DNA of 64,000 nt from Candidatus Electrothrix rattekaaiensis (GTDB taxonomy: Bacteria > Desulfobacterota > Desulfobulbia > Desulfobulbales > Desulfobulbaceae): contig JAVQMD010000002.1 of assembly GCA_032595675.1 (NCBI GenBank), positions 310,001 through 374,000 on the forward strand. Direction: 5' to 3'. The notes under the pieces are model-generated. The model was not told the DNA's origin. It made no database searches and worked only from the letters and a program-made list of their open reading frames with translations. Shown here in pieces: positions 1 to 64,000 of this stretch (position 1 is the stretch's first letter; each line of letters opens with the position of its first letter). Made by a program: the position numbers and the translations under genes.

Positions 1-1
1 G

Positions 2-1063
2 CGCTGCACCCCCGTCACCATCTCCGGTTTGCAGGCCGCCTCGGTTCAGGTTCAGATTGAGGCTCAAGAAAATGAGACCGGAACGCATCGCCATTTATCG
101 GATATCCGCACCATCTTGGAGCACTCAGAGCTGGAGCCGGTTATTGTGGAGCGTGCCCTTGCTGTCTTCACCCGCTTGGCCGAGGCAGAGGCCCATGTCC
201 ACGGCACGGTTCCTGAAAAAATCCATTTCCACGAAGTAGGTGCCTTGGATGCGATCATTGATATTGTGGGAGCGGTTGCTGGCTTCCATCTTCTTGGCAT
301 AGAAGAGGTCATCTGTTCTCCCCTGCCCATGCCGGGTGGCGGCTGGGTCCGTTGCCAACACGGGGAGATTCCCCTGCCTGCCCCGGCGGTCTGCGAACTG
401 CTTAAAGGCCTTCCTGTCTACGGGGACAGCCTGCAACAAGAGCTGGTCACTCCCACAGGTGCGGCCTTGGCTGCCGAACTGAGCAGCTCTTTCGGGACCA
501 TGCCGCCTATGACCCTGGAGCAAATCGGTTACGGCGCAGGCACTATGCAACGCCGGGACGGGCGTCCTAACCTCTTGCGCCTGATGATTGGGTACAACGA
601 GGCCGTGCAGGAAGCGCAGCAGGTGGAGGTCATTGAAACCCATCTGGATGACTGGAACCCTGAACTCTGGCCCCATGTTGCGGCCAAGCTGATGAAGCAA
701 GGCGCATTAGATATCAGCCTTGTGCCCATTCAGATGAAAAAAGGCCGCCCCGGTTTTCTCCTCCGCCTGCTTGCTGACCCGGCCCAGGCCCGTCATCTCA
801 AAGATGCCATCCTCAACGAAACCTCGGCCATAGGGCTCCGCTTTCACACGGTTCAGCGCATGACCCTGCCCAGAACAAATATTGAGCTGACAACCCCCTG
901 GGGGACAGTGCGAGCGAAAAAAGTAACAACCTCTGAGGGTGTTAGGATTACCCCGGAGTATGAGGATTGCGCAAAACTGGCAGAAGAACAGAACATCCCC
1001 TTACAAAAAATTTATACTGCGGTTGCAGCGTTGATCGGCACGGTTACTGCTCATCCCCACTAA
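2..1063 (+). CDS. larC: Nickel-pincer cofactor biosynthesis protein LarC (5' truncated)
   Basis: Matches the LarC/DUF111 family, which inserts nickel into the pyridinium dithiocarboxylate precursor to complete the nickel-pincer cofactor of lactate racemase-type enzymes. The family motif HFHEVGALDAIIDIVG lies near residue 65 of the visible part, followed by the Gly/Pro-rich PLPMPGGGWV segment. The reading frame is open to the left window edge, so the true N-terminus lies outside; a TTG at 29 is not needed as a start. The C-terminal region, which some species encode as a separate larC2 frame, is continuous here. No larA, larB or larE is visible. pgpA follows after 39 nt on the same strand. Confidence 0.9.
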   Translation, partial: RCTPVTISGLQAASVQVQIEAQENETGTHRHLSDIRTILEHSELEPVIVERALAVFTRLAEAEAHVHGTVPEKIHFHEVGALDAIIDIVGAVAGFHLLGIEEVICSPLPMPGGGWVRCQHGEIPLPAPAVCELLKGLPVYGDSLQQELVTPTGAALAAELSSSFGTMPPMTLEQIGYGAGTMQRRDGRPNLLRLMIGYNEAVQEAQQVEVIETHLDDWNPELWPHVAAKLMKQGALDISLVPIQMKKGRPGFLLRLLADPAQARHLKDAILNETSAIGLRFHTVQRMTLPRTNIELTTPWGTVRAKKVTTSEGVRITPEYEDCAKLAEEQNIPLQKIYTAVAALIGTVTAHPH

Positions 1064-1102
1064 AACCGCCTCTACAAGATACCAAGACACTCTTATATAA
1101 TC

Positions 1103-1561
1103 ATGGATAAACTCTTCATGTTCATAGCCACCGGGGCCTACAGCGGCTACCTGCCCAAGGCACCGGGCACTTGGGGATCTCTGGTCGGGGTTCTGCTCTG
1201 GGCTCTGGGATTGCACCGAGTTGCGCCCACTGCCTATGCCGGTATACTAGCAGGAATTCTGCTGATCGGCACGGTAGCAGCCGGGGCAGCAGAAAAAATC
1301 GTTGATCAAGGCGATCCCGGCTTGGTGGTCATTGATGAGATCCTCGGTCAGCTCATTGCGCTATCCTTGGCACCTTCACATCCCCTGGCCGCTGTTGCTG
1401 GCTTTGCCCTGTTTCGCTTCTTTGATATTCTCAAGCCCTTTCCGGTGAGCTGGCTTGATCAGCATATTCACGGCGGCTTAGGTATCATGCTGGACGATGT
1501 TATGGCTGGCATCTATGCCCTTCTGGTCTTGCAAGGCCTAATCTGGTTGGTGGGAAACTAA
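1103..1561 (+). CDS. pgpA: Phosphatidylglycerophosphatase A
   Basis: This 152-residue membrane protein matches PgpA, which dephosphorylates phosphatidylglycerophosphate to phosphatidylglycerol at the inner membrane. Family features visible are the N-terminal GYLPKAPGTWGSLVG segment, the acidic VVIDEILGQLIAL motif in the middle, FRFFDILKPFPVSWLDQ, and the late LDDVMAGIYA motif. The length is typical. It lies between larC and the branched-chain ABC ATPase genes, with only 7 nt before the next open frame. Confidence 0.93.
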   Translation: MDKLFMFIATGAYSGYLPKAPGTWGSLVGVLLWALGLHRVAPTAYAGILAGILLIGTVAAGAAEKIVDQGDPGLVVIDEILGQLIALSLAPSHPLAAVAGFALFRFFDILKPFPVSWLDQHIHGGLGIMLDDVMAGIYALLVLQGLIWLVGN

Positions 1562-1718
1562 AAAACTCATGAATGATACTGATATAGGGTCTGAAGAAAA
1601 CGTAACCATTCAGTCCTCCTCCAACTCTTTTGACTTTCAGGGTAAAATTTCAGATAATACCTCTCAAGATAGTGGAGATGCAGCTGGAGAGGATGAACAG
1701 CCAAGAGAGGGACAGGTA

Positions 1719-2492
1719 ATGCCCTCTCTGCTTGAAGTAAAGAACATGACCCATTATTTTGGGGGACTACGTGCGGTACATGGCTTTAATCTCAGCATTG
1801 AGCCGGGGCAGATTCACGGGCTGATCGGCCCCAATGGGGCAGGCAAGACCACGGTCTTCAACCTGATCACCGGGGTGTATACGCCCACAGAAGGTACCCT
1901 CACCCTTGAGGGGAAAAATATCCGAGGCAAGGAACCGCATCACATCGCCTCAATGGGGATCGGCAGAACCTTTCAGAACCTGCTCCTCTGGCGGCACATG
2001 AACGTGCTTGATCATATCCGACTGGCCCATTACTCCCAACTCAGCTACGGCCTGTTCGGGGCCTTTTTCGCCACTCCGGCCTGCCGGAGACAGGAAAAAA
2101 AGATCAAGGAGCAATGCTACCGGCTCATGGAGACCTTTGACATTAGTCAGTTTGCCGAGCATATCGTGGGCAGCCTGCCCTACGGTGCTCAACGCCGGGT
2201 GGAGATGGCCCGAGCCATGGCAACCAATCCAAAAATCCTTTTTCTGGATGAACCTACTGCTGGCATGACCCCGGACGAGCTGGTCAGGATGATTGCCATT
2301 ATCCGTCAGGTACACAGAGAGTTCGGGGTAGCCATTTTTCTCATCGAACATCGGATGAAGTTTGTCATGGAACTCTGCGACAGCATCCAGGTACTGGTTT
2401 TCGGCGAGGTGATCGCCCAAGGGCAACCGGAGGAAATCCAGAACAATCCCAAGGTGATTGAAGCCTATCTCGGTACGGAGGATATTCACTGA
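1719..2492 (+). CDS. livG: Branched-chain amino-acid-type ABC transporter ATPase LivG
   Basis: This is a LivG-family ATPase that would energise a HAAT (branched-chain amino acid or amide) importer. It has Walker A GPNGAGKTT, the LivG-typical GIGRTFQNLLLWRHMNVLDH segment, a signature region (LPYGAQRRVEMARAMATNP) and Walker B ILFLDEPTAGM followed by the H-loop LIEHRMKF. The frame is open from an ATG at 1569, but that adds about 50 acidic, non-family residues. ATG 1719 follows an AGAGAGG ribosome site and gives a family-normal 257 residues, so it is preferred. The stop overlaps the livF start by one base. Confidence 0.9.
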   Translation: MPSLLEVKNMTHYFGGLRAVHGFNLSIEPGQIHGLIGPNGAGKTTVFNLITGVYTPTEGTLTLEGKNIRGKEPHHIASMGIGRTFQNLLLWRHMNVLDHIRLAHYSQLSYGLFGAFFATPACRRQEKKIKEQCYRLMETFDISQFAEHIVGSLPYGAQRRVEMARAMATNPKILFLDEPTAGMTPDELVRMIAIIRQVHREFGVAIFLIEHRMKFVMELCDSIQVLVFGEVIAQGQPEEIQNNPKVIEAYLGTEDIH

Positions 2493-3205
2493 TGCAGCTA
2501 ACTGTAGAGAATCTTTCGGTTGCCTACGGCAATATCCGGGCCCTGCACGGGATCAGCTTTTCCGTGGATCAGGGCGAGATTGTGACCATTATCGGGGCCA
2601 ACGGGGCAGGCAAGAGCACCACCCTGCGGGCCATTTCTCGGATGATTCCGGCGGAACCGGGTTCCAGGATTGAGTTCATGGGGGAGAGTATCCTTAAATA
2701 TAATACCGACAAGGTGGTCTCCAAGCTCGGTATCTCCCATGTGCCGGAAGGACGAATGATCTTCGGCAATCTCACCGTGACCGAGAACCTCACCTTGGCC
2801 GCCTTTGCCCGCAAGGATAAAGAGGCCATCGTCAAGGACCGGAAATGGGTCTTTGATCTGTTCCCGCGCTTGGAAGAACGAAAAGACCAGCTGGCTGGGA
2901 CCATGAGCGGCGGGGAGCAGCAGATGCTGGCGGTTGGTCGGGCCTATATCAGCGGCAGGAAAATCATGCTGCTGGATGAGCCTTCTATGGGCCTTGCGCC
3001 CTTGCTGATGCTGGATATGTTCGAGTCCCTCAAGGAAATCAACCGGACCGGAACTACCATCCTGCTGGTGGAACAAAATGCGCGACTGGCCCTGAAGTTT
3101 GCTCAACGCGGCTATGTGCTGGAGAATGGAAAATTGGTGCTGGAGGGCAAGGCTGAGGATCTGCTGGATGACCCGGCGGTGAAGAAGGCGTATTTGGGGG
3201 CGTGA
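2492..3205 (+). CDS. livF: Branched-chain amino-acid-type ABC transporter ATPase LivF
   Basis: This 237-residue LivF-family ATPase is the partner of LivG in a HAAT transporter. Walker A is GANGAGKST, the signature is TMSGGEQQMLAVGRAY, Walker B is IMLLDEPSMGLAPLL, and the H-loop is LLVEQNARLAL. It starts in an ATGA-type overlap with livG, so the two are translationally coupled. No permease (livH, livM) or binding protein is encoded nearby, so the rest of the transporter must lie elsewhere or to the left beyond larC. Confidence 0.93.
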   Translation: MQLTVENLSVAYGNIRALHGISFSVDQGEIVTIIGANGAGKSTTLRAISRMIPAEPGSRIEFMGESILKYNTDKVVSKLGISHVPEGRMIFGNLTVTENLTLAAFARKDKEAIVKDRKWVFDLFPRLEERKDQLAGTMSGGEQQMLAVGRAYISGRKIMLLDEPSMGLAPLLMLDMFESLKEINRTGTTILLVEQNARLALKFAQRGYVLENGKLVLEGKAEDLLDDPAVKKAYLGA

Positions 3206-3292
3206 AGCGTTTTACGCAAAAATTGCCTTCTCGCTGCTTATCCGCTCTAATCCATATATAATATCGTTCATTTTACCGTACAGAGGAGAGTT

Positions 3293-3769
3293 ATGGAGTG
3301 GGCAAGCGTTCTCAACAATCCTTTTCTTCAGGATCTTCCCTTTAAGATTGAGCTAAATAAATGGGGCAAGATTCTCATGAGTCCTGCCAGCAATCATCAT
3401 GGGATGCTCCAATCCGAAGCGGTGTTCTTTCTCCGTAGCAAGCTTTCCGGCGGGCGAGTTATCACGGAATGCTCCATCCAGACCGAAGACGGGGTGAAGG
3501 TCGCCGATGTAGCTTGGGCCTCGGATGACTTCATGCGGCGCAACGGAATAGCCACCCCCTATCAGGAAGCCCCGGAAATCTGCATTGAGATTGTCAGCCC
3601 CTCCAACAGTCGAGGGGAAATAGAAGAAAAGATTCAGCTCTATCTGGCTGCCGGGGCCGAGGAAGTCTGGATTTGTCAGGATGACGGTACGGTCAAGAAT
3701 TTTGCTGTTGACGGGCAGCGTAGGCCGTCACGGTTCGTCGGGGAGGAGGTTGTTCTGAATTGTAAGTGA
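3293..3769 (+). CDS. Uma2 family (DUF820) endonuclease-like protein
   Basis: This 158-residue protein matches the Uma2/DUF820 family of PD-(D/E)XK-fold proteins, which are often multi-copy in filamentous bacteria and linked to mobile DNA; their biological role is unclear. Visible family features are the MSPASNHHGMLQSEAVFFL segment, the VKVADVAW motif (acidic residue of the active site) and CIEIVSPSNSRGEIEEKIQLYLAAGAEEVWI, which carries the E-x-x-S and K positions. A clear AGAGGAGAG ribosome site precedes ATG 3293. It stands alone between livF and the large TPR NTPase gene. Confidence 0.85.
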   Translation: MEWASVLNNPFLQDLPFKIELNKWGKILMSPASNHHGMLQSEAVFFLRSKLSGGRVITECSIQTEDGVKVADVAWASDDFMRRNGIATPYQEAPEICIEIVSPSNSRGEIEEKIQLYLAAGAEEVWICQDDGTVKNFAVDGQRRPSRFVGEEVVLNCK

Positions 3770-3889
3770 AAGTACGGTAACGGGGAGATGAAGAAGACAT
3801 ATTCGGGGGCGTGACTTTTTATTCTTTGAAGTAAGATATCAGGCTGCCTATACATCTTTTTTTGAACAAGGGGCCAGGAGGATGTATAT

Positions 3890-6800
3890 ATGGCGTTAAC
3901 AGGAATATCTGACAGTTTAATTGCTTCAGTCATTTATCTGGCAGCCAATAAGATATGGCATGGTCTTAACGAACCGGTTGAAAAATCTATTGCCGAGACC
4001 GCAGCTTATTTCAGCAATGAAAAACAGATTGAAATAACTTCAGAAGGGCTAAGGAAAACACTCTCCGGCCAAACCGGCAGTGAAGAAATGCGGCAGTTTC
4101 TCGCTGGAGAAAAGTTCATCAGCAGCGAAACCCTTGCTCTCCAATTCATTATTTCTGATGAGTTGTACACTGGAGACCAATGCCAACTCTACGATACTGC
4201 GCACGAAATATTTTCATATTTCAAATCCGTCCTGGAAAAAAATTTATTAAGTGACCCTGCTGCCGCACTTCCCACCCTGAAATCCATCCAAACAATCTTC
4301 CATCGTATCTCCAGTGAAGAACATCAGATTATCACGGAAAAAATCGTTGAACTCAACTCTGAAATAAAACAACTGAGTGATGCGGTGGGTTCTGCTTATA
4401 ACGATCTGTTACTCTTGGCCGAAAAAGAGAAAGAAAGAGAAAAATATTATTTTGAGGTCGTGGACGAACAGTATTGGGAAGGAGTGAAGAACTACCCTGA
4501 TTCTGAAAACATCGTTCAATATTACACCAGAACCGACTCTCGTCTGGAAAGGCTCCAGCAGGTAGTTTTGCATGAATTCCATATCGCTAATAAAAAAGCC
4601 GACTATTTTTTTGCAGGAATTCTGAATCAGGCTGTGAAAAATCGTTTTTCTCTGATCAAAATATTGTCCAGGGGCGGAGAGGGTAAATCTACATTCATCC
4701 ATCATATCTCACGAAAATATTATACAAAGTACCATATCGTTTTTCTAAAGGAATTAGAGACAGACGGTCTTTCCTGGCTGGAATACAGACTGGCTCAGAA
4801 CACTGACGATCTGCCTGTCATTTTAGTGCTCGATAATCCGGCTGTTTACATTGATAAGCTACCTGCTTTTTTCAGACAGGTTGCTCATGGTTTCCGAAAA
4901 TACAGAATGGTCACGTTAGTTGCTGAAAGAGAATTCAGATACAGCAACATGCGCTCTATCAGGGAATTCGAGTCAGTGTACGACGAAGTATATCAGCTCG
5001 ATTATAAAAATATAAATCTGCGAAAACAGATATTCCGGCAGCTGATGGCGGCTTTAGAGCGTGAGAAAAAATTCAGCGATACGGTAGTGAATAATGCGCT
5101 GAAAATTTTCCTGGAAGAGGGCCAACTTGCTAAAAGAAAAAGCATTTCAGAGTGCATTTATACTGTTATCAGATATCTGAAACAAAACGATGCCCTGAAA
5201 TTTCAATTCGACTGGGAGGATTGGGACAATTTTACGCAAAAGAATTGCCCTGACCTCCGTCGCCTCTATCTGGTCGTGGCGACCTTTTATCAGTTTGGTT
5301 ACAGCTTGGATATAGATTTTTGCGCTGATTTTCTCAAGAGGGCCGATGCGATTGATATTGAGGATACACTGAGTGCAAGCAGAAATTTGCCTATTTGTTT
5401 GCGAGGAAAATATTTATCGCTGCGTCATGAAACATTGGCTGACTGGTATTTGGATGACAGCACCCCTGAAACTGCTGGTAACAGAAAGAATTCAAGGAGA
5501 ATTTTCAAAGATTTTCTTGATAGAATTGATACAGCTTTTTCTAAAGATCTGTTTATCTGGATCAGCAAAAACAAAGATTTTAGACGTTCATATCTGTCCA
5601 GACTTCTTGACGATAAAAAACAAACTAAAATCCTTGAAGATTTTATTACTGAAAATCCAAAGGAACTTAAATGCAGAACCGAACTGAGCAAAATCTATCA
5701 GCAGCAGAAAAAATGGGACGAAGCTGAAAAAACCCTCATGGATCTCTTGGAGCTTGATTCAAACAACCTTCAGGCTCGCACGGAGTTGAGCAAGATATAT
5801 CAGCAGCAGAAAAAATGGGACGAAGCTGAAAAAATCCTCATGGATCTCTTGGAGCTTGATTCAAACAACCTTCAGGCTCGCACGGAGTTGAGCAAGATAT
5901 ATCAGCAGCAGAAAAAATGGGACGAAGCTGTCAAGCCGCTGAAGGAATATATTGCTCTTGATCCTCAAGGACTGCATCCTCGCACGGAGTTGAGCAAGAT
6001 ATATCAGCAGCAGAAAAAATGGGATGAAGCCGAAAAAATCCTCATGGAGCTATTGAAGCTTGATTCAAACAATCTTCAGGCTCGCACGGAGTTGAGCAAG
6101 ATATATCAGCAGCAGAAAAAATGGGACGAAGCTGTCAAGCCGCTGAAGGAATATATTGCTCTTGATCCTCAAGGGCTGCATCCTCGCACGGAGTTGAGCA
6201 AGATATATCAGCAGCAGAAAAAATGGGACGAAGCCGAAAAAATCCTCATGGAGCTATTGAAACTTGATTCAAACAATCTTCAGGCTCGCACGGAGTTGAG
6301 CAAGATATATCAGCAGCAGAAAAAATGGGACGAAGCTGAAAAAATCCTCATGGAGTCTCTGGAAATCGACCCGGAACAGCTGCATCCTCGCACGGAGTTG
6401 AGCAAGATATATCAGCAGCAGAAAAAATGGGACGAAGCTGAAAAAATCCTCATGGAGTCTCTGAAGATCGACCCGGAACAGCTGCATCCTCGCACGGAGT
6501 TGAGCAAGATATATCAGCAGCAGAAAAAATGGGACGAAGCTGAAAAAATCCTCATGGAGCTATTGGAGTTTGATTCAAACAATCTTCAGGCTCGCACGGA
6601 GTTGAGCAAGATATATCAGCAGCAGAAAAAATGGGACGAAGCCGAAGAAGTTCTTCATCAGTGTTTAGAAATCAATCCCGATGATATTACTTCATTGCTT
6701 GAGCTGGGGAAAATTCTCGCCAAAACAGGGAGCAAACTCAAAGACGCTGAACTGTATTTCAACCACATTCTGTCGTTAACACCTGATGACCTTTATGCGA

Positions 6801-7384
6801 AAACTGAACTTTCAATACTGTATACAAAAACTCGTCAGTTCCATAAGAGGGAAAAAATACTGTTTGATATTTATGAAACTCACCCGGACAATATCCCTAA
6901 CCTGATGAACTTATCAAGAATGTTTGTTCGGTTCAGAAAATACAGAGTTGCGATAAAATTGCTTAAAAAAGCCCTTGAATTGGATAATTCTGATTTACTG
7001 ACAATAACAGAATTGATGAAAGTATATGCCTATGTCAATGGCAAAAAGAACGTATCTTTTTATAAAGAAAAAGGTGAAGAAATTATCGCACAGGAAAAAT
7101 ATGTAAGAAATAAAGGACGGTTCCGAAACGCTACTCCTCATCTTTATGAAGATATCGAACTGCTTGATCTTATGAGGATCGGCTATTGGGCTGAGAGGGA
7201 AGAGGTGAAAAAAATAACTTCTTCCAAGAATGAGCAGGAAGTCTTCCAATATGCCACAGTGAACAATCAGGTTAAAAATGGGACAAAGGTTTATTACGGC
7301 CTCTATTCACATGCAGGAAAGACGGTTGCAAACTTTGTTGAGCCATATTTTGAGAAAATTGATGATTTATGGGCATTGAAATAA
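3890..7384 (+). CDS. Large P-loop NTPase with ten near-identical TPR repeats (STAND-like)
   Basis: This 1164-residue protein is not recognised at gene level. Residues ~1-240 are a helical N-terminal region. A Walker A (GGEGKST) lies near residue 265, followed by a Walker B-like VILVLDNPA, as in STAND/AAA-type NTPases. Residues ~596-935 are ten 34-residue TPR units, each starting with the invariant RTELSKIYQQQKKWDEA. At least three diverged TPR units and a unique ~100-residue C-terminal domain follow. P-loop switch plus repeat sensor is the layout of many bacterial conflict or signalling STAND proteins, so a sensing role is inferred only. There is no signal peptide and no clear ribosome site at ATG 3890. 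The stop overlaps the open frame that leads into radC. Confidence 0.75.
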   Translation: MALTGISDSLIASVIYLAANKIWHGLNEPVEKSIAETAAYFSNEKQIEITSEGLRKTLSGQTGSEEMRQFLAGEKFISSETLALQFIISDELYTGDQCQLYDTAHEIFSYFKSVLEKNLLSDPAAALPTLKSIQTIFHRISSEEHQIITEKIVELNSEIKQLSDAVGSAYNDLLLLAEKEKEREKYYFEVVDEQYWEGVKNYPDSENIVQYYTRTDSRLERLQQVVLHEFHIANKKADYFFAGILNQAVKNRFSLIKILSRGGEGKSTFIHHISRKYYTKYHIVFLKELETDGLSWLEYRLAQNTDDLPVILVLDNPAVYIDKLPAFFRQVAHGFRKYRMVTLVAEREFRYSNMRSIREFESVYDEVYQLDYKNINLRKQIFRQLMAALEREKKFSDTVVNNALKIFLEEGQLAKRKSISECIYTVIRYLKQNDALKFQFDWEDWDNFTQKNCPDLRRLYLVVATFYQFGYSLDIDFCADFLKRADAIDIEDTLSASRNLPICLRGKYLSLRHETLADWYLDDSTPETAGNRKNSRRIFKDFLDRIDTAFSKDLFIWISKNKDFRRSYLSRLLDDKKQTKILEDFITENPKELKCRTELSKIYQQQKKWDEAEKTLMDLLELDSNNLQARTELSKIYQQQKKWDEAEKILMDLLELDSNNLQARTELSKIYQQQKKWDEAVKPLKEYIALDPQGLHPRTELSKIYQQQKKWDEAEKILMELLKLDSNNLQARTELSKIYQQQKKWDEAVKPLKEYIALDPQGLHPRTELSKIYQQQKKWDEAEKILMELLKLDSNNLQARTELSKIYQQQKKWDEAEKILMESLEIDPEQLHPRTELSKIYQQQKKWDEAEKILMESLKIDPEQLHPRTELSKIYQQQKKWDEAEKILMELLEFDSNNLQARTELSKIYQQQKKWDEAEEVLHQCLEINPDDITSLLELGKILAKTGSKLKDAELYFNHILSLTPDDLYAKTELSILYTKTRQFHKREKILFDIYETHPDNIPNLMNLSRMFVRFRKYRVAIKLLKKALELDNSDLLTITELMKVYAYVNGKKNVSFYKEKGEEIIAQEKYVRNKGRFRNATPHLYEDIELLDLMRIGYWAEREEVKKITSSKNEQEVFQYATVNNQVKNGTKVYYGLYSHAGKTVANFVEPYFEKIDDLWALK
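5675..6694 (+). repeat. Ten tandem 102-bp TPR-coding repeats
   Basis: Ten in-phase 102-bp units encode 34-residue TPRs. The first half of each unit is almost invariant in DNA, while the second half comes in a few types (ending LDSNNLQA, LDPQGLHP or IDPEQLHP). Units 3-4 (5879-6082) and 5-6 (6083-6286) differ at about three of 204 positions, showing a recent two-unit duplication. Confidence 0.95.
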
Positions 7385-7441
7385 AATCGGTTCGCGCAGG
7401 TATCGTCGGCCATCCCAACGAATATCTCTGGTCAAGCTCCG
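7385..7441 (+). pseudogene. Relic of a REP-associated tyrosine transposase (RAYT) C-terminus
   Basis: In the frame that runs into radC, this stretch encodes KSVRAGIVGHPNEYLWSSSG, very like the conserved RAYT tail (NPVRAGLV..P..Y.WSSY). No HUH motif or catalytic tyrosine region is present upstream, because that space is the end of the TPR NTPase gene. It is therefore read as a 3' fragment of an IS200-like/RAYT transposase gene left between two other genes. Confidence 0.6.
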
Positions 7442-7590
7442 GGCTAACGGGATGGGGCAACCAATGGGAATTTCGCCTTGGGTTCCAATCGATTCGGCGA
7501 GGAAATAAGCGAAATGCTCGGATGTCGCCTTACCCCAGAAAAAGCCGGACAAAAGAGTCTTCTGTTTTTTCCAGCAATTTAATCTTGCAA

Positions 7591-8397
7591 ATGCAGGAGG
7601 ATCGTGTCAGGATACCTTTATTTTTACCGCGCAGAATAACACAACAATCTCCTCACCCCGTGACAACAAAAGATTCCTCTGGAAGCAGCACAGGCCATCG
7701 CCAACGGCTCCGGGATAAATTCCAGGAAAAGGGCATTGAAGCCCTGACAGACACCGAAGTCATTGAACTCCTGCTGACCTTCGGCACCCCCCGTTCTGAC
7801 TGCAAACAGGCAGCACGGGATGCCTTGGCAAAATTCGGCTCTCTTCCGCAGGTCTTGGACGCTTCGCCTGTCCTTTTGGAAAAACTCAAAGGGATGGGGC
7901 CGAAAAATATCTTTGCCCTCCAGTTTGTCCAAGGTGTTGCCCGCCGTTATCTGCGCCAGCGAATTCAGAAAAAGAACTATATCACCTCGTCCAAGGATGT
8001 GGCTGATTATCTGATCCACGCCCTGCGGGGCCTGCGGCATGAGGTGTTCATGGTGGTCTACCTAGATGCCTCCCATGCGGTCATCGACAGCGAAATCCTC
8101 TCTCAAGGTACCATCAATGTGAACACCGTCTATCCCCGTGAGCTGATCAAGTCGGCTCTTGCCCATCATGCCGCCTCCCTTGTGGTTGCCCATAATCATC
8201 CTTCAGGCAGTCTTCAGCCCTCTGGGCAGGACGAGCAGTTGACCCGGACTTTGTATTTGATGTGCTCCTTTATGAATATCACCCTCCTTGATCATTTAAT
8301 CATTGGTGCCGGGGAGACCGTGTACAGTTTTGCCGATCATGGCCTGATGGACGCTGTGAAGAAAGACTGCGCCGCGATCCGTTCCCGCCTTGCCTGA
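7591..8397 (+). CDS. radC: RadC family (JAB/MPN) DNA repair-associated protein
   Basis: It has an N-terminal helix-hairpin-helix-like region (GHRQRLRDKF..., then LLEKLKGMGPKNIFALQ) and the RadC JAMM metal site, with EILSQGTINVNTVYPRELIKSAL and HNHPSGSLQPSGQD. RadC proteins are widespread, but their function is unresolved despite the name. The frame is open from an ATG at 7369, but the first ~25 residues are a transposase relic and the next ~45 are non-family. ATG 7591 or GTG 7660 fits the family length better; neither has a good ribosome site, so the start is uncertain. Confidence 0.85.
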   Translation: MQEDRVRIPLFLPRRITQQSPHPVTTKDSSGSSTGHRQRLRDKFQEKGIEALTDTEVIELLLTFGTPRSDCKQAARDALAKFGSLPQVLDASPVLLEKLKGMGPKNIFALQFVQGVARRYLRQRIQKKNYITSSKDVADYLIHALRGLRHEVFMVVYLDASHAVIDSEILSQGTINVNTVYPRELIKSALAHHAASLVVAHNHPSGSLQPSGQDEQLTRTLYLMCSFMNITLLDHLIIGAGETVYSFADHGLMDAVKKDCAAIRSRLA

Positions 8398-8430
8398 TTT
8401 TCTAGTGCTTCCTTCTGCCCAATCCCACCG

Positions 8431-9570
8431 ATGAATAATCTCGGTCTTTATATTCATATCCCGTTTTGTCTGCGTAAATGCCCCTATTGTAGTTTTTACT
8501 CCCTTGCAGGCCGGACAGATCTCTACCATCGTTATGCACAGGCTATCAGCACACAACTGTGTTCTTTCACCGAGGAGTATTGCGATCAGCAACGGCCCTT
8601 GACCAGTATTTTCTTTGGTGGGGGCACTCCGACGCTCTTGCCTTCGGAAACACTGAACAGCCTTCTTACTGAGTGCCTAGATCGGTTTCCTTATGCCGAT
8701 GAAGCAGAAATATCCATTGAGGTAAACCCGGCAACGGTTGATGCTCGCGGGCTTGCTGCCCTACGCCGAGCAGGGTTCAACCGCCTGTCCATCGGTGTGC
8801 AGTCACTTGATGATTCGGAGCTGCTCCTGCTTGGTCGACCTCATAGGGTGGATGATGCCGTAAAGACGGTTCGATTGGCACGCGAAGCTGGCTTTGATAA
8901 TATCAACCTAGATTTGATGTATGGACTTCCGGGGCAAGCACTCCATGCCTGGCAAACTACTCTTGATCGTGCCTTAGCACTCCAACCGGAACATCTTTCT
9001 ATCTATGAACTCACCATCGAAGAAGGCACCCCTTTTGCCCGGCTTAGGGAGCAAGGTACTTTTGCTTTACCGGATGAAGAAACGATCCTGCTGATGTTAG
9101 ATGAGACACAACAGGCACTCAATCAGGCGGGTTTCAATCGGTACGAGATATCTAATTATGCCCAACCGGGCTACCAATGCTGCCATAATATCAATTACTG
9201 GCGGAACGGAGAGTACATCGGCCTCGGGGCAGGGGCGGTTGCCTTTCTTAACGGAATACGTTACACGGCGATTGCCGATGCAGATCAATTTTGCGAGTGT
9301 CTGGAAAATGGGCGGGAAGTTTGGACGGAAAAAGAAAAACTCGACCGGGATGCCGCATTTCGGGAAACCGTCATTATGGGCTTGCGCATGACAGCAGGGA
9401 TATATCTGCCGGAATTGACCGAACGTTTCGCTCTAAACGCGGAAGTCTATTACAGTGAGACCTTGCATCGCCTTATTCGTCAAGGTATGCTGCATCTTAT
9501 GCATGATCGTTTACAGCTTACAGCCCAAGGATTCCTGCTAGCCGATGCGGTCATGGCGGAGCTGGTTTAA
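8431..9570 (+). CDS. hemW: Radical SAM heme chaperone HemW
   Basis: This 379-residue protein matches HemW (HemN-like), which binds heme and a [4Fe-4S] cluster and is thought to deliver heme to respiratory proteins. The radical SAM cluster motif is C13-x3-C17-x2-C20 in HIPFCLRKCPYCSFY. The GGGTPTLL segment, EVNPATVDARGL, NRLSIGVQSLDD and NLDLMYGLPGQ are family landmarks, and the HemW C-terminal domain (NYWRNGEYIGLGAGA) is complete. The extra cysteine of true HemN (CxxxCxxCxC) is absent, which supports HemW. It starts 33 nt after radC. Confidence 0.93.
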   Translation: MNNLGLYIHIPFCLRKCPYCSFYSLAGRTDLYHRYAQAISTQLCSFTEEYCDQQRPLTSIFFGGGTPTLLPSETLNSLLTECLDRFPYADEAEISIEVNPATVDARGLAALRRAGFNRLSIGVQSLDDSELLLLGRPHRVDDAVKTVRLAREAGFDNINLDLMYGLPGQALHAWQTTLDRALALQPEHLSIYELTIEEGTPFARLREQGTFALPDEETILLMLDETQQALNQAGFNRYEISNYAQPGYQCCHNINYWRNGEYIGLGAGAVAFLNGIRYTAIADADQFCECLENGREVWTEKEKLDRDAAFRETVIMGLRMTAGIYLPELTERFALNAEVYYSETLHRLIRQGMLHLMHDRLQLTAQGFLLADAVMAELV

Positions 9571-9796
9571 CCACTCTTTTTATGGAGACGAGAGAAGGTC
9601 GGGCTTGTTTTGAAGCGAGACTGATTTGTTAAGCGGGTATTTTTTTCTCACTCAAGACGGAAAAAAATATTGCGTAGCCTTATAAACAGTGTTACGTATC
9701 TATAAAAAATAATACTCCTCGTTATGGAACATCGTTTTCATGTACGTATAAAAAAGGGGGGAGTTTACAAGGTACAGGAAGAGCAGGTGAAGATTT

Positions 9797-10459
9797 ATGA
9801 ATAATACAAATACACAAGAATGCAAAGAAGTGATCGTTGCCCCGCTTGCTGCGGGGCGTGAGGTTTTAGGACTTGCCGTTGTTATCTGTTGTATCTTCCT
9901 GCTTGCAGGCTTTCGATATACTCAGGTTGCACCGAAAGAAGACATTTCGGAAAAAAAGTCCTATCAGATTAAAGATATTCGCCTGAAGAATCAGGCCCCG
10001 GTTTTATACAGATCCCTGCTTGGTGCTGTGGACAGTATTACCTGGACCTATGAGGCTGCGGGTAATTGGCCGGAGATTTCCGAACTAGAAACCGAATCTC
10101 TCCCGCCTTTTGTCGGCGATTTTTTGCCCGCAGGTCTGCGTGGTTTCTCTTGGGAAATGCATCAGGGCGAAACTTGGGTTGATTATTACGGTTCAAATAA
10201 AAAGGTCGCTCAGCAAGAAAAACAAGGAGCTGATCCTTTGGAGAACAGTTTTATTCTCCGTATCATTGACCTCCGGGCCGGACAATATCCCTACCCGTAT
10301 GTTCAGGATACCCAGGAGGAACGTTTTACCGCCCAGATTTGGATAAATCCACAAATTGTTGATTACTCGGAAGGCCCTCTTGCTGAACGGGGCTGGAAAT
10401 GGGTTGTCAGCGGCAACGCTGCTGTTAACGGAAAAGTTACTGAATCTTCCGGCAGTTGA
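9797..10459 (+). CDS. Hypothetical membrane-anchored protein preceding the metal-uptake operon
   Basis: The protein of 220 residues is not recognised. One hydrophobic segment near residues 22-40 follows a short polar N-terminus, so it is probably anchored in the inner membrane with a ~175-residue periplasmic domain containing many aromatic residues. The separation from the solute-binding gene is 134 nt and is filled by the first copy of a structured repeat. Being co-oriented with the metal ABC genes suggests, but does not prove, a role in metal uptake. Confidence 0.65.
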   Translation: MNNTNTQECKEVIVAPLAAGREVLGLAVVICCIFLLAGFRYTQVAPKEDISEKKSYQIKDIRLKNQAPVLYRSLLGAVDSITWTYEAAGNWPEISELETESLPPFVGDFLPAGLRGFSWEMHQGETWVDYYGSNKKVAQQEKQGADPLENSFILRIIDLRAGQYPYPYVQDTQEERFTAQIWINPQIVDYSEGPLAERGWKWVVSGNAAVNGKVTESSGS

Positions 10460-10486
10460 TACGTCTCTTCTCTGTTAAATTTTTAT

Positions 10487-10565
10487 ATGAAAGTACCGGC
10501 GACTCCTTGGAGTCGCCCGACAAGCTTTCATGCTTTGTTGTCCCGTCCCAGAGGGGCGGGATGGG
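10487..10565 (+). repeat. Structured intergenic repeat, copy 1
   Basis: Outer arms ATGAAAG (10487-10493) and CTTTCAT (10525-10531) enclose an inner hairpin, GGCGACTCC paired with GGAGTCGCC. A second hairpin, CCCGTCCC/GGGGCGGG (10542-10560), follows, then ATGGG. Two further copies lie at 12680-12760 and 12766-12845. It sits just before the metal-binding protein gene, with the start codon about 30 nt downstream. Confidence 0.85.
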
Positions 10566-10593
10566 TGTTATTAAAAAATAGTACAGGTACCAC

Positions 10594-11976
10594 ATGAAAA
10601 AAGTATTGCGCCCTCAATTTGTGTTCCTCTTCAGTCTGGTCTGCTGCCTCGTTTTCTTTTCGATGCAGGCATATGCCCAGGAACAACAATGTCGTTTGAA
10701 TATCGGAGCTTCTCTGCACCCGTATTATTCCTGGACCAAAAATATCGTCGGTGATGAGGTAAATGTGACCTCATTAATCCCTCCGGGCTCGGATCCTCAT
10801 GCCTACCAGCCGATACCGGCTGATATGAAAAAACTGGAAAATCTGGATGCGGTCATTGTCAACGGAGTAGGGCATGATGAATTCATCAAGCCCATGCTCA
10901 AGGCCATTGAAAACGATAAACTGGTGGTTATCGACACCAGTAAAGGACTCCCTCTGATTCCCGTTTTTGGTAAGCATTACGCTTTTGAGGAAAAGGAAAG
11001 CAAGATCTCGTATAACAGCCATACCTATATCTCCATAACCGGGGCGATTCAGCAGATGCAGATGATCGCCAGAAAACTGGGTAGACTCTGTCCGGATCAG
11101 GCTGGTGTATTTGTGAAAAATGTCCGTGCTTATTCTATGAAGCTGCGTAATATGCTCCAGTCCGCGTTAATGCGGGTTGATATGCTCGACCTTAATAGTC
11201 TGCGTATCGCCACAGTCCATGACGGATACTCCTATCTCTTTCAGGAGCTCGGTATTGAGGTCAGTGCGGTGGTGCAGCCAAGACACGGGGTGAAGCCCAG
11301 TGCGCGCCAGTTACAGGATACCATTAAAAGGATTAAGCGTGCCAAGGTGAATGTACTGTTCGGGGAGCTGGATTATGAAAAAAAATACGTAGATATTATT
11401 TATAAGGAGACCGGCTGCCGCCTCTATGCGCTCTCCCATATTTCCAATGGGGAGTACACAAAGGTATTTTTTGAGCAGGCCATGCAGAGAAACATCGACG
11501 CCATTATTGCAGCCCTGACCGAGGTCGCAGGAGGAAGCACTCCGGCAGATATCTCAGGGCAAATGCAGAATAATATGTCGCGGCAGATGCAGAATGCCTC
11601 GCAACAGATGCAAAACTCTGTTCAGGAAAGTCTTAAAAATTCTGTGCCAACAATACAGCAGCAGCAGATGAATGAACGGATGAATCAGCAGGTGCAGGAT
11701 ACCACGAAGCAGATGCAGAAAACTGTGCAAGAACAACTCAAAGATTCCATCCCGACAATGCAGCAGCAGCAGATGAATAAACGGATGAATCAGCAGGTGC
11801 AGGATACCACGAAGCAGATGCAGGGCACCATGCAAGAAAGTCTGCAAAAAACACTGCCTAAAATGCAGCAGCAGCAGATTAAGGATCGTATAAATCAGCA
11901 GGTGCAGGATACGCAGAAAAGCGTGCTGGAAAATCTGTCCCCTGGAGCACAGCAACAGCAGGGTAAGGACCAATAA
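10594..11976 (+). CDS. Metal ABC transporter solute-binding protein (ZnuA/TroA type) with Gln/Met-rich repeat tail
   Basis: This is a cluster A-I (Zn/Mn) binding protein that captures a divalent metal in the periplasm. A signal peptide ends near AYAQ (residue ~29). Likely ligands are H69 (SDPHAYQP), H143 (NSHTYIS), H209 (TVHDGYSYL) and E258/D260 (FGELDYE). The family domain ends near residue 312. About 145 extra residues follow, rich in Gln, Met and Asn and built from 35-residue repeats. No His-rich loop of classical ZnuA is seen, so the metal (zinc or manganese) cannot be assigned. The stop overlaps the ATPase start (TAATG). Confidence 0.88.
   Translation: MKKVLRPQFVFLFSLVCCLVFFSMQAYAQEQQCRLNIGASLHPYYSWTKNIVGDEVNVTSLIPPGSDPHAYQPIPADMKKLENLDAVIVNGVGHDEFIKPMLKAIENDKLVVIDTSKGLPLIPVFGKHYAFEEKESKISYNSHTYISITGAIQQMQMIARKLGRLCPDQAGVFVKNVRAYSMKLRNMLQSALMRVDMLDLNSLRIATVHDGYSYLFQELGIEVSAVVQPRHGVKPSARQLQDTIKRIKRAKVNVLFGELDYEKKYVDIIYKETGCRLYALSHISNGEYTKVFFEQAMQRNIDAIIAALTEVAGGSTPADISGQMQNNMSRQMQNASQQMQNSVQESLKNSVPTIQQQQMNERMNQQVQDTTKQMQKTVQEQLKDSIPTMQQQQMNKRMNQQVQDTTKQMQGTMQESLQKTLPKMQQQQIKDRINQQVQDTQKSVLENLSPGAQQQQGKDQ
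11656..11940 (+). repeat. 105-bp repeats encoding the Gln/Met-rich tail
   Basis: QQQQMN-type units begin at 11656, 11761 and 11866, exactly 105 bp apart, each followed by RMNQQVQDTTKQMQ or a variant. The third unit is partial and diverged. The heptad-like spacing suggests an extended helical or coiled-coil tail. Confidence 0.8.
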
Positions 11977-12683
11977 TGAGCAGTACTGAAAAGCATAATC
12001 TGCTTGAAACAGATAATCTTTCGGTTTCTCTCCGGGGAAACCGAATCCTGGATGATATTAATTTGCAGGTCAAGAAAGGGCATATCCATGCCCTGACTGG
12101 CCCTAACGGAGCTGGCAAGACCACCTTGATACGGAGCGTCATGGGCGGGATGCCCCATAAGGGAACTATCCGTTTCTTTTTCCGAGAAAGTGGTCGGGTC
12201 GGCTATGTGCCGCAGTTTCTGGAGTTTGATCATTCCGTGCCAATCACGGTTTTTGATTTTCTTTTTCTGATGCTGAAAAAGATGCCTGCTTTTTTCGGTC
12301 GCCGGAGGGCAGTGCGGGCGGAGATCGAGGAATTGCTGACTGCGACAGACTGCGCACATCTGATTGATCGCTGTGTAGGCCAGCTTTCCGGCGGGGAGTT
12401 TCGCAGAGTTCTACTGGCTCAGGCACTGAGTCCCAAGCCGGAGCTTCTTCTTCTTGATGAACCTGCCAGTAATATTGACGAAGTCGGTATCCGTCATTTT
12501 GAGGAAATGCTTATCAAGCTGAGAGATGAGCATGGAATTACCATTCTCATGGTCTGCCATAGTATGAACATGATCTCCCGTGTGTGCGATGCGGTTACAG
12601 CGGTCAACCGAACGATTTTTTATGACGGTCCCGCCAAGGGGCTGAATCATTCCGATCTCCTGCAGCAATATACTTTTCTATGA
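11976..12683 (+). CDS. Metal ABC transporter ATP-binding protein (ZnuC type)
   Basis: This 235-residue ATPase is the energising subunit of the Zn/Mn importer. Walker A is GPNGAGKTT, the signature is QLSGGEFRRVLLAQAL, Walker B is LLLLDEPASNID, and the H-loop is MVCHSMNM. It is translationally coupled to the binding-protein gene by a one-base overlap. The stop codon lies within the first arm of the second copy of the structured intergenic repeat, so the repeat starts immediately at the end of the gene. Confidence 0.9.
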   Translation: MSSTEKHNLLETDNLSVSLRGNRILDDINLQVKKGHIHALTGPNGAGKTTLIRSVMGGMPHKGTIRFFFRESGRVGYVPQFLEFDHSVPITVFDFLFLMLKKMPAFFGRRRAVRAEIEELLTATDCAHLIDRCVGQLSGGEFRRVLLAQALSPKPELLLLDEPASNIDEVGIRHFEEMLIKLRDEHGITILMVCHSMNMISRVCDAVTAVNRTIFYDGPAKGLNHSDLLQQYTFL

Positions 12684-12760
12684 AAGGTGTCGGGTAAACC
12701 TCATTCGAGCCGCCCGATAAACTTTCATGTTTTGTTGTTCCACCCGGGGTGGGATGGTGG
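12680..12760 (+). repeat. Structured intergenic repeat, copy 2 (diverged)
   Basis: Arms ATGAAAG (12680-12686, overlapping the ATPase stop) and CTTTCAT (12722-12728) are kept. The inner stem has changed to TCGGG paired with CCCGA. The second hairpin is CCACCC with GGGTGG. The sequence differs from copies 1 and 3 while the pairing is kept. Confidence 0.75.
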
Positions 12761-12765
12761 TTTAT

Positions 12766-12845
12766 GTGAAAGTACCGGGTGACTCTTTGGAGTCGCCTGA
12801 CCAGCTTTCATTTTTTATTGTCCCGGCCCAGGGGGCCGGGATGGG
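12766..12845 (+). repeat. Structured intergenic repeat, copy 3
   Basis: Arms GTGAAAG and CTTTCAT (12805-12811) enclose GGTGACTC/GAGTCGCC, and a second hairpin CCCGGCCC/GGGCCGGG follows, ending in ATGGG at 12845. It is adjacent to copy 2 in direct orientation and lies 57 nt before the permease start. Confidence 0.85.
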
Positions 12846-12901
12846 AATTATATGATAAGCTGTTGTAAAGCTTATTTATCCTCAAGGCTTATCTGGACGA
12901 T

Positions 12902-13795
12902 ATGGACTTTATTTACGATATTTTTAAAAATTGGGCAGTTCAAGGGTATCTGCCCTCAATCTTTGAGCATACCTTCATGATTCGCGGCCTACTGGCCGCC
13001 TTGATTGTCGGTCCGCTGCTCGGGGCTGTCGGTACAGTGGTGGTTACAAAAAAACTCTCTTTCTTTACCCAGACCATCGGCAACGCAGCCATGAGCGGCG
13101 TTGCCATCGGGCTGCTGCTCGGCGAGCCAGTAGACGGCACCTATGCAGGATTGTACGGCTTTTGCCTGATTGTGGCCCTGCTGATGACCTTTGTTAAAAA
13201 TCGGACTCGGCTTGCCAATGATACGATTATCGGGGTGGTGCTGGCTCAGGTGCTGGGCCTCGGTATTATTCTGATGATTGTGGTGACCAGCCAGTTCAAT
13301 ATCCATCAGGTGGAGGGTATTCTCTTTGGTAGCCTGATCACCCTTAACGATCAGGATCTCATTGCCCTGACAGTCGCTTCGTTGGTTGTCGGGATTCTGT
13401 TCGCTTTTAATTTTAACCGATTTATGCTGGCCAGCTTTAACCGTACCTTGGCCAAGGCACGGGGGCTGTCTCCAGTGTTTTTGGAGTATCTCTTTGTTAC
13501 GCTGATGACCATTGTGGTGGTGTCCAGTCTGAAATTGATCGGTGCTCTGCTTGTTCTTGTTTTGATTGTGGTTCCGGCGGCAGGTGCCCAGCTGGTTGCC
13601 CCCAATCTTCGCTGGTTTGTCTGGCTCAGCATCATTTTTTCCACGATGAGTACAGTCTCCGGGCTGCTGTTGTCTGGATTGTTGCCAGTGCCTAGCGGCG
13701 CGGTAATCGCTCTGGTTTCCAGCGCCCTGTTTTACGGCGCTCTGGTTTCTCGACCCTTGCTGTCCAGAAGTGGGCCGAATCAAGGGGAAATATAA
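12902..13795 (+). CDS. Metal ABC transporter permease (ZnuB type)
   Basis: This 297-residue permease has seven or eight predicted membrane segments and the ABC-3 family pattern of Zn/Mn/Fe importers: GPLLGAVGTVVVTKKLSFFTQTIGNAAMSGVAIG near residues 38-71, then GILFGSLITL and the late LKLIGALLVLVLIVVPAAGAQL segment. It is separated from the ATPase by 218 nt occupied by two structured repeats. The next gene starts 36 nt downstream. Confidence 0.9.
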   Translation: MDFIYDIFKNWAVQGYLPSIFEHTFMIRGLLAALIVGPLLGAVGTVVVTKKLSFFTQTIGNAAMSGVAIGLLLGEPVDGTYAGLYGFCLIVALLMTFVKNRTRLANDTIIGVVLAQVLGLGIILMIVVTSQFNIHQVEGILFGSLITLNDQDLIALTVASLVVGILFAFNFNRFMLASFNRTLAKARGLSPVFLEYLFVTLMTIVVVSSLKLIGALLVLVLIVVPAAGAQLVAPNLRWFVWLSIIFSTMSTVSGLLLSGLLPVPSGAVIALVSSALFYGALVSRPLLSRSGPNQGEI

Positions 13796-13831
13796 AAATA
13801 ATCTGTTCCTTAAAAAAGGGGTAATATTATT

Positions 13832-14194
13832 ATGTACAAAATGCAACCCATCAGACAAGCCGCTCTGCTGCTTGCCGCAACCATGCTCTTTTTGTCTTTT
13901 GCTTCTTCTGCCTTTGCCCATGCAACCACCCTCTGGTGCTATGTGGAAAATAATCGGGTCTACGTGGAAGGCTTTTTTATGGGAGGGAGGAAAGTACAGA
14001 ACGGTCATATAGTCGTCGTGAATAATAAGGGCGAAAAGATCCTGGAAGGAACAACCGATAAAGAAGGGAAATTTGATTTCAAAGCACCGTATCAGGGGGA
14101 CATGACCATTCTTCTCAAGGTGGATCAGGCCCATGATACTGATTTTGAGCTGACTGAGCAGGATTTTCTTGATGCAGCAGCTGAAACAGAGTAA
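13832..14194 (+). CDS. Small periplasmic protein with carboxypeptidase-regulatory-like fold, metal-operon associated
   Basis: The 120-residue protein has a signal peptide (hydrophobic residues ~9-27, cleavage after SAFA) and then HATTLWCYVENNRVYVEGFF. This resembles the short Ig/carboxypeptidase-regulatory or DUF4198-like proteins encoded beside nickel, cobalt and zinc transporters, where the mature N-terminal His may bind metal. The phrase GTTDKEGKFDFKAP is typical of that beta-sandwich. It is the last gene of the metal-uptake cluster. The assignment to a metal role is inferred from context. Confidence 0.7.
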   Translation: MYKMQPIRQAALLLAATMLFLSFASSAFAHATTLWCYVENNRVYVEGFFMGGRKVQNGHIVVVNNKGEKILEGTTDKEGKFDFKAPYQGDMTILLKVDQAHDTDFELTEQDFLDAAAETE

Positions 14195-14251
14195 TTTTTA
14201 GCTTTCTTGCAAAGAGTTAAGGAGAATAACATCAACTGTCAGGAGAACGTT

Positions 14252-14608
14252 ATGGAAAAACAGTGTCCCTGCTGTCCAAATGTGACACTCCGCAAAGCCA
14301 TACGCAGAGGGGTGGAGATTGATTATTGCCCTGACTGCAACGGCATATGGCTCGATAACGGAGAGCTGAGTAAAATTGTTACTGAATCTGTGCATGCCTC
14401 GGAAACAGAAAGCAGTCCGCCGGAAATCTCGGTTGAAGCATCAAGGAAATCAGTTTTCAAGTCTTTTTTGAATCTTATGGGATCCACTAAGGATGATGCA
14501 GATAATGGTTTTGATGATGGCTTGAGTGATAATTCCGGTGATGATTCGAGTAATAATTCGAGTAATAATTCGGACAGCGACTTCATCTCCGAATCGAATA
14601 AGTCATGA
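14252..14608 (+). CDS. zf-TFIIB domain protein
   Basis: Two CxxC pairs, CPCCP near residue 5 and YCPDCNGIWLDNGEL near residue 27, match the bacterial zf-TFIIB family, small zinc ribbons of unknown function. The rest is acidic and Ser/Asn-rich (SDNSGDDSSNNSSNNSDSD), probably disordered. ATG 14252 follows AGGAGA, so this start is preferred to the TTG at 14207 in the same frame. It gives 118 residues. Confidence 0.75.
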   Translation: MEKQCPCCPNVTLRKAIRRGVEIDYCPDCNGIWLDNGELSKIVTESVHASETESSPPEISVEASRKSVFKSFLNLMGSTKDDADNGFDDGLSDNSGDDSSNNSSNNSDSDFISESNKS

Positions 14609-15002
14609 TTTTGCGGTAAAGTAGCGGCAAGCCATACCGGCTCGTACAACCGCCCTTTGTCCGGTTAGCTCCGTTTTTTCCTTCCTCGTTTTTTTGTTAC
14701 TTTTCTGTTACGCCGTTTGAAGGCGGGATATTCTTTCCCTGTCTTTAAGCGGCGATTCCTTCCGACTGTATCTCCAAGAGATATCTTCTTTTTCAAAAAA
14801 CATGGAGCTGTCGGCTCTCCCGTGATCCACCACCATTTGCTTTTAAATTGAAATTATAAACAGATCATGTATTCTTATTTTGTCCGTTTCCTGGGGAAGC
14901 GGCATGTCTCTTATTTTTTGTTTTTTTGAGAGATCATAGATAAAAATGAGGCAGCGTAGGTGTTGAAAATAAAAAATATTTTTTATGATTAAGGAGGCTT
15001 TT
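14609..15002. other. 394-nt intergenic region
   Basis: I see no gene here. The last ~60 nt before the small zinc-ribbon gene are AT-rich and hold the near-palindrome ATAAAAAATATTTTTTAT, with an AAGGAGG ribosome site just before 15003. A promoter in this stretch is likely but cannot be placed exactly. Confidence 0.4.
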
Positions 15003-15134
15003 ATGAAAGTAACGGGAGATCGTCCAGGAAAAGGTACCTATATTTGCATGGCCTGCGGGAAAAAAGTTGTTATAGAAAATGATGAAGAGAAATTACCGGT
15101 ATGTCCCAAATGCAGCGGCTCAATGTTCCATTAA
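15003..15134 (+). CDS. 43-residue zinc-ribbon protein
   Basis: This small frame encodes a protein with two CxxC knuckles (YICMACGK and PVCPKCSG), as in rubredoxin-like or zinc-ribbon peptides. A strong AAGGAGG site precedes ATG 15003. The gene ends 23 nt before the hybrid histidine kinase and is on the same strand. No specific function can be given; zinc or iron binding is inferred from the cysteines. Confidence 0.7.
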   Translation: MKVTGDRPGKGTYICMACGKKVVIENDEEKLPVCPKCSGSMFH

Positions 15135-15157
15135 GTATTTTATAGAACGAGTCTTTT

Positions 15158-17080
15158 ATGCAAAAGATACTTATCGTCGATGATAAGGAACAGAACCTGT
15201 TCACGTTGAAAAAGGTTCTGGCTGACCTTGATGTGGAGTTTTTTGAAGCAACGTACGGCAATGATGCCCTCAAGGCAACCCTGCATAATGACTTTGCGCT
15301 GGCAATACTTGATGTCCAGATGCCGGAGATGGACGGCTATGAATTGGCCGAACTCCTCCGTTGCGACCCCAAAACAGAAAATCTCCCTATTATTTTTTTA
15401 TCAGCCGTCTATCATGACGACTACCATGTCTTTAAGGGGTATAACTCTGGAGCGGTTGATTTTATTATTAAACCTTATGAGCCTACGATTCTGCTCAGCA
15501 AGGTGAACTTCTTTTTACAGCTGCACCAACAAAAACTTGCTTTAGAAAAAGCCGTCGAATTGGAAAGAAGTAAGAACTATTTGGAAAACATCCTCTTCTC
15601 CATGACCGACGCCATCTTTGTTATTAATTTTCAAGGTGATATCGAGGTCTGCAATCAAGGGAGTCAGTCTCTTGTTGGCTATGAGCAGGACGAGATGGTT
15701 GGTCAGCCCTTGCAAACATTTCTTACAAAGGAAGACTGCACGATCTGGATGCAGGAACTTGTCTCAGATGAAGAAGTAACCCCCTTACAAAATCTAGAAA
15801 CTTCATTGCAAACTGCGTACGATGAGAGGATTCCGGTCCTTGCTTCTGCATCGCCCATTCGTGACGAGGAAGGAGGATTACACGGAGCGGTCTTTGTTTT
15901 GAGGGATCTGCGGGAGCGTAAGAAGCTCGAAGAGCAGGTCTATCGTTCCAAGCGAATGGAATCCATAGGCCTGATGGCCGGTGGGGTGGCTCATGATTTG
16001 AATAATCTCCTAGCCGGGATTATCGGATATCCTGAACTGCTTCTGAAAACCCTGCCCGAAAACAGCAACCTCCGCGAACCGCTCGAAGCTATTTTGGAAT
16101 CCGGCCAACGGGCAGCAATGGTGGTCGCCGATCTCTTAACCGTAGCTCGTGGTGTTGCTATTGCTAAAGAGGTTCGTAGTCTCAATCTGTTGGCGAAGGA
16201 ATACCTTACTTCCCCGGAACACAAAAAACTCGATACCCTGTATCCTGAAATTTCGTTTGAGCATCGACTTGAGGCGACGCGGGCTGGCATTTTTTGCTCC
16301 CCGATCCATATTAAAAAATGCCTCATGAATTTGATAACCAATGCTGCCGAAGCTGTTGTCAGCAATGGTACCATCAATATTACCACCCATAATACGCAGG
16401 TTGACGAGATCAAGGCTCTAGGATATGAAATAGCCGAAGGGGAATACATAGTTCTTTGCGTAGAAGATACTGGTTCCGGCATTTCAGAAAAAGATCTGCA
16501 ACATATCTTTGAGCCTTTTTATACCAAGAAGTCTATGGGGCGAAGCGGTACGGGCCTGGGATTAACAGTGGTCTGGAATACAGTCCAAGATCATGAAAGC
16601 AAAATATTCGTTACCAGCGACGAGAAAGGAACCTGTTTTCAAATTTATTTTCCGGTGAGCAAAGAAAAAGTTGTTGTGATAGAGGAGAGCCGCGAACAGG
16701 AAAAAAGAGCTGAGCTGAGCAGGACCATTCTGATTGTAGATGATGAACCGCAATTACGAGATGTTGCCGCTAGGATACTGAAATCAATTGGCTATACGGT
16801 TGCCTCTGTTTGCTCCGGTGAACTGGCGATCAAATATATTTTGGACAAGCCGGTTGATCTTATCGTGATTGATATGCAGATGGAGCCGGGCATGAACGGG
16901 TATGAGACCTATTACGAAATCAGCAAGATATATCCTGAGCAGAAGGCTATCATTGTCAGTGGATTTTCCGACAGTGCAAATGTGAAGGCCGCCTTGAAGC
17001 TGGGAGCAAACGGCTTTATCAAAAAACCATACTCTCTTGATCAGCTCGGGAGAGCGGTGAAAGAGGCTTTGCGTAGCTGA
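15158..17080 (+). CDS. Hybrid sensor histidine kinase (REC-PAS-HisKA-HATPase-REC)
   Basis: The 640-residue protein lacks membrane segments, so it is cytoplasmic. Residues 1-118 are a receiver domain (D8-D9, phospho-acceptor D52, K105). A PAS domain spans ~140-255, HisKA holds the phosphorylated H279 in GGVAHDLNNLLAG, and HATPase shows the G1/G2 boxes (EDTGSGISEKD and SGTGLGLTVV). A second receiver begins near 524 (TILIVDDEPQL, with IVIDMQMEPGMNGYE). It would take input at the first receiver and PAS domain and pass phosphate to the second receiver. No DNA-binding output is present and the partner is unknown. Confidence 0.92.
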   Translation: MQKILIVDDKEQNLFTLKKVLADLDVEFFEATYGNDALKATLHNDFALAILDVQMPEMDGYELAELLRCDPKTENLPIIFLSAVYHDDYHVFKGYNSGAVDFIIKPYEPTILLSKVNFFLQLHQQKLALEKAVELERSKNYLENILFSMTDAIFVINFQGDIEVCNQGSQSLVGYEQDEMVGQPLQTFLTKEDCTIWMQELVSDEEVTPLQNLETSLQTAYDERIPVLASASPIRDEEGGLHGAVFVLRDLRERKKLEEQVYRSKRMESIGLMAGGVAHDLNNLLAGIIGYPELLLKTLPENSNLREPLEAILESGQRAAMVVADLLTVARGVAIAKEVRSLNLLAKEYLTSPEHKKLDTLYPEISFEHRLEATRAGIFCSPIHIKKCLMNLITNAAEAVVSNGTINITTHNTQVDEIKALGYEIAEGEYIVLCVEDTGSGISEKDLQHIFEPFYTKKSMGRSGTGLGLTVVWNTVQDHESKIFVTSDEKGTCFQIYFPVSKEKVVVIEESREQEKRAELSRTILIVDDEPQLRDVAARILKSIGYTVASVCSGELAIKYILDKPVDLIVIDMQMEPGMNGYETYYEISKIYPEQKAIIVSGFSDSANVKAALKLGANGFIKKPYSLDQLGRAVKEALRS

Positions 17081-17132
17081 CGCAGGTAGCTGCTCTTTGG
17101 AAAAATTGATCAATCTTTAACAACGTAAAACC

Positions 17133-19268
17133 ATGCGTACATATCTTCGCTTTTTTTTCCTCCTTGTCCTGTTTTTGGCAGGATGTGCTCCCCAACAGAA
17201 GCATACTCTCAAGGGCAAGGCCACAGCTTTCATTCATCCCCTTCCAGCTGTTTTTCGAGCGGATTTAGCATTGAAGCGATGCCCGCCAACATCGTTTGAG
17301 TTGGTTCTACGCCCTGATGGGTTGTATTTCCTTCAGATGGAGAAAAACATCTTCGCTAATGATGCGGTTCAGGCAGAGATGGGCGTATGGAGATATAACG
17401 AAGAAAAGAAAATTGTTCAATTGACGAGTTATGACAAGGCGGTCAGAATCTTTGCAATTACAGGGAAAAAAGTTCTGAAGCTGATCAAGGTCTCCGGCGG
17501 AATAATGCCCCCTCTTGTCCGGTATGACTTCACCTTGACCACTTCAGAACCCATCTACGAGGGGGTTGTTCGTGTACAGGGGATGTACAGCCGTAAACGC
17601 GGGCGCGGGGTTTTTCGGGAATGTCTGAGCGGGGTAAGTTTTCCGCTCCTTAATCAGGGCAGGGTTGCCGCAGCCGAGCAAGCATATCAGGATATCCTGC
17701 ATGGTCGGTCGGAGTCGCTTCTTGTTACCCTAGATGTACGCTTGTCCTCTCGATCCGGCAGGGGGGATCGCCTAATCCCGGTGCGTTCAGTTCATATTGA
17801 TCCTTACCGTTCCTGCAAGGGTAAGGAACGGCGTATAGCGACGATTGCTGATAACCGATGGTATTTGATAGAGGTGGGAGGAAAGATGCTAGAACCGGAG
17901 ACGGTCAGCAAATCACCCTTTATCAAGGTTCAAAGCGGTGAACAGCTGATTCAGGGTTCTGCCGGGTGTAATAATTTTACCGGCAGCTGGCTTTTTGCCA
18001 ATAATGAATTCGTCTTCAGTCGGATAGCGGCAACTCGCATGGCCTGTCCTGTTGGTATGGAAATGGAAGATGCCTTTTTACAGGCCTTGGATAACACCCG
18101 GAGATATACCATCAAAGGTGATACCCTGAGACTGCATGATCAGCGGGGCAAGGTGCTGGCTCGCTTACGTCATTCCCGCCAGCTGACAGACCTGGATTTC
18201 ACCCTGTCATCTGAGCAGGAAGAACCAAACAAGGACAATCTTTCTGATGAGATTGGCGTTCCGGAAAATCATAGTGTTGAGGTCGAAGGGGTTGTTCCTG
18301 ACTCTGTTGCAGTACCGGTTATTGAGGCGAGTGAGAAAAAAAATCGTTCGAAAGCTTCGAACTCAGGGAATGGAAATACGAATGGGCGTAAGATAACAAT
18401 ACTGAAAGCTAAGAGGAAAGTTGCTGTCAGGACCACTGCCCCAACGGATATCTTTCCTGGTGGAGTGAAAGAGGCTACTCCTGCGCCAAAAACATCCGTC
18501 CCCATAGCCGTAACCGAACGACAGGAGGGGAAAACGGAGGTGCCATCAGCACCTGAGAAGAGAGAGAAGAGCACTGAACAGGAAGTGGAGAAGAAAGCCC
18601 CTGCTGATCAAACGGAGCAATCCATCAGCCCGCAGCAAAGCAACCAAGTAGAAGAGGTCACCCCTTCCAAGGCCTCCGCCTCCGCCTCCGTATTGACCTC
18701 TGAGAATAACGGGCAAGAAGAGGTGCAAGCTGAACCTGAGTTGACTGGAGACCGAGAAAGCATCACTATTTCGTCTGAACTTGAATCTGGGGAAACGATT
18801 CCCGCTGGTGAGGAAACTGCTCAACCTATGATACAGGATAGCGAAGACAATGGTGCTACTCCCTCCTTGCCTCCCACCTCTGAAACAGAAAAAGATGGGC
18901 AAGAGGTGCAGCCTGAATCAACAGCGGACGAAAAATCTGGGGAAACGATTCCGGCTGGTGAGGAAACGGCTCAACCTATGATGCAGGATAGCGAAGACAA
19001 CGGTGCTACTCCCTCCTTGCCTCCCATCTCTGAAACAGAAAAGGATGGGCAAGAGGTGCAGCCTGAATCAATAGCGGACGAAAAGGTGGAGAGCCTTAAT
19101 CTCTCGGAACCCAAGGAAAAAATCCCCACAGATGATGTCGCTCAACTGGAGATACAGAACAGTGAGGAAAAAGAGGTTGCTCCGCCCTCGCTTCCTATCC
19201 CCAAAGCCGAGAATGAGGAGCGGGCAGTCCAACCGGAACCCCAAATATCCGGCGATGGAGATATATGA
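17133..19268 (+). CDS. NlpE/META-domain lipoprotein with acidic repeat tail
   Basis: This 711-residue lipoprotein starts with a signal peptide and lipobox (FLAGC, Cys ~19). Residues ~40-120 look like the NlpE N-terminal domain (FELVLRPDGLYFLQ), and residues ~280-345 are a META/HslJ domain (GSAGCNNFTGSW, then ATRMACP). From ~365 on it is a long Glu/Pro/Ser-rich, probably disordered tail with a 50-residue tandem repeat. In E. coli NlpE reports surface contact and lipoprotein stress to CpxA. The histidine kinase gene just upstream makes an envelope-sensing link possible but unproven. Confidence 0.75.
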   Translation: MRTYLRFFFLLVLFLAGCAPQQKHTLKGKATAFIHPLPAVFRADLALKRCPPTSFELVLRPDGLYFLQMEKNIFANDAVQAEMGVWRYNEEKKIVQLTSYDKAVRIFAITGKKVLKLIKVSGGIMPPLVRYDFTLTTSEPIYEGVVRVQGMYSRKRGRGVFRECLSGVSFPLLNQGRVAAAEQAYQDILHGRSESLLVTLDVRLSSRSGRGDRLIPVRSVHIDPYRSCKGKERRIATIADNRWYLIEVGGKMLEPETVSKSPFIKVQSGEQLIQGSAGCNNFTGSWLFANNEFVFSRIAATRMACPVGMEMEDAFLQALDNTRRYTIKGDTLRLHDQRGKVLARLRHSRQLTDLDFTLSSEQEEPNKDNLSDEIGVPENHSVEVEGVVPDSVAVPVIEASEKKNRSKASNSGNGNTNGRKITILKAKRKVAVRTTAPTDIFPGGVKEATPAPKTSVPIAVTERQEGKTEVPSAPEKREKSTEQEVEKKAPADQTEQSISPQQSNQVEEVTPSKASASASVLTSENNGQEEVQAEPELTGDRESITISSELESGETIPAGEETAQPMIQDSEDNGATPSLPPTSETEKDGQEVQPESTADEKSGETIPAGEETAQPMMQDSEDNGATPSLPPISETEKDGQEVQPESIADEKVESLNLSEPKEKIPTDDVAQLEIQNSEEKEVAPPSLPIPKAENEERAVQPEPQISGDGDI
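18786..19085 (+). repeat. Two 150-bp tandem repeats in the lipoprotein tail
   Basis: Unit 1 is 18786-18935 and unit 2 is 18936-19085. Each encodes 50 residues starting SGETIPAGEETAQPM, and they differ at only a few positions. The near-identity in DNA shows recent duplication. Confidence 0.92.
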
Positions 19269-19324
19269 ATTCAGGTAACTAAAACATTGTAGCGGACCGT
19301 CAGTACGATTATCCTTCTTTGTTT

Positions 19325-20038
19325 TCAGCTTGATGGAAGATGTTCAGCAGAGATGAGGTTCATCTTTAAAATATAGCCGGTCGGGCCGTAGGTCTGGAGT
19401 TCCATTTTTTGCGGGATATGGACAGGGCCTGTTGTTTGACAGGATTGGGCAATGACGGAACGGATCAGTTTTTTGTTTGCCGTTTTGTTTGCTGTATAGT
19501 TGCGTATCTGCCAGCAGATATCAGTATTTTTGTCTGGAAAAACATCAGTCACCTTGTTCGCGTCGTCGGTGTATCTACAGACAGCTGCGGGAGGGTCGCC
19601 GAGCCGCCCAAGCTGTACTTCTGTTCCGACCGGTTCTCGGAAGATCGCTTGCAAATCTTCCAGCATACCCTGGGCAAAGGCCGGTTTATCAAAAGGCGGG
19701 ACTGCCCGGTTGACCTGCAAGTGGTTTTCTTGGTCCAAAATTCCTGAGAAAAGGGTAAAGCCTTCAGGCGTGACCAAGGCGCATTCAAGGCTGTCCGGGG
19801 TCAAAGCGGTCACACCCATTACTGTTGAGCCGCCGCCGCTCTTGAGACTGAAATCAATGGTGTGAACAAACTGCCAGTTCCCTTGAGGAAAGACAGAACG
19901 GCATACAGCAGCTTCCCCGTGCCGGGATGCAGTTTCGGGCAGAATCTCGGTCAGGGCCGGGAGCGTTATCTGCTTTCCTCCGCAGGCTGTGAGGATGAAC
20001 TGAGTGGCGATGAGGAGAGAGAAAAGAATTCGCTTCAT
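19325..20038 (-). CDS. DUF3261-like lipoprotein
   Basis: The 237-residue protein has a lipoprotein signal peptide (FILTACGG). The body resembles the DUF3261 lipoproteins encoded in aryl-polyene and related fatty-acid-synthase gene clusters; this call rests on context and length more than on clear motifs. It is last in a four-gene minus-strand operon, its start overlapping the LolA-like stop by 4 nt. Confidence 0.6.
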   Translation of the reverse strand: MKRILFSLLIATQFILTACGGKQITLPALTEILPETASRHGEAAVCRSVFPQGNWQFVHTIDFSLKSGGGSTVMGVTALTPDSLECALVTPEGFTLFSGILDQENHLQVNRAVPPFDKPAFAQGMLEDLQAIFREPVGTEVQLGRLGDPPAAVCRYTDDANKVTDVFPDKNTDICWQIRNYTANKTANKKLIRSVIAQSCQTTGPVHIPQKMELQTYGPTGYILKMNLISAEHLPSS

Positions 20039-20649
20039 CTTTGTGTAAATGATGTGGCTGGGATATCTTGATTCAACACCCTGTTGCTGAAACGCATAAC
20101 CGTGGTTGCCCCAGGGCCCTCAATTATGGTCACCCGATCCAGCAGCCCTTGCTGATCAGCCAGTTGCAGCTCAATTGTTTTGATTAGGTTGCCAAAGGCT
20201 TGGTCTTTCGGAACCAGCAGGACCGTATTGCTGTCAGGAAAAGAAACCGAGAACAGGTCATTTTCCGTAAAACGACCATCAAGCCAGCTGCTGATTTCTG
20301 TCAGGACAACCTGCATTGCATCAAGCTGCATGCCTTTTTCTTCCTGAAACTGACCGTCTCGCTCAATGATTCGTTTTACCCTACCTTCGTGCATGAGCAG
20401 GATAGAGGAAAACGGGCTCGTATACTCCCAACGCAGAGAGTGTGGGGCTTGAAAGAAAAGTTTTCCCGTCGAAATGATCGGTTTGGTAAGGATCTTCAGA
20501 TGCTTTTCCTGAGTGAAATCGGCTTGGATAGACGTAATGCGAAAGCCCTTATTTTCTGAAGGCGCGGCTGAAGCTATCCCGGCAAAAAGGAAGGGGCCAG
20601 AGACCACTGAAATGAGACAGAGGCCGATGAAAAGGAGAATGCGCCGCAC
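20035..20649 (-). CDS. LolA-like outer-membrane lipoprotein carrier
   Basis: This 204-residue exported protein has a signal peptide (residues ~1-27) and the LolA fold signature (IQADFTQEKHLKILTKPIISTGKLFFQAPHSLRW, with a FTQ core). LolA-type proteins ferry lipid-modified cargo across the periplasm. This copy belongs to the variant class found in aryl-polyene-type clusters, probably serving their lipid product rather than general lipoproteins. It overlaps fabG by 1 nt and the DUF3261-like gene by 4 nt. Confidence 0.8.
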   Translation of the reverse strand: MRRILLFIGLCLISVVSGPFLFAGIASAAPSENKGFRITSIQADFTQEKHLKILTKPIISTGKLFFQAPHSLRWEYTSPFSSILLMHEGRVKRIIERDGQFQEEKGMQLDAMQVVLTEISSWLDGRFTENDLFSVSFPDSNTVLLVPKDQAFGNLIKTIELQLADQQGLLDRVTIIEGPGATTVMRFSNRVLNQDIPATSFTQR

Positions 20650-21392
20650 TAGACCATGCCTCCGTTTACCGAAATAACCTGACCGGTCAGATAGGAGGCC
20701 GCATCCGAGCAGAGAAAACCGACCACTTTGGCAACCTCTTCCGGTTTGCCGATACGGGCCATAGGAATCATGGATTTGATCAGATCTTTGGGGGCCTCCT
20801 GGATCATATCCGTTGCAATGAGCCCTGGGGCCACCACATTGACTCGAATTCCCAGTCGGGCTACCTCCGTCGCCACTGTTCTGCTGGCAGCGTTCAAGCC
20901 AGCCTTGGCAGCGGCATAATTGGCTTGTCCTCGATTGGGAACCAGCGAACTGGCGGATGATATCGAAATGATGGATCCTTTACGTTTACGCACCATCTTT
21001 TCCAGAACCGGGCGGGTCATATTATAAAATCCGTTCAGGCTGGTATCGATGACAGAATGCCAATTTTCCGGGCCCATCATCATGAACAGACCGTCGGCAA
21101 TAATACCAGCGTTATTGACCAGTACATCAATACTGCCCAGCCGTTGCGCGATATCTTCAATGATCTGTTCTACCGCCTCTCTGTCCCGGATATCAAATTG
21201 GCAGATTTCACCTCGACTTTCCTGTTTTTCAACCAGAGCAAGGGTCTGTTCTGCCCCGTTCTTGTCCCCCATATAATTGATAACAACGTAGTAACCCTTT
21301 TGGGCCAGTTCAACGCAGATGGCCCTGCCGATCCCCTTGCTGCCGCCGGTCACTACGGCGATTTCCTGTTCCTTGTCCTGTTCTTTATTCAT
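20649..21392 (-). CDS. fabG: 3-oxoacyl-ACP reductase (FabG type SDR)
   Basis: This 247-residue short-chain dehydrogenase reduces 3-oxoacyl-ACP with NADPH. The cofactor motif is VVTGGSKGIGRAI, VNNAGI follows, and the catalytic Ser and Tyr-Lys are in SISSASSL and YAAAKAGL. It ends with the FabG-typical GQVISVNGGMV. It overlaps the dehydratase gene by 8 nt and the LolA-like gene by 1 nt. In this setting it is probably the cluster-specific reductase (ApeQ-like). Confidence 0.88.
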   Translation of the reverse strand: MNKEQDKEQEIAVVTGGSKGIGRAICVELAQKGYYVVINYMGDKNGAEQTLALVEKQESRGEICQFDIRDREAVEQIIEDIAQRLGSIDVLVNNAGIIADGLFMMMGPENWHSVIDTSLNGFYNMTRPVLEKMVRKRKGSIISISSASSLVPNRGQANYAAAKAGLNAASRTVATEVARLGIRVNVVAPGLIATDMIQEAPKDLIKSMIPMARIGKPEEVAKVVGFLCSDAASYLTGQVISVNGGMV

Positions 21393-21831
21393 CTGTTTCC
21401 GCTTGAAAGAGTTGAAGTGTTATCCTGCTGATCAATATATCGTCAACGTGCTGTTCACAGTGAACTTCCCGGAGTGATTCAAAACTGAAGGTGTTTTTCG
21501 CCCAAGTGATAATATTGCAGCCAAAGGGGAGATGGTCAATGAAAAATTCTGCTTTCTTTATTCCGACAAGCCAACCCATTTTTTCCGAATCAATCCCCTT
21601 GGTCTGTATTCTGTCCCAACCGTTGTACACGCCAGCGGTCTGGGCGGCTAGTTCTATCAGGATCAGGGCAGGAACGCCGGTTGCATCGGCCATGGGCCAG
21701 GATGGTTGCGGGCGGCAAAGGGTGCGTGCCTGGGTTTTGTCTACTTCAAGAACTTCTTGTACCAGCAGCATATTGCCGCGATGGGGGAGGAGATCCTCCA
21801 GGGTCAAGTCGGAAAGTAACGGGGTTTTCAT
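21385..21831 (-). CDS. Hotdog-fold 3-hydroxyacyl-ACP dehydratase (ApeP/FabZ-like)
   Basis: This 148-residue protein has the dehydratase start ...DLLPHRGNMLLVQEVLEVD, and ALILIELAAQTAGVY carries the catalytic acid region. It resembles ApeP-type dehydratases of aryl-polyene clusters. It is the first gene of the minus-strand four-gene operon (dehydratase, FabG, LolA-like, DUF3261-like). No ketosynthase or acyl carrier protein gene is next to it here. Confidence 0.78.
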   Translation of the reverse strand: MKTPLLSDLTLEDLLPHRGNMLLVQEVLEVDKTQARTLCRPQPSWPMADATGVPALILIELAAQTAGVYNGWDRIQTKGIDSEKMGWLVGIKKAEFFIDHLPFGCNIITWAKNTFSFESLREVHCEQHVDDILISRITLQLFQAETDE

Positions 21832-21861
21832 GGGAAGTTTGTTGCCGAGTAAACGTTTTTT

Positions 21862-21987
21862 AGGCTACCAACTTAATCCGGGACAAAAAAATAGATTATC
21901 AGGACTCCAAATAAGGCAAATGCCCGCTATGAACAGTCTGCGTAATTGCCTTATTTTATAGGATGTCCCGCCTTAAGTTGGTAGCCT
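21862..21987. mobile_element. MITE-like element with nested inverted repeats
   Basis: Outer inverted arms of ~24 nt (AGGCTACCAACTTAA at the left, TTAAGTTGGTAGCCT at the right) flank ~80 nt. Inside is a second inverted pair, AAATAAGGCAA (21909-21919) and TTGCCTTATTT (21946-21956). No coding capacity is seen. The design fits a non-autonomous miniature element, or a large bidirectional terminator between the divergently placed neighbours. Confidence 0.6.
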
Positions 21988-22233
21988 TTTTTCCCTATCA
22001 TCAGAGGTGATCGCATTATAATGGAACTATGGAGTTGGGTAAAATAGTTTTTTGGAGGTTCGTCAGATACTATACGACCCTCTTTATCTCGGCAGATGAA
22101 GCCGATGAGCAGGTTTTGACAGAACAGCGGAAATGGCATATAAATAAATTAGGTCGGTAAAATAGGGGTTCAGAAAGTAATTCAGGGAATAAATGTCGTC
22201 AGCGACGGCAAGGCTCCATGGGGAAAACAGTAT

Positions 22234-23151
22234 ATGCGGATATCAAAAGTATTGTATTTTTTTTGTGCAGCGTTCAGTTTATTTCTGCATCCCGGACCGG
22301 CAGAGGCCTTGGAGCTTCGGGTCAGCAGTGAAAATGCCTATCCTGGAGACAGTATAGCAGTCGAGATTACTGTTCAAGAGTATGATCAGGAGGCTGTGGC
22401 GGCAGCTGCGGTGACTATTACCTACAGCGCAGACAATATGGTTCTGAACGAAATAGAATCTGATTTCTTCTCGACATTCCTTGAGCAATGGCATTTATCA
22501 GATCCGGTTCTGGACCCGCTGCCTCCCGCTTCGGTGGAAATGAACGATCAGACCTATGTACAACCTCTGGTGTTGCATACCGCTGATGACACATCAACTG
22601 GAAAGGTCAGCTTGGCTGCTGCACGGCTCAAGGCCGGTACACCGACGGTTCTATTCACTTTGAATTTCACAATAAAAAACTCAGCTATCCCAGGAGTATA
22701 TCCTCTTTCTATCACGTCGACAGTCGTCAATAATACAGAAGCAGGTTATGATGCAGCGGGCGAAGCTGTACCTATGCTTATAGGAGCTGTTGAAGGAGAA
22801 GCAACCCCTCTTTTGACTTATCCTGTTTACTCACCGAATATTATCAATGGAAGTATCTCTATTCAGCAAGAATTTGTTGATACCGATAACGACGGCATTG
22901 ATGACAATTGGGAGAGGAGTTTTTTCAATGCGTTAACTTCGCTCTCTGGTACCGGAGATTTTGATCAGGACGGTTACAGCGATCTGCAGGAATATTTAAA
23001 CGATCTTGCTGGAAAAACCGATCCGCAGGGCGACCCATATAATCCCAAGATACAAAACGCTCCCGGCGGAACCGGCTACACCCCAGCAGGATCAGAGCAA
23101 AACAGTTTTTTACTGTTGCTGCTTCCGGCTATTCTCAGCGGTGCCCGTTGA
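22234..23151 (+). CDS. Secreted cohesin-like domain protein with calcium-binding repeats
   Basis: The 305-residue protein has a signal peptide (to ~AEALE). Residues ~27-200 resemble a cohesin domain: ELRVSSENAYPGDSIAVEITVQ, later LFTLNFTIKNSAIPGVYPLSI. Two DxDxDG calcium-binding motifs follow (DTDNDGIDDNWE and GDFDQDGYSDLQEY), as in thrombospondin type 3 or dockerin-like repeats. It ends in a hydrophobic stretch (FLLLLLPAILSGAR) that could anchor it. The next gene encodes a dockerin-like C-terminus, so a cohesin-dockerin pair is likely. Confidence 0.75.
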   Translation: MRISKVLYFFCAAFSLFLHPGPAEALELRVSSENAYPGDSIAVEITVQEYDQEAVAAAAVTITYSADNMVLNEIESDFFSTFLEQWHLSDPVLDPLPPASVEMNDQTYVQPLVLHTADDTSTGKVSLAAARLKAGTPTVLFTLNFTIKNSAIPGVYPLSITSTVVNNTEAGYDAAGEAVPMLIGAVEGEATPLLTYPVYSPNIINGSISIQQEFVDTDNDGIDDNWERSFFNALTSLSGTGDFDQDGYSDLQEYLNDLAGKTDPQGDPYNPKIQNAPGGTGYTPAGSEQNSFLLLLLPAILSGAR

Positions 23152-23266
23152 AGACAGCGAAATTCGAGTTAAGATTCAGGCTCCCTGCTCGCATGGAGCA
23201 TTGCAGGAATACCGAGGCGGGCGAGTGAGCTGAGTCTGTCTGTAATTTTAGAGAAGGAATTGTACA

Positions 23267-26200
23267 ATGACAAAAAAGATTTTTGTTATATTCTTTGCAG
23301 TATTCTCATGCCTCATCACTCTCAATGTTTCGGTCAACACCGCTGAAGGTGGTGAACTGGTCACCAATGGAGACTTTTCAAACGGCATGACTAACTGGTA
23401 TCCCTGGACGTATGAAGGTGGCGGAAGAACTGCCAGCTTCAATGTCGTCAACGGTGAACTGGTTATCAGCAGTATAAACAGCGGCGGAGTCGCAGACTGG
23501 GTTACTGTCCTAAATTCGCCGGTAAGCCTTACTCAGGGGAAAACGTACAACATTACCTTTGATGCAAAAAGCACTGCGTCCAAAACCATATCGGTTGGTC
23601 CGCGTGAAGGGTTTGGTGATTATGTACCATACTCTATGCAACAGTTTGCGATTGACACTGTAATGAAGACGCACACGTTCAAATATACGCATAATGCAGC
23701 AAGTGATGCGGAATCCCAGTTTATCTTTTATCTGGGAGCCACTGACCATCCTGTTTATATTGACAATTTAAGTGTGGAAGAAGCAACACCCGAACCACCT
23801 CCTGAACCACCCACAGGCGATACTATAAAGTTACTGTCAATTGGAGACTCAATCACTCAGGGTAACATTTACGGAGCAGGAACGTATCGTAAACCATTAT
23901 ATTATGATTTGACTCAGGCTGGTTATAATGTCGATTTTGTCGGCAGTCATGACAATATGGCGGCAAGCAGCGCAACTGACGGCAGTCCAGATACGGACAC
24001 CGGCTGGGATCAGGACAATGAAGCTTGGTGGGGATATTCAACGGGTCAGTTGGAAAACATACTCACGAATACAGTAACTACTTATGATTTTGACATTGCT
24101 TTGATCCACCTCGGCACGAATGATCCCAACGATGCGGGTATTCAGAATCTTAAGGATATCATCGATATTCTGCGTACAGACAACCCTAATGTTGTTATCT
24201 TCCTGGCCCAGCTGATTGCACCGAATTATAATAATACCTACATTCCAGCGTTTAACCAGAAGATCCCCGGCATTGTTTCTGAAAAGAATACAGCAGATTC
24301 GCCGGTCATCTTGGTTAATCAGTACAGTACGTTGACACCCGGCACATCAGATTATGTAGACGGACTTCATCCGAGTACATCAGGAGCCGCAAAAATGGCA
24401 GATGTGTGGTTTAATGCTATCATTGCCAATTTTCAGTTGGTTGAACCAAATGACGAGTTGATCGTCGCTGAGGGCTATAATATAACTCTTGGTCAAACAG
24501 AGCTTGTTCCCAATCCCAGTCCCGACGGCGTTCCCATCTATCCATGGTTCCCGGATGGGCATATCTCTTATTTACCCGATACGACTCCGGGTCAATACCA
24601 AATGTACTGGTCCGGTAGCGCAAGCTACAGAACCACCGGAACCAGCCTGATGGATCAGGAATACACAAGCGGAATACCAGCTCCTCCGCCAGCTCTTCCA
24701 AAAGGCTCCGCAGGTGCATTCGACAATGGTGGTGCTTGGTTGATGTCTGTCTTCAGGCAGTCAGGGAACAACATGATAGGCTTCTTTCACGGCGAAGACC
24801 ACGAGTTTGCTTCCGGTAACAACCCCGGCGGAATTGCATGGAAATCCATAGCAGTCTCCACCTCTTCGGATAATGGTGTCACCTGGACTAAGGGAGGACA
24901 GATTATCACCAGTGCAAAACCAAAACCCGGCACTCCGACATGGGGTGGTAATGGCGACCATAGTGTTGTTTACGACGAGGTTAACTCGCGCTGGGTCTGT
25001 TACTATCAGGACAACTTTCTGTACATGGCTGTCTCTTACGACCCCAATGGTGCCCCCGGTACCTGGAAAAAGTATTATAACGGGTCGTTCAGTGAGGATG
25101 GTCTGGGAGGATTGGAAAGTCCTGTACCGGGTCTGGAAAGTCTGCCCGGCGGCAACCCTTCGGTTCACTTCAATACTTATCTGAATCAGTGGGTGATAGT
25201 CTGGCACTCCTGGCAATCTCCTGATGGAAACATCTGGCTTTCAACCAGTACAGATATGATACACTGGAGAAAACCTGTTGCCATTGCCGTGGCCACGGGA
25301 AGTGAAAAAATGTGGTATCCGTCAATAATCGGAATAACAGATGTAGAGGCTGGACAGGAAGCATGGCTTTGCTATGCATACTGGCCAGACGCAAATAAAG
25401 AGCAACGTCAGTTCATAAGACGTAAGATCACCTTTCAACTGTTGGAAATGCCACAATCACCGCTGGGGTTGACCGCATCTGTAGGAGCCGATTCCGTCAG
25501 TCTGGACTGGGCGGATAACGCTGAAGCAGATCTGTCACACTACACTGTTTACCGTAGAATCAGCAGCAATTCCACATATGAAGTAATTAAAATAATTACC
25601 GGTAATCAGGCCGCCAGTGAATTTGTGGATAATAACATTACTGACGGCACGATATACCAATATGTTGTCACTGCTACAGACACCGACGGCAATGAGTCCG
25701 CCTACAGCGATGAGGTTACAGCCAACAGGGCGATCCTGTCCAACATTGTCACGAACGGAAACCTTTCTAACGGATTGAACAATTGGTACACATGGACCTA
25801 CGAAGGCGGCGGAAGAACCGCCAGTTTTAATGTGGTCAACGAAGAGCTTGTTGTCAGCAATATCAATGGCGGCGGGGTGGCGGACTGGATCACCATCCTT
25901 AACGGACCTGTCAGCCTTACACAGGGGAAAACCTATGTAATTTCATTCGAAGCAAGAAGTACTGCGCCACGAACTATCAGCGTTGGTCCGCGCAAGGGCT
26001 TCGGTGATTACGCCGCCTACATGATGAGAAGCAAGCTGATCGGCACCACGATGAAATCGTACTCCTTCACGTACACGCACACAGCCGAAAGTGACCCCAA
26101 TGCCCAGTTGATTTTCTTCCTTGGTGCAACAGATGATACTGTCTACATAGATAATTTGACCATGGGCGAGAAGATTTCTCAACCTCAAACAGGTCCGAGC

Positions 26201-26992
26201 CTGAAGTTGCTTACAGTTGGTGATTCAATCACCCAGGGTAACATTTTTGGAGCCGGGACGTATCGTAAGTCCCTGTATTATGAGATGATGGATGCGGGCT
26301 ACACTGTAGACTTCATCGGTAGCCATGACAACCTAGCCGGACAAAGTGGCCCTACTGACGGCAGCCCGGATTCTGACACGGGCTGGGATCAGGACAATGA
26401 AGCCTGGTGGGGATATACAACAGGACAGCTGGAAAGCATAATTACAAATAATATATCTATATACGACTTTGATGTTGTTCTGATTCATCTCGGGACAAAT
26501 GACCCTAACGACGGGGGGATTCAAAATATTAAGGACATCATAGATATACTGCGTACGGACAATCCAAATGTGGTTATCTTCCTTGCTCAGTTGATTGCGC
26601 CTGATGCCCCTAATACAAACATACCTAACTTTAACAACAAGATCCCTGGGATTGTTACTGAAAAGACTACAGACCAGTCACCGGTTATATTGGTCAATCA
26701 ATATAATACCCTGACACCCGGATCAAGTGATTACGTGGATAGCCTACATCCCAGTACGTCCGGAGCAACAAAGATGGCAGCGGTCTGGCTTGATGCCCTT
26801 AATGAGTATTATCTCACTGCTCCGACAACATACACGCTCGCAGATGTGATCCGGGCACTCCAAGTCGCTGCGGGCGTGCCCACAACCGATGCCCACGCTC
26901 AAGCCGATATCTCCGGTGATGGCCGTATCGGGCTTGAGGAGGCGATCCATGCCTTGCAGGTTATTTCGAGAGAGAGCATTCCTGAACAGTAG
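23267..26992 (+). CDS. Giant secreted SGNH hydrolase with CBM, propeller, FN3 and dockerin-like domains
   Basis: This 1241-residue exported protein has the order: signal peptide, CBM4_9-like module (~28-170), SGNH/GDSL esterase (~185-390), a five-bladed-propeller glycosidase-like domain (~395-725), FN3 (~725-820), a second CBM4_9-like module (~825-970), a second SGNH esterase (~980-1185) and a dockerin-like tail (~1190-1241). Catalytic blocks are kept in both esterases: GDSITQGN, HLGTNDPND, then DGLHPS in the first and DSLHPS in the second. The propeller resembles GH43/sialidase folds, but its active residues cannot be confirmed. It probably deacylates or cleaves extracellular polysaccharide. 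Confidence 0.85.
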   Translation: MTKKIFVIFFAVFSCLITLNVSVNTAEGGELVTNGDFSNGMTNWYPWTYEGGGRTASFNVVNGELVISSINSGGVADWVTVLNSPVSLTQGKTYNITFDAKSTASKTISVGPREGFGDYVPYSMQQFAIDTVMKTHTFKYTHNAASDAESQFIFYLGATDHPVYIDNLSVEEATPEPPPEPPTGDTIKLLSIGDSITQGNIYGAGTYRKPLYYDLTQAGYNVDFVGSHDNMAASSATDGSPDTDTGWDQDNEAWWGYSTGQLENILTNTVTTYDFDIALIHLGTNDPNDAGIQNLKDIIDILRTDNPNVVIFLAQLIAPNYNNTYIPAFNQKIPGIVSEKNTADSPVILVNQYSTLTPGTSDYVDGLHPSTSGAAKMADVWFNAIIANFQLVEPNDELIVAEGYNITLGQTELVPNPSPDGVPIYPWFPDGHISYLPDTTPGQYQMYWSGSASYRTTGTSLMDQEYTSGIPAPPPALPKGSAGAFDNGGAWLMSVFRQSGNNMIGFFHGEDHEFASGNNPGGIAWKSIAVSTSSDNGVTWTKGGQIITSAKPKPGTPTWGGNGDHSVVYDEVNSRWVCYYQDNFLYMAVSYDPNGAPGTWKKYYNGSFSEDGLGGLESPVPGLESLPGGNPSVHFNTYLNQWVIVWHSWQSPDGNIWLSTSTDMIHWRKPVAIAVATGSEKMWYPSIIGITDVEAGQEAWLCYAYWPDANKEQRQFIRRKITFQLLEMPQSPLGLTASVGADSVSLDWADNAEADLSHYTVYRRISSNSTYEVIKIITGNQAASEFVDNNITDGTIYQYVVTATDTDGNESAYSDEVTANRAILSNIVTNGNLSNGLNNWYTWTYEGGGRTASFNVVNEELVVSNINGGGVADWITILNGPVSLTQGKTYVISFEARSTAPRTISVGPRKGFGDYAAYMMRSKLIGTTMKSYSFTYTHTAESDPNAQLIFFLGATDDTVYIDNLTMGEKISQPQTGPSLKLLTVGDSITQGNIFGAGTYRKSLYYEMMDAGYTVDFIGSHDNLAGQSGPTDGSPDSDTGWDQDNEAWWGYTTGQLESIITNNISIYDFDVVLIHLGTNDPNDGGIQNIKDIIDILRTDNPNVVIFLAQLIAPDAPNTNIPNFNNKIPGIVTEKTTDQSPVILVNQYNTLTPGSSDYVDSLHPSTSGATKMAAVWLDALNEYYLTAPTTYTLADVIRALQVAAGVPTTDAHAQADISGDGRIGLEEAIHALQVISRESIPEQ

Positions 26993-27046
26993 GAATGCTG
27001 TCCGAAGAACCTGATGAGTCGGAGGAGACGTTTTTTTGTATCGGAC

Positions 27047-29488
27047 TTACAGCGTCCCTTGTGCGGCATTTTCACGAACATTTCCTGACCGATTCACCAG
27101 CACCATCAGAGCCGGGGCAATGAAATAATCCGAGATCAAGGCGGTAAGGATCGTGAAACCGGTCAACCAACCGAAGTTAATAAGATTATTCATATTTGCG
27201 AACATAAAGACGAAAAAGCCAAGAGACAGGACACAGGTGGTAATCAGCATAGCTCGACCCGTACTGTGCAGGGTCTCCATGACCGCCTGTTTAGCATCAC
27301 CGCTTTGCTCAAAATACCGCCGGAAATTATGCATAAAATGGATGGTATCGTCTACGGCCAGCCCAATGGAGATACTCCCTATCAGCATGGTGAACAGATC
27401 TAGGGGAACATGAAACCAACCCATAATCCCCAAGGTGAGAAAAATAGGAAAGAGGTTGGGGATCATGCTGAGCATCCCGATGCGCAACCTGCCGATCAGT
27501 AGAATCATAAACACGGTGATCACCACCAAAGCAATGGCGTAACTCTTGGCCATACTGCGGATAACCCGAGCCATAGTCTGGGCGAGGAGGGTCGTCATAC
27601 CGGTGAAGGTGATTTTGAGCTCTGGAAAATTGCTCTGGAAATGCTCTTTGACCGCGTAAAGAAAATCTGTGTAGGCCACTGCATCCCGAAACGGGGTCTT
27701 GATAGTGAATCGGGCCTTGGAAAACTGACTGTCTGTCACGTCTTCCAAATCGTCAGAGCCGCTGTTTTCAAACAAAAGAAACTCCTGGGGAATAAGCTCG
27801 GGATTATCAGGTACTGTATAGAAATCCGGTCGATTTTCGTTCAGGGCTTGATGGATTTCTTTGAGGATGGTGGTGATACTCCAGGCCTTGCCAGCAAAGA
27901 TCTCCCCTTTTTCAAGCTGCTCCACATATTGGACCGAGCTGTCTATCCGCTTGAGAAGGTCCGGGTCATACAGGCCGTTGACCTTGCCGGTGTCCAATAC
28001 TACCTCCAGGGCGATGGAACCCCGCATTTCCTCGTCAATGGTTTCTGAAGCAAGACGAATCAAGGAATCCTCTTGATACCATCGGACAACGTCATGGGAA
28101 AATTTGATCCGGGTGATACCGGCGATAGAGACAATAAAGATCAACACCATGACAACCAAGATACTCTTGGGATGACTCGTGGCAAGATGGCCGATGGAGG
28201 TTAAAATATTGTCAAGCCGGGTAGAGGTATGTTGCGGTGTCTTTTCCCGCCGCTCTTTCAGAGGGATCAAAGCAAGAAGAGAGGGCAGCAGAACAAGAGT
28301 ATAGAGCAGGGCCAGCATGACGCCAGCAGCGGCATAGATCCCCAAATCAGCGATCGGAGCAATATCCGCCGTGGAAAAGGAGAGCAGACCACCAGCCGTG
28401 GTCAGCGAGGTCATAAGGATGGCCAGCCCGGAATGGCCGACAGCATACTCCACCGCCTCAGCTTTATCGCCCTTATTGTTGCGAAATCGATGAAAGAAAA
28501 TCGCTAGAATATGGACTGAGTCACCTACGCCGACCGCCATCAGAAAAGAGGGCAAAATCTGGGTGGGGAGCTTCATCGGTGTACCAAAGGCGGCCATCAG
28601 GCCCAGAGTGGAGAGAAGCGAGAGAGCAACCACCAGCAGGGGCAGGAAAACAGCTGAAGCCCGGCGGAACATAAAGAAAAGAAAAATTCCGATGGTCAGC
28701 GCGACCAGCAGCATGAACATTCTCATATTCTTCATCATGGCTTTTTTGAGAAAATCCGTAACCACCGGCCCTCCGGCAACATAGATTTCAAAATCCGAGG
28801 CACGATAGGTATCAACAATGCCGCTTACAGCCACGACCACCTCGCCTTTTTCTCCATCGGTCAGGTAGATTTGCTCTCCCTGCTGGGCACTCATTTCCGT
28901 GTCATCGGTAAAGCCAGCCAACACATCATCAACCTCTTCCTCTCCCTGGGAAGAGTATGGCTGCATCTGGAGGACAATAGCGGTAAAATCCCCCTTTTCT
29001 GAAATGAGCAAATTTTTATACATGGGATTTTTCAAAGCCCGTTCTTTCACTGTGGCCAGTTCTTCCGGGGTTTCGGGCCAGTGCTCCAAGAGGTCTTCGA
29101 CGATCAGTCGGTCCCCATCGCCCCTGGTGTTGCGGGCATTAATCAGGCTGTTGATATCATCCACATAGGGAACATTGTCCCGCAGCTCGACGTGCAGTTT
29201 TTTTAATTTTTGCAAAAATTCCGGGGCAAAGACATCCTTGCTTTTGACAGCCACTATGACCATCTCGGTATTGCCGAACTGATCCCGGAAATCATTATAT
29301 GCGAGTAAAGCGGGATCTTGCTCATGCAGGAAACCCTCTGTGGAGGTATCCAAGGTGAGCTTGGGGAGCTGCGAAAGGAGTACACCGGCAAAAACAGCGA
29401 GAAGGAGCAGGGTGATGAGGTTATGCCGGTAAAACAGGCGTGCGGCACCGGCGAATTTTTTTTCTATACGGTCTCTGATACGGCTCAT
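27047..29488 (-). CDS. MMPL/RND family transporter
   Basis: This 813-residue protein has the two-half RND layout, each half with a large periplasmic loop followed by about five membrane segments (for example MAVGVGDSVHILAIFFHRFR and GLAVDDTIHFMHNFRRYF, both with the GxxxD RND motif). It resembles hydrophobe/amphiphile exporters of the HAE3/MmpL class that move lipids or hopanoids in the periplasm. It starts 25 nt after a marR gene on the same strand, which probably controls it. Confidence 0.88.
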   Translation of the reverse strand: MSRIRDRIEKKFAGAARLFYRHNLITLLLLAVFAGVLLSQLPKLTLDTSTEGFLHEQDPALLAYNDFRDQFGNTEMVIVAVKSKDVFAPEFLQKLKKLHVELRDNVPYVDDINSLINARNTRGDGDRLIVEDLLEHWPETPEELATVKERALKNPMYKNLLISEKGDFTAIVLQMQPYSSQGEEEVDDVLAGFTDDTEMSAQQGEQIYLTDGEKGEVVVAVSGIVDTYRASDFEIYVAGGPVVTDFLKKAMMKNMRMFMLLVALTIGIFLFFMFRRASAVFLPLLVVALSLLSTLGLMAAFGTPMKLPTQILPSFLMAVGVGDSVHILAIFFHRFRNNKGDKAEAVEYAVGHSGLAILMTSLTTAGGLLSFSTADIAPIADLGIYAAAGVMLALLYTLVLLPSLLALIPLKERREKTPQHTSTRLDNILTSIGHLATSHPKSILVVMVLIFIVSIAGITRIKFSHDVVRWYQEDSLIRLASETIDEEMRGSIALEVVLDTGKVNGLYDPDLLKRIDSSVQYVEQLEKGEIFAGKAWSITTILKEIHQALNENRPDFYTVPDNPELIPQEFLLFENSGSDDLEDVTDSQFSKARFTIKTPFRDAVAYTDFLYAVKEHFQSNFPELKITFTGMTTLLAQTMARVIRSMAKSYAIALVVITVFMILLIGRLRIGMLSMIPNLFPIFLTLGIMGWFHVPLDLFTMLIGSISIGLAVDDTIHFMHNFRRYFEQSGDAKQAVMETLHSTGRAMLITTCVLSLGFFVFMFANMNNLINFGWLTGFTILTALISDYFIAPALMVLVNRSGNVRENAAQGTL

Positions 29489-29513
29489 CGGAGTTCCTCC
29501 GGGGAATGGGTAT

Positions 29514-29942
29514 TTATTTTTCCAGGTTATTACGAATTTTTTGCAGGATCTGTTTCACGGTTTCCAGCTCTTTTTTGCTGATGCCTTGGTAGGCTTGATT
29601 AAGGACTTCCCGCCCGGCACTAGAAATTTCTGCCCAGGTTCTCGCGGCTTTTTCTGTGGGAATAATCATATTGACGCGCTGATCTTCCGGGTCGCGCTCT
29701 CGCCTCACCCATTCATCCCGTTCCATCCGGTCAATGAGTCGGGCCGTGGTTGCGCCGGTAATGGCAAGACGGTCTGCAAGCTCCGACTGGGAAAGCGGCC
29801 CAAGGGCGGTGAGATTGGCCAGGGCGAGGAATTGACTCGGACTGACATCGGTGCCTTTGAGCTTTTCGCCCAATGCACTGAGAAAAGTCTTTGTCGTAAG
29901 ATTACAATGAAAACCTATACTTTCATAAGGATCAAGTTTCAA
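29514..29942 (-). CDS. MarR family transcriptional regulator
   Basis: The 142-residue protein has the MarR winged helix: LGPLSQSELADRLAITGATTARLIDRMERDEWVRRERDPEDQRVNMII is the recognition helix plus wing. MarR proteins are usually dimers and often repress the adjacent efflux operon until a ligand binds. The MMPL transporter gene follows on the same strand. Its upstream region contains a dispersed repeat. Confidence 0.9.
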   Translation of the reverse strand: MKLDPYESIGFHCNLTTKTFLSALGEKLKGTDVSPSQFLALANLTALGPLSQSELADRLAITGATTARLIDRMERDEWVRRERDPEDQRVNMIIPTEKAARTWAEISSAGREVLNQAYQGISKKELETVKQILQKIRNNLEK

Positions 29943-30090
29943 GAGAATATTGTAGCTGTGTGTGGAGGTTGTGTAGGAAGACTTCTTTTGCTTAGTAAGC
30001 TAACTGTTTTTTTTAGGCGATGTCAAGGTGCGTTTCTGTCCGATACGAAGATGGGGATTATTTACGGGAAACAGCGACATTTAGTCGGTG
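29930..30090. repeat. Dispersed repeat R1, copy 1
   Basis: AGAGAATATTGTAGCT through AGTAAGCTAA to GATGTCAAGG (about 29937-30028) recurs in diverged form at 36080-36160. Its right part, GGGGATTATTTACGGGAAA (from 30052), recurs in the two direct repeats around the first VapBC pair. It overlaps the marR start. Confidence 0.65.
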
Positions 30091-30188
30091 ACTATGACTG
30101 ATTAATGTGCTATCAAGCATAATGCAACTTCTTTAATATTATCTAAAAAAATAAATTTTATTTGTTTGAATAACAAAAGAGGAGCGAC

Positions 30189-30785
30189 ATGGCTTTTTTC
30201 CCAGTTTTTTCCAAAAAAAAGACAGAAGATAGAGTAACTGAACAGAACCAAAAAAAATATTTTAACTCAGAGGCATCTTGTTCTGAAGGACTGACTTCAG
30301 GCGAAAAGTCTACACTAAAAGATAATAGTAAAAAAAAGAATTCCTTTGTTTATCATCATACGGTTTCCATCGGTGATACAAATATTACTCGCAGTGTTTA
30401 TTTTACAAGGTACCTAGAATGGTTAGGCTATGCACGCGAGGCAATGCTTATTGATACCGTTGACCCATCGGAGATAGTTAGCGGTGAAATTGTATTGGTT
30501 ACAAAAAATACAGCTATCGCATATTTAAAGGAATTTGACCTCTACGATAAAGTCGAGTTGCATGTAACAACAGGCAAATTAACTCCTTCTACAGTCCAAT
30601 TATGTTTTAGGTATATTCATGCACAGACGCAAGAATTGTATGCTGTGGCCAAACAGTTAATACTTATGACTTCTAAAACAGGAAAACCCCGAAAGGCCCC
30701 ATTGAAGTATGTAAATGTTGTACTCAAATATCCTGAAAAAAACATTAAAGAGATCGACAGACATTTAAGAAAAAGAATGCTGTAA
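30189..30785 (+). CDS. Acyl-CoA thioesterase, hotdog fold (CalE7-like)
   Basis: The 198-residue protein has a ~55-residue basic, low-complexity N-terminus and then a hotdog domain. The segment IGDTNITRSVYFTRYLEWLGYAREAML resembles the active region of CalE7/YbgC-type thioesterases (D/E-x-N...VYF..YL.W.G..RE). Such enzymes release polyketide or acyl chains from CoA or carrier protein. A GAGG site precedes ATG 30189. Two hairpins lie just downstream. Substrate and partners are unknown. Confidence 0.75.
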   Translation: MAFFPVFSKKKTEDRVTEQNQKKYFNSEASCSEGLTSGEKSTLKDNSKKKNSFVYHHTVSIGDTNITRSVYFTRYLEWLGYAREAMLIDTVDPSEIVSGEIVLVTKNTAIAYLKEFDLYDKVELHVTTGKLTPSTVQLCFRYIHAQTQELYAVAKQLILMTSKTGKPRKAPLKYVNVVLKYPEKNIKEIDRHLRKRML

Positions 30786-30797
30786 ATGCTGCATCGA

Positions 30798-30866
30798 ATT
30801 AAATCAGGGACAGACCGAAAGTGCCGGGATAAACCGGCATAGAGTAGGGGATGAAAGATCCCTACA
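30798..30866. repeat. Two consecutive hairpins behind the thioesterase gene
   Basis: TGCCGG/CCGGCA (30818-30835) and GTAGGG/CCCTAC (30845-30866) form stems, bracketed by two copies of AATCAGGGACAGACC (at ~30799 and ~30872). They may end transcription or be part of the neighbouring repeat family. Confidence 0.5.
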
Positions 30867-30872
30867 TCATAA

Positions 30873-31035
30873 ATCAGGGACAGACCCCGATTAAATACTT
30901 CGAGGAACCGCATGAAGAAGTTGGGGATTGTTTACGGGAAACAGCGGCATTTGTAGACATGCTCGCTGCATTACTGCATGAGTTGGCTATATGGGTGGGA
31001 GGGCCACACTTTTGATGTTTCCAGTTTAGGCCGAT
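30873..31035. repeat. Direct repeat A flanking the VapBC pair
   Basis: 163 nt that recur in the same orientation at 31770-31922, nearly identical for the first ~90 nt and with small indels afterwards. Together the two copies bracket the vapBC genes. Confidence 0.9.
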
Positions 31036-31069
31036 CCAGCTCTATGCCAGATTTAAAGGAAAATACAAT

Positions 31070-31501
31070 CTATTTTTTTATTTCATGCAGAGTTACAGGT
31101 AACACCGATTGAAAATTTTCAAAATCTTTATCAGTAGTTAAAATTGGCATTTTGTTACGAGTTAAAATTGGCATCTTGTTACGAGTTGAAATTGCACAAA
31201 TAAGGAAGTCGGTATTTGACCCTTGAATACCATTTTGCCTTGCTTTATTGAAGTATTCAGATGCTAACTCGTAATCTTCGGTTACAAGCTCTACATCTTT
31301 AAAAGCTCTTAAATGATCCTTGAGAGAATTGAAGTGTTTTTCATGCCTAATCCCATTAAGAAGTTCTTGACGAACTGGCCCTATCAACTGCACTCGTGAT
31401 TCTTTTACGAGTTCTTTGAGCTCGTTAACGTATTGATTGTCTTCAGGAGCATTTCTTCTTAAAGCCAACGACCATACGCTTGTATCTACTATGACTTTCA
31501 T
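31070..31501 (-). CDS. vapC: VapC-type PIN-domain toxin with internal duplication
   Basis: The 143-residue PIN ribonuclease has the N-terminal VDTSVWSLALR acid site and the middle RQELLNGI segment; TDFLICA and TTDKDF carry the remaining acids. VapC toxins cleave tRNA or rRNA when free of VapB. The octapeptide TRNKMPIL occurs twice in a row just before the last acid, from a 24-bp tandem duplication. This may weaken the fold, so activity is uncertain. The start overlaps the antitoxin stop by 4 nt. Confidence 0.88.
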   Translation of the reverse strand: MKVIVDTSVWSLALRRNAPEDNQYVNELKELVKESRVQLIGPVRQELLNGIRHEKHFNSLKDHLRAFKDVELVTEDYELASEYFNKARQNGIQGSNTDFLICAISTRNKMPILTRNKMPILTTDKDFENFQSVLPVTLHEIKK

Positions 31502-31698
31502 TTTACAAGTCTCTGCTTCTTGTAGTCATAGTCTTGCTCGTGCTCTATTGTGCTAAAAATATTTAATATTTTCATTTCTCTTCTTCTCTGAATATATTCT
31601 TGCAAAGCCTCTGTTACAGCACCTTTTTTGGTGCGGTGCTTGCCAAGATTTTTTGCTTCTTCAATAAGCCAGTCGTCAATAGCGAGATTTGTAGCCAT
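31498..31698 (-). CDS. vapB: VapB-type antitoxin
   Basis: The 66-residue protein has the ribbon-helix-helix pattern (MATNLAIDDWLIEEAKNLGKHRTKKGAVTEALQEYI) of VapB antitoxins, followed by a toxin-binding tail. It overlaps the PIN toxin gene by 4 nt and should neutralise it and repress the pair. Direct repeats flank the operon. Confidence 0.85.
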   Translation of the reverse strand: MATNLAIDDWLIEEAKNLGKHRTKKGAVTEALQEYIQRRREMKILNIFSTIEHEQDYDYKKQRLVK

Positions 31699-31769
31699 GT
31701 GTGAACCTCCAGGTAAAAGTTACACATAATATAGTTCTTTTTTTGTGTAAAGTAAAGAGGAGGGGTAAG

Positions 31770-31922
31770 TCAGGGACAAACCCCGATTAAATACTTCGAG
31801 GAACCGCATGAAGAAGTTGGGGATTGTTTACGGGAAACAGCGGCATTTGTAGACATGCCTCTGCATGAGTTGGCTATATGGTTGGGAGGGTCATACCTTT
31901 GACGTTTCCAGTTCAGGCCGAT
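31770..31922. repeat. Direct repeat B flanking the VapBC pair
   Basis: Second copy of the repeat at 30873-31035, same orientation. About 735 nt containing vapBC lie between the copies. The 31923-32090 stretch beyond it holds no recognisable gene. Confidence 0.9.
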
Positions 31923-32090
31923 AAATTGTTAAGGGAAACTTTGCAGGCGACCACTGGAAAGTAGGGGTAAATCATTATACATAAAACACATTATGCGACT
32001 AACGGAGAAATCAGCAGGTTGGAGGGAAACTAGCAAGGGCATTGTAACATGTTTCAATTTCAACAACTGTTACAAAACATCTAGACTCAA

Positions 32091-33908
32091 CTAAAAATCA
32101 ATACCAAATAGAGTGCCAGTTTCATCTTTATCATGCAGTTTTAATACGACAATATTGTCATCAAAATATTTTATATTTTCGGATTCATCGTGAGGTAAAT
32201 CAGACTTAATGACAGATAGTATATACTGTAGATCGAATCTTTCTGAAATCTTATTTATAAGCTCTAACAGCCTGTTCTTTATACCGTTGTCCTGCTGAGA
32301 AAGGACATCATCGTGATAAACAAAGCGGAAATATGATTCTGTATTGTAGGTACATAGTATAGCTAAATCAAACGCAACACAGAGTAGCTTTTTATATGTT
32401 GTACCTTCATCTTTACTGGTGTCTTTCTTTTTGTTCCCCTTACTCTGCACTTTGGGGGGCACGAAATCCACATTGTTGTTAGTGTTAATATTCCAAGAAA
32501 TAATTGCATTCTCGTTCATGATTGCTTTGTAGAATGTTGAGAATTTATCTCTTATATTGGAATATTTATCGTTGTCTTCTGTTTTTTGATATATACCCTT
32601 GATTTCTTTGACTGTGCCTTCAATTTCTTTAAGGTAGTTTTCTTTATCGTCTTCTTTGGCAATAATTTTATCTATATTGGCTATTTTTTCTGTTAGCGAG
32701 AATAGATGGCCTTCAAATTTTACGAGTTCTTTCTGGTAATATTTGAATTTTCGGAAGCTGTCAGTATCTTTAATATATGATAATAGTTCTTTTTTCTTTG
32801 CATTCAGTCGTTGAAGATTTTCGTTTAAAGATTTAAGTTGTGATTTTTTGTTTTTAAGTGTTTCGTTCAGTAACTTGTTTCGTTCAGTTGTGAGTTGATT
32901 ATTAAATTCTAATAATGCATCGTAATCTTTTTGTAAGTTCTTCGGGAAAAATAGCTCCGCTTCTTGAAATATTTTTTCAACTTTGTCTATATCAAAGGCG
33001 AATTTGTTTTTGAATGATTGATTTAATCTATCAATTTCGTAATTGAGATTGTAAGCCTCAGTATTTAAATCACTAATTGTTGACTCAATCTCATCAACAC
33101 CTTTCTTGATTAAAGCTTTATCCTGCTCATAAAAATTGAATACATCAATTTCTTGTTCAATTTTAGTGGTGTTTTTTTCTAATATTTTTTTTTCTGCAAC
33201 GAATTCATCTCTGTCGCCAACATTGATTGAATATTCTTTTTTTAGAGAGTTTATAAAGTCAGATATTTCTTCTCTTTTTTTATCATTTTCATATTTCGTG
33301 ATCAACAAACGGCCATTGAAACCCAATAAATCAAACATAAAAGGTTTCCAGTAAAGATCTTTCCCTTTACCAAATTTTGCTAACTGGTAGACATCGTGAT
33401 AATCATGTGGGGGAGTTCTAAAGCTGTACTTGATTGCTTTTCTGTAATCGTAGGTCTTGAACTTGAAAAAATCTAAACTAATCTGCTCTGAAAAGTAGTC
33501 TCTCGCTCTTCCTATGGGAAGGTTTTCCATATCCCACCTTGCAGGTGGTATGTAGTCTTCAACAGAGGCATCGTTTAATGAAAACGAAATTTTTGTGTTA
33601 TTGGTGACAGGCCTACGAACTGTCAAATATTTCCCACTGTTTAAAAATAATTCAAGATAAAAAACATGTTCTCCGAACAATAATCGTTTGTCATCATTCA
33701 GCATTTTTAATAGAAAATGTTTTTTATCTATAGATTTCAAAAATAAAAAATCAATAATGTCTGATAGTTTTGTCTTCCCCAGACTATGGGAGTTTTTCTT
33801 TTCTTTTTCATTTGTTTTTACATCGGCATAGACAACATTTAACCCGTTCAGGTTGAACGTCGTATTTTTGAATCTACTATCGTTGCAGTATAGTTTGTTC
33901 AGTTTCAT
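32091..33908 (-). CDS. ABC-3C system ATPase (DUF2326, Rad50/SMC-like)
   Basis: This 605-residue protein has a split ABC ATPase fold. A Walker A-like SHSLGKTKL lies at residues 40-48. A long coiled coil (~215-440) follows, and the C-terminal half carries a Walker B-like RFVYHDDVL. DUF2326 ATPases are the ABC component of ABC-three-component (ABC-3C) systems, predicted to act in phage or foreign-DNA conflict. It is last in a three-gene overlapping operon and overlaps the middle-component gene by 4 nt. Composition is AT-rich compared with the housekeeping genes. Confidence 0.85.
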   Translation of the reverse strand: MKLNKLYCNDSRFKNTTFNLNGLNVVYADVKTNEKEKKNSHSLGKTKLSDIIDFLFLKSIDKKHFLLKMLNDDKRLLFGEHVFYLELFLNSGKYLTVRRPVTNNTKISFSLNDASVEDYIPPARWDMENLPIGRARDYFSEQISLDFFKFKTYDYRKAIKYSFRTPPHDYHDVYQLAKFGKGKDLYWKPFMFDLLGFNGRLLITKYENDKKREEISDFINSLKKEYSINVGDRDEFVAEKKILEKNTTKIEQEIDVFNFYEQDKALIKKGVDEIESTISDLNTEAYNLNYEIDRLNQSFKNKFAFDIDKVEKIFQEAELFFPKNLQKDYDALLEFNNQLTTERNKLLNETLKNKKSQLKSLNENLQRLNAKKKELLSYIKDTDSFRKFKYYQKELVKFEGHLFSLTEKIANIDKIIAKEDDKENYLKEIEGTVKEIKGIYQKTEDNDKYSNIRDKFSTFYKAIMNENAIISWNINTNNNVDFVPPKVQSKGNKKKDTSKDEGTTYKKLLCVAFDLAILCTYNTESYFRFVYHDDVLSQQDNGIKNRLLELINKISERFDLQYILSVIKSDLPHDESENIKYFDDNIVVLKLHDKDETGTLFGIDF

Positions 33909-34159
33909 TTGATCAACTTAAAGCCATCTGAGTTTTGTTGATATTCAATTTTCCCCATTAAAAATAAGAAATTTAGAGCATAAGGGTAGTTTTCTTTTGA
34001 ATTTTCTCCAAGCTCATCAATCACCTTCCTCAACAAAGAGTCATAACTAAGGGCATAGTGGGCATTGAGCTTGTTCAGGATGTAAGCACTTAGATTAATA
34101 ACAGAGAAATCTGGATTTGTATGTCTATCTGGTCTTAACATTTTTTTCCAATTGAACAT
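33905..34159 (-). CDS. ABC-3C middle component (MC6-like)
   Basis: The 84-residue protein fits the small middle component of ABC-3C systems that joins the ATPase to the effector (residues such as YALSYDSLLRKVIDEL and the late FLMGKIEYQQNSDGFKLI). It overlaps both neighbours: the effector gene by 25 nt and the ATPase gene by 4 nt. MC6 is named from memory of the DUF2326-linked subtype and should be checked by profile. Confidence 0.7.
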   Translation of the reverse strand: MFNWKKMLRPDRHTNPDFSVINLSAYILNKLNAHYALSYDSLLRKVIDELGENSKENYPYALNFLFLMGKIEYQQNSDGFKLIK

Positions 34160-35082
34160 TCAAAATACATATAGTGTAGAAAGGTCCATACGTGTCTTTT
34201 GCTACCTCTCAACTTCTGGCACCCATCACAAACAAATTTATAAATAAAAGCAAGTATCTCTTCAAATGGTCCAAAATCGCCTCGTTTTAAAATTATTATA
34301 GAATCCAGCTCATAGGTTATATCAAAATAATAATCTTTTAGTTCGGTGTTTTTTGGATCATTGAGAAACTGTTGGATCTTTCCAAACTCCATAAGGGATT
34401 TTGCCAGAATTACCTCTTTGTAATAGTCTTCACCTAACTTATTCTTTTCATTTTTAAGTTTTTTTTCAAGATGATTGAAGTTAAATTTTTTTTGTTCAAC
34501 TTCTTTTTTTAAACTGTTCTCAATTATCGGAAGTTGCTCTTTAAAAGCTAATATTATGTCCTTGATTTCATCATCAGCAAAATCAAATGGGATACTAAAC
34601 TCGTTTAGTTTGTATTGTTTTACAATATCTTTATGAGAATTTAGGTACCCATTGTTTATAGTATCCACACCAAGTATAGCAACATTTTCTACACCCGTTG
34701 CTTTTTTTATAATTGGAACTAACTCGTCTCCTTTCACACCGGTGTATTTTCGATTTGTAAAAAGAAGGTAGCAATCCACGTCTCTTTTTTCTCGGAGTTT
34801 CTTTATCTTTGGAATCTCTATCTTTTTTATGGTCCTTTGGAAATCTGCATCGGAACAACTCGCAATTGGGTTAACAGTATGTTTAGCTTGAATAATAAAT
34901 TTCCCCGACCAAGGGTTTACATTATCGGGCCAATTTTGGGCCGTTCCTGTGAATCTTCCATCTTTCCCACCATCTTTGCCTGGTGCAAAGTATATTATAC
35001 CTATTCCCAAAATTTTTTGACAAATTGTATTTATCAAATTTTCGAATGTGTCTTCATCAATCAATTCTAATCGATAATCCAT
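34135..35082 (-). CDS. ABC-3C effector with PD-(D/E)XK-like nuclease domain
   Basis: This 315-residue protein is the third component of the ABC-3C operon and is transcribed first. The N-terminal ~130 residues look like a restriction-endonuclease fold: GKDGGKDGRF near residue 35 (acidic metal ligands) and then KFIIQAKHT at ~61-69, a Q-x-K motif. The C-terminal ~180 residues, with helical segments, would form the ABC-3C C-terminal component domain. It is predicted to cut nucleic acid when the ATPase signals. No methylase guards it. Confidence 0.78.
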   Translation of the reverse strand: MDYRLELIDEDTFENLINTICQKILGIGIIYFAPGKDGGKDGRFTGTAQNWPDNVNPWSGKFIIQAKHTVNPIASCSDADFQRTIKKIEIPKIKKLREKRDVDCYLLFTNRKYTGVKGDELVPIIKKATGVENVAILGVDTINNGYLNSHKDIVKQYKLNEFSIPFDFADDEIKDIILAFKEQLPIIENSLKKEVEQKKFNFNHLEKKLKNEKNKLGEDYYKEVILAKSLMEFGKIQQFLNDPKNTELKDYYFDITYELDSIIILKRGDFGPFEEILAFIYKFVCDGCQKLRGSKRHVWTFLHYMYFECSIGKKC

Positions 35083-35324
35083 GAGTTACCTATTTAGGCC
35101 CCGTCAGCAAGAAACAGCTTGAAATTAAGTTAACGCCTTATATTCTCAGTATATTATAGAGAATTTGGCTGTATAAAGCAAGGCATATTTAACCATGTGC
35201 TCATGCCGGTATCAAAAATCATTTTTCAGAGCACACAGTGATGGGCAATCAAGAGGTGGTCATAAGGCCATCACTAAAAGACAAAGAGGCAAAAAAACAC
35301 TCACTGACGGGGGGTGTTACAGGT

Positions 35325-35600
35325 TCAAACCTTTCCTTCATAATGAGTCCACAAACGGATAACCTTGACGGTCTTTTCACTATCAATAATCTGATAGACT
35401 ATCCGACGCTGAATATTGATTCGTCGGGAGTATGCGCCGGATAAATCACCTACGAGCTTCTCAAACGGGGGAGGTGTCTGATAAGGGTTGTCCCGAAGAA
35501 CGTCCACCAGCTTTTCAGCTTTTTGCCGCAACCCGGAGGCAGAAAGCTTTTTGGCATCTTTCGATGCCTGCTTCGTATAGAAAATTTTCCATATCACCAT
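35325..35600 (-). CDS. yoeB: YoeB/Txe family mRNA interferase toxin
   Basis: The 91-residue protein has the RelE-like fold of YoeB: WKIFYTKQASKDAKKL, PFEKLVGDLSGAYSRRINIQRRIVYQI, and the late VIRLWTHYE. YoeB-type toxins cut mRNA at the ribosomal A site. The antitoxin gene overlaps by 7 nt upstream. A weaker fit to RelE/ParE cannot be excluded. Confidence 0.88.
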   Translation of the reverse strand: MVIWKIFYTKQASKDAKKLSASGLRQKAEKLVDVLRDNPYQTPPPFEKLVGDLSGAYSRRINIQRRIVYQIIDSEKTVKVIRLWTHYEGKV

Positions 35601-35836
35601 TCAATGTCCTCTTCACACTCGCTGAGAGGAACGGCCAGCCCTTCCTTGATCGACGTCCTCATACCCGGAACGGACATCAGGTAAAGCGTTTCTTGTATAG
35701 CTATCCAGTCTTCTTCGGAAATCAGCACAGCATTTCCTCTTTTTCCGGTAATTGTCACAGGTTGATGTGAAGCGGCAGTATCATCTATCAGACGATAGAG
35801 TTTCGAACGTGCCTGAGTAGCAGTTAAAGTTGGCAT
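35594..35836 (-). CDS. yefM: Phd/YefM family antitoxin
   Basis: The 80-residue protein has the Phd/YefM N-terminal DNA-binding pattern (TATQARSKLYRLIDD, GNAVLISEEDWIAIQETLYL) and an acidic toxin-binding tail. It overlaps the YoeB-like gene by 7 nt and is expected to repress the pair. Confidence 0.9.
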   Translation of the reverse strand: MPTLTATQARSKLYRLIDDTAASHQPVTITGKRGNAVLISEEDWIAIQETLYLMSVPGMRTSIKEGLAVPLSECEEDIEW

Positions 35837-36210
35837 AATTCACCTCGTAAATATTTTTTCGGAGTATCCATGTAAAACGTACGCTATTGCGAACGTCGAG
35901 TCAAGAGGAATATTGCAGCGGTGCGCGTTGAAAAAACGGGTTGCGTTTTACAGATGCATGGCCAATGACAATATGAGCCAAAATAAATTATTGACGAGAG
36001 AAGGGTAGATGCGAATATAGTCATATTCGCATCTATCTATCTGGCGTGGAGCAAATAGAGATCAGACCACGATTAGTTTCCAAGAGAATATTGTAGCTTT
36101 GTGTGTGGATGAGTTCTTTTAGCTTAGCAAGCTAATTATTTTTCATCGGTGATGTCAAGACACCACCGGGCTTGGTTCTAAGTTCGGCCATTATGCCAAA
36201 GTATAATGTA
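35837..36210. other. Intergenic stretch with dispersed repeat R1 copy 2
   Basis: No gene is seen. Bases 36080-36160 (AGAGAATATTGTAGCT, then the hairpin TTAGCTTAGCAAGCTAA, then GTGATGTCAAG) are a diverged copy of the repeat at 29937-30028. An arm GGGCTTGGTTCTAAGTTCGGCCA (36168-36190) belongs to the older inverted-repeat element around the insertion sequence. Confidence 0.6.
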
Positions 36211-37587
36211 CAATGGTTCGGTAAATTTCACTCGCGATTATGCAAGCGCACCTGCGGTATTCAGCAATTCTTCATAATCGAAGCTGAATTTTTCTGAACT
36301 CAGCTCAATATCTAACTTGGACAAAATCCGATCAAGAAATAATTTGGTGGAATAATAATCGGTTATATTTCTCATCGAAAAAGGTGCCCCCTGATTTTCA
36401 ACTTTGTCGAAGAAGTCGGCTTTTGCAAGTGATACGGAGGTCAATGAGCAGTTGAAGTGAAAATACAGCTTATTTTCACTTCGCGCCTGACAGTGTGTGA
36501 GCCCGGTATATTGCTTCGCGTCCCGAAAGAGAAATTCTATCTGAAAGCGGGCCTTGTAATATTTATAAATCAGCAATCCGTCTAGGTTTATATCGGTTGA
36601 AAAAAGAACGGCATAACTATCGGAGCCTTTTCTGCTGATATAAGCAATACGGATGTTACGCTTCAGCGACACACTATTAACGATAGCTGTATGTATAATA
36701 ATTTCATCATCTTCATAGCAAATGTCAAAGCGGTTGAGTTCAAGATTCTTCCACTGGATTTTGCCATCATATTGCTTCGGCTTGCCTGGCCCCGGCCTCC
36801 TCGGGCCAGTGTATAAATAACGCAAGTTCGCATCTCGGCGAAGTTTACTAACGAGATGCAATCCGGTGTGTTCAACGATGCCGTCGGCAAACTTTTTCTT
36901 TGCGGCAGCTCCGTCGTAGACAAAGTAATCGGCGAGTTCTTTGAGATCTTTGGCATGCCTGACCACTTGATCGACATAGAAATCAATTCGACTTTCGTTG
37001 TCAGGAAGAGTCCCTGGAGTCTGTTCGCATTCGAGATGAAAAGCCCTGTTCGTGTCAACATCAATAACCGCCAGAGAGCTAATTTCAAGCCCCGGTAGTG
37101 CCTTGGAAGCACATCCGCTCCAGAATTTGCCAAGATGAGGAGTACTTTTACCGGCTTTGGGGATGAAAGAGCAGTCTCCTGCGATAATTCGATGAGGAGA
37201 ACAGAACTGCTTCACAAGTTGTTTGTTGAAATCGAAAAAATCAAATTTTTTCTCGAAATGATTTCGATATGTTCTTTCAGAAAAATGACCGTGGCGGGCC
37301 ATGGCGAGAAAATTGACACGGCTTGGTAAAGCGACAAAGAGGGTGAAAATATGGATCAGGGCGTTTCTCCTGACGGCCTTGAGGCCCTCTGTACCGCTTA
37401 AAATACTTCTGATTTTTTGCTCCATCGCTCTGTATGCTCGGTGAAAGTTGACAATAAAGTTTTCAAACAGCAGAGAAAAAACACTACTAATAATAAATTG
37501 TTAAGAATTATTCAAAGTTTTTTTCTCAAAATCAGGCTGCTCTGAACATCGCTTGTTTCACAGCGGAAAAAAATTACCGAACCATTG
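36211..37587 (-). mobile_element. IS4-family insertion sequence, 1377 bp
   Basis: Terminal inverted repeats CAATGGTTCGGTAAATTT (left) and its near-perfect complement at the right (17 of 18) bound one transposase gene. ATGTA directly flanks both ends (36206-36210 and 37588-37592), a likely 5-bp target duplication, short for IS4. The copy looks intact. Confidence 0.88.
36238..37425 (-). CDS. IS4-family DDE transposase
   Basis: The 395-residue transposase has the first acid in IIAGDCSFIPKAG, the second in DYFVYDGAAAKKKF, and the IS4 YREK motif Y-x2-R-x3-E-x6-K in YYKARFQIEFLFRDAKQ, exactly spaced. The frame is complete, so the element could be active. The 162 nt between its start and the right inverted repeat hold no gene. 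Confidence 0.9.
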   Translation of the reverse strand: MEQKIRSILSGTEGLKAVRRNALIHIFTLFVALPSRVNFLAMARHGHFSERTYRNHFEKKFDFFDFNKQLVKQFCSPHRIIAGDCSFIPKAGKSTPHLGKFWSGCASKALPGLEISSLAVIDVDTNRAFHLECEQTPGTLPDNESRIDFYVDQVVRHAKDLKELADYFVYDGAAAKKKFADGIVEHTGLHLVSKLRRDANLRYLYTGPRRPGPGKPKQYDGKIQWKNLELNRFDICYEDDEIIIHTAIVNSVSLKRNIRIAYISRKGSDSYAVLFSTDINLDGLLIYKYYKARFQIEFLFRDAKQYTGLTHCQARSENKLYFHFNCSLTSVSLAKADFFDKVENQGAPFSMRNITDYYSTKLFLDRILSKLDIELSSEKFSFDYEELLNTAGALA

Positions 37588-37922
37588 ATGTAGCAATTGC
37601 AGTATAATCTAGGGTTGTGGTTTTGCAAAATGGGCGAGCTTAGAAATTAGGGTGCCGAAATCAACTTTTCCTCAACGGTACACGCAACACGTCGAAAGTA
37701 ATCGACTAATCGTGAATTTTTTAAAAAAACAGAAAATATAAATAAATTCATTAATCCCTTTTGTTTTCAGGGTTATGCGGTATTCTGCCTAGAGATTTTA
37801 TTTTCCAGGAAAAATTTCTAAGTTCGGCCAATTTGGGGGAAGTAAATTTGTTCAGCCGCTTCTTATGCTGACTTTCTCAAAATTTTATTTACCACCATTG
37901 GCCGAATTTAGAACTAAGCCCC

Positions 37923-38126
37923 AACTCTGGCCTGATTTTGCTCAATCGAAAAACTTGATAGTCGAGTGATAGAGTCTGGCAGGCTAAGGCTCAATATGGT
38001 ACCTTCTCCTCCATTTAAAGTTGGAAAAGAACTTTGCCGTGAACGGTGGCTCGGATATCCTGTCCAGAGCAGAAAAATTTTTTTTATTTGTGATAACGTC
38101 GTTACTTGATGCCCCAACCACATGCG
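37923..38126. other. Intergenic region before sanA
   Basis: I see nothing conserved here. The reading frame of the next gene can be extended to ATG 38109 but lacks a ribosome site at either start. Confidence 0.3.
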
Positions 38127-38774
38127 ATGAAGAAAAAAGTCAAAACACGCCGACTCTGTTTCGTCACCCTGTTGCTGGTCATTGTCGCCATAGTCGTCAT
38201 CGTTGTTTCTAACTTGTTGATCAGTCGTTACGGGCAGTACTGCTTTGACCGTCTTGACGAAACGCCCCCGGTGTACTGTGCAATTCTGTTAGGGACCTCC
38301 AAATATCTTCCTGGAAGCAGGAAGAATATCTATTATAAGTACAGGATAGAGGCGGCCAAGAGGCTGTACGACAGTGGCGGGTGCAAGAAGATTATCGTAT
38401 CCGGGGATAACGAGACCATGCAGTATAATGAGCCTCAAACGATGAGGAAGGATTTGATTAAGGCAGGAGTGCGTAAGGAGGATATCATCTCCGATTATGC
38501 GGGCTTCAGGACCCTTGACTCAATTATCCGTTTTAAAAAGGTCTTTGGTCGGCAACGAGGCGTTGTTATTTCACAGAAATTTCATAACGAGCGAGCTATC
38601 TACATCGGCAGATCGTACGGAATAGAGCTGTACGGTTATAATGCGTTGGATGTGGGCATCCGCAGTGGATTGAAGACCAGGATACGCGAGGTCTTGTCCA
38701 GGGTTAAGTGTGTGCTGGATGTGGAGCTGCTGCACACCGGGCCACGGTTTTTGGGAAAACAGATCAAGGTCTGA
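38127..38774 (+). CDS. sanA: SanA/YdcF (DUF218) membrane protein
   Basis: This DUF218 protein has one N-terminal membrane segment (CFVTLLLVIVAIVVIVVSNLL) and a periplasmic domain with the family blocks YCAILLGTSKYLPG, AAKRLYDSGGCKKIIVSGDN, and FHNERAIYIGRSYGIE. SanA is linked to envelope barrier function and vancomycin tolerance at high temperature; its reaction is unknown. ATG 38127 (MKKKVKTRR...) gives the normal membrane-anchor start, though ATG 38109 is also possible. Confidence 0.85.
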   Translation: MKKKVKTRRLCFVTLLLVIVAIVVIVVSNLLISRYGQYCFDRLDETPPVYCAILLGTSKYLPGSRKNIYYKYRIEAAKRLYDSGGCKKIIVSGDNETMQYNEPQTMRKDLIKAGVRKEDIISDYAGFRTLDSIIRFKKVFGRQRGVVISQKFHNERAIYIGRSYGIELYGYNALDVGIRSGLKTRIREVLSRVKCVLDVELLHTGPRFLGKQIKV

Positions 38775-38868
38775 AGCGGGCTTGCTGTCCCTCTGGAAAG
38801 ACGATTGACTTTCTTGCCCATCTGCCGTAGATTTTAACTTAATCATCGTTCATACAAACACCGTATCC

Positions 38869-39351
38869 ATGCCCTCAGAGAACAAACTCACCGCCAGCCA
38901 AGAAGACTATCTAGAGGCGATCTATCATATTGTCGCTGAGAAGATGGCTGCCCGTGCCAAGGACATCTCAGAATACCTTGCTGTGCGTGCCTCCTCCGTC
39001 ACCGGGGCTCTTCGGACTTTACGGGCGATGGGTTTGGTCAACTATGCTCCCTATGATCTGATCACCCTCACTGAAGAAGGCCATACTGCTGCCGAGGATA
39101 TTGTTCGTCGGCATAAGGCATTGGAAGATTTTCTGGTCAATGTCCTGGGAGTTGACAGGCAGGAGGCTGATGAGGCGGCCTGTAAAATGGAGCATTCTGT
39201 GCCCAAGGCTATTGTGGAACGCTTGGTGAAATATGCCGAGTATGTGGAGAAATGTCCAAAAGGCGGAATCAGTTGGGAGTCTGGTTTCGGGTATTACTGC
39301 AAAAACGAATGCACGGAAGAAGATTGCCATAACTGCCAGCATCAAGAGTAG
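38869..39351 (+). CDS. DtxR/MntR family metal-dependent regulator
   Basis: The 160-residue protein has the winged helix LTASQEDYLEAIYHI...ISEYLAVRASSVTGALRTLRAMGLV and the dimerisation helix RRHKALEDFLVNVLGV. Metal-ligand positions are in EADEAACKMEHSV. A Cys-rich tail (KNECTEEDCHNC) may bind another metal. It would repress metal-uptake genes when Mn or Fe is high. The 242 nt after it contain an inverted pair CCTCAGC/GCTGAGG and a short ATG frame (21 residues) that looks like a truncated gene start. Confidence 0.88.
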   Translation: MPSENKLTASQEDYLEAIYHIVAEKMAARAKDISEYLAVRASSVTGALRTLRAMGLVNYAPYDLITLTEEGHTAAEDIVRRHKALEDFLVNVLGVDRQEADEAACKMEHSVPKAIVERLVKYAEYVEKCPKGGISWESGFGYYCKNECTEEDCHNCQHQE

Positions 39352-39593
39352 CTCCTGCCCACGGGTCCGTTTTCTTACGTAATTCTGCTGATTCCCTGAT
39401 CTGTCGCAACAGGTTTCGATCAACTCCTCTGTTTTAAACATCCTGCCTTTTTTTACTTCATAGTCCCCTCAGCGTCTATTGGCTGAGGTAACCAGGAGAA
39501 CGTACCATGCTTGACAGGATCAAAAAAATAGGCAATGGCTCTTCAGTGGAGTTGCGGCGGCGGTTCCAGTAGCGATCATCGTGCAGGGCAAAG

Positions 39594-40361
39594 CTATTGT
39601 CCCAGCAGGCGGACAAGGTTCTCCATACTGTCCCGTACATACCCGGCGATCAGGAGGAGAAACTCCGTCTTGTCCTGTTCCAAGTTGCACTTTTCCAGAG
39701 CATCATAATAGGCCAGCCGGTTCCCGGTCTCTCCAGAAATATTGGTGATTGCATAGCCCTTGCGGAGAAGGACCAAGTTCATCAGCAGTCTGGCTGTCCT
39801 GCCGTTGCCGTCAATAAAGGGATGGATGGTCGCTATGCCTTCATGGAGTTCAGCCGCATAGACAACAGGGTGAAATTGTCCCGCTTCTTCCTGTAAGTTG
39901 AGAAACAGCTCCTTCATCAGTTTCGGCACCTGCCAAGGCTGCGGCGGAACATGGCGGCTGCCGGAAATTGCCACGGGCACGGATCGGTATGTACCTGCGT
40001 TTTCCCGGTCAATGCCCCGCAGAATAAGGGCATGCACCTGCCTGACGGTTTGTTCCGTCAGAGGTGTCTGTTCCTGTGCCAGCTCCCGAATAAAAGCGAC
40101 CGCCTCGTGATGGTTGGCGGCCTCAAGATGTTCGCGCATGGATCTGCCGCCCACGGTGAGGCCCTTGTTGACAATGATGTCTGTTTCCCGCAGCGTCAGG
40201 GTATTGCCTTCAATCCGGTTGCTGTCATAGGTGTATTCGGTGTCAACAGCCGCAAGGATTTTCCTGCCCGCAAGAGGCCGGGCCGCATCAAGTTTCTGCT
40301 TGAGCGCATCAATCGTCTTTAACAGGCTGTCCAACGCCTTGTCCTGCTTTTTTTCGTTCAT
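39594..40361 (-). CDS. Fic family AMP-transferase-like protein
   Basis: The Fic core HPFIDGNGRTARLLMNL is complete (HxFx[D/E]GNGRxxR), so AMP or related transfer to target hydroxyls is possible. The inhibitory helix motif [S/T]xxxE[G/N] is seen upstream as SNRIEGN, marking a class II (N-terminal) Fic. The frame is open for another 127 residues upstream, but ATG 40361 matches the family start; the upstream part is non-family and overlaps the promoter region of the next genes. It lacks a separate antitoxin gene. Confidence 0.88.
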   Translation of the reverse strand: MNEKKQDKALDSLLKTIDALKQKLDAARPLAGRKILAAVDTEYTYDSNRIEGNTLTLRETDIIVNKGLTVGGRSMREHLEAANHHEAVAFIRELAQEQTPLTEQTVRQVHALILRGIDRENAGTYRSVPVAISGSRHVPPQPWQVPKLMKELFLNLQEEAGQFHPVVYAAELHEGIATIHPFIDGNGRTARLLMNLVLLRKGYAITNISGETGNRLAYYDALEKCNLEQDKTEFLLLIAGYVRDSMENLVRLLGQ

Positions 40362-40558
40362 TATTCCGCGTTCTTTTTCTTTGGCCGACCTGCGGTGTTC
40401 ATCTGTGCGCAACGTTTTCGCCTGCAAGAATACCTCTCCGGTTAGGTAAGTCAAGTGGTTATTATCCCCTGCCGTGTCCCTGCGGCGGCCTCGGAGGTCA
40501 GGGCAACATATTACGGTATGTCTCACCTGTCTGAACGGTGTATTGAGTGCATAGTCTC

Positions 40559-40599
40559 TTGACAATACTTTTGTATATATATAGTGTACAATATATACA
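40559..40599 (+). promoter_or_regulatory. Promoter and palindromic operator of the second VapBC pair
   Basis: TTGACA (40559-40564) is a good -35 element. TGTATATA (40572-40579) and TATATACA (40592-40599) are exact inverted halves separated by 12 nt and cover the -10 region. Such placement fits VapB autorepression; this is inferred from position. Confidence 0.5.
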
Positions 40600-40622
40600 T
40601 TAATACATATAGAGAGGTATCT

Positions 40623-40880
40623 ATGGCCCTGAATATAGCAAACCGAAAAGTTGAAGAAAAAGCGATCCATGCAAGTCGCATGCTGGGCATCAATAAAACT
40701 GCGGCTGTGGAAAAGGCCCTTGATTATTATTTGAAGCATCACGGTGGGATATCCGTGTTAGCAGCAGACCGTGAGGAAGCGGCACGCCTGCTGCATGAGT
40801 TAGCCCGACTTCCGGTTTTGGACAACAGAACACCGGACGAGATCCTTGGCTATGACAAGAATGGTCTGCCATGCGAATAG
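40623..40880 (+). CDS. vapB: VapB-type antitoxin (second pair)
   Basis: The 85-residue protein has a ribbon-helix-helix start (NIANRKVEEKAIHASRMLGINKTAAVEKALDYYL) typical of Rv0623-like VapB antitoxins, then a toxin-binding tail. ATG 40623 follows GAGAGG, so it is preferred to the TTG or ATG upstream. The last 10 nt overlap the toxin gene. Confidence 0.87.
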   Translation: MALNIANRKVEEKAIHASRMLGINKTAAVEKALDYYLKHHGGISVLAADREEAARLLHELARLPVLDNRTPDEILGYDKNGLPCE

Positions 40881-41284
40881 TTGCTGATACCTCGGCCTTT
40901 ATGGCGATCCTGTTGCAGGAGGACGACGGCGTGATCTACAGTGACACGCTACTGGCGGCGGAGCAGGTGTTTATCAGTACGGCGACAGCAGTGGAACTCC
41001 ACATTGTTGTTACGGCAAAACTCGGCGACCATGGAATTCTGTACCTGGATCGGCTGCTGGATCTCTCTCTGTTTGAGATCGTACCGCTTGACCATCGACA
41101 GATGAATATTGCCAACCAGGCGTATGAACGCTTTGGTAAAGGCAGGCATCGGGCAAAGCTCAATTACGGGGATTTGTTTTCCTATGCCCTGGCAAAGAAC
41201 ACCGGCCTGCCGCTGCTTTTCAAAGGTGATGATTTCAGTCAAACCGACCTGACATGCTGTCCGCTTGCTGAAAAATTGGGATAA
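40871..41284 (+). CDS. vapC: VapC-type PIN-domain toxin (second pair)
   Basis: The 137-residue PIN protein has the acid sites VADTSAFMAILL, STATAVELHIVV, LNYGDLFSYALA and FKGDDFSQTDL. It is a predicted RNase toxin, translated from within the antitoxin gene's end. All four acidic positions are kept, so it should be active. Confidence 0.92.
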   Translation: MRIVADTSAFMAILLQEDDGVIYSDTLLAAEQVFISTATAVELHIVVTAKLGDHGILYLDRLLDLSLFEIVPLDHRQMNIANQAYERFGKGRHRAKLNYGDLFSYALAKNTGLPLLFKGDDFSQTDLTCCPLAEKLG

Positions 41285-41449
41285 GAAAACCCTGCTTGCC
41301 AAAAACCCCTCCTGCGAGTATGTTTGCTGCGACTTTCCGCCGGTATTCGTCTCCGGGCGGACGCTTTATTCCGTGCTGTTCTCAAGCCTGAGAAGCCGGA
41401 GAAGTCGCAGCCGACATGCCGACTTTTAACCTTTGACCAAGCAGACTTC

Positions 41450-42802
41450 GTGAAGAGCAACGCCTATCCTCTGGTCGCCCTGATAGGACGACCCAATGTG
41501 GGGAAATCCACCCTGTTTAACCGAATCACCCGACGGCGTGACGCCATTGTCGATCCCACACCCGGCGTTACCCGTGACCGCCATTATGCCCAAGCGGTTT
41601 GGGAGGAGCATGCCTTCATGCTGGTGGATACTGGAGGCATCGAGGAGGTGGACGGCCCGGACAACGACCAGTTCAGCGACCATATCCGTACCCAGGCTCT
41701 CCAGGCCGTGGAAGAGGCCGATATTATCCTCCTTCTTCTCGACGGTCGCCAGGGTGTATTGCCCGGTGATCATGAGATTGTGGAACTGCTTCGGCGCACG
41801 GACAAAGAGGTCTTTTTCGTGGTCAATAAGATTGATTCCCCGGCGGTCGAAACCGAATTGCTGACCCCCTTTTGGGAACTGGGAGTTCCCGATTTATGGG
41901 CGTTATCCGGGGATCATGGCTATGGTTTCCGCACCCTGATGGAGGACTTGATTGAAAAGCTGGGTGAGACCGAAGCACCGGCAGATTTGCCTGAAGGCAC
42001 TATCCGTCTTGCCTTTTTTGGTCGACCCAATGTGGGCAAATCCTCTATGATTAATGCGATCATGGGTCAGGAGCGGATGGTGGTTTCTGAAATATCCGGC
42101 ACCACCCGTGATTCCGTGGACACCCTGCTCAGCCGTGATCAGTATAATTATCTGCTCATTGACACTGCCGGTATCCGGCGCAAGGGTAAGACCACGGACA
42201 AGCTGGAGAAGTTCTCCATCCTCAAGGCTCTTAAGGCCTTGACCCGCTGTGATATCGCGGTGGTGCTCATTGATGCGGAAGAGGGTATCACAGAGCAGGA
42301 CACCAAGGTGATCGGCTATACTCAGGATCATGGCCGGGCTCTGATGATCCTCATTAATAAATGGGATCTGATTCAGGACGATAAAAAGAAACAGGACTGG
42401 CTGTTGGAAGAGGTTCGCTTGGCTACCAACTTCATCCCCTTTGCTCCGGTCTTCAGGGTGTCAGCCAAAACAGGTTACGGCATCAAGCGGATATTCCCGG
42501 AAATCGGCAAGATGGATCGCCAGTTCCATCAGCGCTTTTCCACTTCATCCTTGAACCGGCTCTTGGAATCGGCAACGCTCCATCACGAACCGCCCATGTA
42601 CCGAGGCCGGAGGCTGAAGCTCTATTACACGGCCCAGATTGATACGTCGCCGCCTTCCTTTGTCGTGATTGCCAATTTCCCCAAGGGAATCCATTTCTCC
42701 TATCAGCGATACCTGAAGAATCAGTTTCGGGAAGGACTGGGGCTGGATCGGATACCGATACGTCTCTTTTTCCGGGAACGGAGCGGGCGGACCAAACGTT
42801 AG
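41450..42802 (+). CDS. der: Ribosome-associated GTPase Der (EngA)
   Basis: Two tandem GTPase domains are present: GRPNVGKST...DTGG...NKID and GRPNVGKSS...DTAG...NKWD, followed by the KH-like C-terminal domain. Der is needed for 50S ribosome assembly. GTG 41450 gives 450 residues and starts just before the first G1 box, as in the family. The frame is open from TTG 41324, but that extension is non-family. Neither start has a clear ribosome site. Confidence 0.93.
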   Translation: MKSNAYPLVALIGRPNVGKSTLFNRITRRRDAIVDPTPGVTRDRHYAQAVWEEHAFMLVDTGGIEEVDGPDNDQFSDHIRTQALQAVEEADIILLLLDGRQGVLPGDHEIVELLRRTDKEVFFVVNKIDSPAVETELLTPFWELGVPDLWALSGDHGYGFRTLMEDLIEKLGETEAPADLPEGTIRLAFFGRPNVGKSSMINAIMGQERMVVSEISGTTRDSVDTLLSRDQYNYLLIDTAGIRRKGKTTDKLEKFSILKALKALTRCDIAVVLIDAEEGITEQDTKVIGYTQDHGRALMILINKWDLIQDDKKKQDWLLEEVRLATNFIPFAPVFRVSAKTGYGIKRIFPEIGKMDRQFHQRFSTSSLNRLLESATLHHEPPMYRGRRLKLYYTAQIDTSPPSFVVIANFPKGIHFSYQRYLKNQFREGLGLDRIPIRLFFRERSGRTKR

Positions 42803-43145
42803 GATTGTTTTCTTTTCATGGCGAATCTGGAAGGCAGTGATAATGCAGTACAGCTCTCCTGCGGTATGTTCAGAGTAGGTTTTGTCTTTTTTATATTAGC
42901 AGGGAAGTTCCTGTTCCGTGGTTATGAATTTTGTCTCTTGAGACGGACGGGGCGTCTGTAATTGTCTCCTTTTTGTAAAGCGGCTTGCCAAAAAAAATTC
43001 TGAAGAGTATTCTTGTCTCAACTTATTGAACAGCTGAAGCCTGTTACGAGAGAGATTGCTGGACAAAATAATCTTCCGGGGAAAGGCTTTCTTCGCTGCC
43101 TTGGTTTTGCCTTTGCTTTTTTATGGATAATACAAGAATGAATCT
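42803..43145. other. 343-nt intergenic region
   Basis: I see no gene, repeat or clear terminator in this stretch between der and the JAMM-like gene. Confidence 0.3.
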
Positions 43146-43697
43146 ATGAGCTGGAGAAAAGATATAGACAGGATACTCCTTCCTCAGAATGTTTGGCAGG
43201 AGATCGTTGCGCATTGCCGGAGAAAGGTGGCAGGAGATTTTCTTCCCGATGAGAGTAAGGTAAATAGAGCCTTTGGTATCCTTGCCGGAGTGCAGGCAGG
43301 GAAAGAGCTTCATGTACGCAGGGTGCTTCCGGTAAAAAGAAACGCCAGAAACCAGGAGCCCCTGAAAAGTTTTATGGACAAGATGATGGAAGAGCATGCT
43401 GTTCCATCGACGACCCCGCTCAGTAAACGAGGCTGGATCACCGACCCGCAAGAATTCAGAGAATGCCTCGAACTCTGCAATAAAGATAGCCTTTCCATTT
43501 TCGGTGCCTATCATATCCATGTGGTTCCTTGGGAAGGCGACCCTCTCCGTGATACCCCGACCCGTCTTGATACGCTCTTGGTCAAAGACAGCAAAATGTT
43601 CTCCTTTATAATTTCTATGGTGGATATTGAAAAGCCCACCATGCGAGCCTTTTATGAAGGAAAAATTGATCAGGAAGCCCCGATCATCATCGTTTAA
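43146..43697 (+). CDS. JAMM/MPN-like protein of unknown function
   Basis: The 183-residue protein is not recognised with certainty. It has a FGILAGVQAG strand, and later GAYHIHVVPWEGDPLRDTPTRLD. The HxH followed by PTxxD resembles the JAMM metal site (HxHP...PSxxD) with an insertion. This suggests a zinc peptidase of the Mov34/JAB type, but the upstream catalytic Glu is not obvious. It is followed by the dehydrogenase gene after 23 nt, on the same strand. Confidence 0.5.
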   Translation: MSWRKDIDRILLPQNVWQEIVAHCRRKVAGDFLPDESKVNRAFGILAGVQAGKELHVRRVLPVKRNARNQEPLKSFMDKMMEEHAVPSTTPLSKRGWITDPQEFRECLELCNKDSLSIFGAYHIHVVPWEGDPLRDTPTRLDTLLVKDSKMFSFIISMVDIEKPTMRAFYEGKIDQEAPIIIV

Positions 43698-43720
43698 TTT
43701 ATTTCCAGCAATACCTTGTT

Positions 43721-44920
43721 ATGTTTACGAATACGAGAGTAGAGTCAGACCTTATTGTCGAGTATACTGATCCTGTTGAAGGTTTTAAGGGATGGCTGGT
43801 CATTGATTCCATGACCCATAGGCTTGCTGCTGGCGGCCTCCGGGTGCAGCGGGGGCTTACCTGCGAATGTGTTCAGCACCTTGCGGCCACTATGACCCTG
43901 AAGATGCGAATTGCCGGAATACGGGCGGATGGTGCTAAGAGCGGTATTGATTATGATCCGGCAAGTCCTGGAAAACAGGAGGCGTTATTTCGTTTTATGC
44001 GGGCCATTAAACCGTACATGGAGGAACGGTATTCTATGGGGCCGGACCTGAACACCACCATGCCTGAGCTGGATGCGGTGTGTCAGCGTCTTGGTCTTTC
44101 CTCTATCAAAAACGCGGTGGCAAGGAACCAGCAGCTTGATGATACTGCTTTTGCTCAACGGACAGCCCTGCTTGCCGCTCCCTGTGGTCATGCAACGCTG
44201 GGCAGGTTACGATCCGGTGCTGGTTTGGCTGCCTCCTGTCTGGCGACCCTGGAATTTTTAGGGATTCCTCCGCAGGAAGGAACTGTGGCGATTCAAGGGT
44301 TTGGTGGCTTGGCGGCAGGGGCTGCGTATATTCTCCACCAGGCCGGGGTAAGAATTGTCGGCTTGGCTGATCGAGAGAAAAGCCTGTTCAGTATCAACGG
44401 TACCCCTCTTGACATCCCTTGCTTGCTTGCCTCTCAGGAGGGCGGAGAAAAGGGAATTATTCCGACGGCGGAGAATCCTAAGGCGGCCTATTCTGACAAT
44501 ACAAAGATCTATGATCTTCCCTGTGATATTTTTGTGCCAGCAGCTATTGAAAAGGCTGTTGATAAAGAGGCGGCAGAGCGTATCCAGGTAAAGGCCATTG
44601 CCAGCGGTGCCAATCTAGCCGTCACTGAAGAGGCGGAACAGATCCTCCATAAACGTGCTATTCCGGTGATCCCGGACATGGTTGCTGGCTGCGGCGGTTC
44701 CCTGTCTATGGAAGGGCTATTCGGGCCGGACACCATGCCCACTGCTGAGGACGTTTTGGCCCACGTTGACCAAAAAACACGGAAGATCGTCAAGGCAATG
44801 CTGCAACGCAGTCAACAGGATGATATTTCGCCACGAGAGGCTGCTCTCCGTCTCTGTGCGGAGGCTCCGCTGTATCCTGATTCCAAGCCCTATGTGCCGT
44901 TGGCGGAGCAGATCTCCTGA
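43721..44920 (+). CDS. Glu/Leu/Phe/Val dehydrogenase family protein
   Basis: This 399-residue protein matches the amino-acid dehydrogenase family: the N-terminal dimerisation/substrate domain with TLKMRIAGIRADGAKSGID (catalytic Lys region) and a Rossmann domain (VAIQGFGGLAAGAAYIL; ADREKSLF as nucleotide acid). DIFVPAAIEKAVD is also typical. It oxidatively deaminates an amino acid with NAD(P), but the substrate cannot be told from the sequence. It lies 23 nt after the JAMM-like gene and before a minisatellite. Confidence 0.88.
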   Translation: MFTNTRVESDLIVEYTDPVEGFKGWLVIDSMTHRLAAGGLRVQRGLTCECVQHLAATMTLKMRIAGIRADGAKSGIDYDPASPGKQEALFRFMRAIKPYMEERYSMGPDLNTTMPELDAVCQRLGLSSIKNAVARNQQLDDTAFAQRTALLAAPCGHATLGRLRSGAGLAASCLATLEFLGIPPQEGTVAIQGFGGLAAGAAYILHQAGVRIVGLADREKSLFSINGTPLDIPCLLASQEGGEKGIIPTAENPKAAYSDNTKIYDLPCDIFVPAAIEKAVDKEAAERIQVKAIASGANLAVTEEAEQILHKRAIPVIPDMVAGCGGSLSMEGLFGPDTMPTAEDVLAHVDQKTRKIVKAMLQRSQQDDISPREAALRLCAEAPLYPDSKPYVPLAEQIS

Positions 44921-44978
44921 AGCGGAGCGGTGGCCTGCGGCAACGGGAAGCTCTTCAACGTATATATGTCTGTCGGAC

Positions 44979-45130
44979 ATACCTGGGTAAGTCTCTCGGA
45001 GATACCTAGGTAAGTCCCTCGGAGATACCTAGGTAAGTCCCTCGGAGATACCTGGGTAAGTCCCTCGGAGATACCTGGGTAAGTCCCTCGGAGATACCTG
45101 GGTAAGTCCCTCGGACATACCTGGATACCT
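44979..45130. repeat. 23-bp tandem repeat (about 6.6 copies)
   Basis: TACCTGGGTAAGTCCCTCGGAGA-like units begin at 44980, 45003, 45026, 45049, 45072, 45095 and 45118 (last one partial). Each unit has AGGTA...TACCT symmetry. Two junctions read ACCTAGGT. The period is not a multiple of three and there are no spacers, so it is a minisatellite and neither coding nor CRISPR. Confidence 0.9.
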
Positions 45131-45229
45131 CCGGCAGACCTCTGTACGTTGAAAAAAAAATCAAATGCCTGTCAGAAGTTTTCATATTCCTTGTTAAGGA
45201 ACAAAATCTCTTCATCTTTTATTCGTCCT

Positions 45230-46600
45230 ATGCCTGTCCATCCCTTTGATTTTAAGATAAATCCGCATGTGTTCAGTACACCGGAGCTGGAAGCCCTGTT
45301 TGATGAGCAGGCTGTGCTGCAACGCTGGCTTGCTTTTGAGGCGGCCTTGGCTACGGCTCAGGGAAAGCTCGGTATGATCCCGGCAGAGGCAGCAACGGAA
45401 ATCCAGGCTCGGGCAAAGCTGGAACATATTGATCTGGACAGTGTCCGGGAAGGGTATAGTAAAAGTCGTAATTCAGTGGTTCCTCTGCTGGGTGGTCTCC
45501 GGCGGGCCTGCCGGGACGGGCACGGCGAATATGTCCATTACGGGGCCACGACCCAGGATGTGCTGGATACCGGCCAGATCCTTTCTTTTAAAGAGATCTT
45601 GAAGATACTGTACCGGGATCTTCTGACCTTGGAAGAGATGTGCCTGAAGCTGGCAGAAGAGCATCGCACAACCCCTATGGTTGCGAGAACCCACGGCCAG
45701 CAGGCTTTACCCACCACCTTCGGCCTGAAGGTTGCTGGCTGGCTGGCAGAGATCCGCCGCCATATCGAGCGGATCAAACATCTGCAAGCCACGGTTTGTG
45801 TTGGACAACTCAGTGGGGCGGTGGGTACCTATGCCGCTTTAGGTACCCAGGGACTTGCTGTTGCCGAGGAAACCATGCAGCTTCTCGGGCTTGATCATGA
45901 TCCACTTTCCTGGCATACCAGCAGAGACAGGATCGCTGAATTGGCTTCGGATTTTGCTCTCTTAGTTATGACGCTGGCCAAGATCGCCAATGAGATCTTG
46001 CAGCTCCAGAAGACCGAGATTGATGAACTCCGAGAACCGTCGCTCTCTGGTGCGCTATCCAGCAGTACCATGCCTCATAAGCAAAATCCGGTTATCTGTC
46101 AGCGGGTGAATGCCTTGGCAAAACATGTTCGAGCCCTCGCAGGAACGGTCATGGAAAGCAGCCTGCATGAGCATGAGCGTGATCCGCGTGCGCTCTGGGC
46201 AGAATGGTTGGCTGTGCCGCAACTCTGCATCTACACAGGAACCGCCTTGCAGTCTATGATTGGGGTTCTCTCCGGGCTGACAGTGCGAACAGAGCAGATG
46301 CTGGCGAATCTGCATCAGCGGAAAGACCTCATCTCCACGGAGTGGTTACTTTTTCAACTCAGTAAGAGCAGGGGAAAAAATCAGGCCTTGGAAAAGCTGC
46401 ATGGCTTAGCAGCCTCGGCTGCGGAGAGTGGTATCAGTCTGAAAGAGGGTGTCCTGGCGGATGCAGAAATAGGTTCGCTGTTTACCGCAGCAGATCTTGC
46501 CTCGCTTGATCGACCGGAGCAGTACATTGGTCATGCTGTGGAGATTGTGGATCGAATACTTGCAGATATCCGTAGCCTGAGGCAGGGGGATTCAGAGTAA
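45230..46600 (+). CDS. Fumarase/aspartase superfamily lyase (adenylosuccinate lyase or PcaB-like)
   Basis: The 456-residue protein has the superfamily signature SSTMPHKQNPVICQRV near residue 265, the His-containing HYGATTQDVLDT and the THGQQALPTTFG loop. It is a class II fumarase-fold lyase close to PurB and 3-carboxymuconate cycloisomerase; which one cannot be decided from motifs alone. ATG 45230 (MPVHPFDFKIN) is the family-like start; the frame is open from TTG 45149, giving 27 extra residues. Confidence 0.88.
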   Translation: MPVHPFDFKINPHVFSTPELEALFDEQAVLQRWLAFEAALATAQGKLGMIPAEAATEIQARAKLEHIDLDSVREGYSKSRNSVVPLLGGLRRACRDGHGEYVHYGATTQDVLDTGQILSFKEILKILYRDLLTLEEMCLKLAEEHRTTPMVARTHGQQALPTTFGLKVAGWLAEIRRHIERIKHLQATVCVGQLSGAVGTYAALGTQGLAVAEETMQLLGLDHDPLSWHTSRDRIAELASDFALLVMTLAKIANEILQLQKTEIDELREPSLSGALSSSTMPHKQNPVICQRVNALAKHVRALAGTVMESSLHEHERDPRALWAEWLAVPQLCIYTGTALQSMIGVLSGLTVRTEQMLANLHQRKDLISTEWLLFQLSKSRGKNQALEKLHGLAASAAESGISLKEGVLADAEIGSLFTAADLASLDRPEQYIGHAVEIVDRILADIRSLRQGDSE

Positions 46601-46821
46601 TGCGGAGTAATTTGAGCTGTGGGCTTGAAGGGGAGTAACCAAAGGTAACCCAAGGTAATCAGGTATTGCCTGCTGACCTGTTGATATATCTGCTCGGGAT
46701 GGAATTTTGTTCTTGTCAAGAGCTTGAGGGTGTGCTTTAAAAAAGTAAAGAGATTTGGAAGGGCTACGTAATCTATTTTGTCGCCGGTAATTCGGCGGAA
46801 CTCAAGGAGGAGACCCTGACT

Positions 46822-47007
46822 ATGCGAAACGTAAAGATTGATATGGAAAAATGCACGAATTGTCGAGAGTGTGTTGAGGTGTGCCCTGAAGAAGTTTTCC
46901 AACTGGTGAACGGCAACCCCGTCCATATTCACAAAGAAAAATGCATTGAGTGCGATCTCTGTATCAATATCTGTCCGGAAGATGCTATCAGTGTCGTCGC
47001 CCCTTAA
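46822..47007 (+). CDS. 2[4Fe-4S] ferredoxin
   Basis: This 61-residue protein has two CxxCxxCxxxCP motifs (CTNCRECVEVCP and CIECDLCINICP), a clostridial-type low-potential electron carrier. A GGAGGAGA site precedes the ATG. Its gene is monocistronic; a CCCCCC/GGGGG-type inverted pair follows at ~47016-47036, a possible terminator shared with asnS on the opposite strand. Confidence 0.93.
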   Translation: MRNVKIDMEKCTNCRECVEVCPEEVFQLVNGNPVHIHKEKCIECDLCINICPEDAISVVAP

Positions 47008-47102
47008 AAGACCCCCCTTTTTTTGGGAGGGGGAGGGTTCCGGGATACTTCAGAAGTACGCACCTTGCATCTTACCGTTTGCTGGCATGTCATTTGGTCA
47101 AA

Positions 47103-48479
47103 TCAGCAGGGCGCATTACCCGGTGTCCTCGGGAAGGGGATCACGTCCCGAATATTGCTCATGCCAGTGACGAACTGAACCAGTCGTTCAAAACCGAGAC
47201 CAAAGCCAGAATGGGACACAGAGCCGTACTGACGTAGGTCCAAGTACCAGCTATATTCTTGCGGATCAAGCCCGGCATCTTGCATGCGGGCTGTTAAGAG
47301 ATCCAGCCGTTCCTCCCGTTGGCTACCGCCCACCAGTTCTCCGATACCCGGAACCAGGATATCCATTGCCGCAACTGTCTTGCCGTCCTCATTCTGGCGC
47401 ATATAAAATGGTTTGATGCTCTTGGGGTAATCTGTGACAATCACGGGTCTGCCTGCAATTTCTTCGCAAAGGAAACGTTCGTGTTCCGCCTGAAGATCAC
47501 TTCCCCAGGCAACAGGGTATTCAAATGGCTGTTTCGTTCCCTCCAACTCTTGGATCGCTTGGCTATAGGTCATGCGAGTAAAGGGCTGTTGGCAGACTGT
47601 TTTCAGCTTTTCAATCAAGCCCTTGCTGATAAATCGGTTGAAGAGGTCAAGGTCATCCGCGCAATTTTCCAGCACGGTGCTGATCAAATCCTGAATAAGG
47701 GCCTCAGCGATTTCTATGTCGCAATCCAGATCACAAAAGGCCATTTCCGGCTCCAGCATCCAGAACTCGGCCAAATGGCGGCTGGTATTTGAATTTTCCG
47801 CGCGAAAGGTCGGGCCAAAGGTGTAGACTCGGCCATGAGAGAGAGCGTAAATTTCTGCCTGCAATTGTCCGCTGACCGTTAAGCCAGCTTTACGTCCAAA
47901 AAAATCATGGGTAAAAGGGTTTTCCTTTCCCAGTTCCTTGTCGGACAGAGCTGTGACGGTAAACATTTCACCAGCACCTTCGCAGTCCGAGGTGGTGATG
48001 ATTGGTGTATGTACCTGAAAGAATCCTTGATCTCGAAAAAAACGATGGATAGCAAAATTCAGCTCGGAGCGAATGCGGGCAACGGCACCTAATGCATTTG
48101 TGCGTGGACGCAGATGGCTGATGGAGCGGAGAAATTCGAAGCTGTGTCGCTTTTTTTGCAAAAGATAGCTGCTCGGGTCGGCAGATCCGAGTATCTCAAT
48201 GCTTTCTGCTTGGATTTCTACGGCCTGACCTTTGGCTGGTGATTCCACCAGGATGCCGGTGGCCTTGACCGCTGTGCCGGTGCTGATATGTCGGATCTCA
48301 TCGGCGTAATTTTTCAGCTCTGATTCGGCGATAACCTGTATTCCAGACAAACAGGAACCGTCTGTAAGTTCGATAAAGCAGAGGCTGCCGGAATTTCGAC
48401 AGGTCCGTACCCAGCCCTCTATGACGACTTGCTGCTCACTCGGTTCGGTGTCCAGAAGTTCTTTAATGCGTGGTTTCAT
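47103..48479 (-). CDS. asnS: Asparaginyl-tRNA synthetase
   Basis: It is a class IIb synthetase with an N-terminal OB anticodon-binding domain ([25 protein letters not shown]). Motif 2 is [26 protein letters not shown] and motif 3 [15 protein letters not shown]. The AsnRS-typical C-terminal block ([12 protein letters not shown]) ends the protein. ATG 48479 gives 458 residues; a GTG three codons earlier is also in frame. The gene is followed by tRNA-Asn on the same strand side (upstream of its start). Confidence 0.95.
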
Positions 48480-48601
48480 AGCTCTCAATCACAATGAAGG
48501 TTGTACCGTGGAGGTTTCGCAGAGATCTTCATCTGTTTAGCGCAAAAAAATTGAGATATCCAGTTAATTCAGCCCGACGTGAGAGAGGGTGGCATAAAAC
48601 A

Positions 48602-48637
48602 AAAAAAGCCCGAAGGATTTCTCCTTCAGGCTTTTCA
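48602..48637 (-). terminator. Rho-independent terminator of tRNA-Asn
   Basis: On the minus strand AAGCCTGAAGGA pairs with TCCTTCGGGCTT (one mismatch), followed by a run of seven T, just beyond the tRNA-Asn 3' end. Confidence 0.75.
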
Positions 48638-48643
48638 TATCTA

Positions 48644-48719
48644 TGGCTCCTCGGGACGGACTCGAACCGCCGACAAGGTGGTTAACAGCCACCCGCTCTA
48701 CCAACTGAGCTACCGAGGA
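48644..48719 (-). tRNA. tRNA-Asn (GTT)
   Basis: The minus strand gives a 76-nt tRNA with a 7-bp acceptor stem (TCCTCGG/CCGAGGA), D-arm TAGCTCAGTTGGTAGAGC, anticodon stem with GTT in CTGTTAA, T-arm GGTTCGAGTCC and encoded CCA. It is adjacent to its own synthetase gene asnS, on the same strand. Confidence 0.96.
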
Positions 48720-48864
48720 ACAGGTTTTCTTTGCTCATGTCAATGAGCACCTTTATAGCATAAAATTATAGGTGGGGTCAAGTAAAAAAGAACGGTGCAT
48801 TAAAAAAAGCTTGCATAGAAGGTAACAGTCTTGTATAAAAGGGAACCGTAATTTATTACGCCGT

Positions 48865-48942
48865 CGGGGCGTAGCGCAGCCTGGTTAGCGTGCCTGCCTT
48901 GGGAGCAGGAGGTCGTAGGTTCGAATCCTACCGCCCCGACCA
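48865..48942 (+). tRNA. tRNA-Pro (TGG)
   Basis: It has a 7-bp acceptor stem CGGGGCG/CGCCCCG, anticodon stem CCTGC/GCAGG with loop CTTGGGA (anticodon TGG), T-arm GGTTCGAATCC and encoded CCA. It lies 145 nt from tRNA-Asn in the opposite orientation. Confidence 0.96.
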
Positions 48943-49287
48943 TTTCTTTTTTAGTTATTTCAATAACCTGAATTTGCCCCCTTTCTCGTTCAGGTGCCAC
49001 TGCTGTATCTCTCGAAGTTAATTTATAAAGCCGCTGTGATTCATCTCTTGAAGTCTGATAAGATCACTGTGATAGCTCAATATTTTGTTTTCACTAGCAA
49101 TCTTGAGAAATTAAACCAATCATCTTGTGCGCATCTATTAACCCCCTGCTGTGTCGTAACCTGTCGAATTTCCGAGCTGGATTTTTTTTTCATTAACGAA
49201 GACTACCCTGACATTTAGTGCCTTACTCCTCAACTTCTGTCACAAAAAACAAGAAAATCAAGCGGCAATTTTTATAGAAGATATCAT
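48943..49287. other. 345-nt intergenic region
   Basis: Between tRNA-Pro and the diguanylate cyclase I see no gene or strong repeat. Confidence 0.3.
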
Positions 49288-50190
49288 TCAACCCATTGTC
49301 AAACAATTCCTCCCGACTTCCTTACATTTATACAAAAGCTTATCAACCCTTTTTATAATATTTTCAATATTATCTTCAGTATCAACGAGTGTGGCACCAA
49401 TGGAGATTGTAACATGCAACGTTTCTTCATTATGGATTAGATAGGAGTTCTCTACAAGTTCTCTCATTCTATTGCCAAGAGTTTCAAGATCACGATAATT
49501 TATATTACGTATAATACCAACAAACTCTTCTCCTCCCCAACGACCATAAAGATCAAACGCTCTGGCATTAGAAACAAAAGTGTTTGCAACAAGTCTAAGG
49601 ACATCATCACCCACATCATGGCCATATCTGTCATTGAACGCCTTAAAATTATCAATATCCATGAACAAGATACCGAATGGTACATTATAACGTTTTCTTT
49701 CTTCAAATCTGCTCTGGATCTCTTTCTCAATATAATGCCTGTTTGCTAATTGAGTAAGATTGTCAAGAAGGGCCAGCTTTTCAAGCTCTTTCACTCTCAG
49801 TTCATTACTTGACATACTGCTGATATCTGAAAATAATTCAATCCCGCCTATTATATCTCCCTCGTCGTTGGTTAATGTACTGATACGAACAGAAACCGGT
49901 ATTCTATGACCTTTCTTGTGGTGCATATACACTTTAGCTTCCCGTGGAGTTCCGTCAGAAATCGTTGCTGCAAGAGGACATATTCCGGTGCAAAGTTTAT
50001 TCCCTTCACTATCAACATGGGTAAGTATATTATCTGAACAGGATTTACCGAGTACCTCTTCAGCGGTAAATCCAGAAATCTGTGCAGCAGCTTTATTCCA
50101 ATAGGTTATAATTCTGTCTTTATTTACAAGATATAGGCCATCATGAAGATTTTGAATAATTTTTTCATACGACTCTTGTTCTAACCTCAT
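49288..50190 (-). CDS. PAS-GGDEF diguanylate cyclase
   Basis: It has an N-terminal PAS domain (residues ~8-130: LHDGLYLVNKDRIITYWNKAAAQISGF), a short coiled coil, and a GGDEF domain with active site RWGGEEFVGII and the DIDNFKAFNDRYGHDVGDDVL substrate segment. It is predicted to make cyclic di-GMP in the cytoplasm. The inhibitory RxxD site is not evident. ATG 50190 follows GAGG, so the 16-residue extension is left out. Confidence 0.9.
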   Translation of the reverse strand: MRLEQESYEKIIQNLHDGLYLVNKDRIITYWNKAAAQISGFTAEEVLGKSCSDNILTHVDSEGNKLCTGICPLAATISDGTPREAKVYMHHKKGHRIPVSVRISTLTNDEGDIIGGIELFSDISSMSSNELRVKELEKLALLDNLTQLANRHYIEKEIQSRFEERKRYNVPFGILFMDIDNFKAFNDRYGHDVGDDVLRLVANTFVSNARAFDLYGRWGGEEFVGIIRNINYRDLETLGNRMRELVENSYLIHNEETLHVTISIGATLVDTEDNIENIIKRVDKLLYKCKEVGRNCLTMG

Positions 50191-50836
50191 CCGATTTCCC
50201 TCACCATCATTTTTTATGTACGTGTATTCCACTGGCACCGGGTATATTCAATTCATCAGGCAACACCAAAGAGATACCTTGCCTAATTTTATCTATAACC
50301 TGATCACGGGGGTACTGATTAGCTACTATTTTACCCGAAAAATATCCTTCTTAATATTAAACCGTATTTAAAGGGAGATAACGGTAAAAATCCGGTACAC
50401 AAATTGTGTTGTTTTGCTGTTATCAAGCGAGGTCAATATTCATCTCCCTAATTAGCAGTTACGATTTACCGAAGACTTAACCATGCTTAATTTAAAAAGT
50501 AAATAAAAAACAAGACATTGTAGGGAAAAAGCACCCGTTTCGGTATCACATCCCAAAGTTAAACCGCGTAGTGATGTGGGTTACAGGGCGGGGGCGCAGA
50601 TACTGTTATCCCTGACCACCTTTCTCTGAGTTGTTTTCTGTCCTTTTTTCAAGCGTTCATCCTTATCACGCAAGACTGATATTTAATTGTCGTACCCACA
50701 TAGCGTCTGTGCTTCAGGGGCGTATCAGGCGCAACAGGTGGTTGGTTGTGCGGCTCTTTTTTCCGGGAGGGCGTAAAGGAGAAGAAAGGATAAGAAGAAC
50801 GGGTGACTGAAAGAAAAAAGGAGGCAATTTATATAA
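50191..50836. other. ~645-nt non-coding region
   Basis: No strong gene is seen here. The stretch is AT-rich near 50480-50510 and holds no clear terminator or known riboswitch pattern. Confidence 0.3.
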
Positions 50837-50956
50837 ATGTTGGTATCATCGGTTGTTGGAAAACAAGGTAAGCCCGTATGTAAGTTGAACAGCGTATTGG
50901 CTCGATTTGCTTCTTCCAGAAGGAAGAAAAAGCAAGTAGGCAAGGCGTGCAATTAA
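50837..50956 (+). CDS. Putative 39-residue small protein upstream of panB
   Basis: An ATG at 50837 preceded by AAAGGAGG (about 13 nt spacing) opens a 39-codon frame rich in Lys, Arg and Ser, ending 24 nt before panB. It is not recognised; it could be a leader or a chance frame. Confidence 0.3.
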   Translation: MLVSSVVGKQGKPVCKLNSVLARFASSRRKKKQVGKACN

Positions 50957-50980
50957 TACCTCCGCAGGTCGGGGAAACAA

Positions 50981-51850
50981 ATGTGTATGAAAAAAGTAAC
51001 TGTTAAAGATTTTCGCGAAATGAAGGGCAGCGGTCATGCCATTTCCATGCTCACTGCCTATGATGCCTCTATGGCCCGTCTGCTGGATCAGGCCGGAGTG
51101 GATGCCCTGCTGGTGGGGGATTCCCTGGGTATGGTGGTTCTGGGTTATGACTCCACGGTTCCGGTGACGATGGAGGAGATGCTGCACCATGCCGGGGCGG
51201 TCAGTCGGGGCACGGAACGGGCCTTGGTGATCGGTGATATGCCCTTTGGCTCTTATCAGGTCTCTGTGGAACAGGCCATTGCCAACGGAACCCGTTTCCT
51301 CAAGGAAGCAGGCTGCGACTGCGTAAAATTGGAAGGCGGGGAAGAGGTCTGTGATGCTGTTCAAGGGCTAGTTCGGGCCGGGGTACCGGTTATGGGCCAT
51401 ATCGGCCTGACTCCGCAGACCGCCGGTCAACTGGGCGGCTTTAAGGTGCAGGGAAAGGATATGGAGGCGGCCCGCAGGCTGCTTGCCGATGCCAAAGCCC
51501 TGGAAGCGGCCGGGGTATTCGGGATTACGCTGGAGGCGGTTCCTGCTCCGTTGGCAAAAATTATTACCGTGGAAGTCGCTGTGCCCGTCATCGGCATCGG
51601 GGCAGGCCCGGACTGTGATGGACAGGTGCTGGTTATTCACGACATGCTGGGTTTGTTCGAGAAGTTTACCCCCAAGTTCGTGAAACAGTATTGCAATCTT
51701 GCCCCGGATATCAAGCAGGGCGTGCAGGCCTTTATTCGGGAGATCCAGGACGGTAGCTTTCCGGGGGAAGAGCATAGTTTTGCAGCCAAGGAAGACTTTT
51801 CTGATCTGCTCGGATCAGAGAAAGAAGAGCATACCCTTTCTCCTGCCTGA
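50981..51850 (+). CDS. panB: 3-Methyl-2-oxobutanoate hydroxymethyltransferase
   Basis: PanB makes ketopantoate from 2-oxoisovalerate and methylenetetrahydrofolate, the first step of pantothenate synthesis. Family blocks include LTAYDASMARLLDQAGVDALLVGDSLGMV, KLEGGEE, GHIGLTPQ and the late IGIGAGPDCDGQVLVIHDMLG. The length of 289 is slightly above the usual because of an acidic tail. A second ATG at 50987 is also possible. No panC or panD is adjacent. Confidence 0.95.
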   Translation: MCMKKVTVKDFREMKGSGHAISMLTAYDASMARLLDQAGVDALLVGDSLGMVVLGYDSTVPVTMEEMLHHAGAVSRGTERALVIGDMPFGSYQVSVEQAIANGTRFLKEAGCDCVKLEGGEEVCDAVQGLVRAGVPVMGHIGLTPQTAGQLGGFKVQGKDMEAARRLLADAKALEAAGVFGITLEAVPAPLAKIITVEVAVPVIGIGAGPDCDGQVLVIHDMLGLFEKFTPKFVKQYCNLAPDIKQGVQAFIREIQDGSFPGEEHSFAAKEDFSDLLGSEKEEHTLSPA

Positions 51851-52215
51851 AAAAAGTTCGGAGCAGATCAGGGAAAACGCAGGTGTGGCCGACTGCCGGG
51901 CCTGCGCCGTCCCTTTATGTTGAGTATCCCACTTTTTCCCCACTGCCCACCCCTGACAGGATAATTTTCTTCCTTGTTTTTTTGGGTGCAAAAACTGTTT
52001 TTGCATCGCATCAAGAAAAAGAAGATATTTCGACACGTTTTCTCCTCCCTTGGAGTCATCTTTTTTACATCTCAACGCGATTCAATTATAGAGGAATGTG
52101 TATTTATTCGCCGCAGAAACTGTTTTTCAGTGTTGTTTTTGTCGGGACGAACCCGTTGATATTCTGCCTTATTCTCCTTGACGGAAAAGTTCTTGTGGGA
52201 TAAAAGGAGGAAAGG
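51851..52215. other. ~365-nt region before mraZ
   Basis: No gene is seen. The right end leads into the mraZ control region. Confidence 0.3.
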
Positions 52216-52240
52216 TGGTGTAGAGTGGGGAAAAATGGAG
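52216..52240 (+). promoter_or_regulatory. MraZ operator (three TGGNN repeats)
   Basis: TGGTG, TGGGG and TGGAG lie exactly 10 nt apart (52216, 52226, 52236) separated by 5-nt spacers, the known MraZ-box arrangement. MraZ is expected to repress its own dcw operon here. Confidence 0.7.
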
Positions 52241-52269
52241 TTGATGGCTAAAGCGATCTTCGTGATGAA

Positions 52270-52740
52270 ATGACAAAGAAAAAAATTGTTGGGTTACGTT
52301 TTCGCAGTCGCTCCGAGCATGTTTTGGACGCTAAAGGGCGTCTTAATATCCCGAGTCGGTTTCGGGACGTGTTGTCCGAGGTCTACGGTAATGCTCTGAT
52401 TGTCACCAATTGGCAGAAAAGCCTGAAGGCCTATCCCGTTGTTGAGTGGGAGGCCTTGGAAGAGAAGTTGTTAACCCAAGGCCGGAGTCAGCCCGGCATG
52501 AGTGCCTTTGTTCGTTATGTTATTTCCGGCGTTATTGAATGCTCGTTGGATAAACAGGGCCGGATACTTTTGCCTGCGCCGTTGCGAAATGAATTCGGCA
52601 TGAGCAAGGAAGTGGTTTTAAACGGTATGCTTGATCATTTTGAAATTTGGGATAAAGGGGCTTGGCAGAACGAAGTTCGTCGTACCCGTGAAGATTTTAC
52701 CAGTTTTCGTGAAGGCTTGTCTTCACTGGGGATCCTTTAA
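52270..52740 (+). CDS. mraZ: Division/cell-wall cluster regulator MraZ
   Basis: The 156-residue protein has two AbrB-like MraZ halves (LDAKGRLNIPSRFRDVL and LDKQGRILLPAPLRNEF, each with the DxKGR motif). It binds the TGGNN repeats just upstream. The stop overlaps rsmH by one base. Confidence 0.95.
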   Translation: MTKKKIVGLRFRSRSEHVLDAKGRLNIPSRFRDVLSEVYGNALIVTNWQKSLKAYPVVEWEALEEKLLTQGRSQPGMSAFVRYVISGVIECSLDKQGRILLPAPLRNEFGMSKEVVLNGMLDHFEIWDKGAWQNEVRRTREDFTSFREGLSSLGIL

Positions 52741-53654
52741 TGGTCCCAAAGCCTGTTTTTGCAGAGAAAGAGGGAAGAGATCTCCATATACCTGTCCTAT
52801 TTCAGGAGGTCATGGAGTGGCTTCGCCCATGTTCTTCTGGATGCTATGTGGACGGCACCTTGGGTCTGGGCGGCCATACCGAGATGATTCTGGAGCAGTC
52901 AGCACCAGCGGGCAGAGTGCTGGGGTTTGAGTGGGATGCCCAGGCAGCGCGGTTTGCCGCAGAGCGTTTAGCTGGCTTTGGGGATCGGTTTCAGCTGATC
53001 CCGGCTTCGTATGCAGACATGGCTGAGCAGCTGCATAACCAGGGGCAAGGCCCGGTGGACGGTATTCTTGTTGATCTTGGTGTTTCTTCGCTCCAGCTTG
53101 ATTGTCCTGAACGCGGGTTCAGTTTCAGGGAGGATGCCCCGCTGGATATGCGGATGGATATCAGGCAAGAGGTGACAGCAGAGCAATTGGTTAACAGGCT
53201 TACCCAGGAGGAACTCGCTGATATCTTCTTTTATTACGGGGAAGAGCCGCAGGCCCGGCGGGTGGCACGTTTTATTGTGGAGGCTCGGGTGCAGCAACCT
53301 CTTGTGACCACTCGGCAGCTTGCGGATCTTATTGCTCTGTCGATTCCAAAAAAGTATCACCCGAAAAAAATCCATGTTGCCACCAAGGTTTTTCAGGCCC
53401 TGCGCATCGCGGTGAATCGGGAACTGGACAATTTAACCCGTTTATTGACAGACGGGCCCAAGCTGCTCAAACGAGGAGCACGATTTTGTATCATAACTTT
53501 TCACTCATTGGAAGATCGCATTGTCAAGCAGGCCTTTGTGAAGTCAGCTGATTATAACGTGTTGACTCGTAAGCCTGTTTTACCGACAGCGGATGAGGTG
53601 AGGAATAATTCGCGGTCCCGCAGTGCAAAACTGCGGGTTGCAGAAAGATTATAA
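52740..53654 (+). CDS. rsmH: 16S rRNA m4C1402 methyltransferase RsmH
   Basis: The 304-residue protein has HIPVLFQEVMEWL, the SAM motif YVDGTLGLGGHTEMIL, GILVDLGVSSLQLD and the FHSLEDRIVKQ and RSRSAKLRVAE blocks of RsmH. It methylates N4 of C1402 in 16S rRNA. It overlaps mraZ by one base and precedes ftsL. Confidence 0.96.
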   Translation: MVPKPVFAEKEGRDLHIPVLFQEVMEWLRPCSSGCYVDGTLGLGGHTEMILEQSAPAGRVLGFEWDAQAARFAAERLAGFGDRFQLIPASYADMAEQLHNQGQGPVDGILVDLGVSSLQLDCPERGFSFREDAPLDMRMDIRQEVTAEQLVNRLTQEELADIFFYYGEEPQARRVARFIVEARVQQPLVTTRQLADLIALSIPKKYHPKKIHVATKVFQALRIAVNRELDNLTRLLTDGPKLLKRGARFCIITFHSLEDRIVKQAFVKSADYNVLTRKPVLPTADEVRNNSRSRSAKLRVAERL

Positions 53655-53697
53655 CGGCCATGATGGAGAGTTGGTCGGTAAAAAAGGAGGGTCCGGT

Positions 53698-54063
53698 GTG
53701 AATCATACTATTCCTGTTAGCTCAATACAATCGCCTGCTCTCTCGTTCAGTCTGCGCAGACAGGTGACGGTTTTCAGAAAACGAGACGGAGTATCGGAAG
53801 ATTTTATCCGGCTGTCGGCATATACGCTGGGGGCGGTTTTTTTGCTTTTTTTCCTGGTGAGCCAATTTTTTTTCTGGAATATCGGGCGGGAGAAAGCAAA
53901 TCTTGCCCAGCAGCAGCTTGTCCATGAAAGCCTCAGTCGGGAGCAGGCCGAACTCAAGGACAAACGAGATACGTTGCTTTCCGAGCCCCGGATGGTCGTG
54001 CTGGGTGCCATGGAACTCGACCTTCATCTTCCTGAAAAGGATCAGGAACATTATCTGTATTGA
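53698..54063 (+). CDS. ftsL: FtsL-like cell division protein
   Basis: It has one membrane segment (TLGAVFLLFFLVSQFFFWNI), then a periplasmic coiled coil (EKANLAQQQLVHESLSREQAEL) and LGAMELDLHLPEKDQ, the short bitopic layout of FtsL. GTG 53698 follows AAGGAGGG and gives 121 residues, the family length; an upstream ATG extension overlaps rsmH. Position between rsmH and ftsI supports the call. Confidence 0.8.
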   Translation: MNHTIPVSSIQSPALSFSLRRQVTVFRKRDGVSEDFIRLSAYTLGAVFLLFFLVSQFFFWNIGREKANLAQQQLVHESLSREQAELKDKRDTLLSEPRMVVLGAMELDLHLPEKDQEHYLY

Positions 54064-54177
54064 AATTTCGTATTGAGATGAGATGAACATCGATTGTCTG
54101 TTTGTGCTCGGCAGTGACGACAACAGAAGTATATTTAAGAGGACGGCGTTACAACAGCGGATGGTCTGCTGCCGCCG

Positions 54178-56190
54178 ATGTTCATGAGAGAGCAACTGCA
54201 AGGTTTCTTCCGCGCACTTTTCAGCAGGCAAAAGAAATCAGCGTCAAAAAGCGGTTATACCTACACGCTGCCCGGTCGTCCTTTGCGGAAGAGCAGAAAG
54301 GTTCCGTGCGGTATTCTTCTGATTATGCTGTCGGTTGTTGCTGTTGCCGGGCTGGTCTTTTTCCGGCCTTTTTCTTTGCAGGGTATGGCTGAAGATATGG
54401 CCGAGGATATAGCCGGGCTTGCCCGGCTGCCTGCCGGTATTTCTAAGGCAATCGAACAGGAAGATCTTGCGGACGAGAATTCTCCAGCACAGCAGGATCG
54501 TCCGATTCTACGCGGAACAATTTATGATCGGAATATGGAGGAGATGTCGGTTTCGTACCGGCTCTTCTCCCTTTTTGTTCAGCCAGCAGAGTTGTCAAAC
54601 AGAGATTTGGCCGCAGAGCAGTTAGCCCCTATCCTTGATACGGAAAAACAAAGCATTCTGGAACGGTTACAGCATACAGATGGCATTGTTGAGCTGGCTG
54701 ATAATCTTGAAATGCGGCAGGTTGAAGCCTTGGAAGAATTGCACCTGCTCGGTATTCATTGTCGGCCTGTGGAAGTCCGTTATTACCCGGATCACGCTGT
54801 TGCCGGTCAAGTGCTGGGGTTTGTGAGCGGTAATGCTGGCCTGAGCGGAGTAGAGGCCCTTTACGATACTGTCCTGGAACCCGTTGAATTCAGGCAGATA
54901 AATATTCCTGCCGTTAATTTTTCCGGGCATGATGCCTTGGGGAAGACAGTCGCTGATATTGTCTTGACCATTGACATGGAGTTGCAGCGACAGCTTGACA
55001 AGGCCCTTGAGGAATACCGGCAACGAAAAGGGGCAAGTTCTGGCAGTGCCATTGCTATAGATCCTGATTCCGGCCGGATTTTGGCTCTGGTCGGTCAGCC
55101 GGGATTTGATCCGAATTATTTTTGGCAGACAGACGAACAAGAGGCGCATAAGGCCCTGTTCGCCCCCCGCTATGATCAGAAACTCCTTGGGCCTCTGCTG
55201 GCACAGGCCGCAGCTACTCTTGAAACCGGTCCGGGCAGGAGAGTGCTGCCCGTTGCAGTGAGCGCACCCGACTACGGTCTGTCCGAAGAGGTGCTGCAGG
55301 CGTATTGGCTGAGACTGGATCTGGGGCGACCGATTCCAGATTTTCTCCCTGTCTCATCAGGTAAGGGAGGAACTTCATCTGAATCGTCTGAAGATATCAA
55401 CGCGGCTGACAGAGCCGGGCTGCTCAGTCCTGTGCAGATGATTTATGGGTTGGCGACCTTGTTGAACAGCGGCCAGAGAGTCGCGCCTTGGTTTCTCAAC
55501 GGACTGTATGATTATACGGAAGAACGTTTTTTTCTCCGTGATTTTAAGGTCTCGCCGAGAGAACGGATACTTTCTCAGGTCCAGGGAATGCAGTTGCGGC
55601 GGGAGATACTGGGAGATTCGCCGACTTCCGAGAAGGGAGGCTTTCTCTTTGCCGATATCGACTCAACCGTCTCTGAACAGAACGGATTCAGTGTCCATCA
55701 CATCCAGGATCTTCTGGCGGTTGCGGTGCCAAGAGAGCAGCCCGAGGTGCTCTTGCTGCTCACGGTCGATTACGGTGCCTTGGAACCCCGACCTCCTGAA
55801 ATGGAGAGTCGGGATGTGGACGGGCTTCTTGATGTGGGGCGCAACCTGCTGCCTGTTCTTGTCGGTTATGGCGGGTCGGTGGAAACCTTTGCCGAACCGT
55901 CGCCGGAAAAAAATCCTGCCAATCTTCGTCGATATTTTTTCAGCAGAAAACTTAATGCTGCTGAGGAGAAAAAAAAATTTGTGCATACAAAGCCGCTCAT
56001 GCCGTCCTTGATCGGGCTGAGTCTGCGCAAGGGGCTCCAGCAGATAAATAGGTATAATATCAATGTGCGGATTCAAGGAAGTGGTCGTATTGTCGACCAG
56101 AATCCGACAGCCGGTGAACCGTTGACTGAAACAGAAATTTGTGAGCTGATACTTGAAACAGAACATGACGAACATGACGAAAATGACTAG
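54178..56190 (+). CDS. ftsI: FtsI-family (PBP3-like) protein with degenerate transpeptidase motifs and C-terminal PASTA domain
   Basis: The 670-residue protein has one membrane segment (~43-62), an FtsI N-terminal domain (RGTIYDRN, GLSGVEALYD), a transpeptidase-fold domain (TIDMELQ, DPNYFW) and a PASTA domain (~602-661). The catalytic Ser site SxxK is YDQK (332-335), SxN is replaced (VSAPDYGLS), and KTGT reads EKGG (485-488). It therefore seems unable to crosslink peptidoglycan and is probably a structural divisome protein, unless a second FtsI supplies activity. It sits in the normal dcw position; its last 38 nt overlap the murEF frame. Confidence 0.75.
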   Translation: MFMREQLQGFFRALFSRQKKSASKSGYTYTLPGRPLRKSRKVPCGILLIMLSVVAVAGLVFFRPFSLQGMAEDMAEDIAGLARLPAGISKAIEQEDLADENSPAQQDRPILRGTIYDRNMEEMSVSYRLFSLFVQPAELSNRDLAAEQLAPILDTEKQSILERLQHTDGIVELADNLEMRQVEALEELHLLGIHCRPVEVRYYPDHAVAGQVLGFVSGNAGLSGVEALYDTVLEPVEFRQINIPAVNFSGHDALGKTVADIVLTIDMELQRQLDKALEEYRQRKGASSGSAIAIDPDSGRILALVGQPGFDPNYFWQTDEQEAHKALFAPRYDQKLLGPLLAQAAATLETGPGRRVLPVAVSAPDYGLSEEVLQAYWLRLDLGRPIPDFLPVSSGKGGTSSESSEDINAADRAGLLSPVQMIYGLATLLNSGQRVAPWFLNGLYDYTEERFFLRDFKVSPRERILSQVQGMQLRREILGDSPTSEKGGFLFADIDSTVSEQNGFSVHHIQDLLAVAVPREQPEVLLLLTVDYGALEPRPPEMESRDVDGLLDVGRNLLPVLVGYGGSVETFAEPSPEKNPANLRRYFFSRKLNAAEEKKKFVHTKPLMPSLIGLSLRKGLQQINRYNINVRIQGSGRIVDQNPTAGEPLTETEICELILETEHDEHDEND

Positions 56191-59100
56191 CCCGGCTGTC
56201 AAGGGTCTTGATGAGTTGTTGTCCTGCCTCCCGGTCGAACTGGCTGCGGAGGTTCTTCATGATGATTATGATGAGGCAGCGGGGAAATGCACCGGAATTA
56301 CTTGTGATTCGAGAGCAGCCGGGCCGGGAAGCCTGTTTGTCGCCGTCAAGGGTGCCCAGGCTGACGGGCATGATTTTATTGCCCAAGCCCTAGCCCAGGG
56401 GAGCTGCTGGCTGGTGGTTGAGGATGACCCCGGTCCTCTGCCTAGTGTGACAGTGGTCCGAGTGAACAACACTGCTGAGGCCTTGGGTTGGCTTTCCGCA
56501 GCTTTTTATGATTTTCCGGCTCAATCCCTGACTCTGGTCGGCTTGACCGGGACCAACGGCAAGACCACGGTCTCTTGGATGGTTGAGCAGGTGCTCTTCA
56601 GCGCAGGCTATCAGGTCGGGGTGATCGGCACAGTAAATTACCGCTACCGGGACGGTTCCGGCAGGCAGGTTGTTGAACCTGCTCCGTTGACCACGCCGGG
56701 TCAGGTACAGCTCCAGCGGCTTTTGCGAGAGATGGCTGATCAGGGCGTGACCCATGTGGTGATGGAAACCTCTTCCCATGCCTTATTTCTGGGACGGTTG
56801 GCCGGACTTCTGTTTGATGTTGCCCTGTTTACCAATCTGAGCCGGGATCATCTGGATTTTCATGGCAGCATGGAGGAATATTTTGCCGCCAAGAAGCTGC
56901 TCTTCACCCGTCATCTCAAGCAAGAGGGGCAGGCCGTGATAGTCACGGAGCCCAGCGGCATGGAGGGGATAAACTGGGGTGATCAGCTTTGTCAGGAACT
57001 GCTCGGGCAGCAGGCTCTTGGGCAACAGATTCCTATTGCGGTGCTTGCTTGCGGTTTTCAGCCGCAGGCGGCGATCAATGCCGACAAGCTCAGCCAGGAT
57101 ATCAACGGGTTTTCCTGCGAACTTTCCTTGGCCGGAGAACGGCTTGCCTTTCATTCCCGCCTGACAGGTTCATATAATGTCCTTAATCTGCTGGCCGCTG
57201 CCGGGGTAGGCAGGGCCTTGGGAATGGACGCGCACCGGATTGTTTCCGGCCTGAAAGAGGTCGGCCAAGTGCCGGGCCGTTTGGAGCGGGTGCTGTTGCC
57301 GGGTGTCAGTGAAGATGAGCAGCCCTGTGTTCTGGTTGATTATGCCCATACCCCGGATGCCCTGAAAAACGTCCTCCAGACCCTGCGATCTTTAGCCGAA
57401 GGACAGCTGATTTGCGTGTTCGGTTGCGGCGGTGATCGAGATCAGGGAAAACGTCCTCTGATGGGTGCGGTTGCAGCGGAATGCGCCAGTATCTCCATAG
57501 TGACCTCGGATAATCCCCGCTCAGAAGACCCCAGCACTATTATGCAGCAGGTTGCTCAGGGGGCCGCTTCCATCGGTGCTGTTGAGCTGACAATTGAAGA
57601 GTTGTTCGGAGATCAGGCGGTTCGGTATGGTGATTTTCCCGGTTTTGTCTGTCTTGAGGACAGAAAGACCGCCGTGCATGTTGCCTGCGTTTTGGCTGGC
57701 CCCGGTGATATTGTTCTGCTGGCTGGCAAGGGACATGAAGACTATCAGGTACTTGGGCAGGAGCGGATATTTTTTGATGATCGGGTGGAGGGAATCAACG
57801 GACTTTTGCGCTGGACCATCCCACATCTGCTCAAGGCTCTTCAGGGCAGGACAATAATTCAGCAGGGGAAACAAACCAGTCTTTTCGGTCAGATTTCCAC
57901 TGACACCAGAACGCTGGCGCAAGGGGATATCTTTGTCGCCCTGACCGGGGAGAATTTTGACGGCCATGATTATCTGGGCACAGCGGCTGAGGCTGGGGCT
58001 GCGGTGGTTATTGCTCAGCAGGAGGTGGAGAAAGATGTTCTGCCCGAGCATGTTGTTGTTCTTCAGGTTTCAGATACGCTGATCGCTTTGGGTCAACTGG
58101 CCGCCTATCGGCGTAGGCTGTTGGGTCGAAATCTGTCTCTTGTCGCTATTACAGGCAGTTGCGGAAAGACCACGGTCAAGGAGATGACAGCAGTAATTTT
58201 TCATCGCCATTTTGAGGAAAACGAGACAGCTTCGGCGGTCACCGCCGGTATTGACCCTGTGCTCAAGACCGGAGGGAATTTTAACAACCTGATCGGCCTG
58301 CCCCTGTCCCTGCTGCCGGTGAACGCACTTCATAAAATCGCGGTGATGGAGATGGGCATGAATCAGTTTGGCGAGATCGCTCGGCTCACTGAAATCGCTG
58401 ACCCGGATATCGCCTGCATCACCAATGTGCAAGCGGCCCATCTTGAGGGGCTGGGGAGCATTGCAGGTGTTGCGCAAGCTAAAGGCGAGCTTTTCGTTGG
58501 GATGCGACCGGATACCGTGGCAGTGGTCAATTATGATGATCCCTATGTGCGTCGGTTGCCGAAGAATTCGGAAAAGATCATCGGCTTTGCCTGTACTCCT
58601 GCCGGTCGTCGTCATAAGCCTGCTGTGCGGGCTACCCGGATTGTCGATCAAGGGGCCGAGGGGATGCGTTTTACCCTTCATATCGAGGAATGGCAGGAAC
58701 GAATTAGCGTCCGGGCTCCGGGGATGCATAATGTGAGCAATTGTTTAGCTGCGGCGGCAATGGCCCATGCTGGCGGGGTTGCTCCTGAAACTATCATTGC
58801 CGCTTTGAGTGATTTTCAGAGTACGGATAAGCGGATGCAGATGATGACCCTTCCCGGCGGGGTCCGAGTGCTCAATGATTGCTATAATGCCAATCCGGCC
58901 TCAATGGTAGCGGCTCTGCGAACCGTAAGCGGCTTTGGTCAGGATTGCCGCCGTATTGCCTTGCTCGGTGATATGCTGGAGCTGGGCGCAGAGGCGGATG
59001 CGGCTCATGCTGAGGTCGGGCGGCAGGCCGCAGAATTGGGTTATGATCAACTGGCTGTCATTGGCAGCTTTGCGGAACAGGCTGCCCAAGGGGCCTGTAG

Positions 59101-59308
59101 GGCGGGGATGGCGGAAGAGCGAGTACATGTTTTTACAGATACGCACGGCATGGCTGACTGGCTCTATCAAGAGATGATTCAGTCTGGAGTGGTGGCGGGA
59201 GATTGGTTATTACTCAAGGGATCACGGGGGATGCGGATGGAGGTAGTGTTGCAGGAGATAGAACAGCGGTTTACCACCGGTATTAATGAAAAGGAATATC
59301 TATTATAG
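56183..59308 (+). CDS. murE-murF: MurE-MurF fusion (UDP-MurNAc-tripeptide synthetase / D-Ala-D-Ala adding enzyme)
   Basis: The first ~550 residues are MurE: P-loop GTNGKTTV near 125-132, [13 protein letters not shown], and DNPRSEDP (~443), the meso-DAP specificity motif. The last ~480 residues are MurF: P-loop GSCGKTTV near 655, [13 protein letters not shown] and [11 protein letters not shown] (~897). One protein would thus attach meso-DAP and D-Ala-D-Ala, catalysing successive cytoplasmic steps of peptidoglycan precursor synthesis. The start is uncertain: ATGs at 56165, 56174 and 56183 all overlap the ftsI end. mraY overlaps its stop. Confidence 0.9.
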
Positions 59309-60392
59309 GACTATGTTTTACCATTTGTTGTATCCCCTGCACACCCAATTTGGTGCTTTTAATGTTTTTCGTTATCTGACCTTTCGCTCTATCGGCGCGG
59401 CAGTCACCGCCTTTCTTATCCTGTTTCTTTCCGGGCCACTGTTTATCCGCTGGCTGCAAAAAAAGCAGATCGGGCAGGTGGTGCGCGATGACGGGCCGGA
59501 GAGTCATTTCAGCAAAAAAGGGGTGCCCACTATGGGCGGCCTTCTGATTCTGGTTGCCATAGCCGGATCAACCCTGCTCTGGGCTGATCTGGGAAACAGT
59601 TTAGTTTGGGTTTGCCTGCTGTTGACCCTGTTTTACGGCCTGATCGGTTCTGTTGATGATTGGAAGAAGGTATCAAAAAGCGACACCAAGGGTTTATCGG
59701 CCCGTGGCAAGTTGATTCTTCAAGTAACCGGTGCCTGCACTGTCGGGCTTTTTCTCCATTTCCATCCCGGCTATGACGGCAATCTGAGTCTGCCTTTTTT
59801 TAAATGGATTCAACCGGATCTGGGCTGGTGGTACATTCCTTTTGCCGTGGCCGTGATTGTCGGTTCCTCCAATGCGGTCAATCTGACCGACGGGCTGGAT
59901 GGTTTGGCGACCGGGACCGTGATGATTACTGCTGCGGTTTATTTTATATTTGCCTATGCAGCGGGCAATATCCTGATCTCTGATTATTTACAACTGCCCT
60001 ATGTGCGGGGAGCGGGTGAGGTGGCGGTGTTCTGCGGAACTATTGTCGGGGCCTGTCTTGGTTTTCTCTGGTTTAATAGCTATCCGGCTCAGATTTTTAT
60101 GGGCGATGTGGGTTCACTGGCCCTGGGCGGGGCTTTGGGTGCAGTGGCGATCATTATTAAGCAGGAGTTTTTGCTCGCTATTGCCGGTGGGATTTTTGTG
60201 ATGGAAGTCCTGTCGGTGATTCTTCAGGTGGGGTATTTCAAGATGAGCGGGGGGAAGCGGATTTTTTTGATGGCTCCGTTTCACCATCATTTTGAGAAGA
60301 AGGGTTGGGCGGAACCTCGGGTGGTGATTCGTTTTTGGATTATTTCTATTATTCTTGGGTTGATGGCTTTGGCTACGTTGAAGTTGCGATGA
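59286..60392 (+). CDS. mraY: Phospho-N-acetylmuramoyl-pentapeptide transferase
   Basis: The 368-residue membrane protein has the MraY blocks PTMGGLLIL, the catalytic [30 protein letters not shown] and the cytoplasmic HHHFEKKGW. It transfers the muramoyl-pentapeptide to undecaprenyl phosphate (lipid I). The start ATG 59286 overlaps murEF by 23 nt. The dcw order stops here. Confidence 0.96.
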
Positions 60393-60508
60393 GCGGATGG
60401 AAAGGTTGTACAGTCAGCTAGGTAGGTCTGCTTGAGTGAAGCGAAAGCGGACTTACGTAACTTACTCGAACAGTTATTCACGTTATATGTGTTGAGGAAA
60501 ACGAAAAA

Positions 60509-63500
60509 GTGAGCAGTATATCCCCACATTCAACATTATTAAAAGCACATGCTCATATTCCCGAGGGAATAAAGTTTTACACCTCTTCTGAAGAAATTGC
60601 CCATGAGCCCGGCCTCAGTGCATACTCTCACCTTCTCGGCAAGGCATGGCGTGATTTTGAGCTTACCGGGGTCGTTTGTGTTTCCGGCATTCCCACTCTC
60701 TATCTCCGTTGCTTTTCCGAGCCGCTGGATGCGACTGAGGCCGCAGACTATCATCGGCGTTTTTGGAATCAAGGTGTTGCAACGATTCTCGTTCTTGCTG
60801 ATCCGCAAAATGTCAGACTTTACTCAGGCTTGGCGATACCGGAAAACCCTGAACAAAGGAAGAGTGTTGCAAAAAGCCTGATCGAAACAATACCCTTGGT
60901 AGATTATGCTCTTCGCATCCAAGATTTTTATTTTCAACTGGCCACAGGCGATTACTATCGAAGATTTTCCGACAAATTTGATACAAAGCAATCTGTTGAC
61001 ACCTATCTTCTTGATAATCTCGGTGCAATTCGCGATGAGATAAGCAGCGGCCCGAACAGTTTTGAAAAATCCGAGGCCCATACCTTTTTAGCCCGTGTTC
61101 TTTTCAGCAGTTACCTTATTGACCGCAACATCATAGATCTTTCCAGTTTCGCCTACTGCGCCTGTGAATCTGGATCAAAACTTGTTGATGTGCTTGAGCC
61201 GTTGAAAGCCGCAGAGGCTAAGAAAGTTCTGTATAATCTGTTCGCCGATCTTAAAGAAAAATTTAACGGTAGTCTGTTCGAACAAAGTCCCGAGGCTGAA
61301 CAGAAGCAAATACAAGATCGACACATTGATTTGCTCGTCAGCTTTCTCCGTGGTCACCAGATAAGAAGCGGACAGCTCACTCTTGGTTTCTGGGCCTACG
61401 ATTTTCAATGGATACCGGTGGAAACCATCAGTGCCATTTACGAAGATTTTCTTGCCAAAGAGGACCGTAAAGGCAAACAGAAAACAGGTGCTTTTTATAC
61501 ACCGCGATTTTTGGCGGAAACAGTTCTTGATGTTGCCGTGCAAAATGACAGTTCATGGCCGACAAAAAGCTTTCTTGATCCGGCCTGCGGATCCGGTATT
61601 TTCCTGGTTGCGCTTTTCAACCGGCTGGCTACCTTTTGGTTGCTTGAACATCCGACCTGTACATATGAAGAAAAAGCAGCAGCTCTGCTCAATATCATGC
61701 GCCGACAGTTATGCGGTTTTGACATCAGTGAGACAGCCTGTCGTATCGCCTGTTTCAGCCTTTACCTGGCTTTTCTGGATCGTTTTGACCCGCCGGATAT
61801 TGTTGGATACTTGAAACGAACCGGGAAAAAACTTCCTCGAATCATTCAAATCAACGACGAGGTAACGCCGGAGCCGGACTTTCCGGTTATTTTCCACAAA
61901 GATTTCCTTTGTTCATCTCAATCTCCGGGTATCAAATTTGATTATGTGGTGGGCAATCCGCCTTGGCAGGGCCGAGGAACAAAGCAGATAGCCCATGATT
62001 TCGCTCTACAAATCCCGGAATATCTGGTTCCGCAAGGACGCGCCTGTGTTCTTCTCCCTTCCAAAGTGCTGCTCAACAGCACCTCCAACCGTTTTCAATT
62101 GCAATGGTTGCAATCCGTCACTCTGGAAAAGATTGTCCAGTTGGCCGATTACAGTTTTATTCTTTTCAAGAATGCGATTTGCCCGAGCATTATCGCCCGG
62201 TTCACAGCAACCCCTCCAGATCACGCAACCCATTTAGTTGATTATGAGACCCCGAAGGTAAGACGGATTGACCTTCGTAAGGGAATTATTCCAATAGCTC
62301 CCTGTGATCGAAAACGAATCCCGCTTCGTGAACTCCTACATGGTGCCCGTAAAAAAAAGGCTCCCGTCATCTGGAAACAGCATCTTTGGGGGACACCAAG
62401 AGACAGTAAGTTTTTACAGCTTCTACTTGAAATGCCGACACTTGGGGATTCAGCAGATATTCTCAGCAAATTAAAAAAGAATAAATCATCCCGCTCAAAA
62501 CGTTGGGTTGTTGGGCAGGGATTCAAACCATATAAGCAGGGAAATAAACCTCCTGATCGTCCTCTGGTTTCGCTTGATTGGCGATTGGACGAATTATTCG
62601 TTTCCCCCAAAGATATCAAAGGTAAACTTTTTCCTCAGCAAGATGAATGCATAAGTCTAGGTGCTCAACTTGCAAAGCAAAATTGCTATCAGGATAGACT
62701 TTACAGTAAACCTCCGGCAGAATTGTTTTCTCCCCCTTTTATCCTCATTAACCAAGGGTTCACGATATGCTCTTTTTTTGATTATCCTGTTCGGTTTCAA
62801 GATTCCCTTCAATCCATTGCCGGACCGCCGGAAGATGAAGACCTGCTGCTTTTCTTAGCCTGTTATTTGCGATCAAAATTAGCCCGCTATTTCCTCTTTC
62901 ATACAGCAGCAAATTGGGGAATGGAACGAGACAAGGTTCATCTGGATGAACTGCTTCGCCTGCCTTTCCCGCTTCCCGGCAGTGAAGATGCTGTTGAAGA
63001 CGCTGAAGAAATTGTGAGAACAATTGCCGAAAAGGCCCGGAGGCTCAAAGAGAAAATAAAGCAGGAATGCACTGTCAACGCTGGAGATGATTTTCCACTT
63101 TCCGGAGATACTCCAGAGTTATCGGCATTGCGGCGTCAAGAGGCGGTCAACGCACTCCAAGCCGAGGTTGAGCCGTTGATATATCAATATTTCGATCTGA
63201 TTGATCAGGAAATTATCTTAATTGAAGATACTGTCGAGGTGTTTATCAAAAGTGCCACTCCGCCCAGCCTTGCTTCCCGTATTCCCACCTTAGAACTCAT
63301 CCATAAAAATGATCTTCCTGTCTATCGGGACGGTCTTGAAGCCTATGCCACGACTCTAGCGGACACCCTCAACAGCTGGGCTTTGCAAGCGGGCAGTGGA
63401 GTTCGAGTTTCACCATCAGGCGGTGTGGATGTAGAGAAAGGCTTGGCCTGTGTTACTCTGCAACAAACTGACGAGCCTTTTTCTTTCAGAACGGAAGAGT

Positions 63501-63736
63501 TGTCCGGCGGCTTGTCTGAAGCCCTTGTGCAACTGCAAAATACCGTAAAGCAATCGGCTGGTCACTTGGATTATCTGCGGGGGATTTTTTGGTTTGATAA
63601 TACGCGCATTCATTTTATCAAACCTTATACCGTCGAATATTGGACCAGAACTGCCGCCCTCAACGATGCGGCAGAAACGTATGCCAGTATCGCAAAAGCA
63701 CGTCAGGCAACACGGAGGAGTTCGTTTGGACGCTGA
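60509..63736 (+). CDS. N6-adenine DNA methyltransferase/restriction protein (Type IIG or Eco57I-like)
   Basis: This 1075-residue protein has a ~280-residue N-terminal domain, then the SAM motif I FLDPACGSGIFLVALFNRL (~356), motif IV NPPWQG (~489) of N6-adenine methylases, a TaqI/Eco57I-like target-recognition region and helical C-terminus. It could modify and, with the partner gene, restrict DNA. The N-terminal domain lacks an obvious nuclease motif I can verify. It starts at GTG 60509 after GAGG. The next frame overlaps its end by 11 nt, a coupled pair. Confidence 0.82.
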   Translation: MSSISPHSTLLKAHAHIPEGIKFYTSSEEIAHEPGLSAYSHLLGKAWRDFELTGVVCVSGIPTLYLRCFSEPLDATEAADYHRRFWNQGVATILVLADPQNVRLYSGLAIPENPEQRKSVAKSLIETIPLVDYALRIQDFYFQLATGDYYRRFSDKFDTKQSVDTYLLDNLGAIRDEISSGPNSFEKSEAHTFLARVLFSSYLIDRNIIDLSSFAYCACESGSKLVDVLEPLKAAEAKKVLYNLFADLKEKFNGSLFEQSPEAEQKQIQDRHIDLLVSFLRGHQIRSGQLTLGFWAYDFQWIPVETISAIYEDFLAKEDRKGKQKTGAFYTPRFLAETVLDVAVQNDSSWPTKSFLDPACGSGIFLVALFNRLATFWLLEHPTCTYEEKAAALLNIMRRQLCGFDISETACRIACFSLYLAFLDRFDPPDIVGYLKRTGKKLPRIIQINDEVTPEPDFPVIFHKDFLCSSQSPGIKFDYVVGNPPWQGRGTKQIAHDFALQIPEYLVPQGRACVLLPSKVLLNSTSNRFQLQWLQSVTLEKIVQLADYSFILFKNAICPSIIARFTATPPDHATHLVDYETPKVRRIDLRKGIIPIAPCDRKRIPLRELLHGARKKKAPVIWKQHLWGTPRDSKFLQLLLEMPTLGDSADILSKLKKNKSSRSKRWVVGQGFKPYKQGNKPPDRPLVSLDWRLDELFVSPKDIKGKLFPQQDECISLGAQLAKQNCYQDRLYSKPPAELFSPPFILINQGFTICSFFDYPVRFQDSLQSIAGPPEDEDLLLFLACYLRSKLARYFLFHTAANWGMERDKVHLDELLRLPFPLPGSEDAVEDAEEIVRTIAEKARRLKEKIKQECTVNAGDDFPLSGDTPELSALRRQEAVNALQAEVEPLIYQYFDLIDQEIILIEDTVEVFIKSATPPSLASRIPTLELIHKNDLPVYRDGLEAYATTLADTLNSWALQAGSGVRVSPSGGVDVEKGLACVTLQQTDEPFSFRTEELSGGLSEALVQLQNTVKQSAGHLDYLRGIFWFDNTRIHFIKPYTVEYWTRTAALNDAAETYASIAKARQATRRSSFGR

Positions 63737-64000
63737 AAATGGTATCCCACTTTTTCCTTCGGAAGAAATACCTCGTATCCTTGATCTGGTGCTATTCCAC
63801 GCTGGCAAGATTCGAAAAAAGCATGAAGCGGAAAGAGAAGACGTTATATCCGATCGACTTTTTAAGCGGTTACGAAAGGATAAGATCTTCCGGGCTGCAC
63901 CTTTTGTCCTTATCCGGGAGCACCAACTTTTTGACGAAAGTGATGAGGAAGGTCAGAGCGGGAGAATAGATATCAACTTTATCCGCCCTCCGGGCGACGA
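63726..64000 (+). CDS. Partial gene coupled to the methyltransferase
   Basis: A frame starting at TTG 63726, six nt after GGAGGAG, remains open to the window end. Visible residues include RILDLVLFHAGKIRKKH and, near the edge, SGRIDINF. The function is not recognised, but D-x-N/GRIDI motifs occur in restriction-endonuclease-fold partners, so it may be the cutting subunit. It overlaps the methylase end by 11 nt. Confidence 0.55.
   Translation, partial: MDAENGIPLFPSEEIPRILDLVLFHAGKIRKKHEAEREDVISDRLFKRLRKDKIFRAAPFVLIREHQLFDESDEEGQSGRIDINFIRPPGD

What the first reader, a model, noticed from the sequence alone, without database searches (positions are those of the whole stretch)
10487..12845. Covarying structured repeats inside a metal-uptake operon
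Three direct copies of an ~80-nt element sit before the binding protein gene and, in tandem, between ATPase and permease genes. Outer arms ATGAAAG/CTTTCAT are kept; inner stems change while pairing is preserved (C-G vs T-G in the first hairpin, T-G vs G-C in the second; copy 2 replaces whole stems). The same start-like ATGAAAG lies at the ATPase stop. This supports a real RNA or DNA structure: a metal-responsive element, an mRNA processing or stability site, or a miniature mobile element that favours operons.
Basis: partly seen in the sequence, partly recalled or inferred. Interest (0 to 1): 0.78.

Follow-up and report, generated by a model that had tools for sequence, protein, structure and literature searches.

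The report
Hairpin mini-mobile element in cable bacteria
The three structured repeats in this metal-transporter operon are copies of an apparently undescribed, roughly 85-letter jumping DNA element with two hairpins, scattered by the dozen through cable-bacterium genomes and related sulfur bacteria; it has nothing specific to do with metals.

Summary
Three ~85-nt two-hairpin repeats lie at window 10486-10570, 12679-12764 and 12765-12851 in a ZnuA/ATPase/ABC-3 permease operon of a Ca. Electrothrix (cable bacterium). Every Electrothrix genome examined (8/8) holds 17-69 detectable copies, and related copies occur in other genera and families of the order. Sequence blocks TTTATATGAAAG, CTTTCATGTTTYGTTGT and ATGGGTGTTA are conserved; both stems change freely while pairing is kept (91% of cells paired against 41-54% when slid; 21 of 27 pairs with double changes). 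The metal-responsive RNA reading fails: neighbouring genes are unrelated (GatB, ClpX, topoisomerase, glutamine synthetase), copies face both ways relative to genes, and orthologous operons lack them. At least four sites are empty in sister species; two junctions are clean: an ~85-nt insertion directly 3' of TTTA. Tandem copies abut through one (T)TTA. It is therefore a non-autonomous miniature mobile element. Its mobilising enzyme was not found. A Y1/HUH (IS200/IS605- or RAYT-like) transposase acting in trans on single-stranded hairpins is the favoured guess, but no copy flanks such a gene and there is no replication-strand bias. New variant of a known kind; moderate interest.

The parts
10486..10570 (+). 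Copy 1 of the element, TATGAAAG...GTTA, inserted 3' of TTTA (10482-10485), between the DUF6162-like gene and the ZnuA gene
   Evidence: clean empty site in Ca. E. aarhusensis
10487..10531 (+). Hairpin 1 of copy 1: outer arms ATGAAAG/CTTTCAT around the inner stem GGCGACTCC/GGAGTCGCC
   Evidence: covariation
10541..10562 (+). Hairpin 2 of copy 1 (TCCCGTCCC aga GGGGCGGGA), preceded by the conserved TTTGTTGT and followed by ATGGGTGTTA
   Evidence: covariation
12679..12764 (+). Copy 2, divergent stems; its left end overlaps and supplies the stop codon of the ATPase gene; absent in G003 and G005, which carry a single copy at this place
   Evidence: (67.3 bits)
12765..12851 (+). Copy 3, head-to-tail with copy 2 through a GTTTA junction; site empty in G002, G004, G007
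   Evidence: (95.2 bits)
10482..10485 (+). TTTA target motif of copy 1, also present in the empty site
10594..11976 (+). ZnuA-like metal-binding protein gene (host operon)
   Evidence: PF01297, E 8e-49
11976..12683 (+). ABC transporter ATPase gene (host operon)
   Evidence: PF00005
12902..13795 (+). ABC-3 family permease gene (host operon)
   Evidence: PF00950, E 5.7e-53

Best explanation
The repeats are copies of a non-autonomous miniature mobile element of about 85 nt. SHOWN: it is dispersed in dozens of copies, sits almost only between genes, has two hairpins whose stems are kept by compensatory change while short flanking motifs stay fixed, is present or absent at orthologous sites, inserts precisely 3' of a TTTA-like sequence, and forms head-to-tail arrays joined by one (T)TTA. 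INFERRED: a protein acting in trans recognises the folded DNA (hairpins plus TATGAAAG, GTTTYGTTGT and ATGGGTGTTA), cuts at the TTA motifs and moves the unit into a new TTTA site, including the ends of resident copies. The most likely actor is a Y1/HUH tyrosine transposase of the IS200/IS605 or RAYT kind working on single-stranded DNA (my estimate 0.4 for this step). In this operon the insertions only add structured spacer, and copy 2 donates the ATPase stop codon. The confidence given is for the mobile-element statement as a whole, not for the enzyme.
For: Copies: 29 at E<0.01 and 38 at E<1 in this genome; 17-69 per genome in all 8 Electrothrix genomes (lower bounds, since only part of the candidates is scored); about 29 closely similar copies in another genus, G012; clear relatives with other stems in further families. 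Insertion: E. aarhusensis AAATTTTTATTAAAAAAACG against AAATTTTTA[TATGAAAG..GGGTGTTA]TTAAAAAATAG; G004/G007 AAAACTATTTAACTGAAT against AAAACTATTTA[TATGAAAG..GGAAGTTTA]ACTGAAT; ATPase/permease junction empty in G002, G004, G007; a fourth site filled in G000, G005, G006 and lacking the element in G003. Tandem junctions G(T)TTATATGAAAG at about ten places. Covariation: 91.0% of cells paired against 41-54% slid, 21/27 pairs with double changes; unfitted MAFFT alignment 91.4% against 41-55%; copies mostly from other genera 87.7% against 37-46%. Context: 53 of 61 intergenic, no fixed orientation; neighbours unrelated. DNA-level: in the variable part of hairpin 2, G.T mispairs do not exceed A.C (17:20), so no RNA-style wobble excess there.
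Against: No autonomous parent found: among about 55 Y1_Tnp loci scanned with the models, the only solid element match lies 1.1 kb from the gene, within chance at that density; no left-end-only copy leads to a transposase gene in the DNA fetched. No replication-strand bias (29:17, 19:18, 17:21), which IS608-type single-strand insertion would predict unless rearrangement erased it. TTTA or TTA occurs at both ends, so a 4-nt target duplication cannot be fully excluded. Single copies in distant genera could also mean retained function. Hairpin 1 shows more G.T than A.C mispairs (97:58), though the alignment was fitted to an RNA model.
Confidence: 0.9

Rival explanations
1. A structured cis-regulatory or processing RNA (metal-responsive element, mRNA stabiliser or processing site) maintained for its function in operons.
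For: Strong pairing and covariation; sits inside polycistronic regions; hairpin 1 shows more G.T than A.C mispairs (97:58).
Against: Both orientations relative to co-directional genes (11 sense, 21 antisense); unrelated neighbours; absent from the same operon in sister species; no Rfam relative; no wobble excess in hairpin 2.
Confidence: 0.05
2. A REP/REPIN-type element mobilised by a resident RAYT (Y1 transposase). This is a narrower form of the mobile-element reading.
For: Small hairpin repeats, extragenic, tandem arrays, stems diverging between species while tags stay fixed; all 22 element-bearing genomes examined hold Y1_Tnp genes.
Against: No GTAG or CGTC tag; ~85 nt unit of two unlike hairpins in fixed head-to-tail order rather than inverted REPs; no element directly flanks a Y1 gene; Y1 genes are also common without the element (G025 has 13 and no element hit).
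Confidence: 0.3
3. A PATE: a derivative of an IS200/IS605-family transposon reduced to its near-terminal palindromes, with a TTTA target. This too is a narrower form of the mobile-element reading.
For: Two subterminal palindromes, no terminal inverted repeats, insertion 3' of a short fixed motif with no clear duplication, as described for PATEs. The left foot AART could act as a guide for TTNA by the IS608 rule (own knowledge, not tested).
Against: No IS605-type element with these ends was found; the block joining the two hairpins (CTTTCATGTTTYGTTGT) is conserved across genera, whereas an internal-deletion scar should vary; the right end does not fit the same guide rule; no strand bias.
Confidence: 0.2
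4. A conventional MITE moved by a DDE transposase with a 4-nt A/T target duplication.
For: TTTA or TTAT occurs at both junctions of the clean insertions.
Against: The two ends are not inverted repeats of each other; right ends in G012 vary (GTTC, GTTG, GTCA) while left ends stay TTTA, unlike a duplication.
Confidence: 0.15

Closest known systems
REP/REPIN elements with RAYT transposases (PMC3116915, PMC3733652, PMC8266576)
   Same: Short extragenic hairpin DNA repeats, species-specific stems with fixed tags, clusters, trans-mobilised, no own gene
   Different: No GTAG/CGTC tag, longer two-hairpin unit in fixed order, TTTA insertion motif, no linked RAYT found
PATEs, palindrome-associated transposable elements related to IS605 transposons (PMC3119063)
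   Same: No terminal inverted repeats, near-terminal palindromes, no clear target duplication, too short to code
   Different: Conserved block between the hairpins across genera; no related IS605-type parent found
Bacterial MITEs (review PMC10969869)
   Same: Non-autonomous, small, dispersed, intergenic
   Different: Lacks terminal inverted repeats; target duplication not demonstrated

Membership tests
REP (GTAG/CGTC tagged) | GTAG or CGTC unpaired tag at the foot of the palindrome | tested here: not met
   Electrothrix copies mostly read GAAAGTAC at the hairpin foot, other genera GAAAGTCT, GAAAGTCA or GAAAATCA; no fixed GTAG/CGTC
REP/REPIN | RAYT gene flanked by the repeats in at least some genomes | tested here: not met
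   R1/R2 scans of Y1_Tnp loci found no adjoining element; not every Y1 locus was fetched
REP/REPIN | Extragenic hairpin repeat in many copies with stem pairing kept | tested here: met
PATE / IS200-IS605 derivative | Near-terminal palindromes without terminal inverted repeats | tested here: met
   Structure and ends
PATE / IS200-IS605 derivative | No target duplication, fixed 4-5 nt target on the left | tested here: inconclusive
   TTTA on the left at the clean sites, but TTTA/TTA also at the right end
PATE / IS200-IS605 derivative | Shares ends with an autonomous IS605-type transposon | tested here: not met
   None found in the loci examined; the whole order was not searched exhaustively
IS608/ISDra2-type single-strand transposition | Insertion bias toward one replication strand | tested here: not met
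   29:17, 19:18, 17:21; origin and terminus only roughly placed from sampled GC skew
MITE (DDE) | Terminal inverted repeats | tested here: not met
   Left TATGAAAG, right ATGGGTGTTA
Rfam RNA families | Score at or above a family's gathering threshold | tested here: not met
   No element matched
Metal riboswitch | Conserved association with metal genes in one orientation | tested here: not met

The most novel reading that the evidence does not exclude
An order-wide family of transposase-free elements with a conserved inter-hairpin recognition core (CTTTCATGTTTYGTTGT) and freely exchangeable stems, moved by an enzyme or route not yet described and targeting TTTA sites, including the ends of its own copies, to build head-to-tail arrays.
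Probability: 0.3. Interest if true: 0.6.

Novelty: new variant of a known kind. Interest (0 to 1): 0.45.

Why it matters
Cable bacteria are uncultured electricity-conducting bacteria whose genomes are known to be rich in insertion sequences. The cable-bacterium genome papers I could search mention IS elements or repeats but no miniature elements of this type. This family adds dozens of structured insertions per genome, some inside conserved operons and one supplying a stop codon, and would mislead searches for RNA regulators. The fixed core with exchangeable stems makes DNA-hairpin recognition directly testable with synthetic oligonucleotides.

Tried and rejected
Rfam at gathering and permissive thresholds: nothing relevant. 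A link to IS200 ends through TTTTGTTGTC next to hairpins: dropped, because the motif lies at opposite sides of the transposase gene in the two elements once locus orientation is taken into account. Viral-contig hits to the core 17-mer: no hairpin element around them and no model match, judged chance. Plasmid search: none. Lagging-strand bias: none. Strand-specific wobble test: inconclusive overall. Comparison of G004 with G007 for new insertions: mostly shared or rearranged, uninformative. Search for autonomous copies among left-end-only matches: decayed copies or chance only.

Full report
Observation. The three repeats exist as described. Using the empty-site comparisons below, the units run 10486-10570, 12679-12764 and 12765-12851. 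Each has a first hairpin with outer arms ATGAAAG/CTTTCAT, a fixed spacer (TTTTGTTG type) and a second G+C-rich hairpin. The arm pattern is far above chance (2 matches, 0.02 expected), and copies 1 and 3 fold much better than shuffles as RNA and as DNA. The operon is a ZnuA / ATPase / ABC-3 permease set. Close relatives of the permease are from Ca. Electrothrix, so the window is from a cable bacterium.

A dispersed family. BLAST with copy 1 found 26 places in the genome at E<=1. A covariance model built from 14 copies found 29 at E<0.01, and all eight genomes of the genus hold 17-69; these are lower bounds because only part of the candidates is scored. A pattern for the left end had dozens of hits in the eight genomes, against two for the reversed control. 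A second model found 15 copies in G012, another genus of the family, and one to three copies in other genera and families of the order. BLAST raised G012 to about 29 copies, mostly full-length and 85-99% alike.

What is conserved. Across genera the nearly invariant parts are TTTATATGAAAG at the left, CTTTCATGTTTYGTTGT between the hairpins and ATGGGTGTTA at the right; stem sequences and hairpin 1 length differ by genus. Pairing is maintained: 91.0% of cells paired with 21 of 27 pairs doubly changed in 70 distinct copies, 91.4% in the MAFFT alignment and 87.7% in 22 copies from outside the genus (one of these loci had also entered the model). Slid controls give 37-55%. Searches use alignments fitted to the model, which favours it; the alignment was not fitted, although its structure was derived from the same sequences.

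Mobility. Copy 1: E. aarhusensis has the same flanks without the element, AAATTTTTATTAAAAAAACG. Copies 2 and 3: G002, G004 and G007 lack both, G003 and G005 have one, G000 and G006 have two. A third site (C2:507598) is empty in G001, G002, G004 and G007, with a clean junction in G004 and G007, AAAACTATTTAACTGAAT. A fourth (C1:1598316) is filled in G000, G005 and G006 and lacks the element in G003. In the same operon another copy in reverse orientation lies downstream of the permease in several relatives but not in G000 or G003. The simplest reading is insertion of TATGAAAG...GTT(T)A 3' of TTTA. Because TTTA or TTA is at both ends, a 4-nt duplication is not fully excluded, but right ends in G012 vary independently of the left TTTA. 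Head-to-tail copies abut through one (T)TTA, as expected if element ends serve as targets. I did not polarise every site on a species tree, so excision at some sites is possible; presence/absence is shown either way.

Not a metal or RNA regulator. In 61 loci the element is intergenic in 53, with 11 sense and 21 antisense placements between co-directional genes, 11 divergent and 4 convergent (genes called by a simple ORF rule). Neighbours include GatB, class-V aminotransferase, ClpX, a radical-SAM aminomutase-like protein, topoisomerase, MlaA, glutamine synthetase and diaminopimelate epimerase. No Rfam family matches. Hairpin 2 shows no G.T over A.C excess (17:20).

Mechanism. A unit with fixed motifs, paired but exchangeable stems and a short fixed target suggests recognition of folded single-stranded DNA, as for IS200/IS605 and RAYT transposases (PMC8266576, PMC3119063). 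Y1_Tnp genes are present in all 22 element-bearing genomes examined. However, none of the scanned loci was directly flanked by the element, orientation shows no replication-strand bias, and no autonomous copy was seen. The enzyme therefore remains inferred (0.4). The IS608 guide rule (own knowledge) fits the left end (AART for TTNA) but not the right end, and I give it little weight.

Novelty. It resembles REPs/REPINs and PATEs but fails defining features of each (see membership tests). The cable-bacterium genome papers I could search describe insertion sequences or repeats, not this family, and the literature searches found no report linking miniature elements to cable bacteria, though only open-licence papers are held. 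I rate it a new variant of a known kind.

Noticed in passing
window 11583-11897: The ZnuA-like protein ends in three ~35-residue Gln/Met-rich repeats (105-nt tandem repeats, 73-79% alike) beyond the PF01297 domain; the length of this tail appears to vary among relatives.
   Followed up: no
window 3890-7384: Large protein with many near-identical 34-residue TPR-like repeats (ELSKIYQQQKKWDEAEKILM) and a different N-terminal part.
   Followed up: no
L079:2398-2487, L078:2400-2487, L082:2396-2477: A further copy in reverse orientation lies downstream of the permease in several relatives but is absent in the window genome, so the same short operon was hit at three places.
   Followed up: partly
L319:2456-2605; upstream of the elements in L299, L301, L309, L318, L329, L330: G012 holds a second subtype (TTTATCCGAAAATCAC...GTGATTTTCATAGGT...CTGTTGTGGCTGG...CCAGCCATGCTGG) with internal CGGAGTCTCCCTTCGGTCGCTTACC repeats; the first subtype repeatedly sits at its right end. 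One hybrid carries a tRNA T-arm-like hairpin (GGCCGGGTTCAAATCCGGCC).
   Followed up: partly
L134 at 1500, L142 at 1500: G002 has minimal palindromes that look like hairpin 1 alone (TTTATATGAAAGTATCGACTTTCATAT), possibly solo remnants.
   Followed up: no
L157 and L209, right end of the tandem array: One tandem array ends directly at a gene start reading TTTATATGAAAGCA (product looks like carbamoyl-phosphate synthase small subunit), so the native start region mimics the element's left end; possible target preference beyond TTTA.
   Followed up: no
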